This document shows, in pieces, positions 1-64,000 of a DNA stretch of 64,000 nt. The stretch comes from Primula veris. Its lineage: Eukaryota; Streptophyta; Magnoliopsida; Ericales; Primulaceae. The position numbers were made by a program, and so were the translations under genes. How positions within the stretch are numbered: the stretch's first letter is position 1; each line of letters starts with the position of its first letter. The stretch covers positions 33,624,795 to 33,688,794 of the forward strand of contig OY821740.1 of NCBI GenBank assembly GCA_963682055.1, read 5' to 3'. Below the pieces are notes generated by a model. It was not told where the DNA came from and did not search any database. It saw nothing but the letters and a program-made list of their open reading frames with translations.

Positions 1-2
1 AA

Positions 3-1259
3 GACCCGCGTCGTGAAGCGGAAGATCCCGCCTACAGGGCCGCCCTAGAAGCGGCTGGTCAGCGACCCGATACAAGATTGCCCCACCAAGGGGGCAATGT
101 CCCAATGACGATCCCTCCAGTGGTCATCCAACCGAACACTCATACGGAACGGCTCCACACGAAGGACGGTAGATATCCCGAACATAGGATCGGGGAAGGA
201 TATGGCCCACCGCCACATCAAGGGGGATACCTTCCCCCCTACCAAGTCACGGATGATGCGTTCTAACAGGCTTGGAACGTATGCCAAGAAACCCCATGTA
301 CCGAGCAGATCACTCGATATCGCAATCCTATGGGGTTCGTCATTCCCGAGTTCAGGCTCTATGATGGAAGGAGTTGTCCTATTGACCATCTGAGGCACTA
401 CAAGACGAAGATGGAGCTGTGGAGTGACAACCATGCACTGATGTGCAAATTTTTCAAAAACAGCTTGGGCCAAGAGGCTTCTTCGTGGTATCACAACTTA
501 CCACGGGGCTCAATAAGAGACTGGGCAGAGCTGCTAAGAGCGTACTCCACCCGATACGCCGCACATCGGAAGAAGAAGGTTAGCATTGAAACCCTTCTGA
601 AAATGACGATGACGCCAAATGAAAGGCTCAACGACTACTGCATATGTTTCATTGACGTAGCAAATCAGATTCCGCAGTACGCCAATAATATAGTCATCCA
701 GAACTTTATCAATTCCGTCCCTAATGGCTATTGGGCGAGGAGGAAGTTCATAGGCAAAAACTTCCCGACCACTGATTCCCTACTAGCCTATTGCACCCAC
801 CTCACCGATAAAAACGACGAACTACGTTTCCTCAACCGAACTCTACCAAGAAGAGAATCGGTCCGAGAGGCACAGGTGGGTCGCAAAAGAGTTAGGAATA
901 ACCAGGGGGAAACGTTCCAACCGACCAGAAAGGACAAAGGTCCCGAGGTCCGTAGCAGGGTAGAGCGACCACGAGAACCCGAGCCCAAACTGCTCCAGAT
1001 CGCATACCCAACACCGACCAACGAACATAAGCCGCTCCAGCTCACCTACCCAATGCCCCCCAAACCGTTTCAACAAGGTTGGCTCCCAGAGAGGGAACGC
1101 CGAAACACCTACGAACCGGTTGAGCTGCGATACACTTTCAACCTATCTGCTGAAGATATCCTCAAGGATATATGCAGGGAAAGTTGGTATTCCCGACCAC
1201 CGCCGATCACTTCTTCCCCCCAGTATGAGAGACTCCAAGCTCTTCTGCGCATATCATGA
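3..1259 (+). pseudogene. gag: Retrotransposon gag, interrupted
   Basis: Gag is the structural protein that packages the element RNA. The frame is open from the window edge, is stopped by TAA at 264-266, and continues in the same frame through the conserved gag core (about 330-830; residues YDGRS, LPRGSI, MTPNERLNDY). A basic, proline-rich tail follows, up to 1259. The zinc-knuckle-like C-x2-H-x4-H-x4-C block typical of Tat gag (CAYHEDHGHLTEHC) is read in the next frame at about 1249-1290, so a one-base shift lies near 1195-1225. A run of six C at 1216-1221 is the likeliest place. The N-terminal part is outside the window. Confidence 0.85.
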
Positions 1260-3555
1260 GGATCACGGCCATCTCACTGAGCACTGCCGTAACTTGCGAT
1301 GGAAAATGAACCTATGGGGCGATGCGGGATATTTAGCAAAGTTCATCAAAGGCGTTGGAAATAAAGGCAAGGCAAAACAACTGGCCATCGAGGGAGCCGA
1401 CAACCGGCAAGGCAAAACAATCAACGTCGTTCACATGTCACGACCCAAGAGCACAGGTGGGGATCGATCACGACAACGGCAATTGGTGCACTTTGGCCAA
1501 GTAGCTAAGGCATCACAGTCGTCGACTTCTAAACGACAATGCACACCTCGACAATATCCGCCCATTTCTTTCTCAGGCCTTGACGAAAAAGGGGTGATTT
1601 ACCCCCACGGAGACGCCATTAACCTCCGTGTTCAAATCGGCCTTGACACGGTCAGCAGGGTGTTTATCGACCAAGGAGCCTCTTGTGATATAATGTACAG
1701 GGAGCTCTTCGACAAGATAGAACTCAAGCTGCAAGATCTACAGCCTACCGATGTCACACTGATCGGATTCATCTCCGAAATGACTAAACCGTTGGGTAAG
1801 ATCGTCCTCAATGTCACAACTGGATCCATGTCTGTTCCCGTGGAGTTCTTAGTAGTCAACGACAACTCCGGCCACAACGCAATATTGGGCCGACCTTGGT
1901 TACATGCCATGAAGGCCATACCCTCGACTTACCACCAAAAAGTCAAATACCCAAATGATAAGGGAGAGATCGAGACAGCCAGAGGATGCCAAGAGGATTC
2001 AAGGCGCTGTGAGGACATTACCGCGGCCCTTCAAACACAGCTGAGCGTTGTCGAACAACCCACCAGCACAAAGAAGCTGATCAACCACATAGTCAAAACC
2101 GAGAGGGTTGTCGAAGAACAAGTAGGAGAGACACTTAGGAATGTGTATATCCCGGATATGGACGAGGAGCACTATTTCCTCCTCGGCGATAACCTTCCAA
2201 AACAGGAATCCGAGGAGTTAGAAGCGTTCCTTTTCAGCAACATTGATAAATTCGCCTGGAGTCCCAAAGACATGCCGGGCCTAGACCCTAATACGGCATG
2301 CCACCACCTAAGTGTTAACGCCGAATATAAGCCGATAGCGCAGAAGAGCAGAAAAATGTTCATACAGCACAGAGCAGCTATAATCGCTGAAGTGCAAAAG
2401 CTATTGGAAGCCGGAGCCATAAGGGAGGTCTACTACCCAAAATGGTTGTCCAACCCGGTCGTCGTCCCAAAGAAGAATGGAAAGGAGAGAGTCTGTATAG
2501 ACTTCACCAATCTCAACAAAGCTTGCCCGAGGGACCACTTTCCCCTTCCAAGGATCGATCAATTGGTGGATGCAACTGCGGGAGCAGAACGGATGACCTT
2601 CCTTGACGCGTACTCAGGATACCATCAGATTCCCCTCGCCCACGAGGATCAGGAAAAGACATCGTTTATATCGCCTTTAGGAAATTATTGCTATACGGTA
2701 ATGCCGTTCGGCCTACGCAACGCGGGGGCAACATACCAAAAGATGATAACAAGGGTATGTCGAGATCATATAGGGAAAACAATGGAGGTATACATTGACG
2801 ACATGGTCGTCAAGAGCGAAAAGGCCACATCCCACCTCCAAGACCTTAGAGACGTCTTCCAAACGTTGGGCGAGCACAAACTAAAGCTCAACGCGAGAAA
2901 GTGTGCGTTCGGCATCAGCAAAGGGAAATTTTTGGGGCATATGGTTAGCCGACGAGGAATAGAGGCTAATCCCGATCAAATCGCAGCTCTACGGAACCTA
3001 GCAGCACCCAAAAATAAGAAGCAGGTACAAGAGCTCACGGGAATGATGGCCGCGTTGAGCAGGTTCATCAGCCGATCCGCAGACAAGGGACGGCCATTTT
3101 TTGAATCACTCAAGAAGGATAAGAAATTCGAGTGGGACCCGGAATGTGAAGCTTCATTCAACAATCTCAAAGAGTACTTGAGGACGCTGCCACTGCTAGT
3201 AAGGCCGAACAAAGGAGATATTCTGGCGTGCTACCTAGCAGTTTCCACTACAGCTGTGAGCGCAGTTATCCTAAGAGAAGAAGGTCGCGAACAATTTCCG
3301 ATCTACTTCGTCAGCAAGACTCTGGTCGAAGCCGAAACACGTTACCTACCCTTGGAAAAGCTGTGTCTGGCATTGGTCGTCGCAACCAGAAAATTACCAC
3401 ACTATTTTATAGCTCATCAGGTCCGTATATACACGAAATTTCATATCAAAGAGTCACTTCGACGGACAGACATCAGCGGTCGAGTTGCCGCCTGGGGGGT
3501 CGAACTATCCCAATTTCATATCGAGTTCGTACCCCGTCATGCCATAAAAGGGACA
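1222..3555 (+). pseudogene. pol: Retrotransposon pol: protease, reverse transcriptase, RNase H
   Basis: This frame encodes an aspartic protease with active site IDQGAS near 1665-1682, preceded by the RVQIGLD strand. Reverse transcriptase runs from about 2440 to 2960, with the catalytic YIDDM at 2791-2805 and the FLDAYSGYHQIPL and MPFGLRNAGATYQ blocks. A Ty3-type RNase H follows (about 3220-3550), with YLPLEK and the carboxy-terminal VPRHAIKG. The frame is lost at about 3550, where one extra base separates it from the archaeal-type RNase H and integrase frame. The domain order and the short linker to a second RNase H fit Tat elements. No in-frame stop occurs within this part. Confidence 0.88.
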
Positions 3556-5326
3556 AGTCTTGGCCGATTTCGTCGCGGAGTTCACCGAAGGCTATGACGA
3601 GCCTTTGGCACTCTCTCCAGAATCACACTGGCAGATACATGTCGATGGATCAGCCACCAAGGACGGATCCGGAGCAGGGATCGTCCTAAAGTCTAAAGAG
3701 GGAGCAATCATCGAAAAAAGCATAAAACTGGGCTTCCGAGCTACCAACAATGAGGCAGAATACGAAGCCATGATAAATGGCATGCTCATTGCCCGGTCCC
3801 TTGGGTGCTCCCACTTAATTGCAAGTTCAGATTCCATGCTGATCGTCAATCAAGCCATCGGCGAGTACCAAGCCAAGGATGACAGAATGATCCTTTACCA
3901 GGAAAAAGTCCAAAGCTTGATGACTACTTTCGAGCAGTGCGAGCTAATAAAAATCAACCGCACTGAAAATGCACATGCCGATGCCTTGGCCACCCTAGCC
4001 TCGACATTAACATTAACTGACACTCGGTCGATCACAGTGGAACTACTGCCGACCCCGAGCATAACCAAAGGAATAGACCGAGTAACATCAGTACAATATG
4101 AACTAGGTTGGATGGACGACATGATTCACTACCTGCGGAGCGGAACCCTCCCGGCAGATAAGATAAAAGCACTGAAAATTACGAGAAAGGCTCCTCGTTT
4201 CTGGCTGTCCGACGACGATAAACTGTACAAATCCAGTTATCGAGGACCCCATCTTCTGTGTGTCCGGTCCGAAATGCAGCTACCGGTATTGGAGGAAGTC
4301 CACGAAGGATCCTGCGGAGCAAACATCAAAGGGCGGTCCCTTGCCAACAAGGCAATCACCCAAGGATATTGGTGGCCCTATATCAAGCGAGACGCCGATT
4401 TATACATCCAACGTTGTGACAAGTGCCAACGATTCGCCAAGATACCACGGCTCCCATCATCTATGATGATCCCGGTCACGGCACCGTGGCCATTCGCTCA
4501 ATGGGCAATTGATATAGTCGGGAAGCTTCCCAAAGCACCCGGCAGCGTCGAGTATCTGATCGTGGCGACGGACTACTTCACCAAATGGGTTGAGGCTAAA
4601 CCTCTCCGAGAAATTAAAGCCAGTAATGTCAAACAGTTCATCTGGGAGCACATCATCACAAGGTTCGGTATACCATACGCCATCGTCGCAGACAACGGCA
4701 CCCAGTTCAAGGAAGCCAATCTGCAGCTTTGGTACGAAGAACTTGGTATCCGAAAGTTCTATTCGACGCCAACATACCCACAGGGTAACGGCCAGACAGA
4801 GGTATCAAACCGAACCGTACTAGACGGCATCAAGACAACCCTTGAACAAGCAAAGGGGAGATGGCCCGAGCGGCTACTTAATGTTTGATGGTCGTGCCGA
4901 ACTACACCGAAGACGGGCACCAAAGAAACCCCGTTCAGTTTAGCTTATGGCGTCGAGGCCGTCATACCGACTGAAATCGGGCTACCAACACTACGAACAA
5001 CTTTAGTCGAGCAAGGAAACAATGAACAAAGAATGAGAGAGGAACTCGACATGCTAGACGAGAAACGAGAGATAGCAGCTCTTACGCTAGCTAAGTATCA
5101 ACAAGGCGTTAAGCAAACGTATGACAAGAGGGTGAAAGGGACCAAGGAGTTTACGGTCGGAGAACTGGTGCTGCGACGTGTAACGGTCTATACCCGAAAT
5201 GAAACACATGGCAAATTGAGCCCCACCTGGGAAGGACCATACGAGATCGTTAAGAGAACAAGCCCAGTTACCTACAAACTCAAAAGCGTCCTGTTCGACA
5301 AAAGCCGAGGAGAAAAGAATTCTTGA
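3556..5326 (+). pseudogene. pol: Retrotransposon pol: archaeal-type RNase H and integrase
   Basis: The second RNase H starts near 3625 (HVDGSATKDGSGAG) and keeps the D-E-D-D pattern: VDGSA, NNEAEYEA, ASSDS and ENAHADAL. Integrase follows: an N-terminal zinc-binding region (HEG at about 4303, CDKCQ at about 4420), the catalytic aspartates in WAIDIVG and VADNGTQF, the glutamate in YPQGNGQTE, and a C-terminal domain that runs to 5326 (ELVLRRV, GKLSPTWEGPYEI). A TGA at 4886-4888 interrupts the integrase core just after the catalytic glutamate block; the same frame continues beyond it to the stop at 5324-5326. The second zinc-binding histidine appears replaced by asparagine (SCGANI where the family usually has a CG-x-H motif). 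Confidence 0.87.
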
Positions 5327-5397
5327 AACGTAGCTAACCTAAAGAAGTACTACGTATAGGCTGTCTTACAAATACAGGTGCTACCTTACCCCTCCTG

Positions 5398-5510
5398 TTT
5401 AATGACATTATCTTGTATGTTGAATAAATAAAATACAAGTGCTCGTATCTTTCAGCTTAATGGCATTATCTTTCATCTTTTGAATGAATAAAATATCTTG
5501 TTATGCTGTC
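5398..5510 (+). repeat. Two direct copies of a ~59-bp segment after pol
   Basis: Two diverged copies start near 5399 and 5458. Both contain TTAATG-CATTATCTT followed by GAATAAATAAAA or GAATGAATAAAA. They lie in the start of the 3' UTR, just before the minisatellite. Confidence 0.6.
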
Positions 5511-5545
5511 TAACGAGTGCAGCTGAAATTTCCGAACGGCAAAAG

Positions 5546-6090
5546 TGCCTAGGAATACTATGAAATTCCCAACATGGCGTGTTTTCAAAGGAATGCCTAG
5601 GAATAGTATGAAATTCCCAACATGGCGTGTTTTCAAAGGAACGCCTAGAAATAGTATGAAATTCCCAACATGGCGTGTTTTCAAAGGAGCGCCTACGAAT
5701 ACTGTGAAATTCCCAATATGGCCAAGCGCCTAGGAATACTGTGAAATTCCCAACATGGCCAAGCGCCTAGGAATACTGTGAAATTCCCAACATGGCCGAG
5801 CGCCTATGAATACTGTGAAATTCCCAACATAGCCGAGCGCCTAGCAATACTGTGAAATTCCCAACATGGCCAAGCGCTTAGGAATACTGTGAAATTTCCA
5901 ACATAGCCGAGCGCCTATGAATACTGTGAAATTCCCAACATGGCCAAGCGCTTAGGAATACTGTGAAATTCCCAACATGGCCAAGCGCCTAGAAATACTG
6001 TGAAATTCCCAACATGGCCAAGTGCCTAGGAATACTGTGAAACTCCCAACATGGCATGTCTAAAAGAATGCCTAGAAATACTCAAATATA
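5546..6090 (+). repeat. 3' UTR minisatellite, 48-bp units then 37-bp units
   Basis: Three units of 48 bp start at 5546, 5594 and 5642. Nine units of 37 bp start at 5690, 5727, 5764, 5801, 5838, 5875, 5912, 5949 and 5986. One longer unit starts at 6023 and a last partial one at 6069. All share the core GCCTAGGAATACTGTGAAAT followed by TCCCAACATGGC. The 48-bp form carries an extra TGTTTTCAAAGGA-like tail. Hypervariable tandem repeats in the 3' UTR are known for Tat elements and can seed satellites. Confidence 0.93.
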
Positions 6091-6489
6091 TGCAGGTACC
6101 TATCGATCCAATGAGCAGGGATGGCAAGTAATACAGAGAGAAGAAGAACAATTCAGGCCCACATTATGGAGACGATATATTAACATATGGCGAAAAACAA
6201 TGAAAAGAAAGGAAAAAAGCAGATGCAAATAGAACACATTATAGAGGCGACACAATATCAAACGAAGAAATCAGCAAAGGAAAACCAATCTAAACAATGA
6301 AATATCAACAAGAGGCATATCCAATACACGAATAACGAAATAACGAAGAAATCAGCAAAGGAAAATCAATCCAATCAACAAAATATCAGTACGACAATGG
6401 GAAGCTCAGAACACAAAAAAAAAAGACACAAATAGTCCTCGCCCGCATTACGGAGGCAACGAGATATCACCAACAATGAAGAAACAGAT

Positions 6490-7125
6490 TTAAGAACTAC
6501 TACTACAGGAGGAACACGACGGTAACTGACCGAGCTCAACCTCTTCGTCATCCGTCGTCGTGTCCCCATCTGTCTCATCGCCATCAAACCGTTCCTCAGA
6601 GATGAGTGCGTCGAAATTGTTCGTATGAGCACCAACGCAGGTCAGCGTCTTAAGCCACGCTGCGAACTCGGCTCCTTTAGCAATCTCGTGAGCATCCGAG
6701 GCCGCTTTGCGGCGGGCATCATCGAATGGAAGGTTACGAGCTTTGATCCAATCCGCAGAAGCATCATATCTGGATCGAGACAGCTGAAAATACTTCACCA
6801 ACATGTTGGCCTTGGTAACCAACAGCTTTAATTTGCCGAAGTATTTTTCCTTCACACGCCAATATCGATCCAAACGACGCTCCTGAACATCAACAACATG
6901 CTCAGTACGGCGAACATATTCTCGAAAAGAGGCCGCCTGAGTTTTCAGCTTGGCCCGAAGTCGAGCACATTGGTCGATCAACTTGACGTTTTTGCCCATC
7001 AAAACGATGTAAGGCCACTTGGCAGGCACCTCACTAGCCGTACCAGATGAGACCTCGTCCCGGGCAGCACCAGTAGGTCCTAACCCCGGGCTAACTAGGC
7101 ATGGACAACCAGCCTGGTGCGACAT
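6490..7125 (-). CDS. Antisense ORF of Tat element, 211 aa, function unknown
   Basis: An uninterrupted minus-strand ORF that starts with ATG at 7123-7125, with an in-frame TAG 15 bases upstream. The middle is rich in charged and helical residues (about residues 50-170), as in coiled-coil proteins. The C-terminus is very acidic and then serine- and cysteine-rich. There is no signal peptide or membrane segment. It is the ORF nearest to pol in the antisense block and runs opposite to gag-pol. I recognise no enzyme. Being open over 211 codons while gag-pol is broken suggests either recent loss of gag-pol or separate constraint. It could also be a downstream exon of the longer antisense gene. Confidence 0.6.
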   Translation of the reverse strand: MSHQAGCPCLVSPGLGPTGAARDEVSSGTASEVPAKWPYIVLMGKNVKLIDQCARLRAKLKTQAASFREYVRRTEHVVDVQERRLDRYWRVKEKYFGKLKLLVTKANMLVKYFQLSRSRYDASADWIKARNLPFDDARRKAASDAHEIAKGAEFAAWLKTLTCVGAHTNNFDALISEERFDGDETDGDTTTDDEEVELGQLPSCSSCSSSS

Positions 7126-7267
7126 AGTAGCATGTGCCTATAAAAAAAAAACGGGGAAGAAGGAGACGGGATGAATATTCAACCGCAAGAAATGAAAAGA
7201 CGAAAAGAGAAAAACGAATATTTTTATACAAGCTACAAATTAAACGACAAAACAAGCTACTCAGTCA

Positions 7268-7861
7268 TTAATCCGATAACCCGTCAACAGACGCTGAGGT
7301 CTCAACGACGTCAGCAAAATGAATATCTCGAAGAGAAACAATTTGCGTCCCCAAACGCTCATGAACGACCGCATCGACTCGGTTCAAGGCAGCCGTGGTC
7401 TCAGTTACCCCGGCCGTCGCATCAACTATGCGTTCTGCCCGGGCCACACCACTCATCCCTTTTACATGCTCCAGCACCTCTAAAGTGCGAACTCGGGCCC
7501 AATACGCTTTGGCAAAGGATAGCAGCAGGTCCGCATCCTCGAAAACGGCCCATAGGACCAAGTTCAAGCTCGTCACACGGCCTCGGGCTTCATCATGAGA
7601 ACGCCGAAGTGCACCAAGAAGTTCCTTCGCTTTACCCTTGTTTGCCGTATAATATGCGGTCTTTTTGCTGAGTTTCTCTCCCAAGTCACGTAACCGAATA
7701 GACAAATTTGCAATATGAACATTCAGATCCTCGACTTTATGACGAGCAGAATTCAGTTCAGCAGTCAGGGCATCCTTAGATCTTTCAAGACTATCTATAA
7801 CGTCACCTACACTACGACTAGGCGAGGTCCAGACCACCACGGCAAGAGGATTATTAGGTAC
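7268..7861 (-). CDS. Antisense ORF / exon, ~197 codons, coiled-coil
   Basis: This open stretch has no ATG near its start, but a good 3' splice site (TATTGTCAG) precedes codon one at 7861, so it is probably an exon. Joined in phase 0 to the exon ending at 8105 of the neighbouring antisense gene it would extend that protein. The 5' splice site needed there (CAG/GTGGAA) is weak, so this link is uncertain. The protein is helical and charged (SLERSKDALTAELNSARHKV) and most likely forms a coiled coil. It ends with TGA or TAA just left of 7271. The enzyme function, if any, is unknown. Alternatively it belongs to a separate transcript that begins at a TATA-like site near 7960. Confidence 0.5.
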   Translation of the reverse strand, partial: VPNNPLAVVVWTSPSRSVGDVIDSLERSKDALTAELNSARHKVEDLNVHIANLSIRLRDLGEKLSKKTAYYTANKGKAKELLGALRRSHDEARGRVTSLNLVLWAVFEDADLLLSFAKAYWARVRTLEVLEHVKGMSGVARAERIVDATAGVTETTAALNRVDAVVHERLGTQIVSLRDIHFADVVETSASVDGLSD

Positions 7862-8092
7862 CTGACAATATTTTATTTTCACATCCTTCAAAAGATGACA
7901 ACCCTCAAACAGGAAAATTAACCCGGGAAAGCCTAACAGAAAGAAAACGCAGCACTTATATTACCACTTCCCCAAAAGAATACGTTTCTAGATACAAAAG
8001 AGACCCACAATTCGGATACCAAAAGACCACAAAAAAAATAAAATAAAATAAAAATTATAACACAAACAAAATTTATACTGCCAGAAAAATGG

Positions 8093-10346
8093 TCAAGGTT
8101 CCACCTGAGGAGATGCGGGTGGGGGAGCAACAGTAGCATCAGGTCGAGGTGTGGACGGGGCCGACATAGAATGAGGACGGAGCGCTGTCGAAATTGTCTG
8201 CCCTGCCAGCCGGGGAAGCTCCTCTTCACGAAGATTCGCCCAGTCTACGGGTTTCGGCGGTGCACCATGAGGACAGGGATACACCAACTCCGACCACGCC
8301 CGATCCGACAAAGGAACCTTCGCGAAATTGAGCGCCCGCACATGAGCGCAATAGACGGAGAAATTGGCCATCATTGCCAACCTTGTCCGCTCCTCCGCGT
8401 GTGCCGCTTTCAGAGCGGCCACCTCAGCCTTTTCGGCTTCCACGTCCTCCGCCAGGAGCAAGTTCTCCGCCTCTACTTGGTCGTACTTATCGACCATGCT
8501 CTCTTTTTCAGCCTTCAACTTACCGACATCCTCGGTCATATGCAGAAAATCCACCGACAGCTTGTCATAATTCTCGCCCAGGGTTTTATTCTCGGCGACC
8601 AGTTTCTCTTTCTCGGCCTCAAAAGCCGCAAGCATGTCCTTTATCTTCCGATCGTTCTCTTCGACCATCTTCTCTTTCTCAGCCCCTAGCGCTGCCATCC
8701 GATCCCTTAACACCACGGTACCCAAGACAACCTGTACTTTAACAACATCAGATTCCAACCAAAATGCGAGCATCATGGCATACATAACAAAATACTCGCC
8801 AAACGTACCCGCAGCGCATCAGCGTTGGCCTGCTCTATAACCGACATGGTAGGTCGAGCAACTATTTTTTCTGCATCCTTGAAAGCAAGGGGCTTTAGAG
8901 CAGCATACCCCATCTTCAAGGCTCGGGGTTGCTCCAACAGCTCACCCCCACATCGGTCAATGTAACGGGTCATTGCAACCCCATCCACCGACACCTTTTC
9001 AGGTCCCTCGGGAACCTCATCCTCCCCACCACTCCCAACACCCACGGCAGTCTCTTCGCCGGCTTCCATCTCCACTTCTTCCCTCACCTCCTTATCTGAA
9101 GGAACAGTCTCAGGGGCCCTATGCTCGCTTACATCCTCAGTACGGATGGGCGAGGTAACAGGCGGATCCTTCGTATCCTCGGCACGAACAGGCGAGATGA
9201 CAGGAAGGATCATCGTATCCACGCCCATATTCACTAGGCGGTTGATATGACCGAATAGGTTATCGATCGACCCCTGAAACACAATAATACCCATCGACCG
9301 GGCAAGAGCAAGGGTAACCAATGGAGAAGTCAGTCGCTGAAACAAGATAACTAATAAAGCAAAGGACTAGAGAACTAAACGACAACAATCAAAACACAAG
9401 AGAATCAATATACATATACACATACATCGCCAGGCGTAGAGGCATCCTCGGTGGTATCCCCTTGGGAAGCAGCAAACACCCCCTTGCCCATGCCAACGTT
9501 AACAACCTCCTCGGTGACCGATGTATCGGTTCCCCTAGCCCTCTTCGTTGTTCCAATGACAGGGTCAGATCCACGACGCTTAGAACGAATGGGCTTTTTC
9601 CCAAGCCGAGCAGCACTTCGAGCCCGGACCACTTTCAAGAATTCCTCCTCGGGCTCTTTGGGGATCTCGGGCGCAGGATTCCCCTTGGTCCCCGGCCCCA
9701 CATGGTACCCGAGCAGCATGGGAGCAGTACGGCTCGCAGGATCCGGCGTCGGTCCAGGCCCCCACCATTTCCAAAGAGCTAACAGAGCCTCTACATTAGG
9801 AGCGCCGAGGTCTGCCATAGTGGAAGCATTGGTAGCCGGTCCAGGAATCTGGTGTCCCGCACAACCCCATTCACCGGAAGCAATAACGATACCAAGATTG
9901 TGCTCTTTGTTGGTATCCGGCAAACCGGTAACGAGCCGGCAAAAGCCACGCAGGGTCTTCAAATACGAGCTGCGACGCTCAAAGCTCAAACTATAGACTC
10001 CGAAGACGTCCTTCAGTTCAATAGGTATTCCGGACAACTCCGATAACCTTTGGATACCATTCAGAGTACGGTAACCATTTAGGGCCAGTTGGGCCGGAGC
10101 AATCCGGACGGCCTCAAAGAACGACGCCACCCAGCTAGTAAAAGGAAGCCGAAGACCCCCAGTAAAGAATGCCGAAGAACGTACAGCAACTTCTCCGATA
10201 GGAACAAATCCCATCACCTCCTCGTCAGAAACAGGCAGCCTAATGTGTATGTTATCCGGTATTCCGGCGAGCCTCTTAAAGTCCTCTTCCACAAATGTGC
10301 CCACTTGGGCCAGACTTTGGGACAGAATTTCCTGTCCAAACGTCAT
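8093..10346 (-). CDS. Antisense spliced gene: gypsy-type transposase-like head, coiled-coil tail
   Basis: Three exons read leftwards: 10346-9426, 9336-8809 and 8731-8093. The introns (9425-9337, 8808-8732) start with GTATGT and GTACGT and end in TTTCAG and GTACAG. Both are phase 0 and restore one open frame of about 690 codons. Exon 1 has the motif GLRLPFTSWVASFFEAVRIA followed by PAQLALNGYRTLNG, typical of the plant 'putative gypsy type transposon' family (Pfam Transposase_28). Exon 3 is a long heptad-rich coiled coil (EKEKMVEENDRKI, EKEKLVAENKTL). Such antisense ORFs are known from Tat elements; their role is not established. A non-coding or very short first exon probably lies at 10609-10735. 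A TTG precedes the ATG, but ATG at 10344-10346 is the sensible start if the upstream exon is not used. Confidence 0.7.
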
Positions 10347-10608
10347 CAAAACTCCATCAATATACTAACCAAATACCCAAACCAAAACAACATTACCATA
10401 ACGAGAGGCACCACCCCCCACTCAAATTAACCAGAAACCCTACGTTTTACTACCATCCCAATCAACACAAATCCAATACATAAGAACCATCAGACATATA
10501 TAGACAACCTAGACCATATACCAACGCCACATCTATGACCACAACGACAAATCAAATAGAAACCCTAAAAAAGAAAAAAAAAATAATGAATAAAGGAAAA
10601 ACACTTAC

Positions 10609-10735
10609 AGTTATCATTATGAGCAAGCAAGCGAGAACAGCAGCAAGTCTATCGACAATACAACGAAACCCTAGATCGAGCGGCGGAATGATTTTCCTTT
10701 TTGGCGGGAAGAATATACTTTAGAGAGAGAGAGAC
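10609..10735 (-). promoter_or_regulatory. Probable 5' leader exon of the antisense transposase-like gene
   Basis: Read on the minus strand, a TATA-like AAATATATG is followed by a CT-run, an AT-rich/GC-mixed leader with CTAGGGTTTC, and then ATGATAACT directly before a consensus 5' splice site GTAAGTG (10608 downwards). A 3' splice site GGACAG at 10332-10334 would join this ATG in frame to the main coding exon. The layout (CT-run, AGGGTTT box, leader intron) looks like an ordinary plant promoter and 5' UTR. Confidence 0.5.
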
Positions 10736-10739
10736 ATAT

Positions 10740-11333
10740 ATTTTCTTCAGCAAATTGTGTGATTAAAACAAAAGGGATTACTTGGCACAGTAAAAGGGAG
10801 TGGAGTCACTAAAAAAATAAAATAATAACCGTCCTTTCGTGTGACAGAGGTTTACCTCTTTTTGCAACCATACAAAAGTCCACAACCGCTGCTATTTTTA
10901 CAGATAAACGCTCCAGATTTTGCCACGTCAGTGTATCCCACTACCCAAGGCAGTTCACATCATTACACCTAAATAAACGGCCAGTGGACCCTACCACTAA
11001 AAGCTTCCAGCATACGCTACTGCTATTATCACACCGAGGACGGCCCCCGATTAAGGTGGACGACCAACCTTCTCTTCAACAAATGGCACACCGAACAAGA
11101 TGGACGGAGACCGTTCTTCGCTCAACGGCATTTAAGCCTCAAGCCGAATAACGCTCTCCGGGGGGATAAACGTGCATATTGCTCGGTGTCCAATATTGTG
11201 TAACGTCGAATGATATCAACATAAAAGCAAAGCGAACACAAGAAATAGAGTAAGATAGACAGAATCAAGTGCAAGACAAGTATTATTCATCCACAAATGG
11301 GGAAACACAAACAATACAACCGAAAAGAAAATT
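10740..11333. other. Spacer between antisense genes
   Basis: No ORF above background and no tandem repeat. This stretch is the probable upstream region of the transposase-like antisense gene and the 3' flank of the 127-aa ORF to its right. Confidence 0.5.
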
Positions 11334-11717
11334 TTACAAAGAAAATACAAACATCCTACTTTTTTGAACTACCCCCATGTCGGCATCCTTCTGGGCCAAG
11401 AGCTCCTCCAGACGCTCCTTTTTCCTAATCAAACGGGAAATAGCCATCTCAGCCTGTTGCAAGGCATAAGACTGAGACTTGTATTTTTGCTCGGCCTTGA
11501 AACGAGCAGTGCCCTCCTCGTCCCAATATTTTTTAAACCTCCTCACTTCAGTCTGAGCACACTTGAGATCATGTTTCAGCCATGACATCTCAATTTCTTT
11601 TAGCTCAAGAGGAGTTAAATCCTCCTCCCCGAAACCAGGCGGTCGAGGTAGCAAGAAAGTAGGCTCCTCTTCTAGAAGGGCTTTCTTTTTGGAGGCAGAT
11701 CTAGTGATAGGAGCCAT
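11334..11717 (-). CDS. Antisense small coiled-coil ORF, 127 aa
   Basis: An ATG-started minus-strand ORF (ATG at 11715-11717, sequence MAPITRSASKKKALLEE). After a short basic N-terminus and a proline patch it is a continuous charged helix (about residues 35-115), with no membrane segment. A TATA-like box at 11799-11804 lies about 85 bp upstream, with a pyrimidine-rich leader between, so it could be transcribed on its own. The frame might also splice near the end (a GTAGTT follows GACATGGG). Function unknown. It resembles the other antisense ORFs in size and composition but I see no clear sequence identity with them. Confidence 0.5.
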   Translation of the reverse strand: MAPITRSASKKKALLEEEPTFLLPRPPGFGEEDLTPLELKEIEMSWLKHDLKCAQTEVRRFKKYWDEEGTARFKAEQKYKSQSYALQQAEMAISRLIRKKERLEELLAQKDADMGVVQKSRMFVFSL

Positions 11718-11798
11718 CTCAAACAAAAGCAAGTTAGAAGCAGCAAAAATTTAGAAAGAAATGAAGATTGGATAATGAAATACAGACAATAGAGAGCA

Positions 11799-11804
11799 TT
11801 TATA
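11799..11804 (-). promoter_or_regulatory. TATA-like box of 127-aa antisense ORF
   Basis: CTTATAAATGC on the minus strand, about 85 bp before the ATG at 11717. Confidence 0.4.
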
Positions 11805-11953
11805 AGGAATCAAAGGGCACGAAGTACGAGGCGTCACAACGGTTTATAAGACAAAGACACGAGATACGAAAAGATACATCTGATTCTAATACAAAAGAAA
11901 ATACAAGTTCCAAAACAAAAAAATATATACATCAGATAACCAGCCCAATCCAA

Positions 11954-12433
11954 CTAAGGATCAATGGGTGGAAAAACCGAACTGCCAGACCGAGAGAAAG
12001 CAAAACGAGCAGAACAGTTCAACCGAGCTTGGTAGGAATCATTCATGGCGACCAAATTGTCATTCTCCGAGGAGAGTTCGGATTTCTCCTTAGTAAGAGC
12101 CATGACGCGCTCCTCAAGCCGAGCATTCCTAACCATCATGCTAGCTAGGCCTCGAGGGGAGTTATCAAACTCATCCTGAGCATGGTCCCAAATCTCCTCG
12201 GCATCATACCAGGAGTTGGCCAGATGATTTCTCTGCAACAACAAATGATCGAGCTGACGACTCAAGGCCGAAATCTGGGTCCACTTCATCGTCTCTTCAG
12301 GATGAGAGCCGAACAGACTCAAGGCTAAAATGCCATACTCCCTCTCAAGCCTCACCATTCGTCGACGGACCCGGGATACCTCAGTATCCAAGCCCTTCAT
12401 CTGAGCATGATATCTCACTACAGGTTCAGACAT
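11954..12433 (-). CDS. Antisense coiled-coil ORF, 159 aa
   Basis: Starts with ATG at 12431-12433 (MSEPVVRYHAQMKGLDTEV) and ends with TAG at 11954-11956. Residues 10-60 and 100-145 are heptad-like and strongly charged (RVRRRMVRLEREYG; ARLEERVMALTKEKSELSSE), so a two-segment coiled coil is likely. An (AT)n run of about 24 bp lies in its leader, and a TATA-like box is at 12547-12554. Upstream of that box is a triple 29-bp repeat. Function unknown. The ORF is undamaged although gag-pol in the same element is broken. Confidence 0.55.
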   Translation of the reverse strand: MSEPVVRYHAQMKGLDTEVSRVRRRMVRLEREYGILALSLFGSHPEETMKWTQISALSRQLDHLLLQRNHLANSWYDAEEIWDHAQDEFDNSPRGLASMMVRNARLEERVMALTKEKSELSSENDNLVAMNDSYQARLNCSARFAFSRSGSSVFPPIDP

Positions 12434-12454
12434 TCTGGGAAATTGTTAATAGTA

Positions 12455-12485
<31 letters not shown>

Positions 12486-12546
12486 GAGGATGATGGAGAA
12501 GCAAACAATAAGAGTTGATGAGAGATAACTACTAAGAAAATAAGAG

Positions 12547-12554
12547 TACTTATA
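12547..12554 (-). promoter_or_regulatory. TATA-like box of 159-aa antisense ORF
   Basis: CACTATAAGTACTC on the minus strand, about 115 bp before the ATG. The distance is lengthened by an (AT)n run at 12459-12485. Confidence 0.4.
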
Positions 12555-12562
12555 GTGCAATG

Positions 12563-12660
12563 GAAGCATGCATATTTCCTGACAACACTTGGGAACATGC
12601 ATATTTCCTGAAAATACTTGGGAGCATGCATATTTCCTGACAACGCTTGGGAACGTGCAC
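12563..12660 (-). repeat. Three 29-bp tandem repeats upstream of an antisense ORF
   Basis: Units of about 29 bp (ATGCATATTTCCTGACAAC then ACTTGGGAAC) start near 12569, 12598 and 12627; a fourth diverged unit follows. Each carries CATGCATA, the core of the plant RY element. They sit just upstream of the TATA-like box, where enhancer repeats would be expected. Confidence 0.75.
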
Positions 12661-12707
12661 CTATGATTGACAACGTGGGGGATAGGTCTACAGTCCTTTA
12701 ATGCCAC

Positions 12708-13858
12708 AATACGGCAAGAAATAAAGACAAGATATTCAAAGATCTATATTCCAGAAGAAACGACAAACCACAGATGCAAAATAAAAAGAAGTGCAATATA
12801 AAGGGGAAAAGGAAATTTTCATTAATAAAGGTGGGATACATCACTGTTCGTTACATCATAGGACATAAAAAAAAAAAAAAACTATTACATCCGAGGGAAA
12901 AAACTATTACATCCGAGGAAAAGTCTATTACATAAAATCATACACAGAAGATCAACAATGTCGGCAAACCCAGCGAACAGGATACATGAAGGAAGGAGGC
13001 GATGGGAAAGAAGAAGAAGAGAATGAAGAGGAACATAAAAAAGAAGTGAAAAGCAAGAAGAGGAAAAGAAAAATGACAAAAACCCTAGATGTAACACAAA
13101 ACCCTTAGGATCACAGGGTTGATTGTTACATCGTAGTGGTGCAGAAGAAGAGAAAAAGGAAAAAACAAAAAGAAGAGAACAAAGCATTAAACAAAAGAGG
13201 AAGAGGAAGAAATGATGAAAACTGACAAATAAAAAGGAAGTCAAAGAAACAAAACAAAAAGAAGAAAAAGAAAGACCTAGGAAAAGATAGTAAGAAGAAA
13301 ATGGAGGATAGAGAGAAGAGAGACTGAAAGAGTATAGAAAGATTAAGGATGGTTTAGCGTGGGGAATTGCAACCGTTCGTCAAAAGACTCTTGGAAACAG
13401 GGGTAATTAAAAAGGTGCGTCTGTTGAGAAGAATTAAAGTGGGAAAGAGCAACCGTTCGTTATTAAAAGTTGAGTCCCTTAAGAAGAAACGCTTGGATCC
13501 ATGCTAGTATTTTAAAGAGGACGAAATTCGAAAAGTCTCTGCACGTGTCAATCTAGAAGAAGTACAGCAATTAAGATATAAAGGATAAGATTTGTGCACA
13601 GGGCTCAAGAAATCTCAGTGGTCCAGGGGATATTTGTGCACAGGGCTCAAGAAATCTCAGTGGTCCAAGGGATAAGGTCAAACGCTAGACCCAAGAAAAA
13701 TCATTAATGAAGCCACAAGCATGCGCCGTCAAAATTAAATGCATTGGGAAAATAAATCATACAAAAACGAGAAAAAGAAGAGTTTTCATTAATCAAGGGG
13801 AACTTCATTACAAGATACTTCTCGACAAAAAGACATTACATCACAAACAAAAATAGGA
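12708..13858. other. Non-coding part of the antisense block, possible decayed gene unit
   Basis: No convincing ORF. Its minus strand carries ATTAATGAAAA at about 12812-12825, much like the 3' flanks of the neighbouring antisense ORFs, and 13591-13672 holds two near-identical 42-bp direct repeats (TTTGTGCACAGGGCTCAAG followed by AAATCTCAGTGGTCC). A decayed further member of the antisense gene series is possible. Confidence 0.4.
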
Positions 13859-14197
13859 TTATTTTGTAGGAGGACCAGCTTCTTCACCGGACTTCTTCTT
13901 CGACCGAGCATACACTTCCTCAAGGGCTAATTTGTAAGCCCTCTTGGAAGCAATTTGCTTGTCTCTAGAGGCCTCGAGCTCTTTGATCCGAGCACGAGCA
14001 CGAATACTGTCGAGCAAAGACCTCTGGTGCTCCTTCTCCATGGCGTCCAATCGCTCGTCTAGTTCGACGGCCCGACGAGCTTCCACCGACAACCGGGCAA
14101 CCCTCTTCTCGAGATAACGCACTTTCTTAACTTCCTCTTCAAGATGAGCAACATATTCAGGAAGGTTGTCACCATTAGTGTCATGAGGAGAAGCCAT
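13859..14197 (-). CDS. Antisense coiled-coil ORF, 112 aa (paralogue of the next)
   Basis: ATG at 14195-14197 gives MASPHDTNGDNLPEYVAHLE; a longer frame exists upstream but it is hydrophobic leader DNA without support. The protein is almost wholly a charged helix and ends in a lysine-rich tail. It is clearly related to the ORF at 14492-14803: both begin MASP, have GDN then YVA-x-LE-x-EVKK, and share LEAS then KRAYKLA near the C-terminus. A TATA box lies 50 bp upstream. Function unknown; the pair looks like a tandem duplication inside the retrotransposon. Confidence 0.6.
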   Translation of the reverse strand: MASPHDTNGDNLPEYVAHLEEEVKKVRYLEKRVARLSVEARRAVELDERLDAMEKEHQRSLLDSIRARARIKELEASRDKQIASKRAYKLALEEVYARSKKKSGEEAGPPTK

Positions 14198-14246
14198 TTG
14201 TTCGTTAATAAGGAATGAATTACACAAAGAAGACAGTGCAGCCCCC

Positions 14247-14254
14247 TTTTTATA
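14247..14254 (-). promoter_or_regulatory. TATA box of 112-aa antisense ORF
   Basis: CCTATAAAAAGGGGG on the minus strand, about 50 bp before the ATG at 14197. Confidence 0.5.
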
Positions 14255-14491
14255 GGGAAAAATGAGGGACATATTAATGATCATCTCAAAGAAAGAACAA
14301 CCCTCATGAACTTCCCAAGGGCATTCAAGGCTAATTAATAACAATTTCCAAGGTCCAATTGAGTCATCCAATGAGGTATTAAGGAAACAAACAGACAGGA
14401 ATAAAAGTAGGAAATATTTTATTAATATTTTCAATAATTCGGTTACAACTTGGAAATGATGCCTAATTACAAAGAAATCACAAGAGACTAA

Positions 14492-14803
14492 TTATTCCGA
14501 GGAAGAGCTTGCTTCAGCGCCCTCCGATCCCGGCTTGGACCGATCATGCAGCTCCTTGAAAGCGAGCTTATAGGCCCTCTTTGCTGCCTTTTCCTTAGCC
14601 AGGGAAGCCTCGAGCCTCTTTATACGTTCAAAGGCCCAATCCAGGTCGGCCATCGTCAAGTGATGAGCCGCGTCCATATCAGACAACCTTTTGGTCACGT
14701 CCGCCAGCTTCCTTTTCGTAACGCGAGCCTTCTTAACTTCATTCTCCAAGTAAGCGACATAATCCGAAGAATTATCTCCAGAAGAACTATTGGGAGAAGC
14801 CAT
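14492..14803 (-). CDS. Antisense coiled-coil ORF, 103 aa (paralogue of the previous)
   Basis: ATG at 14801-14803 gives MASPNSSSGDNSSDYVAYLE. The body is one charged helix (about residues 18-88), followed by an acidic, serine-rich tail. It shares its start, an EVKK block and a KRAYKLAF block with the 112-aa ORF to its left, so the two are tandem paralogues. A TATA box (ACTATAAAGAGG) is at 14855-14860. It is the antisense ORF nearest to the 3' LTR. There is no enzyme motif, signal peptide or membrane segment. A structural or nucleic-acid-binding role is possible but not shown. Confidence 0.6.
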   Translation of the reverse strand: MASPNSSSGDNSSDYVAYLENEVKKARVTKRKLADVTKRLSDMDAAHHLTMADLDWAFERIKRLEASLAKEKAAKRAYKLAFKELHDRSKPGSEGAEASSSSE

Positions 14804-14854
14804 TAAATCACAAGATGGTGATGGGATAAGTAATTGTGGGAACGGTATTCCCTC

Positions 14855-14860
14855 TTTATA
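14855..14860 (-). promoter_or_regulatory. TATA box of 103-aa antisense ORF
   Basis: ACTATAAAGAGGG on the minus strand, about 52 bp before the ATG at 14803. Confidence 0.5.
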
Positions 14861-15098
14861 GTAAATGGATCTTTGGAAAGGTCAAGGGTTTCCTCGAAGA
14901 AAGAGATCGAGGGTCATATCAAAATTAAATCACCAGTTTGCGAGTTACCAAGACATTAAATGGATCCCAAAGAGCAGTTGTAATTAGGGGCATTTGTTGA
15001 ATGAAACATAGGAAACAGCCCAACCGAAGTAATCTCTTCGACAGACCAATCATGACTCCCTCGACGTGGAAACCACACCGAGGAAGTCAGGGAGCAGT

Positions 15099-15672
15099 TG
15101 ATAGAACATAAAAGTTTGACCCGAATATTCTATTCGGGTAATAATCAACCCCCTTTTTAAACGGGTATCCAATGCTTAATTGGGTCATCTCATGCCTTTC
15201 ATAAGAGAATAAAGATAGATATTACCAAAAGCCCAAGCCCACTTAACTAGGGACCCATATCTGAGAAACCTCCTGAGATTGGGACATTTGTCAACATCCT
15301 AAAAGGCGTAGTGGCCTATAAATAGCCAACTACCCCCATAGAAAAAGGACCAGAAAATCTATCCAAAAATTATAGAGAGAAGTTGAGAAAAGAGATAAAT
15401 TAGTTAAAGCTTATCACGCCAAGAAATAAACCGAACAGAGATAAAGCCGAGTACCGAATAAAAGGGGAGAAAGACCAAGAAGAGAGATTAAGTAGTCAAA
15501 TCGAGCACAATTGTAATACAGAGATACTGATCCGAGCAAGTGTAATAGTCCGAATAAGGATAATAATCCGAGCAATAATAAATATCAAGAAGTGTCCATA
15601 ATTTATAGTTGATTTACCATTATATTATTGTTGAAAAGTCTAACGTGACCGACCAAAATTATGGCTTTATCA
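15099..15672 (+). mobile_element. 3' LTR of the Tat element, 574 bp
   Basis: Begins TGATAGAACAT and ends GGCTTTATCA, giving the terminal inverted repeat TGATA/TATCA. The bases just before it (GAGGAAGTCAGGGAGCAG) are purine-rich and may be the polypurine tract. A promoter-like CCTATAAATAGCC is at 15313-15326. The ends were set by comparison with the inverted solo copy at 16145-16716. Confidence 0.9.
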
Positions 15673-15740
15673 AATGGATCTCTACAGTTCATAACTAAGT
15701 GAACTCTTTGATACCTGTTTTCACTAACAGAACTTGTAGG

Positions 15741-15925
15741 CATGGGGAAGCTAAGTGGGGACGATCGGGTGCCACGGCACCCCCCATAATTTTAGAAATC
15801 CCAAGTGACGCAATTTTTTTTTAGTACAATTTCTTTTTAGGTGTAGATTTGGCACCCCCATAAAAATATGTTACTTGTACATATATTTTGGCACCCCCCA
15901 TTTACACATCCTGACTTCGCCCCTG
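15741..15925. mobile_element. hAT-type MITE, 185 bp
   Basis: Ends CATGGGGAAG and CTTCGCCCCTG (reverse complement CAGGGGCGAAG) fit hAT termini. The flanks CTTGTAGG (15733-15740) and CCTGTAGG (15926-15933) make an 8-bp duplication with one mismatch. Confidence 0.7.
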
Positions 15926-16144
15926 CCTGTAGGAAGCTAAGTATTTGCTGTCTGTAGAAAACAAAACAATATATACTGAAAAAGTTGCATATAGCTTGGA
16001 TAAAGGACTAGACAGCTAGAGGTCCAAATGTCATGGTAAAGATCCTTAAGGTTCAAAAAGAGAGTATCTAGAAGATATCAATCCGAAGTGGTGTACAATT
16101 CTTAACTCGATGAACTCTTTGGTACCTGTTTTTAACAATCAAAT

Positions 16145-16716
16145 TGATAAAGCCATAACTTTGGTCAGTCGCGTTAGGCTTTTCAACAATGATATAATAG
16201 TAAATCAACTGTGAATAATGGACACTTCCTGATCTTTATTATTGCTCGGATTATTATCCTTATTCGGACTATTACACTTGCTCGGATTAGTATTTCGGTT
16301 TTACAATTGTGCTCGATATGACTATTTGATCTCTCGTCTTGATCTTTCTCCCCTTTTATTCGGTGCTCGGCTTTGTCTGTTCTCGGTTTATTTCTTGAAG
16401 TGGTGTGCGTTGATTAGTTTCTCTCTTTTCTCAACTTCTCTCTATATTTTTTGGATAGTTTTTCTGATCCATTTCTAGGAGGGGTAGTTGGCTATTTATA
16501 GGCAACTATGCCTTCTAGGATGTTGACAAATGTCTCCATCTCATGGGGTTTTTCAGACATGGGTCCCCAGTTGAGTGGGCTTGGGCTTTTGGTAGTAACG
16601 CCTTGTTATCCCATAAAAAGCAGGTGATGACCCAGTTAAGCGTTGGATACCCATTTATAAAGTGGGTTGACTATCACCCGAATAGAATATTCGGGTCTAA
16701 TTTTCATGTTCTATCA
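16145..16716 (-). mobile_element. Solo LTR of the same Tat family, 572 bp
   Basis: The reverse complement matches the 3' LTR at 15099-15672 along its whole length, with the same ends TGATAGAACATG and GGCTTTATCA. It is flanked by a perfect 5-bp duplication, CAAAT at 16140-16144 and 16717-16721, so it is a true solo LTR left by LTR-LTR recombination. Its TATA box is TATAAATA on the minus strand at 16493-16500. Confidence 0.95.
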
Positions 16717-17105
16717 CAAATAGGTTTTAAACCAGATAGTTGTAGTCTGCAAAAAACAACAGCACGTACTGGAAGAGTTAAATATAATACTCCCTATGAC
16801 AATCGGCTTCCTAAGTTAGGGGTCATAATGTCTTTATCAAAATCATTTGACCCTTGATGATAGCATCTCGAATATATTTGGCCAAAATGTAAAAGGTTCA
16901 TAACTCAGTGAACTGTTTTAACCTGTTTTACGACAAAATGATTTGCAAACCCCAAGTATTCGGATAGACTGCAAGCAACATGTACTGAAAGAGTTAAAAC
17001 ATATGGTATAAGGGATGAGCTTCAATATCTCGTGGTCCAAGTGTTATAGTTAAAATCCTTAAGGATCGAATGACAATATCTGGAAGGTATCGGATTAAAC
17101 GGTAT

Positions 17106-18177
17106 AGAGTACTCTTATCAGAAATGCCAATTAAGAATGCCTCTTCAAAATGGAAATTAACAAAATAATGCATCAATTTGCTCATCTTAAAGCCGCCATT
17201 TGCAATTAAAAAAAAGATCCAATCAACCTTGTAATTATCTAAATTAGTGCCACATTCACTATATATACAGAATCAAATACTACAACAAATCGAAATTCTA
17301 CATGGCTCAACGGAAACCGTTTCATATTATCAAAACCAAAAAAGAAACTGGTTTCTTTGACATTTGTTAATATTCAGAACAGAGCTTATAACTTTTAAGT
17401 TAAAAAAACAAGCAATATTGTTAAGTGATTCATCCATGTTTCTATAAATAAAATATCATATTATCTACACAAGTTTATACTGGAAAAACATAAACAAATT
17501 AATAAATACCAAGACAATTAATAATTGGAAATACAAATTAGTTCTTTTTATAGGTAAAAGGGGATAAACACTACTAGTGTCAATAGTTTCATGAAATATT
17601 CAAATGGGTCCCTTGTACTTATTTTGCAACAGCAATGGTCCCAAGTTTTAATTATTGATAAAATTCCCAGTTGATGGCTTAGAGTCTGAGACTCTGAGTA
17701 AGAAAAGTCACCCAACTAATTAACCCTGTATGTGTCCTTTAACATCACTTTTTAATTTAATTTTACCTTGCTTAAGAAATTGATAATTAAATAAGAAGAG
17801 AAAAAAAAAAGAATAATAGAATATAACACAAAAACACACAAACAAACTGGGAATAAACGGCTCAAACACCAAAATCAAAATTAAAAAGGCAAATAAATTC
17901 CACTATATATAAATATAAATATAGATATATAGAGTATGTACCTTTGAAAAATAGACGAGTAACGGAACATAATAACAAAACCAAAAAAATAAGGAAAAAA
18001 CCTAGAGTATGTACCTAGTAATAAATAATAATAATAAAAATAATAATAATAAGCAAATAGAAGGGAAAACATAAAATCATTGCTAGGAGTACTAAAATCC
18101 CAAAGCAACCCCCCAACAAACTGCGAATAAAACTACTAAAACACCTAAATCAAAAATAAAAGTCAAATAAAAAGCAC

Positions 18178-18216
<39 letters not shown>

Positions 18217-18560
18217 GTCTTAATAAAAATAAAATAAAATAAAATGGAAAGAATATAATCACTGCTAGCTACTAGTATTTACTAAACTCCAAAACCAAAA
18301 CCCCCAACTTAATGCCGAAAAAATAAATTAATAACATCACTTTTTAAATTTAATCTTGCCTTGCTTACGCAAATCGATAGTTATTTAATTAAATAAGAAG
18401 AGGGGGAAAAAAGAAAATACATAGAAAATAAAAATCTAGAAAATCTGAACTTAATAACACAAACAAACTGAAAACAAACTATTAATTTTATTTTTTTTAA
18501 AACACGAAAATAAAAAATAAAAAGGCAAATAAAGCACCACTAGACAATGGCAGCGTCTTT
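17106..18560. other. AT-rich spacer with diverged direct repeats and (AT)n
   Basis: No gene. A segment at about 17740-18130 (ACCTTGCTTAAG, AATAAGAAGAG, then GGCAAATAAA-TCCACTA) recurs diverged at 18343-18540. An (AT)n microsatellite occupies about 18179-18214. Confidence 0.6.
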
Positions 18561-18565
18561 GGTGG

Positions 18566-19165
18566 AGTTTTCTTAATACACCACTAGCTTGGTTGTTCGG
18601 ATATCAAATTCGTAATTATGAAAACAGACTCGTACTTGGGAAGTACGAGGCTTACTTTTTCGAATTTGTTGATTTTTTAAAAATTTGTATGTCATTTATT
18701 TTAAAGGGTCACGGTTCACAAAATAAGCACTACCTTTTTGGGTATATTTTGAATAATTAATACATAAATATTGTATATTAGATTCCTGCAAAATAAAATT
18801 TTACTGTAAATACTAGTAACGTCATAATAAAAGTCATGTTTTCTTTAATGTTGACTTAGTAGCTATTTCTGGTTATAATTTGTTCCGTATGATACTTAAT
18901 CAAAAAAAAATTCATAAAAAAATTCAATTTTTTTGTCCAGACCATTGGAGAATACTGACATACTCTAGGGCCAATTTACAAAAATATAAATACTTTTTTT
19001 TAGATAAAGAATAAAAAAATTGAAAAAAGTCAATGAATTTGAAAAAGTCATACTTGGGAAGTAGAGTATGTTTTTATAATTACGATTGTGATTTAAGAGT
19101 ATGTTTTTATAATTACGATTGTGATTTATGAATAACGAAGATAGACTGTATTAAGAAAAACTCGA
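18566..19165. mobile_element. Long-TIR DNA element, about 600 bp
   Basis: The left end (GAGTTTTCTTAATACA, then TCGTAATTATGAAAACA and CTTGGGAAGTACGA) recurs in inverted form at the right end, giving arms of roughly 80 bp. The right arm has a 33-bp internal duplication (TATGTTTTTATAATTACG). No coding capacity. No clear target duplication was found, so the boundaries are approximate. Confidence 0.55.
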
Positions 19166-19200
19166 CTGTATCAAAACGGTATCCTAGATAATACTACTAC

Positions 19201-19579
19201 CTTTGAAGACCTCTTCCATGGTCATGGAAGCAGCAAGGACACGTGTCTCTCCCTCAATAATCCCCTGAACAAGCTCCTTCACATGATTCGACAGCTTATC
19301 ATGCGGCGAAATCAGCTTTGCGTATCTCATCAAAGCTCCTCCTTCTCCCTCTACCTCCTCGTCTATACGCGGGCCGATAGTGAACACAGCTGGGAGGACA
19401 AAGGGTAGCTTCTCAGCGCTCATGGCCTGAACCTCGAACGTATAGTTGACAGGCGACACGTCAAAGACTTTGCATGACTGTCCCGGCCACACCCACGCCT
19501 TTTTTGCGATACGTATGTCCGTTATTCCCATTCCGGTTATTACTAGATACTCCGACGCCTTTGCTACCTTGTATCCCAT
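19201..19579 (-). CDS. Flotillin-like protein, first exon only
   Basis: The exon starts at ATG 19577-19579 and encodes 126 codons plus one base, ending at a 5' splice site AAAG/GTAGTA (intron from 19200). The sequence [16 protein letters not shown], then [37 protein letters not shown] and [20 protein letters not shown] is that of the N-terminal SPFH (band 7) domain of plant flotillins. These are membrane-raft scaffold proteins of about 470 aa involved in endocytosis and, in legumes, symbiotic infection. The exon is undamaged. I see no second exon (about 345 aa) anywhere to the left in this window, so the gene is either truncated or split by an intron of more than 19 kb that includes the Tat element. 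A long GA/CT microsatellite lies in its leader. Confidence 0.85.
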
Positions 19580-19619
19580 TTTTAATTCCCCTTTTTTTCT
19601 ATTTATTTATGTATCTATA

Positions 19620-19642
19620 TATGTATGTATATATATATATAT

Positions 19643-19682
<40 letters not shown>
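19620..19682. repeat. (TA)n and (GA)n microsatellite in the flotillin leader
   Basis: ATGTATATATATATATATG followed by about 19 GA units. On the minus strand this is a CT-run about 65-100 bp upstream of the flotillin-like ATG. Confidence 0.9.
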
Positions 19683-19686
<4 letters not shown>

Positions 19687-20246
19687 TGGACTAGTAGTGG
19701 TAGCTAGAATTGGTTACCGGCGTGTATTGATATGCACAGAGAAAAAAGGTGGTACGGTGTACTACAATGAAATTTTTAGGGGAGGTATCTATAGTTTGGA
19801 TTTAAATAATTTCATATCCAATACTACAAATGTATTTCTTACTATAATTTAGCAGCTTCTATTACGAAATATCTAATTTATTCTCTTCAATCGCCAAAAT
19901 CATTTAATTTAGTACTCTCTTTTTTATAGTGGTAATGACTTTATCATCACCCTGTACAATACACTTTTCCAATTTGGTGTCTTAAACTATCAAAATGACT
20001 ATTTTTTGTTAAGTAATTGAAGAATAAGTCAATCAATTCAGTGATTTTGGTAGTAAAGGGTATTAAATTGGATTTTTTGTATTAAAAAATAGTAATTTAA
20101 AAAAATGCATTTCACAAGATAAACTTTATAAACAAATCTTTTTCATAGTTTGAACTGATGTTTTTTTTTGTCCGTTGAGTTTGTTTAAACTTTAATGGTG
20201 GTGTAATGATTTTTTTAAAAAAAAAATATAAGACATAGTCACATAT
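19683..20246. other. AT-rich spacer, nothing recognised
   Basis: No ORF with gene-like content. It would contain the promoter of the flotillin-like exon. Confidence 0.5.
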
Positions 20247-20249
20247 TTA

Positions 20250-20460
20250 GGATCCGTTTAGAAACATATTTTTTTAGTTGATTTTTGGATTTTGAATTTT
20301 AAAAATATGTGAGTGTTTGAACAGTCATATTTTTTAACTTCTGAAAATCAGATTTTTAGGCTAAAAAATCCATATTTTTAAAATCCATGTTTTCAGTGGA
20401 TTTTAAAAATAGATTTTTAAAATCTGATTTGGACCAAAAAATCTATTACCAAATGGATCC
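20250..20460. mobile_element. Tourist-like MITE (PIF/Harbinger), 211 bp
   Basis: Ends GGATCCGTTT and AAATGGATCC are inverted repeats. A 3-bp duplication TTA flanks them (20247-20249 and 20461-20463). Size, termini and TTA target fit Tourist elements. The interior is palindromic and non-coding. Confidence 0.85.
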
Positions 20461-20463
20461 TTA

Positions 20464-21739
20464 GTCTCTTCTATAGTTCTTTGGTTTCTTACTCATATCA
20501 TCTTGACTTATTGTAATTACCTTTTAATTTATCTAATTAGCCTTAAGTAACTTCTTATATATTCTTGTCTTGGGGTCGATTTTTATTGTCTTTCAATTGG
20601 CATGTGTCTAATAACAATAGTACAAAGAAATTGTCATTGATAAAATATTTGGTATGATTATTTTGTAGATGGAAACCATATTGGATTCATCATTCTGCAG
20701 TTGGTCTAAATTGTGTCCTTAAGCAGTAATAACCTATTCTTGCACCTGATTATTTTTATCTTTTAAATAGCATTTTGTCAAATGTCAATGATAAGGACCA
20801 ATTTTGTCATACGTAGAATAATTGGTATCATTATTCTGTCAATAGATAGCTTGCGGTCCAAAAGTGTGAACTACGATATAACAATGGATACCATTAGTGA
20901 AATTAATATTTATTCCATTGAGTGGAATGAAATTTGTCACCTTCCTCAGCGAGTAATAAGTAATTACAGGGCACCATCACATAATGTTAAAAGGTAAACT
21001 AACTCATTCACTATTAAAAAAATTATTTACACCTAAATTCACATGTACAATTAGAAATTCAGATTCCACATGAGAAAATTGGTAGTAACAGAATACTTCT
21101 ACGTATCAAAACATCCTTTGTAAGGAATATTTTTAATTTCGCGTCTACCTTAAAGCAGTATATATAGTTTTAAGATCAAGGTAAGAACTATGTACATAAT
21201 TATTTCGACAACTAAGTTTCGGCATTTCTAACCTCTAACTAGCAATTACAGGATTTCATACCAAAACAATAATTATCATGACTAGCTTTAGCTCCGTTTT
21301 TGGAGATGGTTAGTTCAATATAAATTGGCATGCTGTGAAAATTTAATATCAATGTATTTGAATTTTTGAAGTGTCAAAAAGCTCAAACTCAAATCATTTT
21401 ATATAGAAAGTGAAGGGGTTAAGGTTGTAATTACTAGATTTCCAATTTAGACTTTTTGTACATATCTCCTTTCTCGTCTGTTTCTTGCTACACAAAATGT
21501 AATGTACTGAAATACTAAAATTGCGCTTAACTATATATGTGCTATTTTTTGTATGAGTTGGGGGCAAATATGTATTTTTCGAGGGATTACTTATCTTGCA
21601 GACCCTGCAAAGAAGCGTCAAAGGACGTCAGACGAATATTATTTCGTATTACGGTTTAAAAATAGGCTGTTTTGTTACTATTATTACGTATCTGCCATTT
21701 ACAATAATAGGACTATATAAACAATAAAATAAATAGTTC
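20464..21739. other. AT-rich spacer, nothing recognised
   Basis: Short ORFs only, without domain content. It ends at the insertion site of the copia element. Confidence 0.5.
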
Positions 21740-21963
21740 TGTTGTAGGATATTATTGGACTATTGGGCTTGTACTTTATGGGCCCAAGTGGGCTTATAAC
21801 CCTACCCCTCTATCTATATAAAGAGGGTTAGGGGTCTTGTATTTTACATTCATTCATATACATTCTAATTAATAAAGACTCGATTGTTGTCTCTCTCATA
21901 TCTCTCTCTATATCTATACATATCTCTATATATATCTATAACGAGCTAATATGTCACACAACA
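21740..21963 (+). mobile_element. 5' LTR of the copia-type element
   Basis: A TATA box CTATATAAAG is at about 21815-21824, and an AATAAAG that may serve in polyadenylation at about 21872. By eye it is identical to 28582-28805. Confidence 0.93.
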
Positions 21964-22059
21964 CGTTATCGGCACTTTGCTCGCGAAGAATAGAATATAC
22001 GCTCACGAATATTGGAGATTTTTAGTAAACGGATGTATATTGGGTATTTATAAACCTTG

Positions 22060-23160
22060 AGGTTTATCCGGGTTTTTAGGGTTTTGCTATATCGACCTTC
22101 ATCGACATACCGTGCGTAAGGTACCGAATTCAAAACTTAATTTATTCCATATATGTGATCGCACGTATTATTTTATGGATAACTAAAACATGATAAATAT
22201 CCCGTAGTATATAATCCATGTGTATTAGAGTTTGTTACTTGTATGGATAACTATATATGATCGTAACACACATATTGTTGATTATAAAATCATATTTGTT
22301 GATAAGATCATACAAAATAACCCAAATCATGTAATTGTAAAACATGTATTAATCTGTCGGATTAAATCTGCAACAAACTGAAACGTATGTACTGATTTGT
22401 AATTCTCTGAAAGCTGTAAACTATTCTGGAAATTACTCAAGGACTAAACTGAAACTTGTCTGAAATTATGGACTGAAGCAGTAATAATGCTGTAAATATA
22501 TATATATAGTTTGCTGAAATTACACGGATAGTCCCTGTAGTATATTACATGTATAAAAACAGTATATATGTGTTATAAAAGTCAATATTCGGTCTAAATA
22601 TTCACCCACATGCATATATATTTATTAAAAAGGCAAGTGAATAAAAATTGCATGTTAATTGAATAAATTGATATGTTTCCATGTATATTTAACCACTTTG
22701 CATGTTAAAAATTACCATATATAGAATTAATTGGTAATTAAAAATATATTGTTTTGCTTGTATGTTAAAACTACCATGTATAGAATTATTAATATGGCAA
22801 TAAACATAGATAATTGATTGATATCTTGTTAGCGTAATCATATCTTTTGATATTATCATATATAAATATCACATATGCCAGTAAATTATTGGATTAGATC
22901 TAATTGATTTGATTTAATATGTTAGAATCTTTATGGATTGATTGATAATCTTAAATTGATTTGATTTGATATGTTAGAATCTTTATGGATTGATTGATAA
23001 TCTTAAATTGATTTGTTTATAACACCAAATCTCCTGCATGATTAGATAGATCCTAAAATATATTTACTGCCTGTTTATATATATGTGGTTAATCTAGATA
23101 GATATTCTCTATGCTGTTAATATTATTGCCATATATAAAATACGAAAATCGTATATATTC
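22060..23160 (+). other. Leader of the copia-type element, AT-rich
   Basis: No ORF. Contains two near-identical direct copies of about 52 bp at 22922-23020 (GTTAGAATCTTTATGGATTG then ATTGATAATCTTAAATTG) and two short hairpins: ATAAACC/GGTTTAT around 22053-22070 and TTAATC/GATTAA at 22349-22365. Confidence 0.6.
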
Positions 23161-24935
23161 ACATTTAAGTTGGAAAAATTATGAATCTTCCCCAAATAGG
23201 CTCACCTATTTGGATACGATGTCTAGGAAAGATAAAGGCGGAAGTCGTTCTCCTAATGAGGTCGGTTTTTAAGAGGCATTCGTGCCCACCCCCCTCACCG
23301 TCTTTCCTGGTCGTGTTCAAATAGAGCTACCGAAAGGGGTTGACTAAATAATAATTTCCCCGAGTGTGTTTATATAGTGATGTATGTTTCGCCGAATTGG
23401 TGTTTCAGTATCGACCCGTCGTTCGATCAATGAGAACCGATTCACATGAGAAGCAAAACTAATGTTTTCGAACCTGTCGTTTCGGAAAAAAAGTTTGTGC
23501 TTGTGCAAACCATAAACATATAAACCAGTCGTTTTATATGAAAAATAATCCAGAACTCCCAACACATGTTGGATGCCATCTATGATGAGAAAAATCGCAA
23601 AACATACTTGCGAAATGACTGTTTAGACGTTGATGTTATTCCGTCACCACATGTTAGTCACCCTGATGTGTGAAAATGTGATGCCCAAATTTTTTTTTGG
23701 ATGCCATCTTTGATGAGTAAAACACGAGTTTGTTGTTACCCTCAGGATGAATGCTAAGGCGTTGATTTTATTCCGCCGCCACATTTGAGACGTGATGACG
23801 TCTATGGTGAACAAATGTCTGAAATTGACATATTGGAGCAATCCTTCACCAAAATACTAGCTTGGAAATTGTATTTCATAAGCAGTATTGTGAATTTATA
23901 TTCACAATGTTCTTTTATCGCCCATCTGTTATTGGATAAGAAAATTACCCCGGTGAGTAATTTTAATCCTATTGGATCAATGGCGAATTGTTTGCCTGAT
24001 ATTAATGCTCTTCGTGTACATTTTTTTTTTCCACGAATCGATAATCGAGACAAGTGTTATTTGTCTCGAACTGTCACGATCCCGATGAATCGCTTAGCCA
24101 AGCGAAATTTTAGACAATAGTCAAAATCGAAAACCTGTGGCTCCAAGACAGTAATTGAACGGAACAATATGACCCGTTGTCACAAAGCAAGAGATAATGC
24201 TCAATGAAGCAACTCTATGCTATAAAGACAAATGTCATGCACGGTTACTCCTTAAATAGTTCATAACTATTATAAAGGTGAAAAAACCGATGTTAATGTG
24301 GTTAAAGCTAACTGAAAGGAAACTCTTGAGACCCCCGGTTTTGTGGCTCAAATAAGTTTGGTACCTTTCTCTATTGATTTTGATAAATCATTGAGCCATT
24401 TTTTCGCTCATCTGGATTATGTTTTTCCATTTGGATTATGATTTTTTCCATTTGGACATACTTTTGGATTATGGTTTGCCTGTTTATGAAATTTCTCGAA
24501 ATAATTTAAAGTGTTTTGAGCAAATTCCTTTGACAAATGTGACCAAACTTTAAATTATGAAATTTTAGGCAATACTTGTGGTGTAGTTGGTTTTTTTGGA
24601 AATAGTGGGTAACACGGTACCACATAATTTCACCAACTACTTGCCTAAAAGAGTACTCAGTGACAATGATTCTGGACCTGTCGTTCCAAAATCAAAATCT
24701 TTGGTAAAACCAAATTGATTTGTCAAATATGAGTTCTTATACTCATGTAGGTCCTGCCGTATCTTGTTGAGTTATAAAATATTCGAGAAAACCAGTGTTA
24801 TCTGGTAATAGCTCATGAAAGAATTAAAATTTCTTTACATAGCCTCCATTCAATACGACCAAAAGCGTATTTTAGAGAAGTTGAAATGTCTTTCAAGTGG
24901 TTGCTACCACATTATTTAAAGCATTTAAAGTTACC

Positions 24936-24965
24936 TTATCATTTCGCCTGTCGTCGAAATGATAA
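24936..24965 (+). repeat. Longest hairpin, 11-bp arms, loop CCTGTCGT
   Basis: Arms TTATCATTTCG and CGAAATGATAA are perfect complements around the 8-nt loop CCTGTCGT (24947-24954). A second hairpin with the same loop and 9-nt arms (one mismatch) follows at 24999-25024. Confidence 0.95.
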
Positions 24966-25319
24966 ATGATTTAGATGCTAAGACATGATTGTCTGTACTA
25001 TCATTCGCCTGTCGTCGATTGATAAGAGCATTTTGATATTGTGGCATTGACCGGATGAGATATTCCCGGGTCAAAAGACGATGCTTGATTTATAATCGCA
25101 TCGCATTTGGATTCTCTCTGAGAATATATTTCGCGATTAATCCGAAATTCATGCCATTAATGCTCACTTTGAAAGACTAGTATGTGTAAAGATCACGAAA
25201 TGAACTCGTAGAATTCTTGTAAAGAATTGAAGGAGTTATTGTGGACTTATCCAACCATAAGACGGACTATAAATATAAATGGTTATGGTTGATGCATCGA
25301 CAATATGGTCACATTTTAA

Positions 25320-25713
25320 TGTTGTCCACATAAATGCAGCACTTTCCAAACTTTTAGCCCTATCATTAAGTTGATGGCTCATGATCCGGATTATCCTGAA
25401 AAGTCTAGTCGACTTGATAATTCCGAAGAGTAATAATCGAAATTTCGATTTGAATTACCTGAGTTTGGAAATTGAAATTGAACATCCTGTCGATTATGTT
25501 CAGATTATGTTCAGACCCAAATGGACTCACGGAAAGTTTGATGATGCGACTGCAAATAATTGCACGCATTTCTTGGTCGTGCGCACCAAGATTTATATTT
25601 CCGTGTGGGGTTATGCTATTTTGCTGCATTGGTCCGTTATGAGGCCCATAGACACTCAAACACCATATGCGTACCAGCTGGTTACTGGTTATGAGACAGA
25701 AGTCTCATATTAA
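25320..25713 (+). pseudogene. Copia integrase remnant
   Basis: The core is readable: AHDPDYPEKS then RLDN at 25377-25421 matches the catalytic-core block around the second aspartate in plant copia integrases. In the next frame LEIEIEHPVDYV, SVWGYAILL and YQLVTGYE (25440-25705) correspond to GIEVEHPV, SAWGHAIL and LVTGYEP of the family. Frame changes and substitutions break it; several of the changed stretches are exactly the ones that form hairpins. Confidence 0.8.
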
Positions 25714-26574
25714 TGCGTGTTTAGAGTGATTAATTAATATTTTGATTGAGCCGTTCTAGCGTTCAAAATATGGACCTCTGAAGGGGACATAAGTCGATTA
25801 TGAATCTCCTGCCTATCATTTGATAGAATAACCTTGGCAAGCGATCTCTTTACCGCATGATATGCGAAAGTGACATCGCTAAGACTGTTCTCCCCGTCGT
25901 TAGGGGGAGATTTGCACGTTACCGTTGATAAGGAACGACGTGAAGTAACGTGGCATAACCCACTCAGTCTTAGCTTGATCCCCAAAACTGCACTTAGTGA
26001 TAAGTAAGTGCATAGACTCCTTCAAGTCTAACTAAATGCCAGACGCATTTAATGACTTTATGAGATGTCACGAGATCATTTATACCTGCTGCAAAATGCT
26101 TGCAAGGATAGACGTCCCTGTCGGACGCTGTGTTCCTGTCGTAACACGTTGCTTTGGCCGAACCCACCAAGCAAATGACGCTGCCGTCGGCCGTCAGTCT
26201 ATCGTCCTTCCTAATATATGAGGAAGTTGACCGGTTCTTAATTCGTTCAGCCCCAGAGATGGTGAACTGAAACTCGTTTGTCGCACGAGATTACAAAGGA
26301 TCTAGGAGATGTGTGATTCCTCCTCATCCTGAGAATCTTGAAATATCTGTCGATCATGATATCTTAGACGATATTGAAGCGAAATGAGACTGTCATTGAT
26401 TACTTATTCATATATTCGGTGACGACTGATAATATGAGCAAATTATGACAGAGAACCATGTACCGTTGCCTGAAGTCAACGGAGAATAGACTGTACTAAT
26501 GGAAACTTAAAATCCAAGCAGACTCCTTAGCGAAAGTGTGTTCGGACCTGTAGATCCAACACCACCAATGTTAA

Positions 26575-26840
26575 ACGAGTTCGTTTATTTGGTTATTCGT
26601 AAGGAAAAGTGATGAGAATAATGAGATTGTAGAATGCTCGCCTAGTAGCGCAAGGCTTCTCTCACACCTTGGAATTGATTACGAGATGGTTGATTTCCTC
26701 GTAATGGACATTATAACAGTCCCCTACTTTACCAGTTTAGTAGTTTCCGAAAAACTGAGTATGCAGCCATGAATGTGGTCACAGTTTTATCTCTATGGGG
26801 ATTTAGACAAAGCGATACAGATGAAGGTCCCTGTGTGACT
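26575..26840 (+). pseudogene. Copia reverse transcriptase remnant
   Basis: Codons for NNEIV (26617-26631), VMDIIT (26701-26718) and YGDLDKAIQMKVP (26794-26832) match the start of copia RT (R-x-E-NNEIV, the PVMD-IT block, YGDLD-x-x-IYMKVP). They lie in different frames. The catalytic YVDD block is not recognisable further right. Confidence 0.8.
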
Positions 26841-27189
26841 TCATAATGCTTGAATCAAGTAGTTCCTGACCACGGAACACGATCTCAATTAAATGAGACG
26901 TTCACTATATGGATTAATATAATCCGAGCGGATGTGGTATACCCGCCTAAGTGAGTACTTGATTAGCTTGGGATACTTGAACAAGTATTATGCCCTTGCG
27001 TGTTTTATTACGCGATCCATTTTTGGATTTGCCTTCGAGATGAAGGATTTTGGGAAGACACGGTAGTGACTCAACCTGATGATTGAGTCCCGTAAATATT
27101 GAATCTAAGTCCATGATTCAGACTACACCCAGAAGGTGTTATGACGTTTTAGTCATCATGACGCTAAGTCGTCAGATTCTCCCATGATC

Positions 27190-27690
27190 GTTCGATCACT
27201 AGACATTGATATAGACCTAGTCCGTCCCAGATGAGACGATGAAGAGATATTGAACAATAATGTTCGTATCTACGTACAATAAGCGCATCATTGTACTTGG
27301 TTTAATGTGCTAGGACGAACATCTCGTCTGTTGTGAATGGTATAGCTCGACACAACATCGCGCTAACACGCTGCCATCGAAATGGCACTAAAGACACATT
27401 CCCTTACCTTATGGTAATTTTGGAAGTGGGCTAGTTTATCCCATTTGCGTCATCGAGTGTACCTACCCCCTTCGGTACTCAAATTAACGCAACCCTTTTT
27501 CGGTTATACCGATGCCTGTTACTTATCAGACCCGCATTAGGGATATTCCTAACATGGTATGTCTTTACCATAGGAATAAGGCGACATCTTGGAGGTCTTG
27601 GAATGACTCCAAGTGAATCACTCTGATCTATTCGTGCTCTATGAGACGACTAGATAGTGTATATGGCTTCGAGCTAGTATTAGTCATATT
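27190..27690 (+). pseudogene. Copia RNase H remnant
   Basis: SLDIDIDLVRPR then DDEEIL (27196-27255) matches the family block before RNase H. YTDACYLSDP (27505-27534) matches the Y-x-DA-x-YLSDP motif carrying one catalytic aspartate. Stops and frame changes interrupt the rest. Confidence 0.75.
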
Positions 27691-27829
27691 TGAATTACAT
27701 ATGTTCTGTCTCATGATCCAGATAAAACACTTGTCATAGAAGACAACTTATTGTTATTGATCAAGAGAGACATGACTACATTATGCTATTTAGCATTTCT
27801 TGCCGAAATTAATCTTCACAAATGAAGTT

Positions 27830-28510
27830 TAAGAGCATCCAGTTGAATGCTCGTTCTATTCCACGTTAGATTTTCTTGCATTCAGTCGTATGTAAGTAAA
27901 TGAGGCATCCAGTCGAATGCTCGTACTCTTTCTTGGAATATGAAATCTTTGCACCCAGTTGTGTGCAAGTGAGGGGGAGCATCCAGGTGAATGCTTATTG
28001 CACTAATTACTACTTATTCGAAATCTTCGCACCCTGTCGTGTGCAAGTGAGGGGGAGCATCCAGTCGCATGCTCGTGTACTCTTTTTGTCCTTAGACCAA
28101 GGTTTTTTCCCACTGGGTTTTCCTTGGCAAGGTTTTTAGCGAGACACGTTCCCATCATACCTCACTTAAGATTGCCGAAATTAGGGGGAGTATCCTGTTG
28201 TATACTTCTTACCACTGTGTACTCTTTTGTCCTTCGACTAGAGATTTTTTCCCACTGGGTTTACTCTAGCAAGGTTTTGATGAGGCAGCTGTTTTGTGGT
28301 TGATCCCTACTACTACCATTGTTGCACTCTTTTTCCTTCGATCAGAGATTTTCCCATTGGGTTTGCTCTGACAAGGTTTTGATGAGGCACACTGTTTTGT
28401 GGTTAGTTAATTACATGGAATTTCGGCCTATATCATTCGGCTACACAGTTTCTCCTAGGTACCGGTTTTGTCCCACACTGGGTTTTCCGTCCCTAAGGTT
28501 TTTATGTGTT
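27830..28510 (+). repeat. Reiterated 3' modules: GAGCATCC hairpins and CCCACTGGG hairpins
   Basis: GCATCC-AGT-G-ATGC hairpins lie at 27833-27852, 27905-27920, 27978-27995 and 28055-28074; TTGCAC or GCAC hairpins at 27949-27968 and 28029-28044; AGTAT/ATACT at 28189-28206. AGTGAGGGGGAG, a polypurine-like tract, occurs twice before the real one. The plant-copia motif TTTTTTCCCACTGGGTTTT occurs four times (about 28103, 28244, 28348, 28463). Its flanking arms differ but pair: CCAAGG/CCTTGG, CTAGAG/CTCTAG, TCAGAG/CTCTGA. Confidence 0.85.
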
Positions 28511-28581
28511 TAGCATTGCGAATGAACTCGACTCAGATCGACTGCATGAAGACGAAGAATTCAAGACGTCCAAAGGGGGAG

Positions 28582-28805
28582 TGTTGTAGGATATTATTGG
28601 ACTATTGGGCTTGTACTTTATGGGCCCAAGTGGGCTTATAACCCTACCCCTCTATCTATATAAAGAGGGTTAGGGGTCTTGTATTTTACATTCATTCATA
28701 TACATTCTAATTAATAAAGACTCGATTGTTGTCTCTCTCATATCTCTCTCTATATCTATACATATCTCTATATATATCTATAACGAGCTAATATGTCACA
28801 CAACA
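28582..28805 (+). mobile_element. 3' LTR of the copia-type element
   Basis: Identical by eye to 21740-21963. Preceded by AAAGGGGGAG and followed by the target duplication AGTTC. Confidence 0.93.
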
Positions 28806-28818
28806 AGTTCAAATATAT

Positions 28819-29103
28819 TGTAGTTAGATTGATTATTCTACATCGTCTAGATATAGATAAAAATCGATCATGTGTTTTATAAAAAGATATTCATACTTAC
28901 CATTATGAGGTCTTTTAATGGTAAATGAATATGGATTCTAATATGCTATCAGAGCGGACCTAGCGATGTTGGGTTCACCTCCACCCATTTAGTATGTCCG
29001 ATCATAGGACCCTTGAAATGTCGGGTCACGAACGAGAAAGTGTTAGAGTAATTATCCCATATCGTTTTACATTTTAATAATAAAGTAATATGCATTCTAA
29101 TAA
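28819..29103 (+). mobile_element. TRIM-like mini LTR element
   Basis: A left repeat ending GGATTCTAATA (28943) is followed by GCTATCAGAGC, close to the tRNA-iMet primer site. About 85 bp later comes a purine run (AACGAGAAAG) and a second repeat starting TGTTAGAGTAATTATCCCA (29041) and ending GCATTCTAATA. The left repeat begins with the related TTAGATTGATTATTCTACA. No coding space. The right repeat is shortened. Confidence 0.6.
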
Positions 29104-29248
29104 CTGCACTATATTAGAAGGGAAACGTGATCAATATTATATTTTTTAAATAGCTTTTAACGGATTCAGTTTTGTTGTCTTGAATTTTTTCCTAATGGAT
29201 ATTAACACCTAAATTTTGGTGATACATTATATGTATTTGATTTTGTTT

Positions 29249-29742
29249 TTAATGTTTTGGAATGAACATCGAACGATTAAAACTATCGTGAATGTAGTCC
29301 ACTATAATTTAGGATGTACATACTAAAAATCTAACCCCTATTAATGAACCAAAAAATATCTACTCTAAAATTAATTCAAAATTAAAACTAAAAAATAATA
29401 AAAATCTAACACATGTTAATGAACCCTAGAATTAATTCAAAATTAAAACTAAAAAATACTAGTTAATTGACACACCATAAATAATAATGTATTTTGGAAT
29501 GAACACAAATGATTAACACTACCATGAATCTAGTCTACTATTATTTATGGTGTGTCACATACTAAAAAACTAACACATATTAATGAATTCAAAAATATGT
29601 AGCCTAAAATTAATTCAAAATTAAAACTAAAAAATACTAAAAATCTAACACATGTTAATGAACCCATAAATATCTAGTCTAATATTAATACAAAATTAAA
29701 ACTAAAAAATACTATTGGTTGTCACACAATAAATAATATTGC
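29249..29742. repeat. Two direct copies of a MITE-like repeat
   Basis: Copies at 29249-29475 and 29483-29742 share TTTTGGAATGAACA, TGAAT-TAGTC-ACTAT, ACTAAAAA-CTAAC and AATTCAAAATTAAAACTA. The same terminal motif appears in the element at 40676-40845, inside the ligase gene. Confidence 0.65.
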
Positions 29743-30688
29743 ATTTGGTTCATATAATTGTTTTTCCATATATTAAGACAATATAAAAAATTTTCCAAAT
29801 TTTTTATTGATTCTCGGATGAAATTGTATTTTATCTACTTGTTTAAAAAAAACATGACAGACTATCTGAAAAATTCAAGACAGCCAAAACCAATTCGGTT
29901 CCAAAAAAAAAAAAAAATCATCTTAAATGAGAAATGGTTGAGAAATTAATAATTACTGGTGACCACTTTCACGTGTAGATATGTTTAAGTTCTACGTACT
30001 AGCTGTTTTTCATAATCCTTGATTTACATAATTTAATTATCTATTTCCATGCAATTCAATGGTTCATGTCATGACCAAAAAAAAGGTTCAAGTCGGAAAA
30101 TAGTAATTATATTTGGACAATATATTTGTAATATTTAAGTTTGTATGTGCAGTATCTTTTCACGCAATTCAAAATATAAATTGGTGTTACATCATTTCAA
30201 AAAGAAATTGTTGGTATTAAAAGAAATAAGCTGGAACTGAGGAGCAATATTTAACGTTGCTGGAAATTCTAATTCAGTAAAAAACTTTGGATAATAAAAA
30301 GGATAATATCTCCATATCAAGCTTTTGGTACTTTAAGCCTTTCTATGCCGGTTCAGAATTGCTTGGACAGAATTGTCATGACTATTAATTAATGTTACTG
30401 CTTTTGATAAGAATCGTTTATAAGGTACAATTTTGATCGGGTTAGTGCAACAGCCAATTACTGGTCAAAAGAACAAAATCTTCAAGAAAACATGTCGATA
30501 TATATATAACTAAACCAGTACATTATTTGTATGGAATTGGGTAAAACATGAATTGAGATGATATTGGGGTCATTATAAGTTTGCAACAGACCAAGTTCAG
30601 TGAGGCAAAATGGACGATTGCCCATGGTCTCAAAACTTGAGAGGGGCCCAACAATCTTTTTATCGAGAAAGCTTTTTTCTTCCATTGC
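29743..30688. other. AT-rich spacer, nothing recognised
   Basis: Short ORFs only; no motif, tandem repeat or splice-linked coding stretch seen. Confidence 0.5.
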
Positions 30689-30689
30689 A

Positions 30690-31828
30690 ATTAATTTTAA
30701 TCTAGTGTAAAATCGTAACTAGTACTTAAAAACCCGCAAATACGAGTTAGGGATCTGATCAATTTTGACTTTTGGTCAAAGTCGTAATTGGTGGTTACGG
30801 TTTGTAACGACGAGTCACGATTTGTAACTCGTAGTTACAATTTTACCTATGTATCCAATTAAAGCACGAACACCCGGCCAACTTTACGTCCCATGAAAAC
30901 AAAAGAAAAATCGTTCCTCTCTCTCAAATTCGCTCCCTTAGTCGATTCTATGATCTCCGACTAACCCACTTTTCTTGCTCGTACGTACTCACTGGATCAC
31001 TCATATCTCCCTACAGCAAATATAATTTGTTCTTCTTATCATTTTTTTAGTTTAAATCTGTAAATCAGGGTAAAATCTGGAAATTGGGGGTTTTGGGCAA
31101 ATTGATTTGGATGGTTTGGATTGTTGTTCGCATGTTTTGATTGTGTATGTCATTTTTTTTTGTAAAATTAGGGGGAAATGTAGAAAGTTAATTAAGGTTT
31201 TTATTGAACAAATTTTACGAGTTGTGGGCTTTTCATATTGCTAGGTAGCGTCGTGAGACCGTCCATTCCAATTTTCTAGTGGGGGGGCTAAGGATATCTC
31301 TATAGTTATTTTCGAGATTTGGACTGTTTAGATTTCAGTTTATTTGAGATTTGGACTATGTTTCATTCAATTATGTTTTATTGACAGATAATTTAGTGTA
31401 CATATTATTTTTTATTAACACATGTTCATTCAATTATGTTTGACCAGCAGATGTGTCAAATAATACACTAGCAGGGCGTTTTTTTTTTTTTTTTTTGGAG
31501 ATGTGTTTTCATATTTTTAATTGACAATTTTTCAGATATTTCGATACTTTTCTCTAAATTTTCAGGTATGCGGGTTTAAAATTATGTCTAAAATTATGTC
31601 TGGTTACAAATATGCAGGTACTATTCATGAAATTGTATGATTATTATGCAATTCTGTAGGAAATCATTTGACAGATAAGTCGTAAGTACGAGTTACAAAC
31701 CGTAATGCCTAGTTATAACTACGAGTTACGACTTTGACCATAAGTCAAAATTTGGTTAAAGACGTTACCCGTAGTTACGGTTTGTAATTAGGAGTAATAT
31801 ATAGTTTTACAGTGATTTAAGATTAACT
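30690..31828. mobile_element. Long-TIR element with leader-like cargo (MULE-like candidate)
   Basis: The first ~130 bp (TTAATCTAGTGTAAAA, then TTTTGACTTTTGGTCAAAG and GGTTACGGTTTGTAAC) recur inverted at the end (GTTACAAACCGTAATG, CTTTGACCATAAGTCAAAA, TTTTACAGTGATTTAAG). Between them lies DNA unlike the surroundings: a CT-rich stretch at about 30905-31020 (CGTTCCTCTCTCTC, CGATTCTATGATCTCCGAC), then a T-rich, intron-like stretch. Long arms enclosing a gene-leader-like core fit a Pack-MULE. I could not find a 9-bp target duplication. Confidence 0.5.
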
Positions 31829-32489
31829 GTACTTGGAAAAAACGTCTCCTTTTATTTATTGTAACAAAAATATATAAACTTAAAAAGCAGTTGAAAACTT
31901 AACACGCAACACAAATGTTTGAATACCATTAATATTAAACTTTAAAAGTCACAATACTTTTTATGATTATAAAAAGAAACATGTAATGCTATAAAGAAAT
32001 GGGCACGATGTGAAAAATATATGTTGAAGTACATAACACACGATCGTACTATTGAAGATTTTGCTTCGGAAAATGAAAAGGGAATGCATTTAAGATGACT
32101 GCAATTGATTTGATGATTTTTATAATATTATATCATTTGACTAAGATGTTAGCGAATAAGATACTGTATTGCTATATCTTTATATTATTAAATTTGCTTG
32201 TCTTTGTTTGAAAGATAATTTGAATAATCGAATATTAATAAGTTTATAACGAAATTTCATGGTAGCGTACGGCAATTAAAAACAGGGCCATAGTATTATT
32301 TTACCCCTGGAAACAAAAAACTTCATACCAGACAATGATGAAAGACCAATACACTATTATGGGTTTACGACTAAGTACCCTCTCCTCAAACTTTTTCACA
32401 CTAAAGAAATGAACTTATACAATGTTACATGGTATTCTCATTATTTTACCTAGTAATGAACAACCAACAAATTAAAAGGATCAAATTCA
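31829..32489. other. 3' flank of the ligase-like gene, AT-rich
   Basis: No coding content. It must hold the 3' UTR and polyadenylation site of the gene to its right. Confidence 0.5.
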
Positions 32490-35400
32490 TTAGAGTCTAG
32501 CAGAAATGAGGGTCTTGAGTTCTCGTCGAAGAATTTTTCCAGCTGCTGATTTTGGTATCGACTGCGTAAACACTACCTTTCTCAGTTTCTTGTATGGTGA
32601 GACCTGTTACACCCAAAAAAATTCCAAAATAAATTAATTAAATTGAAAACTAATAATTTTTATGCACTGATGTACACTTCCCGTCTTAATTCTTGAAGGC
32701 ATGATTAATCAGGTTGTAATTAAGTAACATGATTTCTCAGTGTGTTGTTATAAATCCATGTAACTAAACTACAAATTAATATGCTGGCTAGTTGTCTTTT
32801 AAATAAGGAGCTGGCAACGATAAAAGCTTGGACTACCGTCCGGTCAGTTATACAAAGAAGTGTTGGACAGGAGCCTAGCTACAAGTGTGATTTTTTTAAC
32901 AACGAATACGAAATTAATAAAGTTTATAGGCGTATATCTCCCGAAGACAACAACGGGATATCGTAGATATCAGGCTCCGCTCAAGAGCTTTACGGGCTTT
33001 TCAAGTGAAACGGAGAGCAAACCCCGAGAACAAATAAAATTTCCTCAAATAATATTTTCTATACTATATTTTCTTATCTTAATTAGTTCTAATGGGCCAA
33101 AAGTGTAAGTTTTTCTGGGCAACAAACTAGAACAATTGTTTGTTTAGTCATTGTTTTTCTTTTTTAGTATAAATAATCATGTACGCAATTTTCTTTCTTT
33201 CAAAGCTATTGAATATTTTGTCCACAAAAATGTGTTTATTTTTCTTTTTGTAAGTAAATAAAACACTACTCATGTCCATGTAAATGCTTACTTTAAACTA
33301 GGCTAGAGAGAAATCGTTTACATAGGAAAAAAGCATAATTTCGGGTTCCATACAACTAAGATTGTATAATGTTAGATTAAGTATTAGCTCACCCGACAAT
33401 ACTTTTGGGGTTATTTGGAAAGTATTTTAGATTGCTACAAAAATTAGCGATTTTTCTAGTCCTTATTTCTATTTTGCCAGTCGAATTAGACTTGTTGTAG
33501 AAATATTATGGGAGAAAATATGATAAACAGAATAAAAAAAAAACCTTTGTTTTATATTGTGTTAATTTTTCTGCATCACCAGTAGTAATAAGTAGAATAT
33601 ATAGGAAATAACCTGTTTAGCAACATAGTCCGAAAGAGCTGATTCTGAGAGCCGACTTCCACTTCTCTTGACTACAAATGCGATTGGCACCTCCCCAGCC
33701 TTTTCGTCTTTTGCTCTACAAAATTCAAAATCGAAACAAAAAATGGAGTTGATAGTTTCTAAAGTTGTTTTAGGAACAACATAATAAAATTAGTACAGGA
33801 CAAAGGGACAATTAGATGTCACAAAAAAAATAAACCCTGTAATTAAATGATACGGCCCTTCCGACTTCTGTCTTATAATAATAGTGCACATAATTAGTTT
33901 TCACGAAAATTAATAAGTATGTGTTCTAGTCAGTTGAAGTAAAGTAATAAATATATGTATAAATTTTCAGTTACATACTTAAAATAGTAATTATATTCGA
34001 TTTGCAAATAACAGTACTTATTAAACATGAAGTGTATGAGGATGTAATTTTTTTTGAATAAAAACTGGACTATTACTTGAGACTTACGGGTCAAAACCCA
34101 AAATATGAGGCTCTTTATAACCAATTTCTGGTTTGTTATAGTCTCATGAAATTTCAGGCTATTCAAGTTTTGGATGGCATGAAAACTTGGTTTAAAATAA
34201 GTAGGAATTAGTTGTAGTTTTGAAATTTTCATCCAATCTAAAAACACATCAGGACGTAGCATTGAGAACTTTTAAGTAATCCTGGTAGAATATATAGTTA
34301 ATCAGAGTGGATCTCTGACTATTTTTGTGCATTTCCATACTATACAGAATTTATAATCAATAGCATATAATAATTCGACAACCAGTTTAACTAGTGTATT
34401 GAGCGTGTGTCAGACTCCTCCACCTGTGAGGAGTTCTTAGACTCCTAATATATGAACCATTAGATGGGAGAATTCTCTATAATTAACTCATATCAACTTA
34501 TATTCCTTCTAAATATCTTGATAAGTTCACATTGTTTATAGGTAACACTTTTTAATTATTTAGTTTATTTACTAAAAATTATTACAAATCAAAATATAAT
34601 AGACATATTTTATCTTTTTACAAACCTAAAAAAATAGTTTTAAATTACAACAAAATACAAAAAAATACAAAAAAATTATAAAAAATATAAAAAATCACAA
34701 AAAAAAAAATAATAAGAAATTCTAAAAAATCACAAAAAATTATAAAAAAAAAATCAAAAAAATCATAAAAAATTATTAAAAAAATATAAAAATCACAAAA
34801 AATAACAAGAATTATAAAAAATGAAAAAATAATAAAAAATAAAAAAAAAAATCACAAACTTTTTAAAAAATTACAAAAAAAATATATAATTTTTTTTGTC
34901 AATATAACACTTTTTATACCGGAAAATATTTTTTTTATAAAAAAACATTTTTTCCATCAAAAAGTGAATTTTTTTATACAAAAAGTGGTTTTTACATGAA
35001 AATGTGTCTTTTTTTAATCTAAATGAGCTGAAAGTGCATCTAGTTCAGTCGAAAGTATGTATAGTTTAGTCAAAAACGTATATAGTTCAATAAAAGTGCA
35101 TATAGTTCAATCGAAAGTGCATATAGTTAGTCAAAAGTGCATAAAATTGAGTCGAAATTGCATTCAATTGAGCTGAAAGTACATCTAGTTCCGTTGAAAG
35201 TACATACAATTCGGTCGAAAGTAAATATAGTTCAATAAAAGTGAGTATGCATATAGTTCAGCTAAAAGTGCATCTGGTTCAGCTGAAATTATATCTGGTT
35301 CAGCTTAAAATGCATATAATTTAGTCGAAAGTACATATAGTTAAGTCAAAAGTGCATATAGTCTAGTCGAAAATGAATATAGTTCAGTCGAAAGTACATA

Positions 35401-38400
35401 TAGTTCAATAAAAGTGCATATAGTTCTGTCAAAAATGCATATCATTCAGCTAAAAGTGCATCTGGTTCAGTTAAATGTGCATATGGTTCAGCTGAAAGTG
35501 CATGTGGTTCAGCCAAAAGTACATATAGTTCAATAAAAATGCATATAGTTATGTAAAATATGCATCTAGTTCAGCTAAAAGTGCATATAGTTCAGCTGAA
35601 AGTGCATCTAGTTCAGTCGAAAGTGCATCTAGTATAGTCGAAAGTGCATACAGTTCAATAAAAGTGCATATAGTACAACACAAAAGGTGCATATATTTTA
35701 CTTTAAAGTTAAAAAAAACTGGTTGGATTCGAACCAGTAACCTCTTGAACATTGGATTTGGGTGCAAGCACTCTTACCAATTTGAGCTTACGGATCTAAA
35801 ATTAGTTTCTAAAAAGGCAATTCAAACTTTAACAAACATTGAAATGAGTCAAACGAGAGTTAAATAATAAAATTCACTTTTTGATGAAAAAGTGTTTTTT
35901 GATGAAAAAGTGTTTTTTTATGAAAAAAGTGGTTTTTTATGAAAAAGTGTTTTTTTATGAAAAAACATTTTTTCGGTGTAAAAAGTTGTATATTGACATC
36001 TTTTATGACATTTTATAATTTTTTTGTGATTTTTATAATTTTTTGTGATTTTTTTATTTTTTATAATATTTTTTTGATTTTTTTTGATTTTTTTTTATTT
36101 TTTAATTTTTTTTTTTAATTTTTTGTTATTTTTATGATTTTTTATAATTTTTTTCATTTATGAGGGAGAGAATGAGAGATATTTTCTGTTTTTTTTTATG
36201 AAATTAGATTTTTTTTTAATTTATATAGTATGAAAAAGTGGTAACTCAGTGGAATGCAAATTATCATAAGTATTTAGTGGGAATTAAGGATTGGTCCATT
36301 TCCAAATACAAAATATAAAACACAATCACATATGATTAATAGTCCAATTCAAAACTTGTCTTTTTTTAATGTTAGTTTGAAAAGATTGACAAAAGCCAGA
36401 AAAACACCCGGTGGTTTTAAATCAATCCATTAATTATAAAAATAAAAATAAAAATTGTAGTTACGTGATAAACTACACTTCAAAACTATTTGAAGTGAAC
36501 AAAGATATGGATGATAAATTTAAATTAACATAAACCTATCATACCCCTATTATATTTACAAAAACATACACTTAAAAGTTAAATTATCAAAAACATATTT
36601 TCAATTAATAATTAATAAAAAATAAAAAAGCTGATTCATCCTCACAATCTATTTGTTTTATCTCCTTCTTTCACCTTCTCTCCAATCTCTCTCTTTCTCC
36701 AATCTATCTCTTTCTCACTATCTTCGATCTCTCATCATTCCTCTCTCTTTCCGATCTCTCTCATCATCTTCTCTATATTTTTTCGATCTTTTTCTTCTCA
36801 TCTCTCTCTCTGATCTCTCTTTTCCGTAGAGATTGAGACGGACACATCTATCAAAATGGGTAACGAGTGTGTATAGCGAGGTCAAAAATTCGAGGTTGAT
36901 GTCGACAGAGATGCGGTCGTCGAAAGAGAGGCCCACGACGGTAACGTGATAGTTCAAGATCGGAGAACGGGTAAGACTTAGATATGTTAATTAGTGTATA
37001 ATGTTGAAAAATAAGTGTATGAATTACGTGAATTAAGAATATGGAGTTGAAAATTATGTATATGAATTATGTAAATTGGAGTATGAAATTTACAAATAAG
37101 GGTGAACTCTATAAATCAGGATATGAAATTTTGGAATAAGGGTATAAAAAATACGAATTAGTATATGAACTTTTGAAATAAGAGTATGAAATTTTGAAAT
37201 AACGGTATGAACTTTTAGAATAAGGGTATGAAACATACAAATTATGGTATAAACTTTTGAAATACGGGTATAAACTTTTGGAATAAGGGTATGAAATATA
37301 CAAATTAGGGTATGAATTTTTAGAATAAGGGTATGAACTTTTGAAATAAGGGTATGAACTTTTGAAATAAATGTATGAAATATACAAATTAGGGTATGAA
37401 CTTTTGGGTATGTTTTTGTTAATTAGAAATTTTTTGGTATGTTTTTGTTAATTTAGTTTCAAAAGTAATATGTTTTGTTAATTTATCCTAAAATAAATGA
37501 TGAAACTTAGAACTTCACAAAATTGTGTCTTGGCCCACCGGGTGATCAACAAATCTAAACCTCCCACGTGTCTGACTTCGTTGGCGAAATATGTATAAGT
37601 GTATCAAAATTATTCTAGAGGGGGAGAGTAGTTATTTTGTGGTCCCCTTCTTTGATGGTTTATGCTCTCTATTTATAGGTACGTAAGGTCATGACGGTTA
37701 TTTTTCTTTTTTACCCACACCACGATCTATGTGAAGGATATAACTGTCACTCTATCCACGTTCTAGAGTATGGGCGGTTGTTTGTTAGGTGATGACTAAC
37801 TTTTCTTATCTTTCGCTTGGTATTTCGTTGGGTCATTTTCAGAATAGACCAGACTCTATCTTATATGGTCATGTCCATGTGATGGACGAGACTCTAGACT
37901 ATAGGGTCATTTCCAGTTATGGACGAGACTCTAGACTATAGGGTCATCTTTAGATGATGGACCAGACTCTAGACTATAGGGTCATGTCCAGGTGATGGAC
38001 CAGATTCTAACCTATATGGCCATTTTCAGGTGATGGACCAGACTCTGGGCTATAGGGTCATGTCCAGGTGATGGATCAGATTCTAACCCGCAGGGTCATT
38101 TCCAGGTGATGGACCTATATGATCATTTTCAGGTGATTGACCAGACTATAGGCTATAGGGTCATGTCCAGGTGATGGACCAGACTCTAATATATAGAGTT
38201 ATTTTCAGGTGATGGACCAGACTATAGGCTATATGGTCATGTCGAGGTGATAGACCAGACTCTAGGCTATAGGGTCATGTCCAGGTGATGGACCAGACTA
38301 TAACTTATAGAGTCATTTTCAGGTGATGGACTTATAAGGTCATTTGCAGGTGATGGACCAGACTCTAACATATATGATTATTTTCAGGTGATGGACTAGA

Positions 38401-41400
38401 CTCTAGCCTATATGAGATCGGAACTTGGCGGGTAGGCCAAACTCTTTCAAATAGTTGTCCGACCCATATCTAAATTTTAGGATCAAATATGAGGGTGAAA
38501 CCCGTTCATTAATAACAAAATCATACTAAATTTTATTTTTTAAAGTATATATAGGACCCAGTGGGATAAGCAGTGGGTTATTTTGCGTACAACTAGACTT
38601 TTTGCAGTTTAACTGACACGGAATAACAAAAATAACAAACAACAAAAAATACTAACAGAGTCAGAGACCAATAATGTTGCAACTTGCAAGTGAAAATATT
38701 ACTCACATGATTCATGAGTTACTAAAAACATTGACAACAGCTAAATTTATGGTGACATTTTGAATCAGAGATTCCTGAATGATACAAAAGAATCTTGTTT
38801 TGTTAATTATTTTAAATTAATTTAAATTAGAGCGAATGAAGTAGTTAATGATATTTGTGAATTATTCGATTGAACCCCAAAATTACGATTATTTATAACA
38901 ATGTCCCATCTTCGATAACAATTTCGGCTTATATGTATCAATTTCCGTACCCCTCACGAAAACTTCAAGGTTGTTATCTAGTACTTCATCTACTGCTAAT
39001 AAGGAGTAAACAAATAAGTGTTTTAAGTCACTTACGCTGTTACAGCAGCATCGATGACATCGGGATGAGAAATCAACAGAGACTCCAGCTCCGCAGGAGC
39101 GATCTGGATTGAAAATTGAGTTACTATTATTATTTCTTGTACTTGAAAACAAGAAACGACATTGGCGACTTGGCGTAGTATTAAGAGAATCATGAATTAT
39201 CAATCATTGGAGAAGAAATAGAATTATACATACCTGAAATCCCTTGCACTTGATCATTTCTTTCAAACGATCACATATGTATATGTATCCATCGCTATCG
39301 AAATACACAATATCTCCTGTATGTAGCCAACCATCTTTATCAATTGCCTGAGCAGTTGCCTCCGGATTGTTCAAGTACCCTATTTTATTTTTCCAAATTA
39401 CAAAAGCCATAGCCTTTTAGAAATATACCAAAAGACAACAGAAAAGCAACAGAAATGGCCTAAATGGAATAATAGGGTTAGCAAAAAACAAGCTAATCTA
39501 TCAATATACCTTTCATTGTTCCGGATCCTCGCAATAAAAGTTCGCCTCTTTTGCCAGGTGGCATAAAAGAACCCGTAACAATGTCCACAACTTTAGCTTC
39601 TATATTTGGTGACAAAAGTCCGATTGAAGTATAGTTACAAAGCTTTTTCGTATTAAATCCTCGGGTTGCAACGGCTGTTGACTCGGTCATGCCATAACCC
39701 TGGGAAACGACAGACATTGACATAATGATATCAACAAAATCGTGATCAATTAGCAATTAAAGTACCATATTATAAAAACATCATTGTCGTCATTATAAAA
39801 ACAACGTATCTATGGACTAGCCTGTTTTGTTACTAAAACTCAGAACCTAGAATATTAACAAAAAATAACATTTAGTGTCAAACAGATATGATTATTAAAG
39901 TTTAAATGGGCGAGTTCACATAGGCGGTCATTTTCCTCTATTAGGGGTGGCACTTAGGAGTGTAGGAGGTGCGACCGTATCGAATCTCACGATTCCGATA
40001 AATAATAACAGTAACAAAAAAGGTCCCAGGTGAATTTATGAATTTATAAAAGTAACAAAAATGACCCCAATTTATATTTTGAAATTTCATACTCACAACG
40101 ACAATTGAAAAATATGCCCCAAATTTTCTCTGCACCAAAAACAAAAATCTCATGACCGTCCTGTATAAAGTTTTTGATAAAAAAAAAAATAACAATCTTT
40201 CTCATTATTTAATTTGGAAATCATAATTTCTAAGAATTCTTAGGTGCAATGGAAATGGAAAGGAGGCTCCAATAAAGCACATTGGCCATCGGATTAGATC
40301 CAAATTTCAATATGCAATTTGTTCAATAAAAACAATCTCACCTCTTATTTTCTCTTCTTTTTTTTTAACTTTGTCTATCTTTTTATTTTATTCTCATAAA
40401 ACAAGCTCGTCACTGTTAATGATAAAAAAATTATTTTTTGTCTGACTGATATTTTCGTTAATTTTTTTTGAACTATATGTTGCATGCTATTTATTATTAG
40501 GATATTTGTTTGTCATATTGTTTATTTTTGTCATATTGTCAAAATGATTAGAAGATTTCTTTCCTCAATATATTTATAATTTGATTAATAATTGAGAATT
40601 TTGTTTTCCAAAGTTTTAATTTTTATCAACTGTGAAAATTGTGTTTTGAACGTGGTGTGGATGTAGAAAAAAAATTATATGAATCCAGTCCACTATTATT
40701 TAGGATCTGTCAACCAATATTATTTTTTAGTTTTAATTGTGAATTAATTTTAGGATAATTATATTTGAGTTTATTAATATGTGTTGTGTTTTTAGCAAGT
40801 ATCGCACACTAAATAATAGTAGATCGGGTTCATGGTAGTGATACTCATAGATGCGGATATGGTTCGGTACAAAATACGAGGGAATATGGATTTATATGGT
40901 TTACTTGGTCTTAGTTTGTATCATGTTCTACCGTCCACCAGATCTAACCAACGTGAGAAAATTACAAAGCCATGAAAACGGTTCTATAAAAATTCTCAGC
41001 AAAATCGTTTTTTATTCTGGTAATAATCCATACAAAAAAGATTGTATTATGTTTCTATCCATAGCATGTTTATTAATTTTATAGGAAATATTGAATTCAG
41101 AAAAAAAACAATTCATTTTTTTAACACCTTATATGAACAATATCCTTCAAAAAATTTAGAACATTTGTCCATATATAGCTAGCTAGTACATAAGACATTA
41201 TATAAAACCAAAAGCGCAAAGTACCTGAATAAAGTCAACTTGAGGAAAAGCACAAACAAACTCATCCGCGCTCTTTCGACTCAAGGGAGCAGCCCCACTA
41301 GTCACCTGTTTCAAACTCTTCAATCTTTCTTTCTCTCCTCTCTTTGCCCTCTCTGTTAACGCGTTTATTAGTGGCGGAACAGCGTGAAAATGTGTGATCT

Positions 41401-42250
41401 TATATGTATCTATCGCCTTCACCATTTCCCCAACTTCGAACTTCCTCATTACGACAATTGTACCGCCTAATGTGAATAACCCCATTACGAAAAGGGACAT
41501 TCCGTATATATGAAACATGGGCAAAACCGCTAAATACACATTTTCACTGGCTAAATAATCGTACTGTGAAGCCTCAAATCTCACAAAAAGCTCTATCACG
41601 GAAATAAAGTTTTTATGTGATAGCATAACCCCTTTGCAAGTACCCGTAGTCCCCGAAGAGTACATAATAGCCGCCGTATCATCTTGTCTAATATTAACTT
41701 GGGGAGCTAAATTTGGATCACTAGAAAAGAAATTATCATTATTGAGAAATCCATAATCGACATTTTCTGGAACCGTGATTGTTTTCAAACCTAACTTATC
41801 AAATATTTGGGATTTGGTATGAGTAGTGAACGCGACTTTTGCGCGACAATCAAGAGTTTGTTTCTTTATTTCATTTAAACTACTCAAAGGGTTCATAGGA
41901 GAAACAACAGCTCCTATAGACATAACACCTAACAGAATAACCGGAAGATAGATAGAGTTTGGCAGTAATATTAAAACCACATCGCCACGGGAGATGCCAA
42001 GTTGGCGGAGGCCGGATGCTACTGACTTGACACGTGGCAACAGCTCGGAGTACGGGATTGAGTGGCCTGAGAACGAGTCTATCAAGGCTAAATTGCCGGT
42101 ATGTTTTTTTGAGAAAATGTAAGAAACAACGTCGGTTAAAGGGTTAGTGGGGAGGGACATTTTCAGGTATTTGCTCGAGTAGATTCCGGTTTCGGAAGAA
42201 TACCAGAGTGGGTTGGAAAGGACTGGTTTGGTTTCGTTCAAAATCTCCAT
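32490..42250 (-). CDS. 4-coumarate-CoA-ligase-like acyl-activating enzyme, complete, 6 exons
   Basis: Exons on the minus strand: 42250-41225, 39699-39510, 39379-39234, 39103-39036, 33715-33613 and 32603-32490. They sum to 1647 bp (548 aa plus stop), the usual 4CL length, with GT-AG introns and consistent phases. The enzyme makes acyl-AMP and then acyl-CoA from a carboxylic acid, ATP and CoA. Box I is [15 protein letters not shown]; further blocks are [50 protein letters not shown], and the catalytic lysine in [13 protein letters not shown]. The C-terminal tripeptide ARL fits a type 1 peroxisomal signal. The N-terminus ([26 protein letters not shown]) resembles the 4CL-like branch of Arabidopsis At4g19010 from memory; substrate is not provable here. 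Intron 4 is 5.3 kb and packed with repeats. Confidence 0.93.
34495..36160. mobile_element. Fold-back element with 21-nt tandem core, copy 1 (in intron 4)
   Basis: An A-rich left arm (34640-34900; AAAAATCACAAAAAATTATAA) and a T-rich right arm (35870-36160; TTTTTTGTGATTTTT) are complementary and enclose about 640 bp of 21-nt repeats (GTGCATATAGTTCAGTCGAAA) at 35040-35680. The left terminus (ACTTATATTCCTTCTA then TTTTTAATTATTTAGTTTAT) matches the copy at 44520. A tRNA-like unit follows the core. The right terminus seems cut compared with copy 2. Confidence 0.7.
35718..35795 (-). other. tRNA-like sequence with pol III boxes
   Basis: On the minus strand TAAGCTCAAATTGGTAAGAG resembles an A box and GGTTCGAATCC is a perfect B box, about 45 bp apart, followed by TTTTTTTT. 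The acceptor and T stems do not close properly, so it is a tRNA relic or SINE-type module rather than a working tRNA gene. Confidence 0.6.
36634..36970 (+). other. CT-rich leader-like stretch inside intron 4
   Basis: Dense CTCTCT and TTTCTC (36655-36825) followed by a GC-richer stretch up to 36970. It looks like a 5' UTR in the plus direction, but no coding exon follows. Possibly captured by a transposon. Confidence 0.35.
37085..37410 (+). repeat. 21-nt tandem repeat array in intron 4
   Basis: About 14 diverged units of GGTATGAACTTTTGAAATAA. The period of 21 keeps long open frames by chance. Confidence 0.8.
37850..38415 (+). repeat. 38-bp tandem repeat array in intron 4
   Basis: About 14 diverged units containing GATGGACCAGACTCTA and CTATAGGGTCATGTCCAG, with a few shortened units (for example at 38110 and 38330). 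Confidence 0.85.
40676..40845. mobile_element. MITE-like element in intron 1 of the ligase-like gene
   Basis: ATGAATCCAGTCCACTATTA at the left and TAATAGTAGATCGGGTTCAT at the right are inverted relatives; AATTCA-TTAAAAC-type interior. Shares termini with the repeats at 29249-29742. Confidence 0.6.
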
Positions 42251-42310
42251 TGTTGAGACTTGAGGGGAATAAGAGAGAAGAATATGAAGTTTTTGTATGA
42301 GTTATACGGG

Positions 42311-42319
42311 CTTTATATA
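42311..42319 (-). promoter_or_regulatory. TATA box of the ligase-like gene
   Basis: GTATATAAAGCC on the minus strand about 62 bp before the ATG at 42250; the only good TATA box in the proximal promoter. Confidence 0.65.
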
Positions 42320-42359
42320 CACTTGTATATGAATATATATACATCTATGGAGCTGTCCG

Positions 42360-44515
42360 CCAATTTAAAGGATTAATTTTATAAGATGGAAAATTTTCAT
42401 TTGTCACCTTTTCCTTCGTTTATTCTTTTTCAAAAAGTTAAAAAATTATTTGCCACCCGGGTTTAAACTTTAAATAACAAATTGGTCTTTCATAAGAATT
42501 GTTACAACTTATTTTATAATTTCCATACCCTGTCATGCATGTTCCACTTCTGTCCTGTTCTATATATATATACCTTGGAATTCATTTCCAAGGAGTATTC
42601 GTATCCATACACCTTTGAACCCAATATACACATTTGAATTCATAATTTTGTAGGAGTAACTATTTTTGAAACCACCACTCTATTTGAAATAGAAAGATTA
42701 AAATCCTATTTGGTTATAATATAATGATTATAAATGAAAATTGCTGAATGCCAACTATGATACTCATTCGACTTAAATAACATTCCTAGTCGTATCTATC
42801 TAAAATGGTGGCATGTGTATGTTCCTTTATTTGTATGTTATAAACGAATATGTTACATTCATGGCATTACATGCGTTTAAGTTTCCAAAACTGGTCTATT
42901 CCATAACTGGAATATAATACATGAGTGCATCTAAATGTACCGGATCATTGTAAATTAATTACTCCAGTAAATTTTAGTTAATGAAACAAAGTCATTCATA
43001 TGTGTTTTGGTTCGATTTTGTTAGTATATATAGTAATAATATACAAAGATTCGAACCTGAAAAACAACATAAGTGCAAAATTAAGCGAACCAGACTAAAC
43101 TTCAAGAACAAAAACTGAACTGGCTCAATTTGGGGGTGACAAAGAAATCGAAGATTCACCTCGAAATATCTTATAGCTAATAAAGTGGATTTTATCTTGG
43201 ATATAACTTTAATATATATAGTTGAAAGTTTTAGGCAATTTATGGACAATTATGTTGTTTATGGGACAGTACTATTGTATTCTCAATTGAACCAATGATC
43301 GATCATAGTAGAAGATGGGAAAAAAACCATGTAAGAAAAAAGTGTCTGTTCCTCGAACTTGTCAATTACTTACGTGTTAAATGATAGTTAAAATATGCCA
43401 TTATTTGGGATGGCATCTCGTCAAACTGTTCATTCTCAATTTTTTTAAAAAGCACTATTACCGGTACCGTTACCGTTACCGTTACTGTTACTGTTACTGT
43501 TACAAATAATTAAGATGAGCGGACTAGAAAGACTATTTTAAACTACGTGGATTTTCATTTTAGTTCATTCTTACTCTTCGTTCTTTAAATTTGTAGCGTT
43601 TCTTACCAGTTATCATTAATACATTTGACTAAACAAACATATTAAAACATGATTTTCGTTTTAAAAAAATGATAAAAATGTACGTACTATACTATTCGTA
43701 GTTTATTAAAGAAAACTCACATTTCAAAACTGTTTTAAAAATCAATACATATGCACAAAGAAACTATGTACAAACCATCAAAGGTGACAACATCCTCCAT
43801 AATTCCAAAATTTGTGATTTTTTTTTTATTTTTTTTTTCATCATTTTTTTTCACTAAAATATATTTAAAACGATTATTTGGCACCACTTATTTTTTTTAT
43901 TTCACTTAATGTAGCAATTTATGTTGATTTGGCACTGCTCATGAACCCTTCCTAACTACATGATGTTATTACAGATGCTACATGATACTAATTCTTTTTA
44001 TTATTTATTTTAACTTTGATAAGCACTCATACTATATTATAATTACCAAATATTAAATAATACTCCATAATGTAGGTTTGAGAAATTAAGTATATTTAAA
44101 TGTAGTAATCAATGATTCACCCTTTGATATTGTTGAGTTTTTTTATTTATTTATTTATTTATGAGTGTTGTTATTAATAGGATTGAACAAATCAGGGTGA
44201 AATTACTATTCGCAGTTTTATTTGCTTTAAACCTGATGGTTGCAAATGTAGTTACAAGTGTGGTTGCAACCAAGTTAATCTGATGAACAAAAAACGTCTG
44301 TAATTTTAAAAATAAAAGAACACAGGACGTTTGTAACAAAATTCACCTCTAGTTCTAGGGCTATGTGTTTGGAGCACTCACTCAGTTTGTAGTATTATTT
44401 CAAGAATACAAAATAGAACACAAGACTTATGAAAAACTCTCGGACTCTCTCTAAATTTTTCTGCATATCACTATTTTGTTATTACTAAATAACTACTACT
44501 GGGAATTTCATATAA
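42360..44515. other. Upstream region of the ligase-like gene, repeat-poor
   Basis: No coding content. 43463-43503 is a hexanucleotide microsatellite (GTTACC then GTTACT, about seven units). Confidence 0.6.
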
Positions 44516-44519
44516 GTAT

Positions 44520-46590
44520 CTCTTACCAATTTATATTCCTTCTAGATATCTTGATAATTTCATATTACTCATATGTACCACTTTTTAATTATTTAGTTTA
44601 TTTACTAAATGGTTATACAAACCAAAATATAATATACATATTTTATCTCTCTACAAACCAAAAAAAAATAGTTTAAAATTATAACAAAATTCTATAAAAC
44701 CAAAAAAAAATCACAAAAAAATGAAAAAAATCATAAAAATTATAAAAAATCATAAAAAATCATAAAAAAATACAAAAAATTATAAAAAATCACAAAAATC
44801 ACAAAAAATTATAAAAAAATAACAAAAATCATAAAAAATTATAAAAATTATAAAAAATGAAAAAAAATCACAAAAAAAAGAATTATAAAAAAATGAAAAA
44901 ATAATAAACTTTTTTTAAAATTACAAAAAAATATAATTTTTTTTGTCAAAACACTTTTTATACCGAAAACTGATTTTTTTTATACAAAAAAATGATTTTT
45001 CCATGATAAATGTGCCTTTTTTTAATCTAAATGAGCTGAAAGTGCATCTAGTTCAGTTAAAAATACATATAGTTCAATCAAAAGCGTATATAGTTCAATA
45101 AAAGTGCATATATTTCAGTCGAAAGTGTATATAGTTAGTCAAAAATGCATAAAATTGAGTCGAAATTGCATTCAATTCAGCTGAAAGTACATCTACTTCC
45201 GTTGAAAGTGCATACAAAAAAATTATAAAAAAATCACAAAAACTTATAAAAAAATAACAAAAATCACAAAAAATTATAAAAATTATAAAAAATAAAAAAA
45301 ATCACAAAAAAAAAAGAATTATAAAAAAATGAAAAAATCATAAACTTTTTTAAAAATTACAAAAAATATATAACTTTTTTTGTCAATATAACACTTTTTA
45401 TACCGAAAACTGATTTTTTTTTATACAAAAAAAAATAGTTTTTCCATGATAAATGTGCATTTTTTTAATCTAAATGAGCTGAAAGTGCATTTAGTTCAGT
45501 CAAAAATACATATAGTTTAGTCAAAAGCGTATATAGTTCAATAAAAGTGCATATAGTTTAGTCGAAAATGTATATAGTTAGTCAAAAATGTATAAAATTG
45601 AGTCGAAATTGCATTCAATTCAGCTGAAAGTACATCTACTTCCGTTGAAAGTGCATACAATTCAGTCGAAAGTAAATATAGTTCAATAAAAGTGAGTATG
45701 CATATAGTTCAACTAAAAGTGTATCTGGTTCAGCTGAAAGTACATATGGTTCAGCTTAAAGTGCATCTAATTTAGTGGAAAGTACATATAGTTAAGTCAA
45801 AAGTGCATATAGTCTAGTCGAAAATGAATATAGTACAGTCGAAAATGCATATAGTTCTGTTAAAAATGCATCTGATTCAACTAAAAGTTCATCTGATTCA
45901 ACTGAAAGTGCATATGGTTCAGCTGAAAGTGCATATGGTTCAGCTAAAAGTGCATCTGGTTCAGCTGAAAGTGCATATGGTTCAGACAAAATTGCATCTA
46001 GTTCAATAAAAGTGCATATCGTTCTGTAAAACCTGCATCTGGTTCAACTAAAATTGCATATAGTTCAGCTGAAAATGCATATAGTTCAGCTAAAAGTGCA
46101 TCTATTACAGTCGAAAGTGCATAAAGTTCAATAAAAGTGATTTTTTAATTGATTTTTTTCATATTTTTTTTTTATAATTTTGTGAATTTTGTGAATTTAT
46201 TTCATTTTTTTTAATAATTTTTTGTGATTTTTTGTGATTTTTTTAAAATTTTGTGAATTTTGTGAATTTTTTTTATTTTTTTCATTTTTTATAATTTTTT
46301 TGTTATTTTTTTATTTTCTTTGTGAATTTATTTTTATTTTTTTCATTTTTTGTGATTTTTTGTGATTTTTTTTTATAAAAATACATTTTTTTTCATTTTT
46401 ACAATTTTTTGTGATTTTTTTTCATTTATTTTGAGATTTTTTTCATTTTATATAATTTTATGTGTTTTTTTTTTCCATTTTTTGTGAAATATGTGTATGG
46501 CGTTTTGGTAAATAAAGTAAATAATTAAAAAGTTGTACATATAGGGAATATGAACTTATGGATGTAACTAGAATAATATAAGTTCAAAAG
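44520..46590. mobile_element. Fold-back element with 21-nt tandem core, copy 2 (about 2.1 kb)
   Basis: Termini of more than 60 bp are inverted repeats: left TTATATTCCTTCTAG, TTTCATATTACTCATATGTA, CTTTTTAATTATTTAGTTTA; right the complements (AAGTAAATAATTAAAAAG, TATAGGGAATATGAA). Inside come an A-rich left arm and T-rich right arm around 21-nt repeats (45020-46135). A stretch of the left arm and early core (44700-45230) is duplicated at 45215-45660. No ORF of domain content. It belongs to the same family as 34495-36160 but lacks the tRNA-like unit. Confidence 0.7.
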
Positions 46591-48154
46591 TGAGACATAT
46601 TGGGCATTATTTGTATAAACAATAACATCCCGTAATTGTTACTCTTGTATTTTTTGCTCATGTGTATTCTCTCTAACTTGAGTTCTTTATAAGTTTAAAC
46701 CACACAAATTTTTACAAGCAAATATGAGACTATTTATAAAAATAAAAGTATTTCAAATTTTCGCATGTCTTATCTTCAATCTTCAAGATTTTCGTCTGCC
46801 TATTTTCGTGCTTCATTGATTGAAGATTCGATCGCCATCTTTGTAATATAATTAGAGATAAATCTTGTTAGAATCTCATGCCTATTTTGACTTCAGTCTC
46901 TTTGAGAAATTCGGCTAACCCTTGCTTGTAACAAGGAGATTAGTTAATTAGCTCCTTTTTATGAGATAAAACTCATTTCAATTTCCAAGAAGCATAAACA
47001 AATTTAATCAAATCTGTTACCACAAGATTATATATCTTGAAATATGAGATAATATATATATATATATTCAAAAATATTCACACGTGACAATCTTTTTGAT
47101 AGTTTTATATATGGAACAATATATCTTCAAAGATGATTCAAACTTATACTCACCAAATAAATAACTAATCATTCGTATAAGACTGAATTTGTGATAAATA
47201 AGAAAAGATTTTATTCAGCAAACTTTAATAAATAGAACAAATCTTTTCATAAGATAATATATTTTTTAAAGACAAATCCCACATAATATGGAAATATAAT
47301 TAACTTTCTTTAATACACAAATATTCTCAAAACATATAACATATATGTATAGAATCATGAGATTATCAACTGCATTGATAAAATATTTTTTTTAAATCAA
47401 CTAAATGCAGAAAACACAGATTTCTGCAGAATTTGCATAAGCATGTTATAACTGTGTTGCAACGGCTAGTTGTAACCAGGAATACCAGTAAATTTTCTTT
47501 CAAGCATAATACATAAGTATTTTGGCATAATACAATATGACAATAAAGTAAATAACTTTATCAAGACAACTTGAGTTCTAACGCATGGTCTTTTCTTTAG
47601 TCTGGTTTTGAACTTAGTTCTTCTGGTGCTAAAGTTACTTAGAATGACATTTTCCCTCATTACAAATAAGGTAAACTTGCCATTAGTGTTAAGATGCACA
47701 TATGATCACATATGGAAGTGATATGAAAACTAATGTACATTAATTTACATGAATGAATCACCATACTATCAGGTTGAACTTTTAGTATGAATATAAATTT
47801 AAAGGTGTATACTTGAACCTATAAATTTCTTTCTTACATTATTTAAAAAAAAAAAAAACTTTCTTACTTATTTTTTTCTATTACCTTTTGGTACATTGAA
47901 AGCAATAGTACCAATTTTGTTATGTTTTAAAACTATTGAGTTCATTTCTCTAAATAAATATGGAATATTATTATACAAAAGTGAAAAGAAAAATGAAAGT
48001 ATAGTATACTAATTAATATGAAACTAACATAAGTTGGATGACGGATAGTTTAGTAACTTTAACTATTGAATTGGATAGAAATATACTATTCCAGATAGAA
48101 AATTTAATTCACGCTGATTAAAAAAATGATAGTTTCAGTATACTAATGCCAAAT
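46591..48154. other. AT-rich spacer, nothing recognised
   Basis: No gene-like ORF. A few short (AT)n runs. Confidence 0.5.
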
Positions 48155-48162
48155 GTGTTGAT

Positions 48163-48823
48163 TAGGCGTGAATTTGGTACGGTACCGACTTTTTTTATCA
48201 TATATCAATACCGAACCGAACTTGTTTGGTTTGAAAAAAATTATACCATACCGAACCGAAAAAGTCGGTATACCGAAAGTTCGGTATACCGACTTTTTCG
48301 GTTGGTACTGTTCGATTTTCCGTTTTATACCGAAACATTACTATTATTAAAAGAAAATTATTGTTAACAATAAAATAGCAAAAAAATTGATAAAAAATAA
48401 AATGTGTACAACTATTCTTATATTTGTTACATTTATTGTGAACTTGATTAAAATAGTAAACACTAATAAAATAATAATTATTTTAAAACATGAGACAATA
48501 AAATAGAGAAACACGAAATTATTGTATTTAACTTCGTACATATGAAAATAAGTCGTATGTAAAATTAAACTAAACTATAATATAATATATTTGTATGTTA
48601 TGACTATGTGTAAATTTATATATATTTTATAATTTTAATGTTTTGTTCGGTTCGGTATTATACCAAACATACGAAATGGATACCGAAATCGAACCAACTT
48701 TTAAAGTTTGGTTCGGTTGTACCAGACCGAAAAGTCAGTATACCGAATTTTCGGTACCAACTTGTTTGGTTCGGTTCGAAAATCGGTCGGTTGATACAAA
48801 TCGGTACAAAAAGTTCACCCTTA
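48163..48823. mobile_element. Non-autonomous hAT element, 661 bp
   Basis: Terminal repeats TAGGCGTGAA and TTCACCCTTA; perfect 8-bp target duplication GTGTTGAT at 48155-48162 and 48824-48831. The ends are rich in CGGTACCGAA-type motifs on both strands; the middle (48350-48630) is plain AT-rich DNA, perhaps an internal insertion. Confidence 0.85.
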
Positions 48824-48831
48824 GTGTTGAT

Positions 48832-50690
48832 AGCAGAATATACTAAACATTAATTAACTTTATAAGTTATTATCTAGCTCTAAGTTACTTCTTGAATTAT
48901 AAGTTGTGTATTGGCTTATAATAAGTTAAGACTTATTTGTTAATATAAAAAATACTCCGTATATATTCTTATAATAAGTTTATTATAACTTATAAGTTGC
49001 ATACATGTTATTCTAATTAGTTTGTGTATTTTTAATTGATCATTTACTAAACTTATAAAATTTTGTTAATTTTATAGCTTACTTGTTATTATAATAACTT
49101 ATTTATAATTTATAAGTTGATTTTAATTGTAAGTTACTTTTGAAATTATGAATTGTTATTTACTTTTTATAATTACTTCATTTTTTATTATATTTCTTTT
49201 TGCTTAATTTTTTTCAATTTCCCGGAAAATATTTTCTTGCCAAATTTTGGGGAAGTTATTTTCCTTTAATTTCCATTAATGTGGAAAATATTTCTCTCTA
49301 AAATAGATTTTCGGCAAAACAAAATGTTAAAAAGTTACAACAAAACTAGCAATTTTGTTAAAAAGTTCGTTATATTTAAATAAAATCAAAAGGTCGAACA
49401 ATTCTATGTTGATATCGTATTCGTTTATAAGATTGATTATTAAACAAGACAACTAATTATAAATATTTTTAAAAAGAAATAAATAATAATATAATTCAAA
49501 CTAAAAGCAGAAACCAAATATTATAATTTTAGTTATTCAAGATTAAGATGAATAAACAACATATATAACAAGAAACTCATACGAAAATAAAAGTGTGTTA
49601 TTTAGTAAATAGAGTAAATGTGAGAGTAATTTCATTTTTTTAATAAATATAAACTAATACTATTCATATTAAGATTTTTTTTTAATTTTTTTTAATGTAT
49701 ATTAATTCTATCGGGTCGGGTCGGAAAATCCATCGGAATTGTAAATAAAAATCCGATCCCGAACCGAATTACTTCGGGACCGGACAAATTTTCGATCTTT
49801 CGGGTCGGGACCGAATCGGATGTTGGATCGGGTCGGGATTTCGGAATTTTTTTCCAACCCTAGATGTAATGGTTTGGAATGGATTCAATGGTTTAGATCG
49901 GATTGCTTTTGTTCGGATTAAAAGAATTGAAATCTAAACCAAACCGTTAACGACGGATTTAAAATTTTTGAATTGAAAACCAAAACATTAATATTCAAAA
50001 TCTAAACCAAATCTAACCAGTACCATATGACTAGTGGGGTATGATGAAATGTGACATGCCAACCAATTGAGTAATGACTCAACCATCTCTGAACGACTAC
50101 TACTAATAAATTGACACCTTTTATTACTATTTAAAAGTAAAGGACCAAAACTCATAATGCCATAAACTCCATTAAAAAATGACCGGAATTTTGCATCAGG
50201 GTTTGTTTGTGATTACTAAAATAAGCTGATTCCTAAGTTATAATTCGGATTGGATTCACCTATTTTACTTACATATCCCTATGATTCATCATATATTAAG
50301 GTAGATGTTCATTTATGGTAAATGATCTCAGTTTTGGAGTATTATTCTGGATACAGGCTAGCTATATGTATCACTATAAAAATTGTATCTTTATCATCGT
50401 GGCTAACGAAATTTAATTTTTTTTCCACCAACTCGTGGAATTACAGCCAATTTGCGCAGAAGAAATTATGGTCCATCGAATGGCAAAAATTGTGCCATGT
50501 GAGTTGTTAAATGACCAAATTAAAGAAAGATGTGAGCAGCTTGAAGCAAGTAGAATGGACTAAACTGACTAGCTCAACCTACACGTACGCAAAGGAGCTG
50601 AACGTTTTGGTTTAGATCAACCCAAACCTATTTTTCTATTAATGTTCAAACTTCAAAGTAGCAAAAATATTCCAAGTTACTCTTTCCGCA
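48832..50690. other. AT-rich spacer with a hAT-like fragment
   Basis: 49706-49862 is rich in TCGGGTCGGG and CCCGAACCGAA and ends CCAACCCTAG, as the right ends of plant hAT MITEs do; no matching left end found. The rest holds nothing recognised. Confidence 0.5.
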
Positions 50691-50703
50691 AGTATGAAAG
50701 GAG

Positions 50704-52066
50704 AGCTTCAAATCAGCATGAGTAACAACGATTTTAAATGTCTCATCTCTCAAAAAACTCCAACCCTAACTTTCTAAACACCCGCCGTCCGTTCGCCGCC
50801 GTCTGGGGTGGGAGACGGCGGAGCAGATCTCCTACCCTCGGGCCTTTTACCCTCCCCTCTCCTCTACTTTCTTTTTGTCCCCTCCATCTCTTCTTCCGCT
50901 ACCCCATCCAATTGTCATCTCCTCCCACTCTCCCATTTTACCGATCTACACTCCGTCACCGATGGCGGTGTAGATCCGAGCTCAACTCCTTCCTTTTCTC
51001 CCATCTCAACCCCCCCTCCTCTTTCCATACCCATTGCCTCCCCTTTTTTCTATTACCATTTCTCTTTCTTAGTAGCCCCGATCCCCCTATTTATTTATTT
51101 TTCCATTTTAACCCTCCTAAAAACCATCTTATAAAATTGTCTGCGGCTTAATAGTAATGGTTGGTGTAACCTTTCCACGATCGAGGTATAGGATTGAAAC
51201 GGTGTGACTACCAGTGAGACCACCCTACAATATGATTCTCAGTTTGGGATGTTGGTATTTTGAGAATCGTGCCTCCGTAGAATTGCTTAGATCGGGTTTA
51301 ATAGTGTGATGACACCCTGATTATTACTATAGTTCTGGACAGAGATGAATACTCTTATATCTTTCGGAAGTTTCTTGACATATGATATGGTATGCTGTCA
51401 TTTTAATCTTTGATGACTGATTGTAGATATGCTTTATCCGAACACGTCTTTTGAGATGTCAAACGATTTTGGCTAGTTTTGTTATCACATTTACAGTTGT
51501 TAGGCATATTATATGTTATGATTTTATCTCGGTACATTATATGAGTATTGAATGTGCTTGTCTAGATCGCAATGAGTAGAGCAGAATATATTATTTGGTT
51601 GATGTCTGCGTGGATTTTGTAAAAACCTTTGACTTACGGTTTTGTTCTATTGGATCATTTTGCTTGATTGGTATGTTTAGATCGGGTTTATTTGTGTGTT
51701 AGCACCCCGATAGTGTTTTTCTCGGCCTAGTCTACGTCAGACCTCTTTCGGATCTCACATGTTTCTTTTGGTTGGCACGACACCCTCAGTCATTTATACA
51801 CATTCGATGACTCGTGGCGCGCTCGACAAGATTTCAATGCGGTTTATTCTGCTAGCTAGGACTTTTTTGGTTTTGTATTTTATGTTTAATCTGGCAGGTA
51901 TGTTTTTTGTCTATCCGGATGGAAGGATTTAACATGTGTCTTATCTCTTTACATATTTCTCGATCGTTTCTCATAGCCATTTGGAGCTTGTTTCATATGC
52001 ACTGATACTTATATAAACTTGTTATTTTCATTAATGATAAGCTGGTTACTTTGCTGGGAAAAAAAA
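50704..52066 (+). mobile_element. Non-LTR retroposon with poly(A) and 13-bp TSD
   Basis: A perfect 13-bp duplication AGTATGAAAGGAG (50691-50703 and 52067-52079) flanks an insertion that ends in about nine A. The left half is pyrimidine-rich, with an ORF of 137 codons (50738-51151) lacking any domain; the right half is T-rich like an L1 3' UTR. The phrase TTAGATCGGGTTTA recurs at 51288 and 51679. The target duplication and tail show L1-type insertion. It may be an internally deleted L1 or a retrocopy of a host transcript. No RT or endonuclease is present. Confidence 0.75.
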
Positions 52067-52140
52067 AGTATGAAAGGAGTTGTGCAACACAAATGATTGT
52101 TTTGCTCTATTGCGTATCAGAAGGTTCTACCAATACTATT

Positions 52141-52374
52141 TCCTCCGTTTCATATTACTTGTGCATTACGAATTTATGTGCGTTTTGAGATGCATTATTT
52201 TCGTAAATATATTGTCGAAATGACAAATTTTAAAAAACTATTACATAGTCAAATTTAATTTGAGTGTATAAAAGTTTTTTTCATATTTGTTATTTGAAAA
52301 ATTTATATACGATTTTTTTTATGTCAAAATGCACATTTTATGATTGTGGACAAGTAAAGTGAAACATATGGATT
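52141..52374. mobile_element. Stowaway-like MITE, weak
   Basis: Left CCTCCGTTTCATATTACTTG and right CAAGTAAAGTGAAACATATG are imperfect inverted repeats about 235 bp apart. Target TA not clear. Confidence 0.45.
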
Positions 52375-52833
52375 ATTTACTAAATATGACGTCCTTTTAG
52401 GTAGAGGTGAAACAACTTGCACTCAAATATAAATATTTCCGTATCTTGCGAAACTGCGAATGGTGTCCTGATCAACTAATTTGTTTAGCAAGGAAAGGCA
52501 AAAAATTAAGTTTTTCTTAGTGTATATAATATGATGTAATTCAAAGTTTTAGCTTCTAGCTAAGCAGCCGTTTATCCCTGAAAGCACCAAATCTTTTGCT
52601 TTCATCCCCTTCTATCTCATCTTCTAGAAGATCTGAAATTTTGTTAACGGAGTAATGCATTTTTTGAAATATTTTGTAAATGAAAAAAAATGTGTTGTTG
52701 TAATTTGCTAACCGACTTATTCATCTTTATAAGTTTTAAAAAGGTGTACCTAAATATAAAAGTTGAAATAATTGTAACTCAAAAATTCGATTAATAAGAT
52801 GCTTACTTTCAAGTTTCAACGATTTGGACATAT

Positions 52834-53867
52834 GAGCCTCGTTTGATCGCATCTTATAAGTAAAAAAATATATTTATTTGATTGGGGTATAAAACTATAC
52901 TTTTGATGCTTACTTTTAAATAGGTAAATATTGCTTGGTAAACGGTATATAAGTATACTTTTAAATTGAAATGTTGTTTGGCATATTATTTTTACTTTTT
53001 ACTTTTTGAGTTAAAATATATACTTTATTCCGATTAGTACAATAACATATTAAATAGTTAATTAACAATTTTTTTCTTCTAAATACTAGTAAACAAACAT
53101 TCTTATGAAAATATAATGAGTATACGAACATAAAAAAAAATTAATGACTTTGCTTACGGTGTCTCGTGTTTCTACAAATTTGATCACGAATATTATTTCA
53201 CAAAATTCCATATAGTCATCTTCACTTGAAACGACATCGGCATTTTGAGGGATGTCATATGAGATCTCACTCTTCTATATTTCCATTACATATTACATGG
53301 ACATATTCTGGACATGAAAATTTTTGATACAAAAAGATGATGTTGAACTCCATTGTACGGAATGATACGGAGAAAATTGATTTTTCGTACGTATACATTA
53401 CGTAGATTTCGTACAAAGAAATTTTCAAAATATTTATACAAACAAATGATTTTTTGTAATTATGTATAAAGAAATTTACATACATATATATCCATTACAT
53501 AAAATTTTCTCTCTCAAAAAAAAAAGAGGTACTGTCCAAATATTCGTTCACCTATTATGAATTAAATGATTAGAGATACACAAATTTTACACTTGGAAAA
53601 GGTAAAGAAAGAAAACATAGACCAAGACACCACCATAGGTGTACGAGAGAAATAATGAAATAGATCAATGACGTTATAAGTCTAGTACAATGATTATGTT
53701 TTACTTTTTTTCTCATAAGTAAGACAATTCGTACTTAAAATAAGTAAGCTTTTGGTTCATTTTATTTTTGCTAAAAGTAAGTTTAAATATGTAGAACCAA
53801 ACAACATTATTTACTTCTATACTTATAAGTAACATTAAGTATAAGTAAATGTTTACCAAACAAGGCC
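52834..53867. mobile_element. TIR element of about 1 kb, Harbinger-like ends
   Basis: Left GCCTCGTTTGATCGC and right TTTACCAAACAAGGC (complement GCCTTGTTTGGTAAA) fit Tourist/Harbinger-type ends. TTATAAGTA and TACTTATAAG recur near both ends. No coding content; duplication not resolved. Confidence 0.45.
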
Positions 53868-53869
53868 AT

Positions 53870-55592
53870 GATGGTGTGGCCAAAGGTTATATATGTTTCA
53901 TCTAGAAGATTGTGCCCATCCCTCCAAAAAAAAATAAAAAAAAATAAAAATTGTGCCCTGTCCCAGCAAGTGATTTATCAATCGTACAAGATAAAATACA
54001 ATATTTTAAGGTCGAGTATGATTATCTTTCAAAAAAAAAAAAAAAAAAGGTCGAGTATGATTGTTTTTTTCTTCGTTTTTTCCGACAAAAATGATACAAT
54101 GTCAACATAACGACATTGGTTTATTCTACCTATAATTCATGTTGTGCATTCATGCTTCACGTGCATGTTTATCGTGATTCATGCCTTCATCTTATATTAG
54201 TAACTAAATACAAAAATCTAAAAAATGATGTATCAACGTTATACAATGGTCATATTTATTTGTATGATAGTATAAAAAAATATAGTTTATAACTGGATAT
54301 TAGTGAAACAAATAATATCACCATATATATCCCTAATTAGCATAAATTATAGTATAATTACTACTATCTATTATATAATAGCAAATGCAATTTATGTAAA
54401 CAAACAGGTTATAACATGGGTCTCACGGTACTAATAATTCTATACCACCTCTTATACCGCAAAAAAACATACCTATATGAATCACCCTAACGAGTGAGAA
54501 CACCTATTTCCATTAACTAATAAACATTATCATGTCTGAACATAATTTTCTTGTAATGCTTTCATTATCTTCCCCGTGAAGCTTTTTTATTCGACTATTG
54601 AATTTCTTACTCATCTCATTAGAAGACATTTATCGACTCTGTGTTAGTTCCGAGAGTAATAATATTTTCCCTACTCTAAGCGCTCGTTTGTTTACAGTAT
54701 TCGTAGTAATGAGACTATTATTACATTCGGACTATGACGGGATAACAAATGAAGGAAAGACTGATATTACATATATACATGAAATATCAATGAAATATTT
54801 GTTTACTTTTTGTTGTGGTCGTACGATTTTACAAATTTATCTTTATATCAATAACAATTAACTAGCAAAATACATAAATATCTAATTATATATATAATTA
54901 TGTTAAGTATATATGCTACTATTTTAATATATATATATATATATGTGTGTATGTATATATATAATTATATTTATATATATAGTGAGTTTATATGTACATC
55001 AACTTGAACATTTTTTTTGCAAAAACGCTCCAAATCAAGATTTGATTAATGTAAATCTCCACGGTTTCACGACAGCAACACAAATATACGTCTTATTTTT
55101 TTAATATATGTTATGAGTTAAATCGGTGTGTATATATTTAACGTACATGGTCCTTAATGCCGCTGTCAAATAAAGAAAATATACAAATGATGTATGTATG
55201 TTTTAGATGGATATTATTAGTCAAGTGAAAAACTGAAATATATATAATCAAATCTGAAACTTTTTCTCTTTAGGTTTGTGTAGTTACAATTATAATAGCG
55301 CCACATATTACCTTCAGGGTACACAATCAATAAAGCGAAAAGAAAAAGAAATACAAGCTGGCCACGATTGATGTCACTTGTCAGTACCAAAATACCAGTA
55401 CTTTTAAAATGCGTTTACAAAATATTTTTTTTCAAGATGTTTATTCTCATTGTAAATCAAACTTATTTTTTGTCATATATTGGACGGAGATATTTGTTAT
55501 AGCAAGGCTTATTTGGCTAGATTCTACGTTTCAGAGTTAACAAGGGAACCGAGATCTGCAAACTTGTGCCCAATTTGCCCAAAGGAAATACG
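53870..55592. other. AT-rich spacer, nothing recognised
   Basis: Poly(A) runs near 54030 with a duplicated GGTCGAGTATGATT, and an (AT)n run at 54925-54975. Confidence 0.5.
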
Positions 55593-55594
55593 TA

Positions 55595-55815
55595 CTCCCT
55601 CCGTCCTTATTCGAAATCATGGACAATTTTAACCGGCAAATAACTCATATCCAGATTGTCGAAATAATATTTTTTTAAATTCTATCATATAATTTAACAT
55701 TTGAACTATGTATAGAAATTTTAAAATTTTTGGTTTCGATAATTTAGTTACACGTTTAAAGTCAATCAAAATTGCACTTGGTTTCGTACATGACTTATAA
55801 AGTGGGACGGAAGAG
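55595..55815. mobile_element. Stowaway MITE, 221 bp
   Basis: Termini CTCCCTCCGTCC and GGGACGGAAGAG flanked by TA on both sides (55593-55594 and 55816-55817), the signature of Tc1/mariner-derived Stowaway elements. Confidence 0.85.
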
Positions 55816-55817
55816 TA

Positions 55818-56188
55818 CCAAATATTAAGCTTTATAACATTACCCATTAATTAAGCACAGAAATTCATGACGAGTTCTTACGAAAATCTCCATACCTGTC
55901 TCATTTACACTAGCGAGAAAGTAATGCCATATCACACTTCATCAATTACTAGTCGTAAATACATCAATTAGGACTCCTATTGTACAAATAAATTTAAAAA
56001 AACACCCAATAACCAACTCTAAAGATCATTAGCTGCTACTTCAATCATGTGAGCCTAGAATATAGAAAAACTCCTTGGTTCAAGACTCTAATTAGTATAA
56101 TGTCGTGATAGCTGAGCAACTAACTCAGTTACTGATGGATTAATTGATACTCGTGATAGTTGAGAGGTCTTATGTTTTTTTTTTCCTA
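55818..56188. other. 3' flank of the OSCA-like gene
   Basis: No coding content. Should hold the 3' UTR and poly(A) site of the minus-strand gene. Confidence 0.5.
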
Positions 56189-59100
56189 TTATAATTTTTG
56201 GTTTTCGGCAGACGAAGTAGTGGGAGTTTTGTTTCTGTCCACTCGGACATCTGTTAACTCGACTTCTTCAAAAGAGTGGAAAATGGGGTGCAGATACGAA
56301 TCTGCCAAATAAGAATTCAAGTTCAGGCCCGGCTCCAATTGGCGTTCCTCAGTGTCTTTCGCCATTGCTTTCTGCAAAACGAGAAGATAATGGTTTTTTT
56401 AATATTAGATGTGCATTTTCAACAATTTACCCAATGCCCTCCAAAATATAACTTTAAAATTTAAGGTTCCTATACAATTATATCCCTACTCAGAATCAAA
56501 TTTCCATTTGATTCCATTGTTTCAATTGCAATACTAGAAGGTCCCGATAACTAAGGTGGATTTTCTATCTGATCCCCATAGTTTCAAATAAACAAAATTG
56601 GTCCCAATGGTTTGAGTAATTTACACCAACAGTTTCCACATTTTAAATAGATTACACAAGTGGTCCACATGATCTGTCCCCACAAGGACTCATGTAAAAC
56701 TTACTATAACTATGGGGATCAACCGATCAATACTATTGTAACTGATAGTACAAGACTCACCGGTGGTACTTGTTCAAATTATGAGCAGCTAAATTATTGT
56801 GACTAGAACTAAGGGCATAAAATCAATTTTATCTCTAAGTATAGGACCATTACTGTAATCACCATAAATATATTGAAATGTGTAGGGTTTAACAATTGAA
56901 AGGCTCTAGAAGTAAATCAGAACCAGAGGGACCGACATACCAAACCTGACTCAAAATGGAAGGTTATTCTACGATTGAACCCTACAACAAAATGTTATCA
57001 AATAAAAAAACTAGTTTTCTTCCAATAACAAGGTAGAAAATGACCTCGAGAGGATATTTTCTGAATGCTGGTTCGAAGCGGCTTTTGCAGTACTTGTGGA
57101 ATGCCAAAGTCAAAATGGGCAATACAACAAGTAAAGGTGTCGACTTTGCTGCCCTTTTTGTGCTTAAAAGACCCAATAAAAGTAGTTGAGATATCACCAA
57201 GCTTCCTATTATACGGGTGTGCACGTGGGGCCAGAATGCTGCAACACTCTCGTATTGTTGATTATACACGTTTATAATCTGCATAAATGAACGCATGTGA
57301 GAATCAAAAAGCTGTAAGAAATTTCACAAGCTCAACCGACTCACTTTCTCATAAACAAACTTAAGTCTATAACTAACACAGTAACAAGATGAACCACGGG
57401 CAGTCATCTTGTTATTAGTCAAAACTAGTGGAATAACGCAACGCATTAACAATTTAAACCTAGAACTTGAAGAAACATGTAATCTAATAACAAACAGAGA
57501 AGCAAAAAAAAAAAATTACATTAGTACTCTTATTCGTGTGTTTCATTCCCTTCCCAAGACTATTAAGACTCACAATATAGCACAATAAGGCTCAAGTCAC
57601 AATCACTCCAATTTGGATGGTCGAAATTTAAATGAAGTTGGTTATGATCAAACTGATAGAAAAGTCACCAAAGAAAATTTAATACGACCATCCACCTTCC
57701 CTCGGAAAACATAAATCCCAATTATCCCTTTCTTAAAATTATTTCCTTCAAAGTACTCTTGAGTTTTTTTAATCCCAAAGGATTAAATGAGTCATCGAAG
57801 GATTCCATCGACAATGGGACAGATTCTGCCTACCGATTCGAGCAAAATTTAAAGTGTGTACCAAAATGTCAAGTTGAATACGTTAAGACAATTAATAACA
57901 AATCCCTGAAAGGTTTAGTTATTGATCTACATATTGCCGCAAAAGAAATAGTGATGATGGTAAATGATAATAGTAACACAGACCATGGGTGATGATCTTA
58001 CTATTAGTCAAAAGTAGTTGGACAATCCAACAATTGAAAAACTAAAATATAGAGCAAAATTTAAAGGAAAAAGATCCAAGCAGCGAAAGGCACGGATTAG
58101 TACTTCAAGCTTGTTCTTGTGCTTTATCAACTACCCAACATAATTTGAATTCACAATTTAGTACAGTACATCTACAAGTTGGTTCAATCACTAATAAGTA
58201 GGAAGTGTTTAGCTAATTACAGAATTGAGCTATGAACATGTCATATGATTACATGACCATTCATTCCCCCGGAAATTTTAAAAAGACCAAATAATTCCCT
58301 TATATATATTTTTTTCTTAAATGTTATGACGGTTATATCATACGGCTCACATGATGTGTATTCATCAAATAGGATGAATTATATCTACCAAATCATGTAG
58401 TTGAAAAAATAGCAGATAAAACATCGCGAATAAATAATAATACGAGAACAAAAGAAACTAACCTGGTGACGATAAACAAAATACGCAAAGGCAAAGAAGA
58501 CCAGTATAAACGGGAGGAGAATCGGGGTAACCACAGCATAAACAATTCCAAGAAGAAAATAAAGTTGAAGACTTGGAAGAGTCTCAGGAAAATCGACGCT
58601 ACCAGGGTTCATAGCTCTAAGCTTATCTCTTTCAGTTTTAACAATAAACATATTTTTCAAGTGGAAAATGACCAAAGGCTTTAACCTCATAATCTCGCTC
58701 GCCATGCCAGCCCAACCATCAACCATTATGTATGTAATGAAAAAAGTAGCTTTCATGGGTATTGATACGCCAATGGTTCTAGGGATCCTGTAAATTCAAG
58801 TTTAAATTAAAAAAGATAAAATAAATTGGAACTAAAGACCAGAAATTTAAACACTCTTAACAGAAGGAAGAAATCATAATAGTAAAGAAGAAACAAAGGC
58901 CTTGTTTGGTTGCATCTTTTTAGAAAAAAAAAGCTTCTCCTTTTTTACAAAAGCAAAATATAGTCCAGATTTTTGAGCAAAATAGCAAAAAATATGGCCT
59001 TTAAAGTATAACCAAATGAAGATAAAATATATAGAGCTTCTAATAAATGTGCAACATCATACACGAACTCTATGTAACGCCCGGACCTTTTGTTTTAACG

Positions 59101-62100
59101 TTCGTCAATGTTTTGTTTTCGATTTTCACAGAATCACTAAATTTTTTGATTTCCATGAGAAAATGAATTTGCAATTTGTTAGTTAAAAAAATAGTAGAAT
59201 TATGAATACGATCTCAGCACGACTGTTCTCTTCTTCATAAAAGAAGGCAAAACATTTGTACACCTAAATGCATTAAATCAGGAGTACCACAAATAGAAGA
59301 AAATAATATAATGACACATGAGGATGACGAATATTACTGGGTAGGTGACTGGTGAAGAAAAGCGTGTAGTTGCTGAAGAGCTGTTCCAGCCACAATACTC
59401 CCCAAAAAAACATTTACCAACATAAAGTAATAATATTTTGCTGCTGTTCTTCGTTCTAAAACAGAAACTGCCACGTGTCCCTCAATTTTTGACATAATCA
59501 TTAGAATCGCAGGGAGAGCCCATAAGAAGACTTTTAGAGCTAGACCAGGAAGAAAACCTTGTAGAAAAGATTTTATGAATTTCCTGCATAACAGTAGAAT
59601 AGTTTTTTTGATAAATAAAAATCTTTCCGTCTTACGTACTGAATAACAATCACATAATATGATATAAAAAAGATATGCTTTTATCTTGAGCATTGGGGAT
59701 CAATATTGGCGTGGATTTTGATAAGGGTGTACTGAAATTGGTTCAGTAGCGTACCTAAGAATTCAACTAACACAGTATTCAGTGTTATTAAATTTATTTA
59801 ATGACAATAGTAACATGTGGAGATGAAAATCTTCTTTATCTAGGATTCCAGTTCTAAATTTTCAAGATAAGGAAAAAATTAACCAATTTCAGGACGACTA
59901 CATTAGAAGAGAAGGGGGATGGGAGTTAAGTTGTCAGAATCTGAAAACTCCAAGATTACGGTTTTGAAATAGTATTTAAAGTTAACAAAGCAAAACCTGA
60001 AAAGCTCAGGGAATACATTGAGATAAAGTTTCTAAAATCGTTAAACGTGCACAAAGCAAGACCATTTCTTTTTTTTATGAAAAGTTATTTTTTCTCTCTA
60101 AAAATTCAGCAAGAAAATAGACATAAGTAAATTTTGCTCTGCTTCAGTCTAAATACGAATCAAAATAATAATGATACCAGACCAAAGAAGAAGTGTAAAG
60201 GTACCATGGCGTTCAAACAAAATATGAGTTCATTAGCAATCAAAACAGCAGGTCAGTTACAGGCCTAACACTTTGGAAACGGTATGCATGAGAAGGAAAA
60301 GCCACAAATATAATGATGTGATTCACTTTGGAATCTAAATCAATCTAACATACTAACAATAATTGGAGAAAAGGAAAAAAAGGGGTCTAACACTCACATT
60401 TCAATCACAGGCCTGAGGAAAGGGGCAACTTTTTCAAGACCCTCCAAATTTGCAAGCGATTGCACGAAAGTGATGGGTATCATGTAAAAGAAAACCAAAG
60501 CAAATACAGCTACAGATATTCCGACACTACGTATAGTCAGTGAAACAAAGGGTATCGACAGGTTTTTCCAGTACACATCTCGAGGCTCAGGGGCCCAATT
60601 TGTAAGCCACAAAGTCGGATTTTCACTTTGTTGCGTTTGCGCACAAACGGCAGCTCCCCATCGCGAATTAAACGATACAAATGCGGATGATATTACACGT
60701 TTCTTGTCCTTGAAAATATTATGGCGTTCCTTCGTCAACTAACAAAAATAAATATAGAATTTTCAGAATATAAATTATTAAATTATACTTCTTTCTAGAA
60801 AATTACCATTAAGTGACGAAATCTGAACCTATTTCACATGTTATCACAAAGAGTAACGTATTTACCATTTAGCGCTACGTTTAATAGGCATGCAACAAAA
60901 TGAACTGGTTTTGATCGGAATGATGTTTAATAACTTGACTTTATTTTTTTATGAATATGCACTTTAATGAACAGACTTTTGATTGGAATGCTGTTCGGTA
61001 AAGGGATTTCACTTCTAATGTGCACAATGTATTCGCTCCAATAAACTGAATTTGGGTATAAATACTAAATTGAATCCAGTAGCATTAAACAAGAGTGAAA
61101 TTTTCCACTAGCTTCAATGGGAATTAAGCTGGAAATAAGTCAATGGCAAAATGCACTTTTTATGTCTCAAGCTAAAGATTATAGATTAGCTGGTGGGAGT
61201 TTCACTTAATTACATATTGGAGTTTCACCAGAATTCTGGTTAAAAGCATGGCAACAACCTCAATAGATTTGTACTTTACACATTGGAGTTTATTTAGTCA
61301 AATAGTTTTCTGATACCAAGGTCGAGCACGTATCACTCAGATACAATTAAAACAGAAAAAACTTGCTGGATGGTGATTCAAAAGATAGAAAAACAGCTAT
61401 AACTTAAAGTTCTATTAAGATCACAGCTTTAACTTACAGTTCTATCAAGATCATTGATCTGTTGTTTATAGAAGTCAATGGAATCAACTTTCTCACCCAA
61501 AAGCCCAAGGAAGCCAATCTGAAACCATATTTGAACATTACAGTCATTATGTTGTAATATGAAGCTTAACAGATGCGAACTTGTCAAAAATTTCCTTCCT
61601 AAATATTGTAAGGTACCTTTCGAGTTGGCTTCTTCTCGGGATGCCTTTCAAACTTAAGCTGATTGTACTCCAGCCAATTCAGGATCCTATCTCGTTTCCT
61701 CACAAGTTTGGCAAATTTGTTTGTGTTATAAACCGCCTAAATAAATACAAAGCATAAGAAGATAGCCCTAAAAGACTTGAGCAACTAACGGGAAAAAAAT
61801 AGAATAAATTACTTGGTGACAGAGATAACGATCAGGATGGTTTGTATTAAAGAAGTTGTCCACGCTATCCGATATTGATTGACCAGAAGCTTTTGGCACG
61901 TTCCTCACTAATACCTGTGAAATCAACAAATATCTCTCAAAAAGATAGATACAACAAGAACAGACAAGGCATCCTATAATTTACCACATTACTTGATTAA
62001 CAAAGATATTTTTTGCTATATAATTGTGCAAGGTCTGAACAAAATTACTTTAAAGTAATCAAAAGTTTAACTTACAGTGAATTGATCTGGACGTCGGTGC

Positions 62101-63137
62101 CGTGTTGCTAAAAAGTTTAATCTCATTGATGCTATTTGTTCATATTCCTTGTACAGCATAAAGCAAACCCAGAAAGTGAACAAGTATTCCATTGATATAT
62201 GAAAAAAAAACCTGAAAAATAAATCAATTGTTGTCTTCTGAACTATAAGTGGAAACTGAATCTCTACAGTACGATGGAAGAGTGAGAAAGAAGAAAAAAA
62301 AGCAAAACTGTTTAACAACAACAAATTTAAAGTCAGATTTAGAGTCTAAATTGCATTTATGGAGGTTTTCTAAGATAAAAATTTGAAGGTTTAAGGATTG
62401 AACTCCCCAATGAAGAGCTAAACAAATATGATAATAACTACAAGAGTGCTCAAACACATAAAAAAAAAGAGAGTCAAGAGTACTGATCACTGATATGTGC
62501 ACCTATGTCGTATCAAAATTAATGATGACAATTAGTATTAATTTTAACAAATAGCTAGTGGAAGTAGTAGATGTTATGATAATATACCATTAAACATTGT
62601 GATACATATCATATTCATGTATGAAACCAACGGAAAGATAAATGACTTGTGCAAGTATAGAACTGTAAGCCAGTAAATGTTTAATTTGATTCAATTTAAA
62701 ATTGAGCTAAGATTAATAGGTATAGACGTATGGCACATTATTAGTCATTCAAAAATCTTACAAAGACGGTACACGGCATACCTACGGTTTATAGTGAAGC
62801 AATTCTAGATGAGGTAAATTCAGAAACAAGTCAAAAAATTAAATTTAAAACTAACCATGTAGATTAGAAGTATAGCTATAAAAAGTCAAGCCATATAAAC
62901 ACTCCATTTTTGTAATTAATTCCTAACTTAGGTAACATGATTAACTTAAACAAAGTAACGTCAACCTGGAGGGGGAAAACTTACTTGTTTGATTCAGGCT
63001 TAATATTTGATATAGAAAGCTTATCAATGTTGCTGATAACTAGTTCTTTGCTAAGGAAAAACAGTGTCCCACCAGATACATTGACTGGAATCAGAACTAA
63101 AAGTGCTACAACTGCAATTGGTCCAAAAATCTTTAAG
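56189..63137 (-). CDS. OSCA/CSC1-like hyperosmolality- and stretch-gated cation channel, 5' exon(s) outside window
   Basis: Ten exons on the minus strand: 63137-62985, 62211-62076, 61914-61813, 61736-61617, 61518-61438, 60738-60398, 59583-59338, 58787-58463, 57278-57045 and 56371-56189. All have GT-AG borders and fitting phases, giving about 640 residues without a stop. The family forms plasma-membrane calcium-permeable channels related to TMEM63. Visible are the end of the N-terminal RSN1_TM part (LKIFGPIAVV, SMEYLFTFWVCFMLYKEYEQ), the cytosolic PHM7_cyt domain (FTVLVRNVP, NTNKFAKLVRKRDRI) and the RSN1_7TM pore part (WAPEPRDVYWKNLSIPF, HQSPTQIPRTIGVSIPMKAT, TYIMVDGWAGMASEI). The stop is at 56189-56191. 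About 105 N-terminal residues, expected before LKIF, must lie right of 64000. The donor of exon nine (GAG/GTCATT) is weak. Confidence 0.92.
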
Positions 63138-64000
63138 CTGCAAAAAAAACAAGGAAACTAGCATAGTGAAAGAAAACCCCACCATACCTACAGCTCAATA
63201 AGATTTGTAGTCTAAACATCTTAAACTATTTAAAGACAGTAAAACGTAACAGATTACTTTTACACTAGTGTTATCACTTTAATCTGGACAAGGAAAAGAA
63301 GAAGAAAATATGGTCTAAATGTAACATGAGGTTGTGAGACGTATAGAGGAGTATTAAGATATTCAGAAAATTAGGATAGGTTAAACTATAGCCAACATAC
63401 TCACTCGAACAATGAAGGTCAAAAACCTAAACTCTTCTCATCATTGAGTATAAACTAGTATGATTGAATTAAAAAAAAAAAGGTTAATATACCTTCAACA
63501 AATATAGATTTTGTCACACTAGCTAATCCACATCATCAAGATTGCCCGTTTTTGGGAAATAGGATGTGATAAATGATTCACTGCCCTATGCAACAAAAAG
63601 AGAAGAACCAATGCTAATCCGACTACCCATATTAGCCAACAGGACTATTAAGGCCAAAATTTTCAGACAAATTGGAAAAACAAGAAGCAAAAAGAACAAA
63701 ACAGCAAAGGGATATTGCAGAATCGCGCCTGGGGGGAAACTTTTGTTCATGTAGACTGGAGGACCAGATGCTGAGAGATCCCACTCAAAATTTATCTTTA
63801 CGTCAGAGGGAGTGATTCTTGCATTCCTCTTGTTATGCTATACAACTGATACTGACACCTAATATCTGAAGTTCCTCAGTTATATAAAAAGTGTGGAATC
63901 TAAGGTAGCTAATTAACACCCTTTAAAACAAGAGAAAAATGAAAAAACTCTAAGGGATGCTTAAGATACTCTAATTTTTCGCAACTTTTCAGTTAATATC
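63138..64000. other. Intron upstream of the first visible OSCA-like exon
   Basis: The 3' splice site TTTTTTGCAG at 63138-63147 ends this intron. I looked on the minus strand for the expected N-terminal exon and saw none up to 64000. Confidence 0.6.

Follow-up and report, generated by a model that had tools for sequence, protein, structure and literature searches.

Hairpins with a common loop sequence in a gene-dead Ty1/copia-type family of Primula veris: putative packaging-type recognition sites

Why should a recently inserted retrotransposon with broken genes carry an interior packed with short perfect hairpins? The question is raised by an element at 21740-28805 of the window, that is, of the whole 64,000-nucleotide stretch of Primula veris DNA analysed here (contig OY821740.1). 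Two answers had been offered in the original prediction: selection on RNA structure in a non-autonomous family, and fold-back template switching during reverse transcription. Our own reading, with a probability of roughly 55%, is that the family is non-autonomous and of Ty1/copia type, that its leader and its hairpins with the loop CCNGNNGW are putative packaging-type recognition sites, and that it would be mobilised in trans by a coding lineage.

The element, its copies and its lost genes

The element is an LTR retrotransposon, as seen from its identical LTRs, its 5-bp target duplication and the purine tract before its 3' LTR. As predicted, the 5' LTR (21740-21963) and the 3' LTR (28582-28805) are identical over 224 bp, and a perfect AGTTC target site duplication flanks the element. 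The purine tract is taken, from its position, to be the polypurine tract. Features of the element are as follows.

21735..21739, + strand: left target site duplication, AGTTC
21740..21963, + strand: 5' LTR, 224 bp
21964..23149, + strand: 5' untranslated part, AT-rich, without hairpin excess
23150..23378, + strand: leader rod, predicted to be a closed long-hairpin RNA domain
23658..24092, + strand: gag-derived part carrying motif hairpins
28100..28389, + strand: second 3' element, three repeats with pairing ends CCAAGG/CCTTGG, CTAGAG/CTCTAG and TCAGAG/CTCTGA
28572..28581, + strand: purine tract AAAGGGGGAG, directly 5' of the 3' LTR
28582..28805, + strand: 3' LTR, 224 bp
28806..28810, + strand: right target site duplication, AGTTC

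One 30-bp hairpin of the element (24936-24965) occurs at 1,073 sites of the genome at up to 3 mismatches. Twenty family copies, spread over nine contigs, were fetched. Both LTRs lie inside the fetched stretch in 18 of the 20, of which 17 have a perfect 5-bp duplication, and in many copies the two LTRs show few or no differences. Copies L013 and L025 were left out of most copy comparisons, and L015 out of the polymorphism counts, for large gaps or a non-homologous end. Assembly or sequencing artefact, against which the original prediction had warned, hardly deserves consideration as the source of the hairpins: nothing was found in its favour, and the spread of the copies, their duplications and the number of sites make the family real at the level of the assembly.

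The claim that the copia pol is in pieces is borne out: the frame from 23100 contains 141 stops, and a single stop-to-stop piece in the element reaches the 120-aa threshold, at exactly 120 aa. Two pieces of the element alone gave no match in Pfam; a protein search with an 86-aa piece and a plasmid search each gave nothing. The coding relative L045 has Pfam matches to Pol_BBD, gag_pre-integrs and rve in its first ORF and to RVT_2 in its second, and 24231-28408 of the window element aligns to it in the same domain order (55-90% identity in 100-bp bins over 24200-27799). Through L045 and this alignment, the family is placed in the Ty1/copia superfamily, in which integrase precedes an RVT_2-type reverse transcriptase. 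With no usable genes, as judged from the translated frames of the window copy, yet many recent copies, the family is non-autonomous and resembles the LARDs (large retrotransposon derivatives). Divergence from the coding lineage is about 27% in the compared stretch; among other copia lineages (12 fetched, 8 distinct, compared over the reverse transcriptase stretch) the parent family was not found.

Perfect hairpins and the variation within them

Perfect hairpins were counted at loops of 3-8 nt, with 100 dinucleotide shuffles as control. The element has 85 with arms of at least 5 nt (shuffled 32.2 +- 5.6), 38 with arms of at least 6 (shuffled 8.5) and 8 with arms of at least 8 (shuffled 0.46 +- 0.67), and chance or base composition as the source of the excess is thereby ruled out. 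All eight of the longest lie inside 23192-26012, the region in which at least nine hairpins with arms of 8-11 nt had been reported; the region and the excess over shuffles stand, the count is eight. Other 5.4-kb stretches of the window exceed their own shuffles less, 1.05- to 1.9-fold at arms of at least 5 (element about 2.6-fold) and 0.9- to 2.9-fold at arms of at least 6 (element about 4.5-fold), the two highest owing much to (TA)n arrays. Within the element the excess peaks at loops of 2-8 nt, is weaker at 13-20 nt (54 versus 39.4 +- 5.9) and is absent at 9-12 and 21-40 nt; none is found in the 5' untranslated part at 21968-23179. There is likewise a surplus of short direct repeats at 4-20 bp (49 versus 23.5).

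Coding relatives are enriched as well, about twofold (24-33 hairpins versus 12-14 by chance, in 8/8 sequences), and remain so against codon-preserving shuffles, i.e. also at synonymous sites. Gene loss as the sole source is ruled out by this, and the premise that the hairpins accompany gene loss is partly wrong. The general excess of perfect hairpins predates gene loss and is a trait of the whole lineage; we think, without regarding the matter as settled, that it is kept by weak selection on folding. In the same stretch the window element has 46 hairpins, coding copies 24-33 and chance 13.4, and 10/70 window-element hairpins are also perfect in L045. Two examples had been given of changes that newly create a second arm. 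At 25480-25501 the arms are already present in the coding relative; in the example within 27553-27580, two of the six pairs at 27554-27571 are unpaired in the relative.

Hairpin-breaking polymorphisms number 57 versus 88 expected, against 68 versus 75.5 in a long-loop control, sites with more than two states being skipped; for arms of at least 6 alone there is no depletion (40 versus 43). Gains of hairpins among the polymorphisms are not raised (37 versus 33 expected). Changes that complete an arm fall 66 times on the left and 64 times on the right, and are one-sided in 11/22 hairpins with two such changes, 2/13 with three and 1/5 with four. One-mismatch arm remnants do not exceed expectation in the window element, and A-C at arms of at least 6 is the one class raised in three coding pieces (8 versus 4.2). 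Varying pairs are G-U in 355 and A-C in 336 cases in coding copies; the figures are 29 and 32 for hairpins defined on the window copy and 26 and 17 for those defined on L045, each comparison leaning to its defining sequence. Ordinary RNA-structure constraint on the short hairpins was rejected, G-U not being favoured over A-C. A comparison of shared with private arm variants gave nothing significant; it is weak, as the near-identity of many LTR pairs means that most 'private' variants, too, probably predate insertion.

These counts bear on the proposal that reverse transcriptase makes imperfect palindromes perfect by fold-back, the hairpins being a functionless mutational footprint. The window element is indeed enriched in perfect Watson-Crick arms only (2.65-fold at arms of at least 5, 4.6-fold at arms of at least 6) and not in one-mismatch arms, G-U is about equal to A-C, the excess peaks at hairpin-sized loops, and short direct repeats are in surplus too. 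Completing changes that are equal on both arms and unclustered speak against one arm having been copied from its partner in one step. By our own reckoning, gains several times as frequent would be needed to produce the enrichment; conversion followed by decay should leave one-mismatch remnants, which are missing from the window element; and a single loop sequence on one strand is left unexplained. Fold-back is therefore an improbable source. The other half of the original prediction, that RNA structure is selected in a non-autonomous family, gains support, in a more specific form, from the one-strand loop motif, the conserved folded leader and the deficit of breaking changes.

The common loop and the leader

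Nineteen hairpins with unrelated arms have a common 8-nt loop, CCNGNNGW. Counted as CCNGNNG[ACT] closed by a perfect arm of at least 4, they make up 19/29 motif sites on the + strand of 23180-28580 and 0/2 on the - strand; 500 shuffles give a mean of 0.028 and a maximum of 1, and outside the element 0/108 motif sites of the window, both strands taken, form such hairpins. The motif hairpins are listed below.

22197-22212, + strand: weak motif hairpin in the 5' untranslated part, arms ATAT/ATAT
23410..23427, + strand: leader motif hairpin 1, loop CCCGTCGT
23465..23488, + strand: leader motif hairpin 2, loop CCTGTCGT; the window copy has one T-G pair, some other copies pair perfectly
23517..23540, + strand: leader motif hairpin 3, arms CATATAAA/TTTATATG, loop CCAGTCGT; coding L058 has identical arms and loop CCTGTTGA
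23658-23673, 23941-23964, 24077-24092, + strand: gag-derived motif hairpins; aligned places of L058 without motif
24667-24694, + strand: motif hairpin with 4 perfect inner pairs followed by one mismatch
24936-24965, + strand: motif hairpin with 11-bp arms, in sequence that L045 and L058 lack
24999-25024, + strand: motif hairpin of 3 pairs, one mismatch and 5 pairs, outside the 19
26130..26147, + strand: pol-derived motif hairpin, loop CCTGTCGT; aligned place of L045 without motif
26463..26482, + strand: pol-derived motif hairpin, loop CCTGAAGT; aligned place of L045 without motif
27068..27089, + strand: pol-derived motif hairpin, loop CCTGATGA
27223..27238, + strand: pol-derived motif hairpin, loop CCAGATGA, which is CCTGATGA in 21/22 copies
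27833-27852, 27905-27920, 27949-27968, 27978-27995, 28029-28044, 28055-28074, 28189-28206, + strand: seven-hairpin motif array of the 3' untranslated region

At 27068..27089 one arm pair is A-T in 16 copies, G-C in 6 and C-T in 1, and the L045 counterpart, with loop CCTGCAGA, lacks a perfect closing pair. For 7/12 motif hairpins outside the 3' part the relative has no motif at the corresponding position, the alignment of the gag-derived part being poor. Some pol loops derive from coding sequence, e.g. CCTGTCGT at 3585 of L045, and six coding pol pieces have a motif hairpin at about 908, for which the window copy lacks the corresponding sequence. Coding pol pieces have 1-4 motif hairpins each, all on the + strand (8/8 sequences), and pieces of other copia lineages 0-1 (12 pieces). 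Because the counts overlap in the 2.4-kb pol stretch (4 in the window element versus 1-4 in coding copies), the surplus of the motif comes from the gag-derived part, the region near 24.7-25.0 kb and the 3' array.

Loop positions 1, 2, 4 and 7 vary at 13/76 site-positions within the window family and positions 3, 5 and 6 at 13/57; by cells the figures are 16/1,672 versus 51/1,254, with 21 of the 51 coming from one site at which the window copy differs from the others. Constraint on the loop inside the window family is weak. Across the 47 leader-hairpin loops of 12 leaders, the window copy's and 11 coding ones, 30/141 cells at positions 3, 6 and 8 depart from the commonest letter versus 6/235 at positions 1, 2, 4, 5 and 7. 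No match at E <= 1 was found for 21740-28805 among 4,227 Rfam models. The recognition hairpin of Smaug/Vts1, with consensus CNGG, was rejected, as it needs a G right after C-N-G, a letter that just 2/19 loops have at position 5.

The leader is predicted to fold into the 229-nt rod, followed by three motif hairpins, and these three are common to the coding relatives. Identity to L058 over 23150-23349 is 90, 98, 100 and 92% in successive 50-bp bins, versus 41-67% upstream (100-bp bins); divergence is much greater in the LTRs and genes than in the leader. The leader match is absent in 4/14 leader stretches. Folding z of the rod is -5.37 on the + strand, -3.16 on the - strand and -3.89 in L058, and its variation, unlike that of the short hairpins, comprises 116 G-U versus 27 unpaired cells. 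A fourth coding leader hairpin runs into an ATG in 9/11 coding rows, which is likely the gag start. Up to this putative start, the predicted fold and the position of the leader are Psi-like. Instead of constraint, a recent exchange by recombination between the two families could account for the near-identity of the leaders.

Packaging-type sites and the alternatives

We propose that the family, at about 1,000 sites, derives from a coding copia lineage of the same genome whose proteins would mobilise it in trans, for which the common leader and the presence of a coding relative are suggestive. Its RNA would have retained the cis-acting parts, namely the rod and the row of short CCNGNNGW hairpins beside the former gag start, and these hairpins would be recognised by one of the coding lineage's proteins, most probably Gag, at the packaging step. 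Freed from coding, the family has the hairpin type scattered through its dead genes and in tandem in the 3' untranslated region, about 20 in all, and this would favour its RNA in particles. A bolder version, that former coding sequence was turned into an array of Gag-recognition hairpins, a dispersed packaging code with which the family outcompetes its coding relative, is put forward tentatively, with more doubt than belief.

Selection of the hairpins for a role other than packaging (a more stable RNA, shielding against small RNAs, translational control of gag, or recognition of the loop by a host RNA-binding protein) appears rather unlikely. It would accord with dense hairpins along the RNA, synonymous sites of the coding relatives included, and the fourth leader hairpin at the ATG would suit translational control; such control leaves some 20 motif hairpins in a gene-less RNA unexplained, and shielding has no need of a common loop sequence. 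That the hairpins were simply inherited from the coding lineage and drift in a dead family, the leader being gained by recombination, is quite improbable. The twofold enrichment of the coding relatives and the three leader hairpins common to both agree with inheritance, yet at about 27% divergence the window element exceeds the coding copies in hairpins, few of its own are perfect in L045, and for most motif hairpins other than the 3' ones the relative lacks the motif.

LARDs of cereals have a long non-coding interior and many copies, are thought to be mobilised in trans, and were proposed to have a structured conserved interior. The window family likewise has a long non-coding interior between LTRs and a high copy number, but its interior can still be aligned to copia gag-pol; for LARDs we know of no repeated hairpin with a common loop sequence. 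No paper in the literature searched describes such an array in its title or the opening of its abstract. The Ty1 leader has a pseudoknot. The folded 5' end of Ty1 beside gag is described as holding cis sequences for packaging, dimerisation, translation start and priming, with kissing loops in the leader (PMC8396678, PMC5454406). In the window element, by contrast, the rod is followed by hairpins with one loop motif, and more copies lie along the RNA. Adjacent leader hairpins of murine leukaemia virus with one loop sequence are tied to dimerisation and packaging. Leaders of this virus are summarised as carrying GACG-tetraloop hairpins (PMC516450). The loop of the window element is different, and the viral hairpins are not dispersed in some 20 copies. 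One capsid protein of MS2-like phages recognises many hairpins along one RNA. For these phages dispersed packaging signals are reported in outline (PMC4751978). The present case is a plant LTR retrotransposon, with putative recognition hairpins known from sequence. Sirevirus copia elements are described as having a conserved inverted repeat near the polypurine tract, a proposed primer-making signal (PMC2829016). In that genus there is one inverted repeat around the tract, versus about 20 common-loop hairpins from leader to 3' end here. In the genome-scale ordered RNA structure of RNA viruses, structure extends across coding RNA beyond codon-preserving controls; structure throughout is the likeness, and perfect short Watson-Crick arms with G-U not favoured are the difference.

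To our knowledge, little is understood of how plant LTR retrotransposons choose RNA for packaging, or of how gene-dead families come to outnumber their helpers. The excess of perfect short hairpins, also at synonymous sites and without G-U tolerance, is a separate puzzle. A loop motif present some 20 times in one RNA, together with a leader common to a coding relative, opens the way to a concrete and cheap binding test.

The element and its family

The copia-type element under study, gene-dead in the window copy, occupies the following position:

21740-28805: element with two identical LTRs of 224 bp and AGTTC on both flanks

Both the identical LTRs and the perfect duplication of the original prediction were thus found, and its pol is indeed in pieces, as the forward frames are rich in stops and only one stop-to-stop piece, the longest, reaches 120 aa. 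It is on this one copy that the gene-dead status of the family was read. The genome (436.5 Mb, 34 contigs) holds 1,073 sites of a 30-bp interior hairpin at up to 3 mismatches. Both LTRs lie inside the stretch in 18 of 20 fetched copies (LTR likeness 98.2-100%), a perfect 5-bp duplication is present in 17 of these 18, and copies diverge from the window copy by 0.1-6%. From copy number, LTR likeness, target duplications and hairpin sites, the family is large and recent; the sample covers one genome, as assembly sequence, and roughly 25 of the family's 1,000 or so copies. An 11-base tandem duplication (GATTATGTTCA) at 25492-25513 of the window copy marks a subgroup, since its second unit is missing from 11 of the 20 fetched copies.

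Elsewhere in the window one perfect 9-bp-arm hairpin (ACCCGAATA...TATTCGGGT) occurs twice, 1.56 kb apart, at 15119-15139 and 16676-16696, with loops ttc and gaa in opposite orientation; these are possibly the ends of a further mobile element.

Hairpin excess and the origin of the arms

In 23180-28560 the number of perfect hairpins (loop 3-8 nt) exceeds the mean of 100 dinucleotide shuffles at every arm length: 85 vs 32.2 at arms of at least 5, 38 vs 8.5 at 6, 14 vs 2.1 at 7 and 8 vs 0.46 at 8. The predicted excess over shuffled controls therefore holds, with eight rather than nine hairpins in the longest class. Hairpin sets were defined on single copies. Enrichment at arms of at least 5 is 2.6-fold in the element and 1.05- to 1.9-fold in other stretches of the window. 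By loop length the excess peaks at 2-8 nt, is absent at 9-12 nt and is weak at 13-20 nt (54 vs 39.4). RNA folding in 150-nt windows gives a mean z of -1.8 on the plus and -1.7 on the minus strand (n=18), the control -0.3 (n=38). At arms of at least 6 no excess was found in a host acyl-CoA-ligase exon, identified by the look of its sequence (4 vs 6.5), or in two Ty3 stretches (14 vs 11.6 and 14 vs 7.2), the second of which has an excess at arms of at least 5. A large Ty3/gypsy-like coding stretch, typed by eye, lies at 267-5326 (frames of 330, 877, 446 and 145 aa); it served as a control and has no excess at arms of at least 6.

Related copia copies number 314 sites by pattern search, in at least two sub-lineages. 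Across 24240-28400 the window element and one coding relative, L045, share about 73% identity, and copia domains are found in two long open frames of L045. Within one 2.4-kb part of pol, 46 hairpins were counted in the window element vs 13.4 by chance, and eight coding-lineage relatives, some with stops or frameshifts of their own, have 24-33 vs 12-14, all eight being enriched. Against codon-preserving shuffles the counts are 41 vs 24.5 (L045), 25 vs 12 (L050), 23 vs 12 (L051), 22 vs 14.6 (L047) and 24 vs 14.6 (L046). Of the RT stretches from other copia elements, eight in all, L038 alone is high (z 2.4) and L034 and L036 are low; neither the host exon nor the Ty3 ORF departs from such shuffles. 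Because coding relatives are enriched even against codon-preserving shuffles, the excess predates gene loss and is not its product; it is stronger in the gene-dead family. Coding-lineage copies are not all complete, since L045 has different sequence at 49-1204, before its protease/integrase frame, in place of the gag stretch of another relative, L058.

Fold-back template switching during reverse transcription had been proposed as one origin of the arms. Relative to L045, one-side changes completing arms are split almost evenly (left 66, right 64), 14 double changes preserve Watson-Crick pairing against 11 that lose it, and one-sidedness per hairpin is about at coin-toss level (11/22 with two changes, 2/13 with three, 1/5 with four). 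Hairpin gains are near expectation (37 vs 33) in a set of 634 polymorphic events from the family. From the symmetry of arm changes, the absent clustering and the polymorphism counts we conclude that fold-back conversion is not the main source. The other proposed origin, selected RNA structure, fares partly better: hairpin-breaking polymorphisms are depleted (57 vs 88 expected, z -3.7; 60 vs 92 without merging neighbouring sites), with long-loop controls near expectation (68 vs 75.5), but arms of at least 6 show no such depletion (40 vs 43). Weak conservation of the hairpins is likely on these counts. The window element shows no enrichment of arms with one non-Watson-Crick pair (G-T 7 vs 9.3, A-C 10 vs 8.4, remaining classes 35 vs 35.2); in three coding pieces, at 6 pairs or more, the A-C class is raised (8 vs 4.2, z 2.6). 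At varying pairs G-U is about as frequent as A-C. The signature of the arms is a strict Watson-Crick one.

The shared loop motif

The 8-nt-loop hairpins of the window element have a common loop, CCNGNNGW. CCNGNNG[ACT] has 29 plus-strand and 2 minus-strand sites in 23180-28580, and 19 of the former (20 with one mismatch allowed) and none of the latter are the exact loop of a perfect arm of at least 4; 500 shuffles gave a mean of 0.028 motif hairpins and a maximum of 1. None of 108 sites on both strands of the window outside the element is a hairpin loop; in the LTR and 5' part one of two is, with arms ATAT. Of 14 sites of the exact subset CCWGTYG, 11 are in register and 0 at offsets 1-4. The arms are unrelated to each other, and for 6 of the 19 RNAfold pairs position 2 with 7, closing an NGNN tetraloop. 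Within the family positions 1, 2, 4 and 7 vary at 13/76 site-positions and 3, 5 and 6 at 13/57, so loop constraint there is weak. No Rfam family matched the window element.

Motif hairpins of the window element by part
Leader: 3
Gag-derived: 3
Pol-derived: 6 (and 1 mismatched)
3' untranslated: 7

Setting the 3' part aside leaves 12 motif hairpins: a motif loop is also present in the aligned relative at 5 of them (23415, 23473, 23525, 24677 and 27075; arms worn except at 23525) and lacking at 7. Two 3' hairpins also occur in L045 with loop or arms altered (TTGCAC/GTGCAA with loop CATGTCGT; AGCAT/ATGCT vs AGTAT/ATACT). In coding pol pieces motif hairpins number 1-4 per piece, all on the plus strand, at positions other than those of the gene-dead family. 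A second repeated 3' element lies at 28100-28145, 28242-28287 and 28344-28389, with TTTTCCCAYTGGGTTT inside pairing ends that co-vary (CCAAGG/CCTTGG, CTAGAG/CTCTAG, TCAGAG/CTCTGA); L045 has related stretches at 5290-5440.

The leader and its reading

L058, the stretch preceding coding L050, contains an open gag frame. Its identity to the window element is 90, 98, 100 and 92% in 50-bp bins of 23150-23349, 73-88% in the four bins that follow, 32-73% in bins of 23550-24249 and 41-67% upstream of 23140. In the window element the leader folds into a single rod, a long hairpin domain (229 nt, -74.9 kcal/mol, z -5.4; other strand z -3.2), and that of L058 has z -3.9. Fourteen coding stretches were fetched, ten with a leader, making eleven with L058. 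Across 12 leaders the 78 rod pairs give 932 cells, 789 Watson-Crick, 116 G-U and 27 unpaired, and three pairs changed on both sides are still paired in some rows. Behind the rod come motif hairpins, in coding leaders and window copy alike.

Majority forms of the leader hairpins (11 coding rows and window copy; place 4, coding rows only)
Place 1: ATCGR-CCYGTYGT-TCGAT
Place 2: TTTCGAA-CCTGTCRW-TTCGAAA
Place 3: CATATAAA-CCHGTYGW-TTTATATG
Place 4: TTTTTCT-CCYGTTGW-AGAAAAA

Minority rows at these places have worn arms or loops. In 47 leader loops, departures from the commonest letter number 30/141 cells at positions 3, 6 and 8 and 6/235 at positions 1, 2, 4, 5 and 7, counts that are not independent because the copies are kin. 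Of the 11 coding rows, 9 have the fourth hairpin leading into an ATG, likely the gag start, judging from the open frame of L058. A 47-codon open frame (start ATGAATCTTCCCC) lies at 23181-23324 of the window copy, and the relative's stretch is nearly alike; conservation there probably reflects RNA constraint, and an upstream open frame is a lesser possibility.

Recent recombination between the gene-dead and coding families could account for the leader identity, but recombination itself needs both RNAs to meet, presumably inside one particle. A near-identical folded leader beside gag is common to both families, the loop motif recurs along the RNA, and LTRs and genes have diverged where the leader has not; these are traits to be expected of a packaging signal read by a Gag that acts in trans, and from them we infer binding, packaging and mobilisation in trans.
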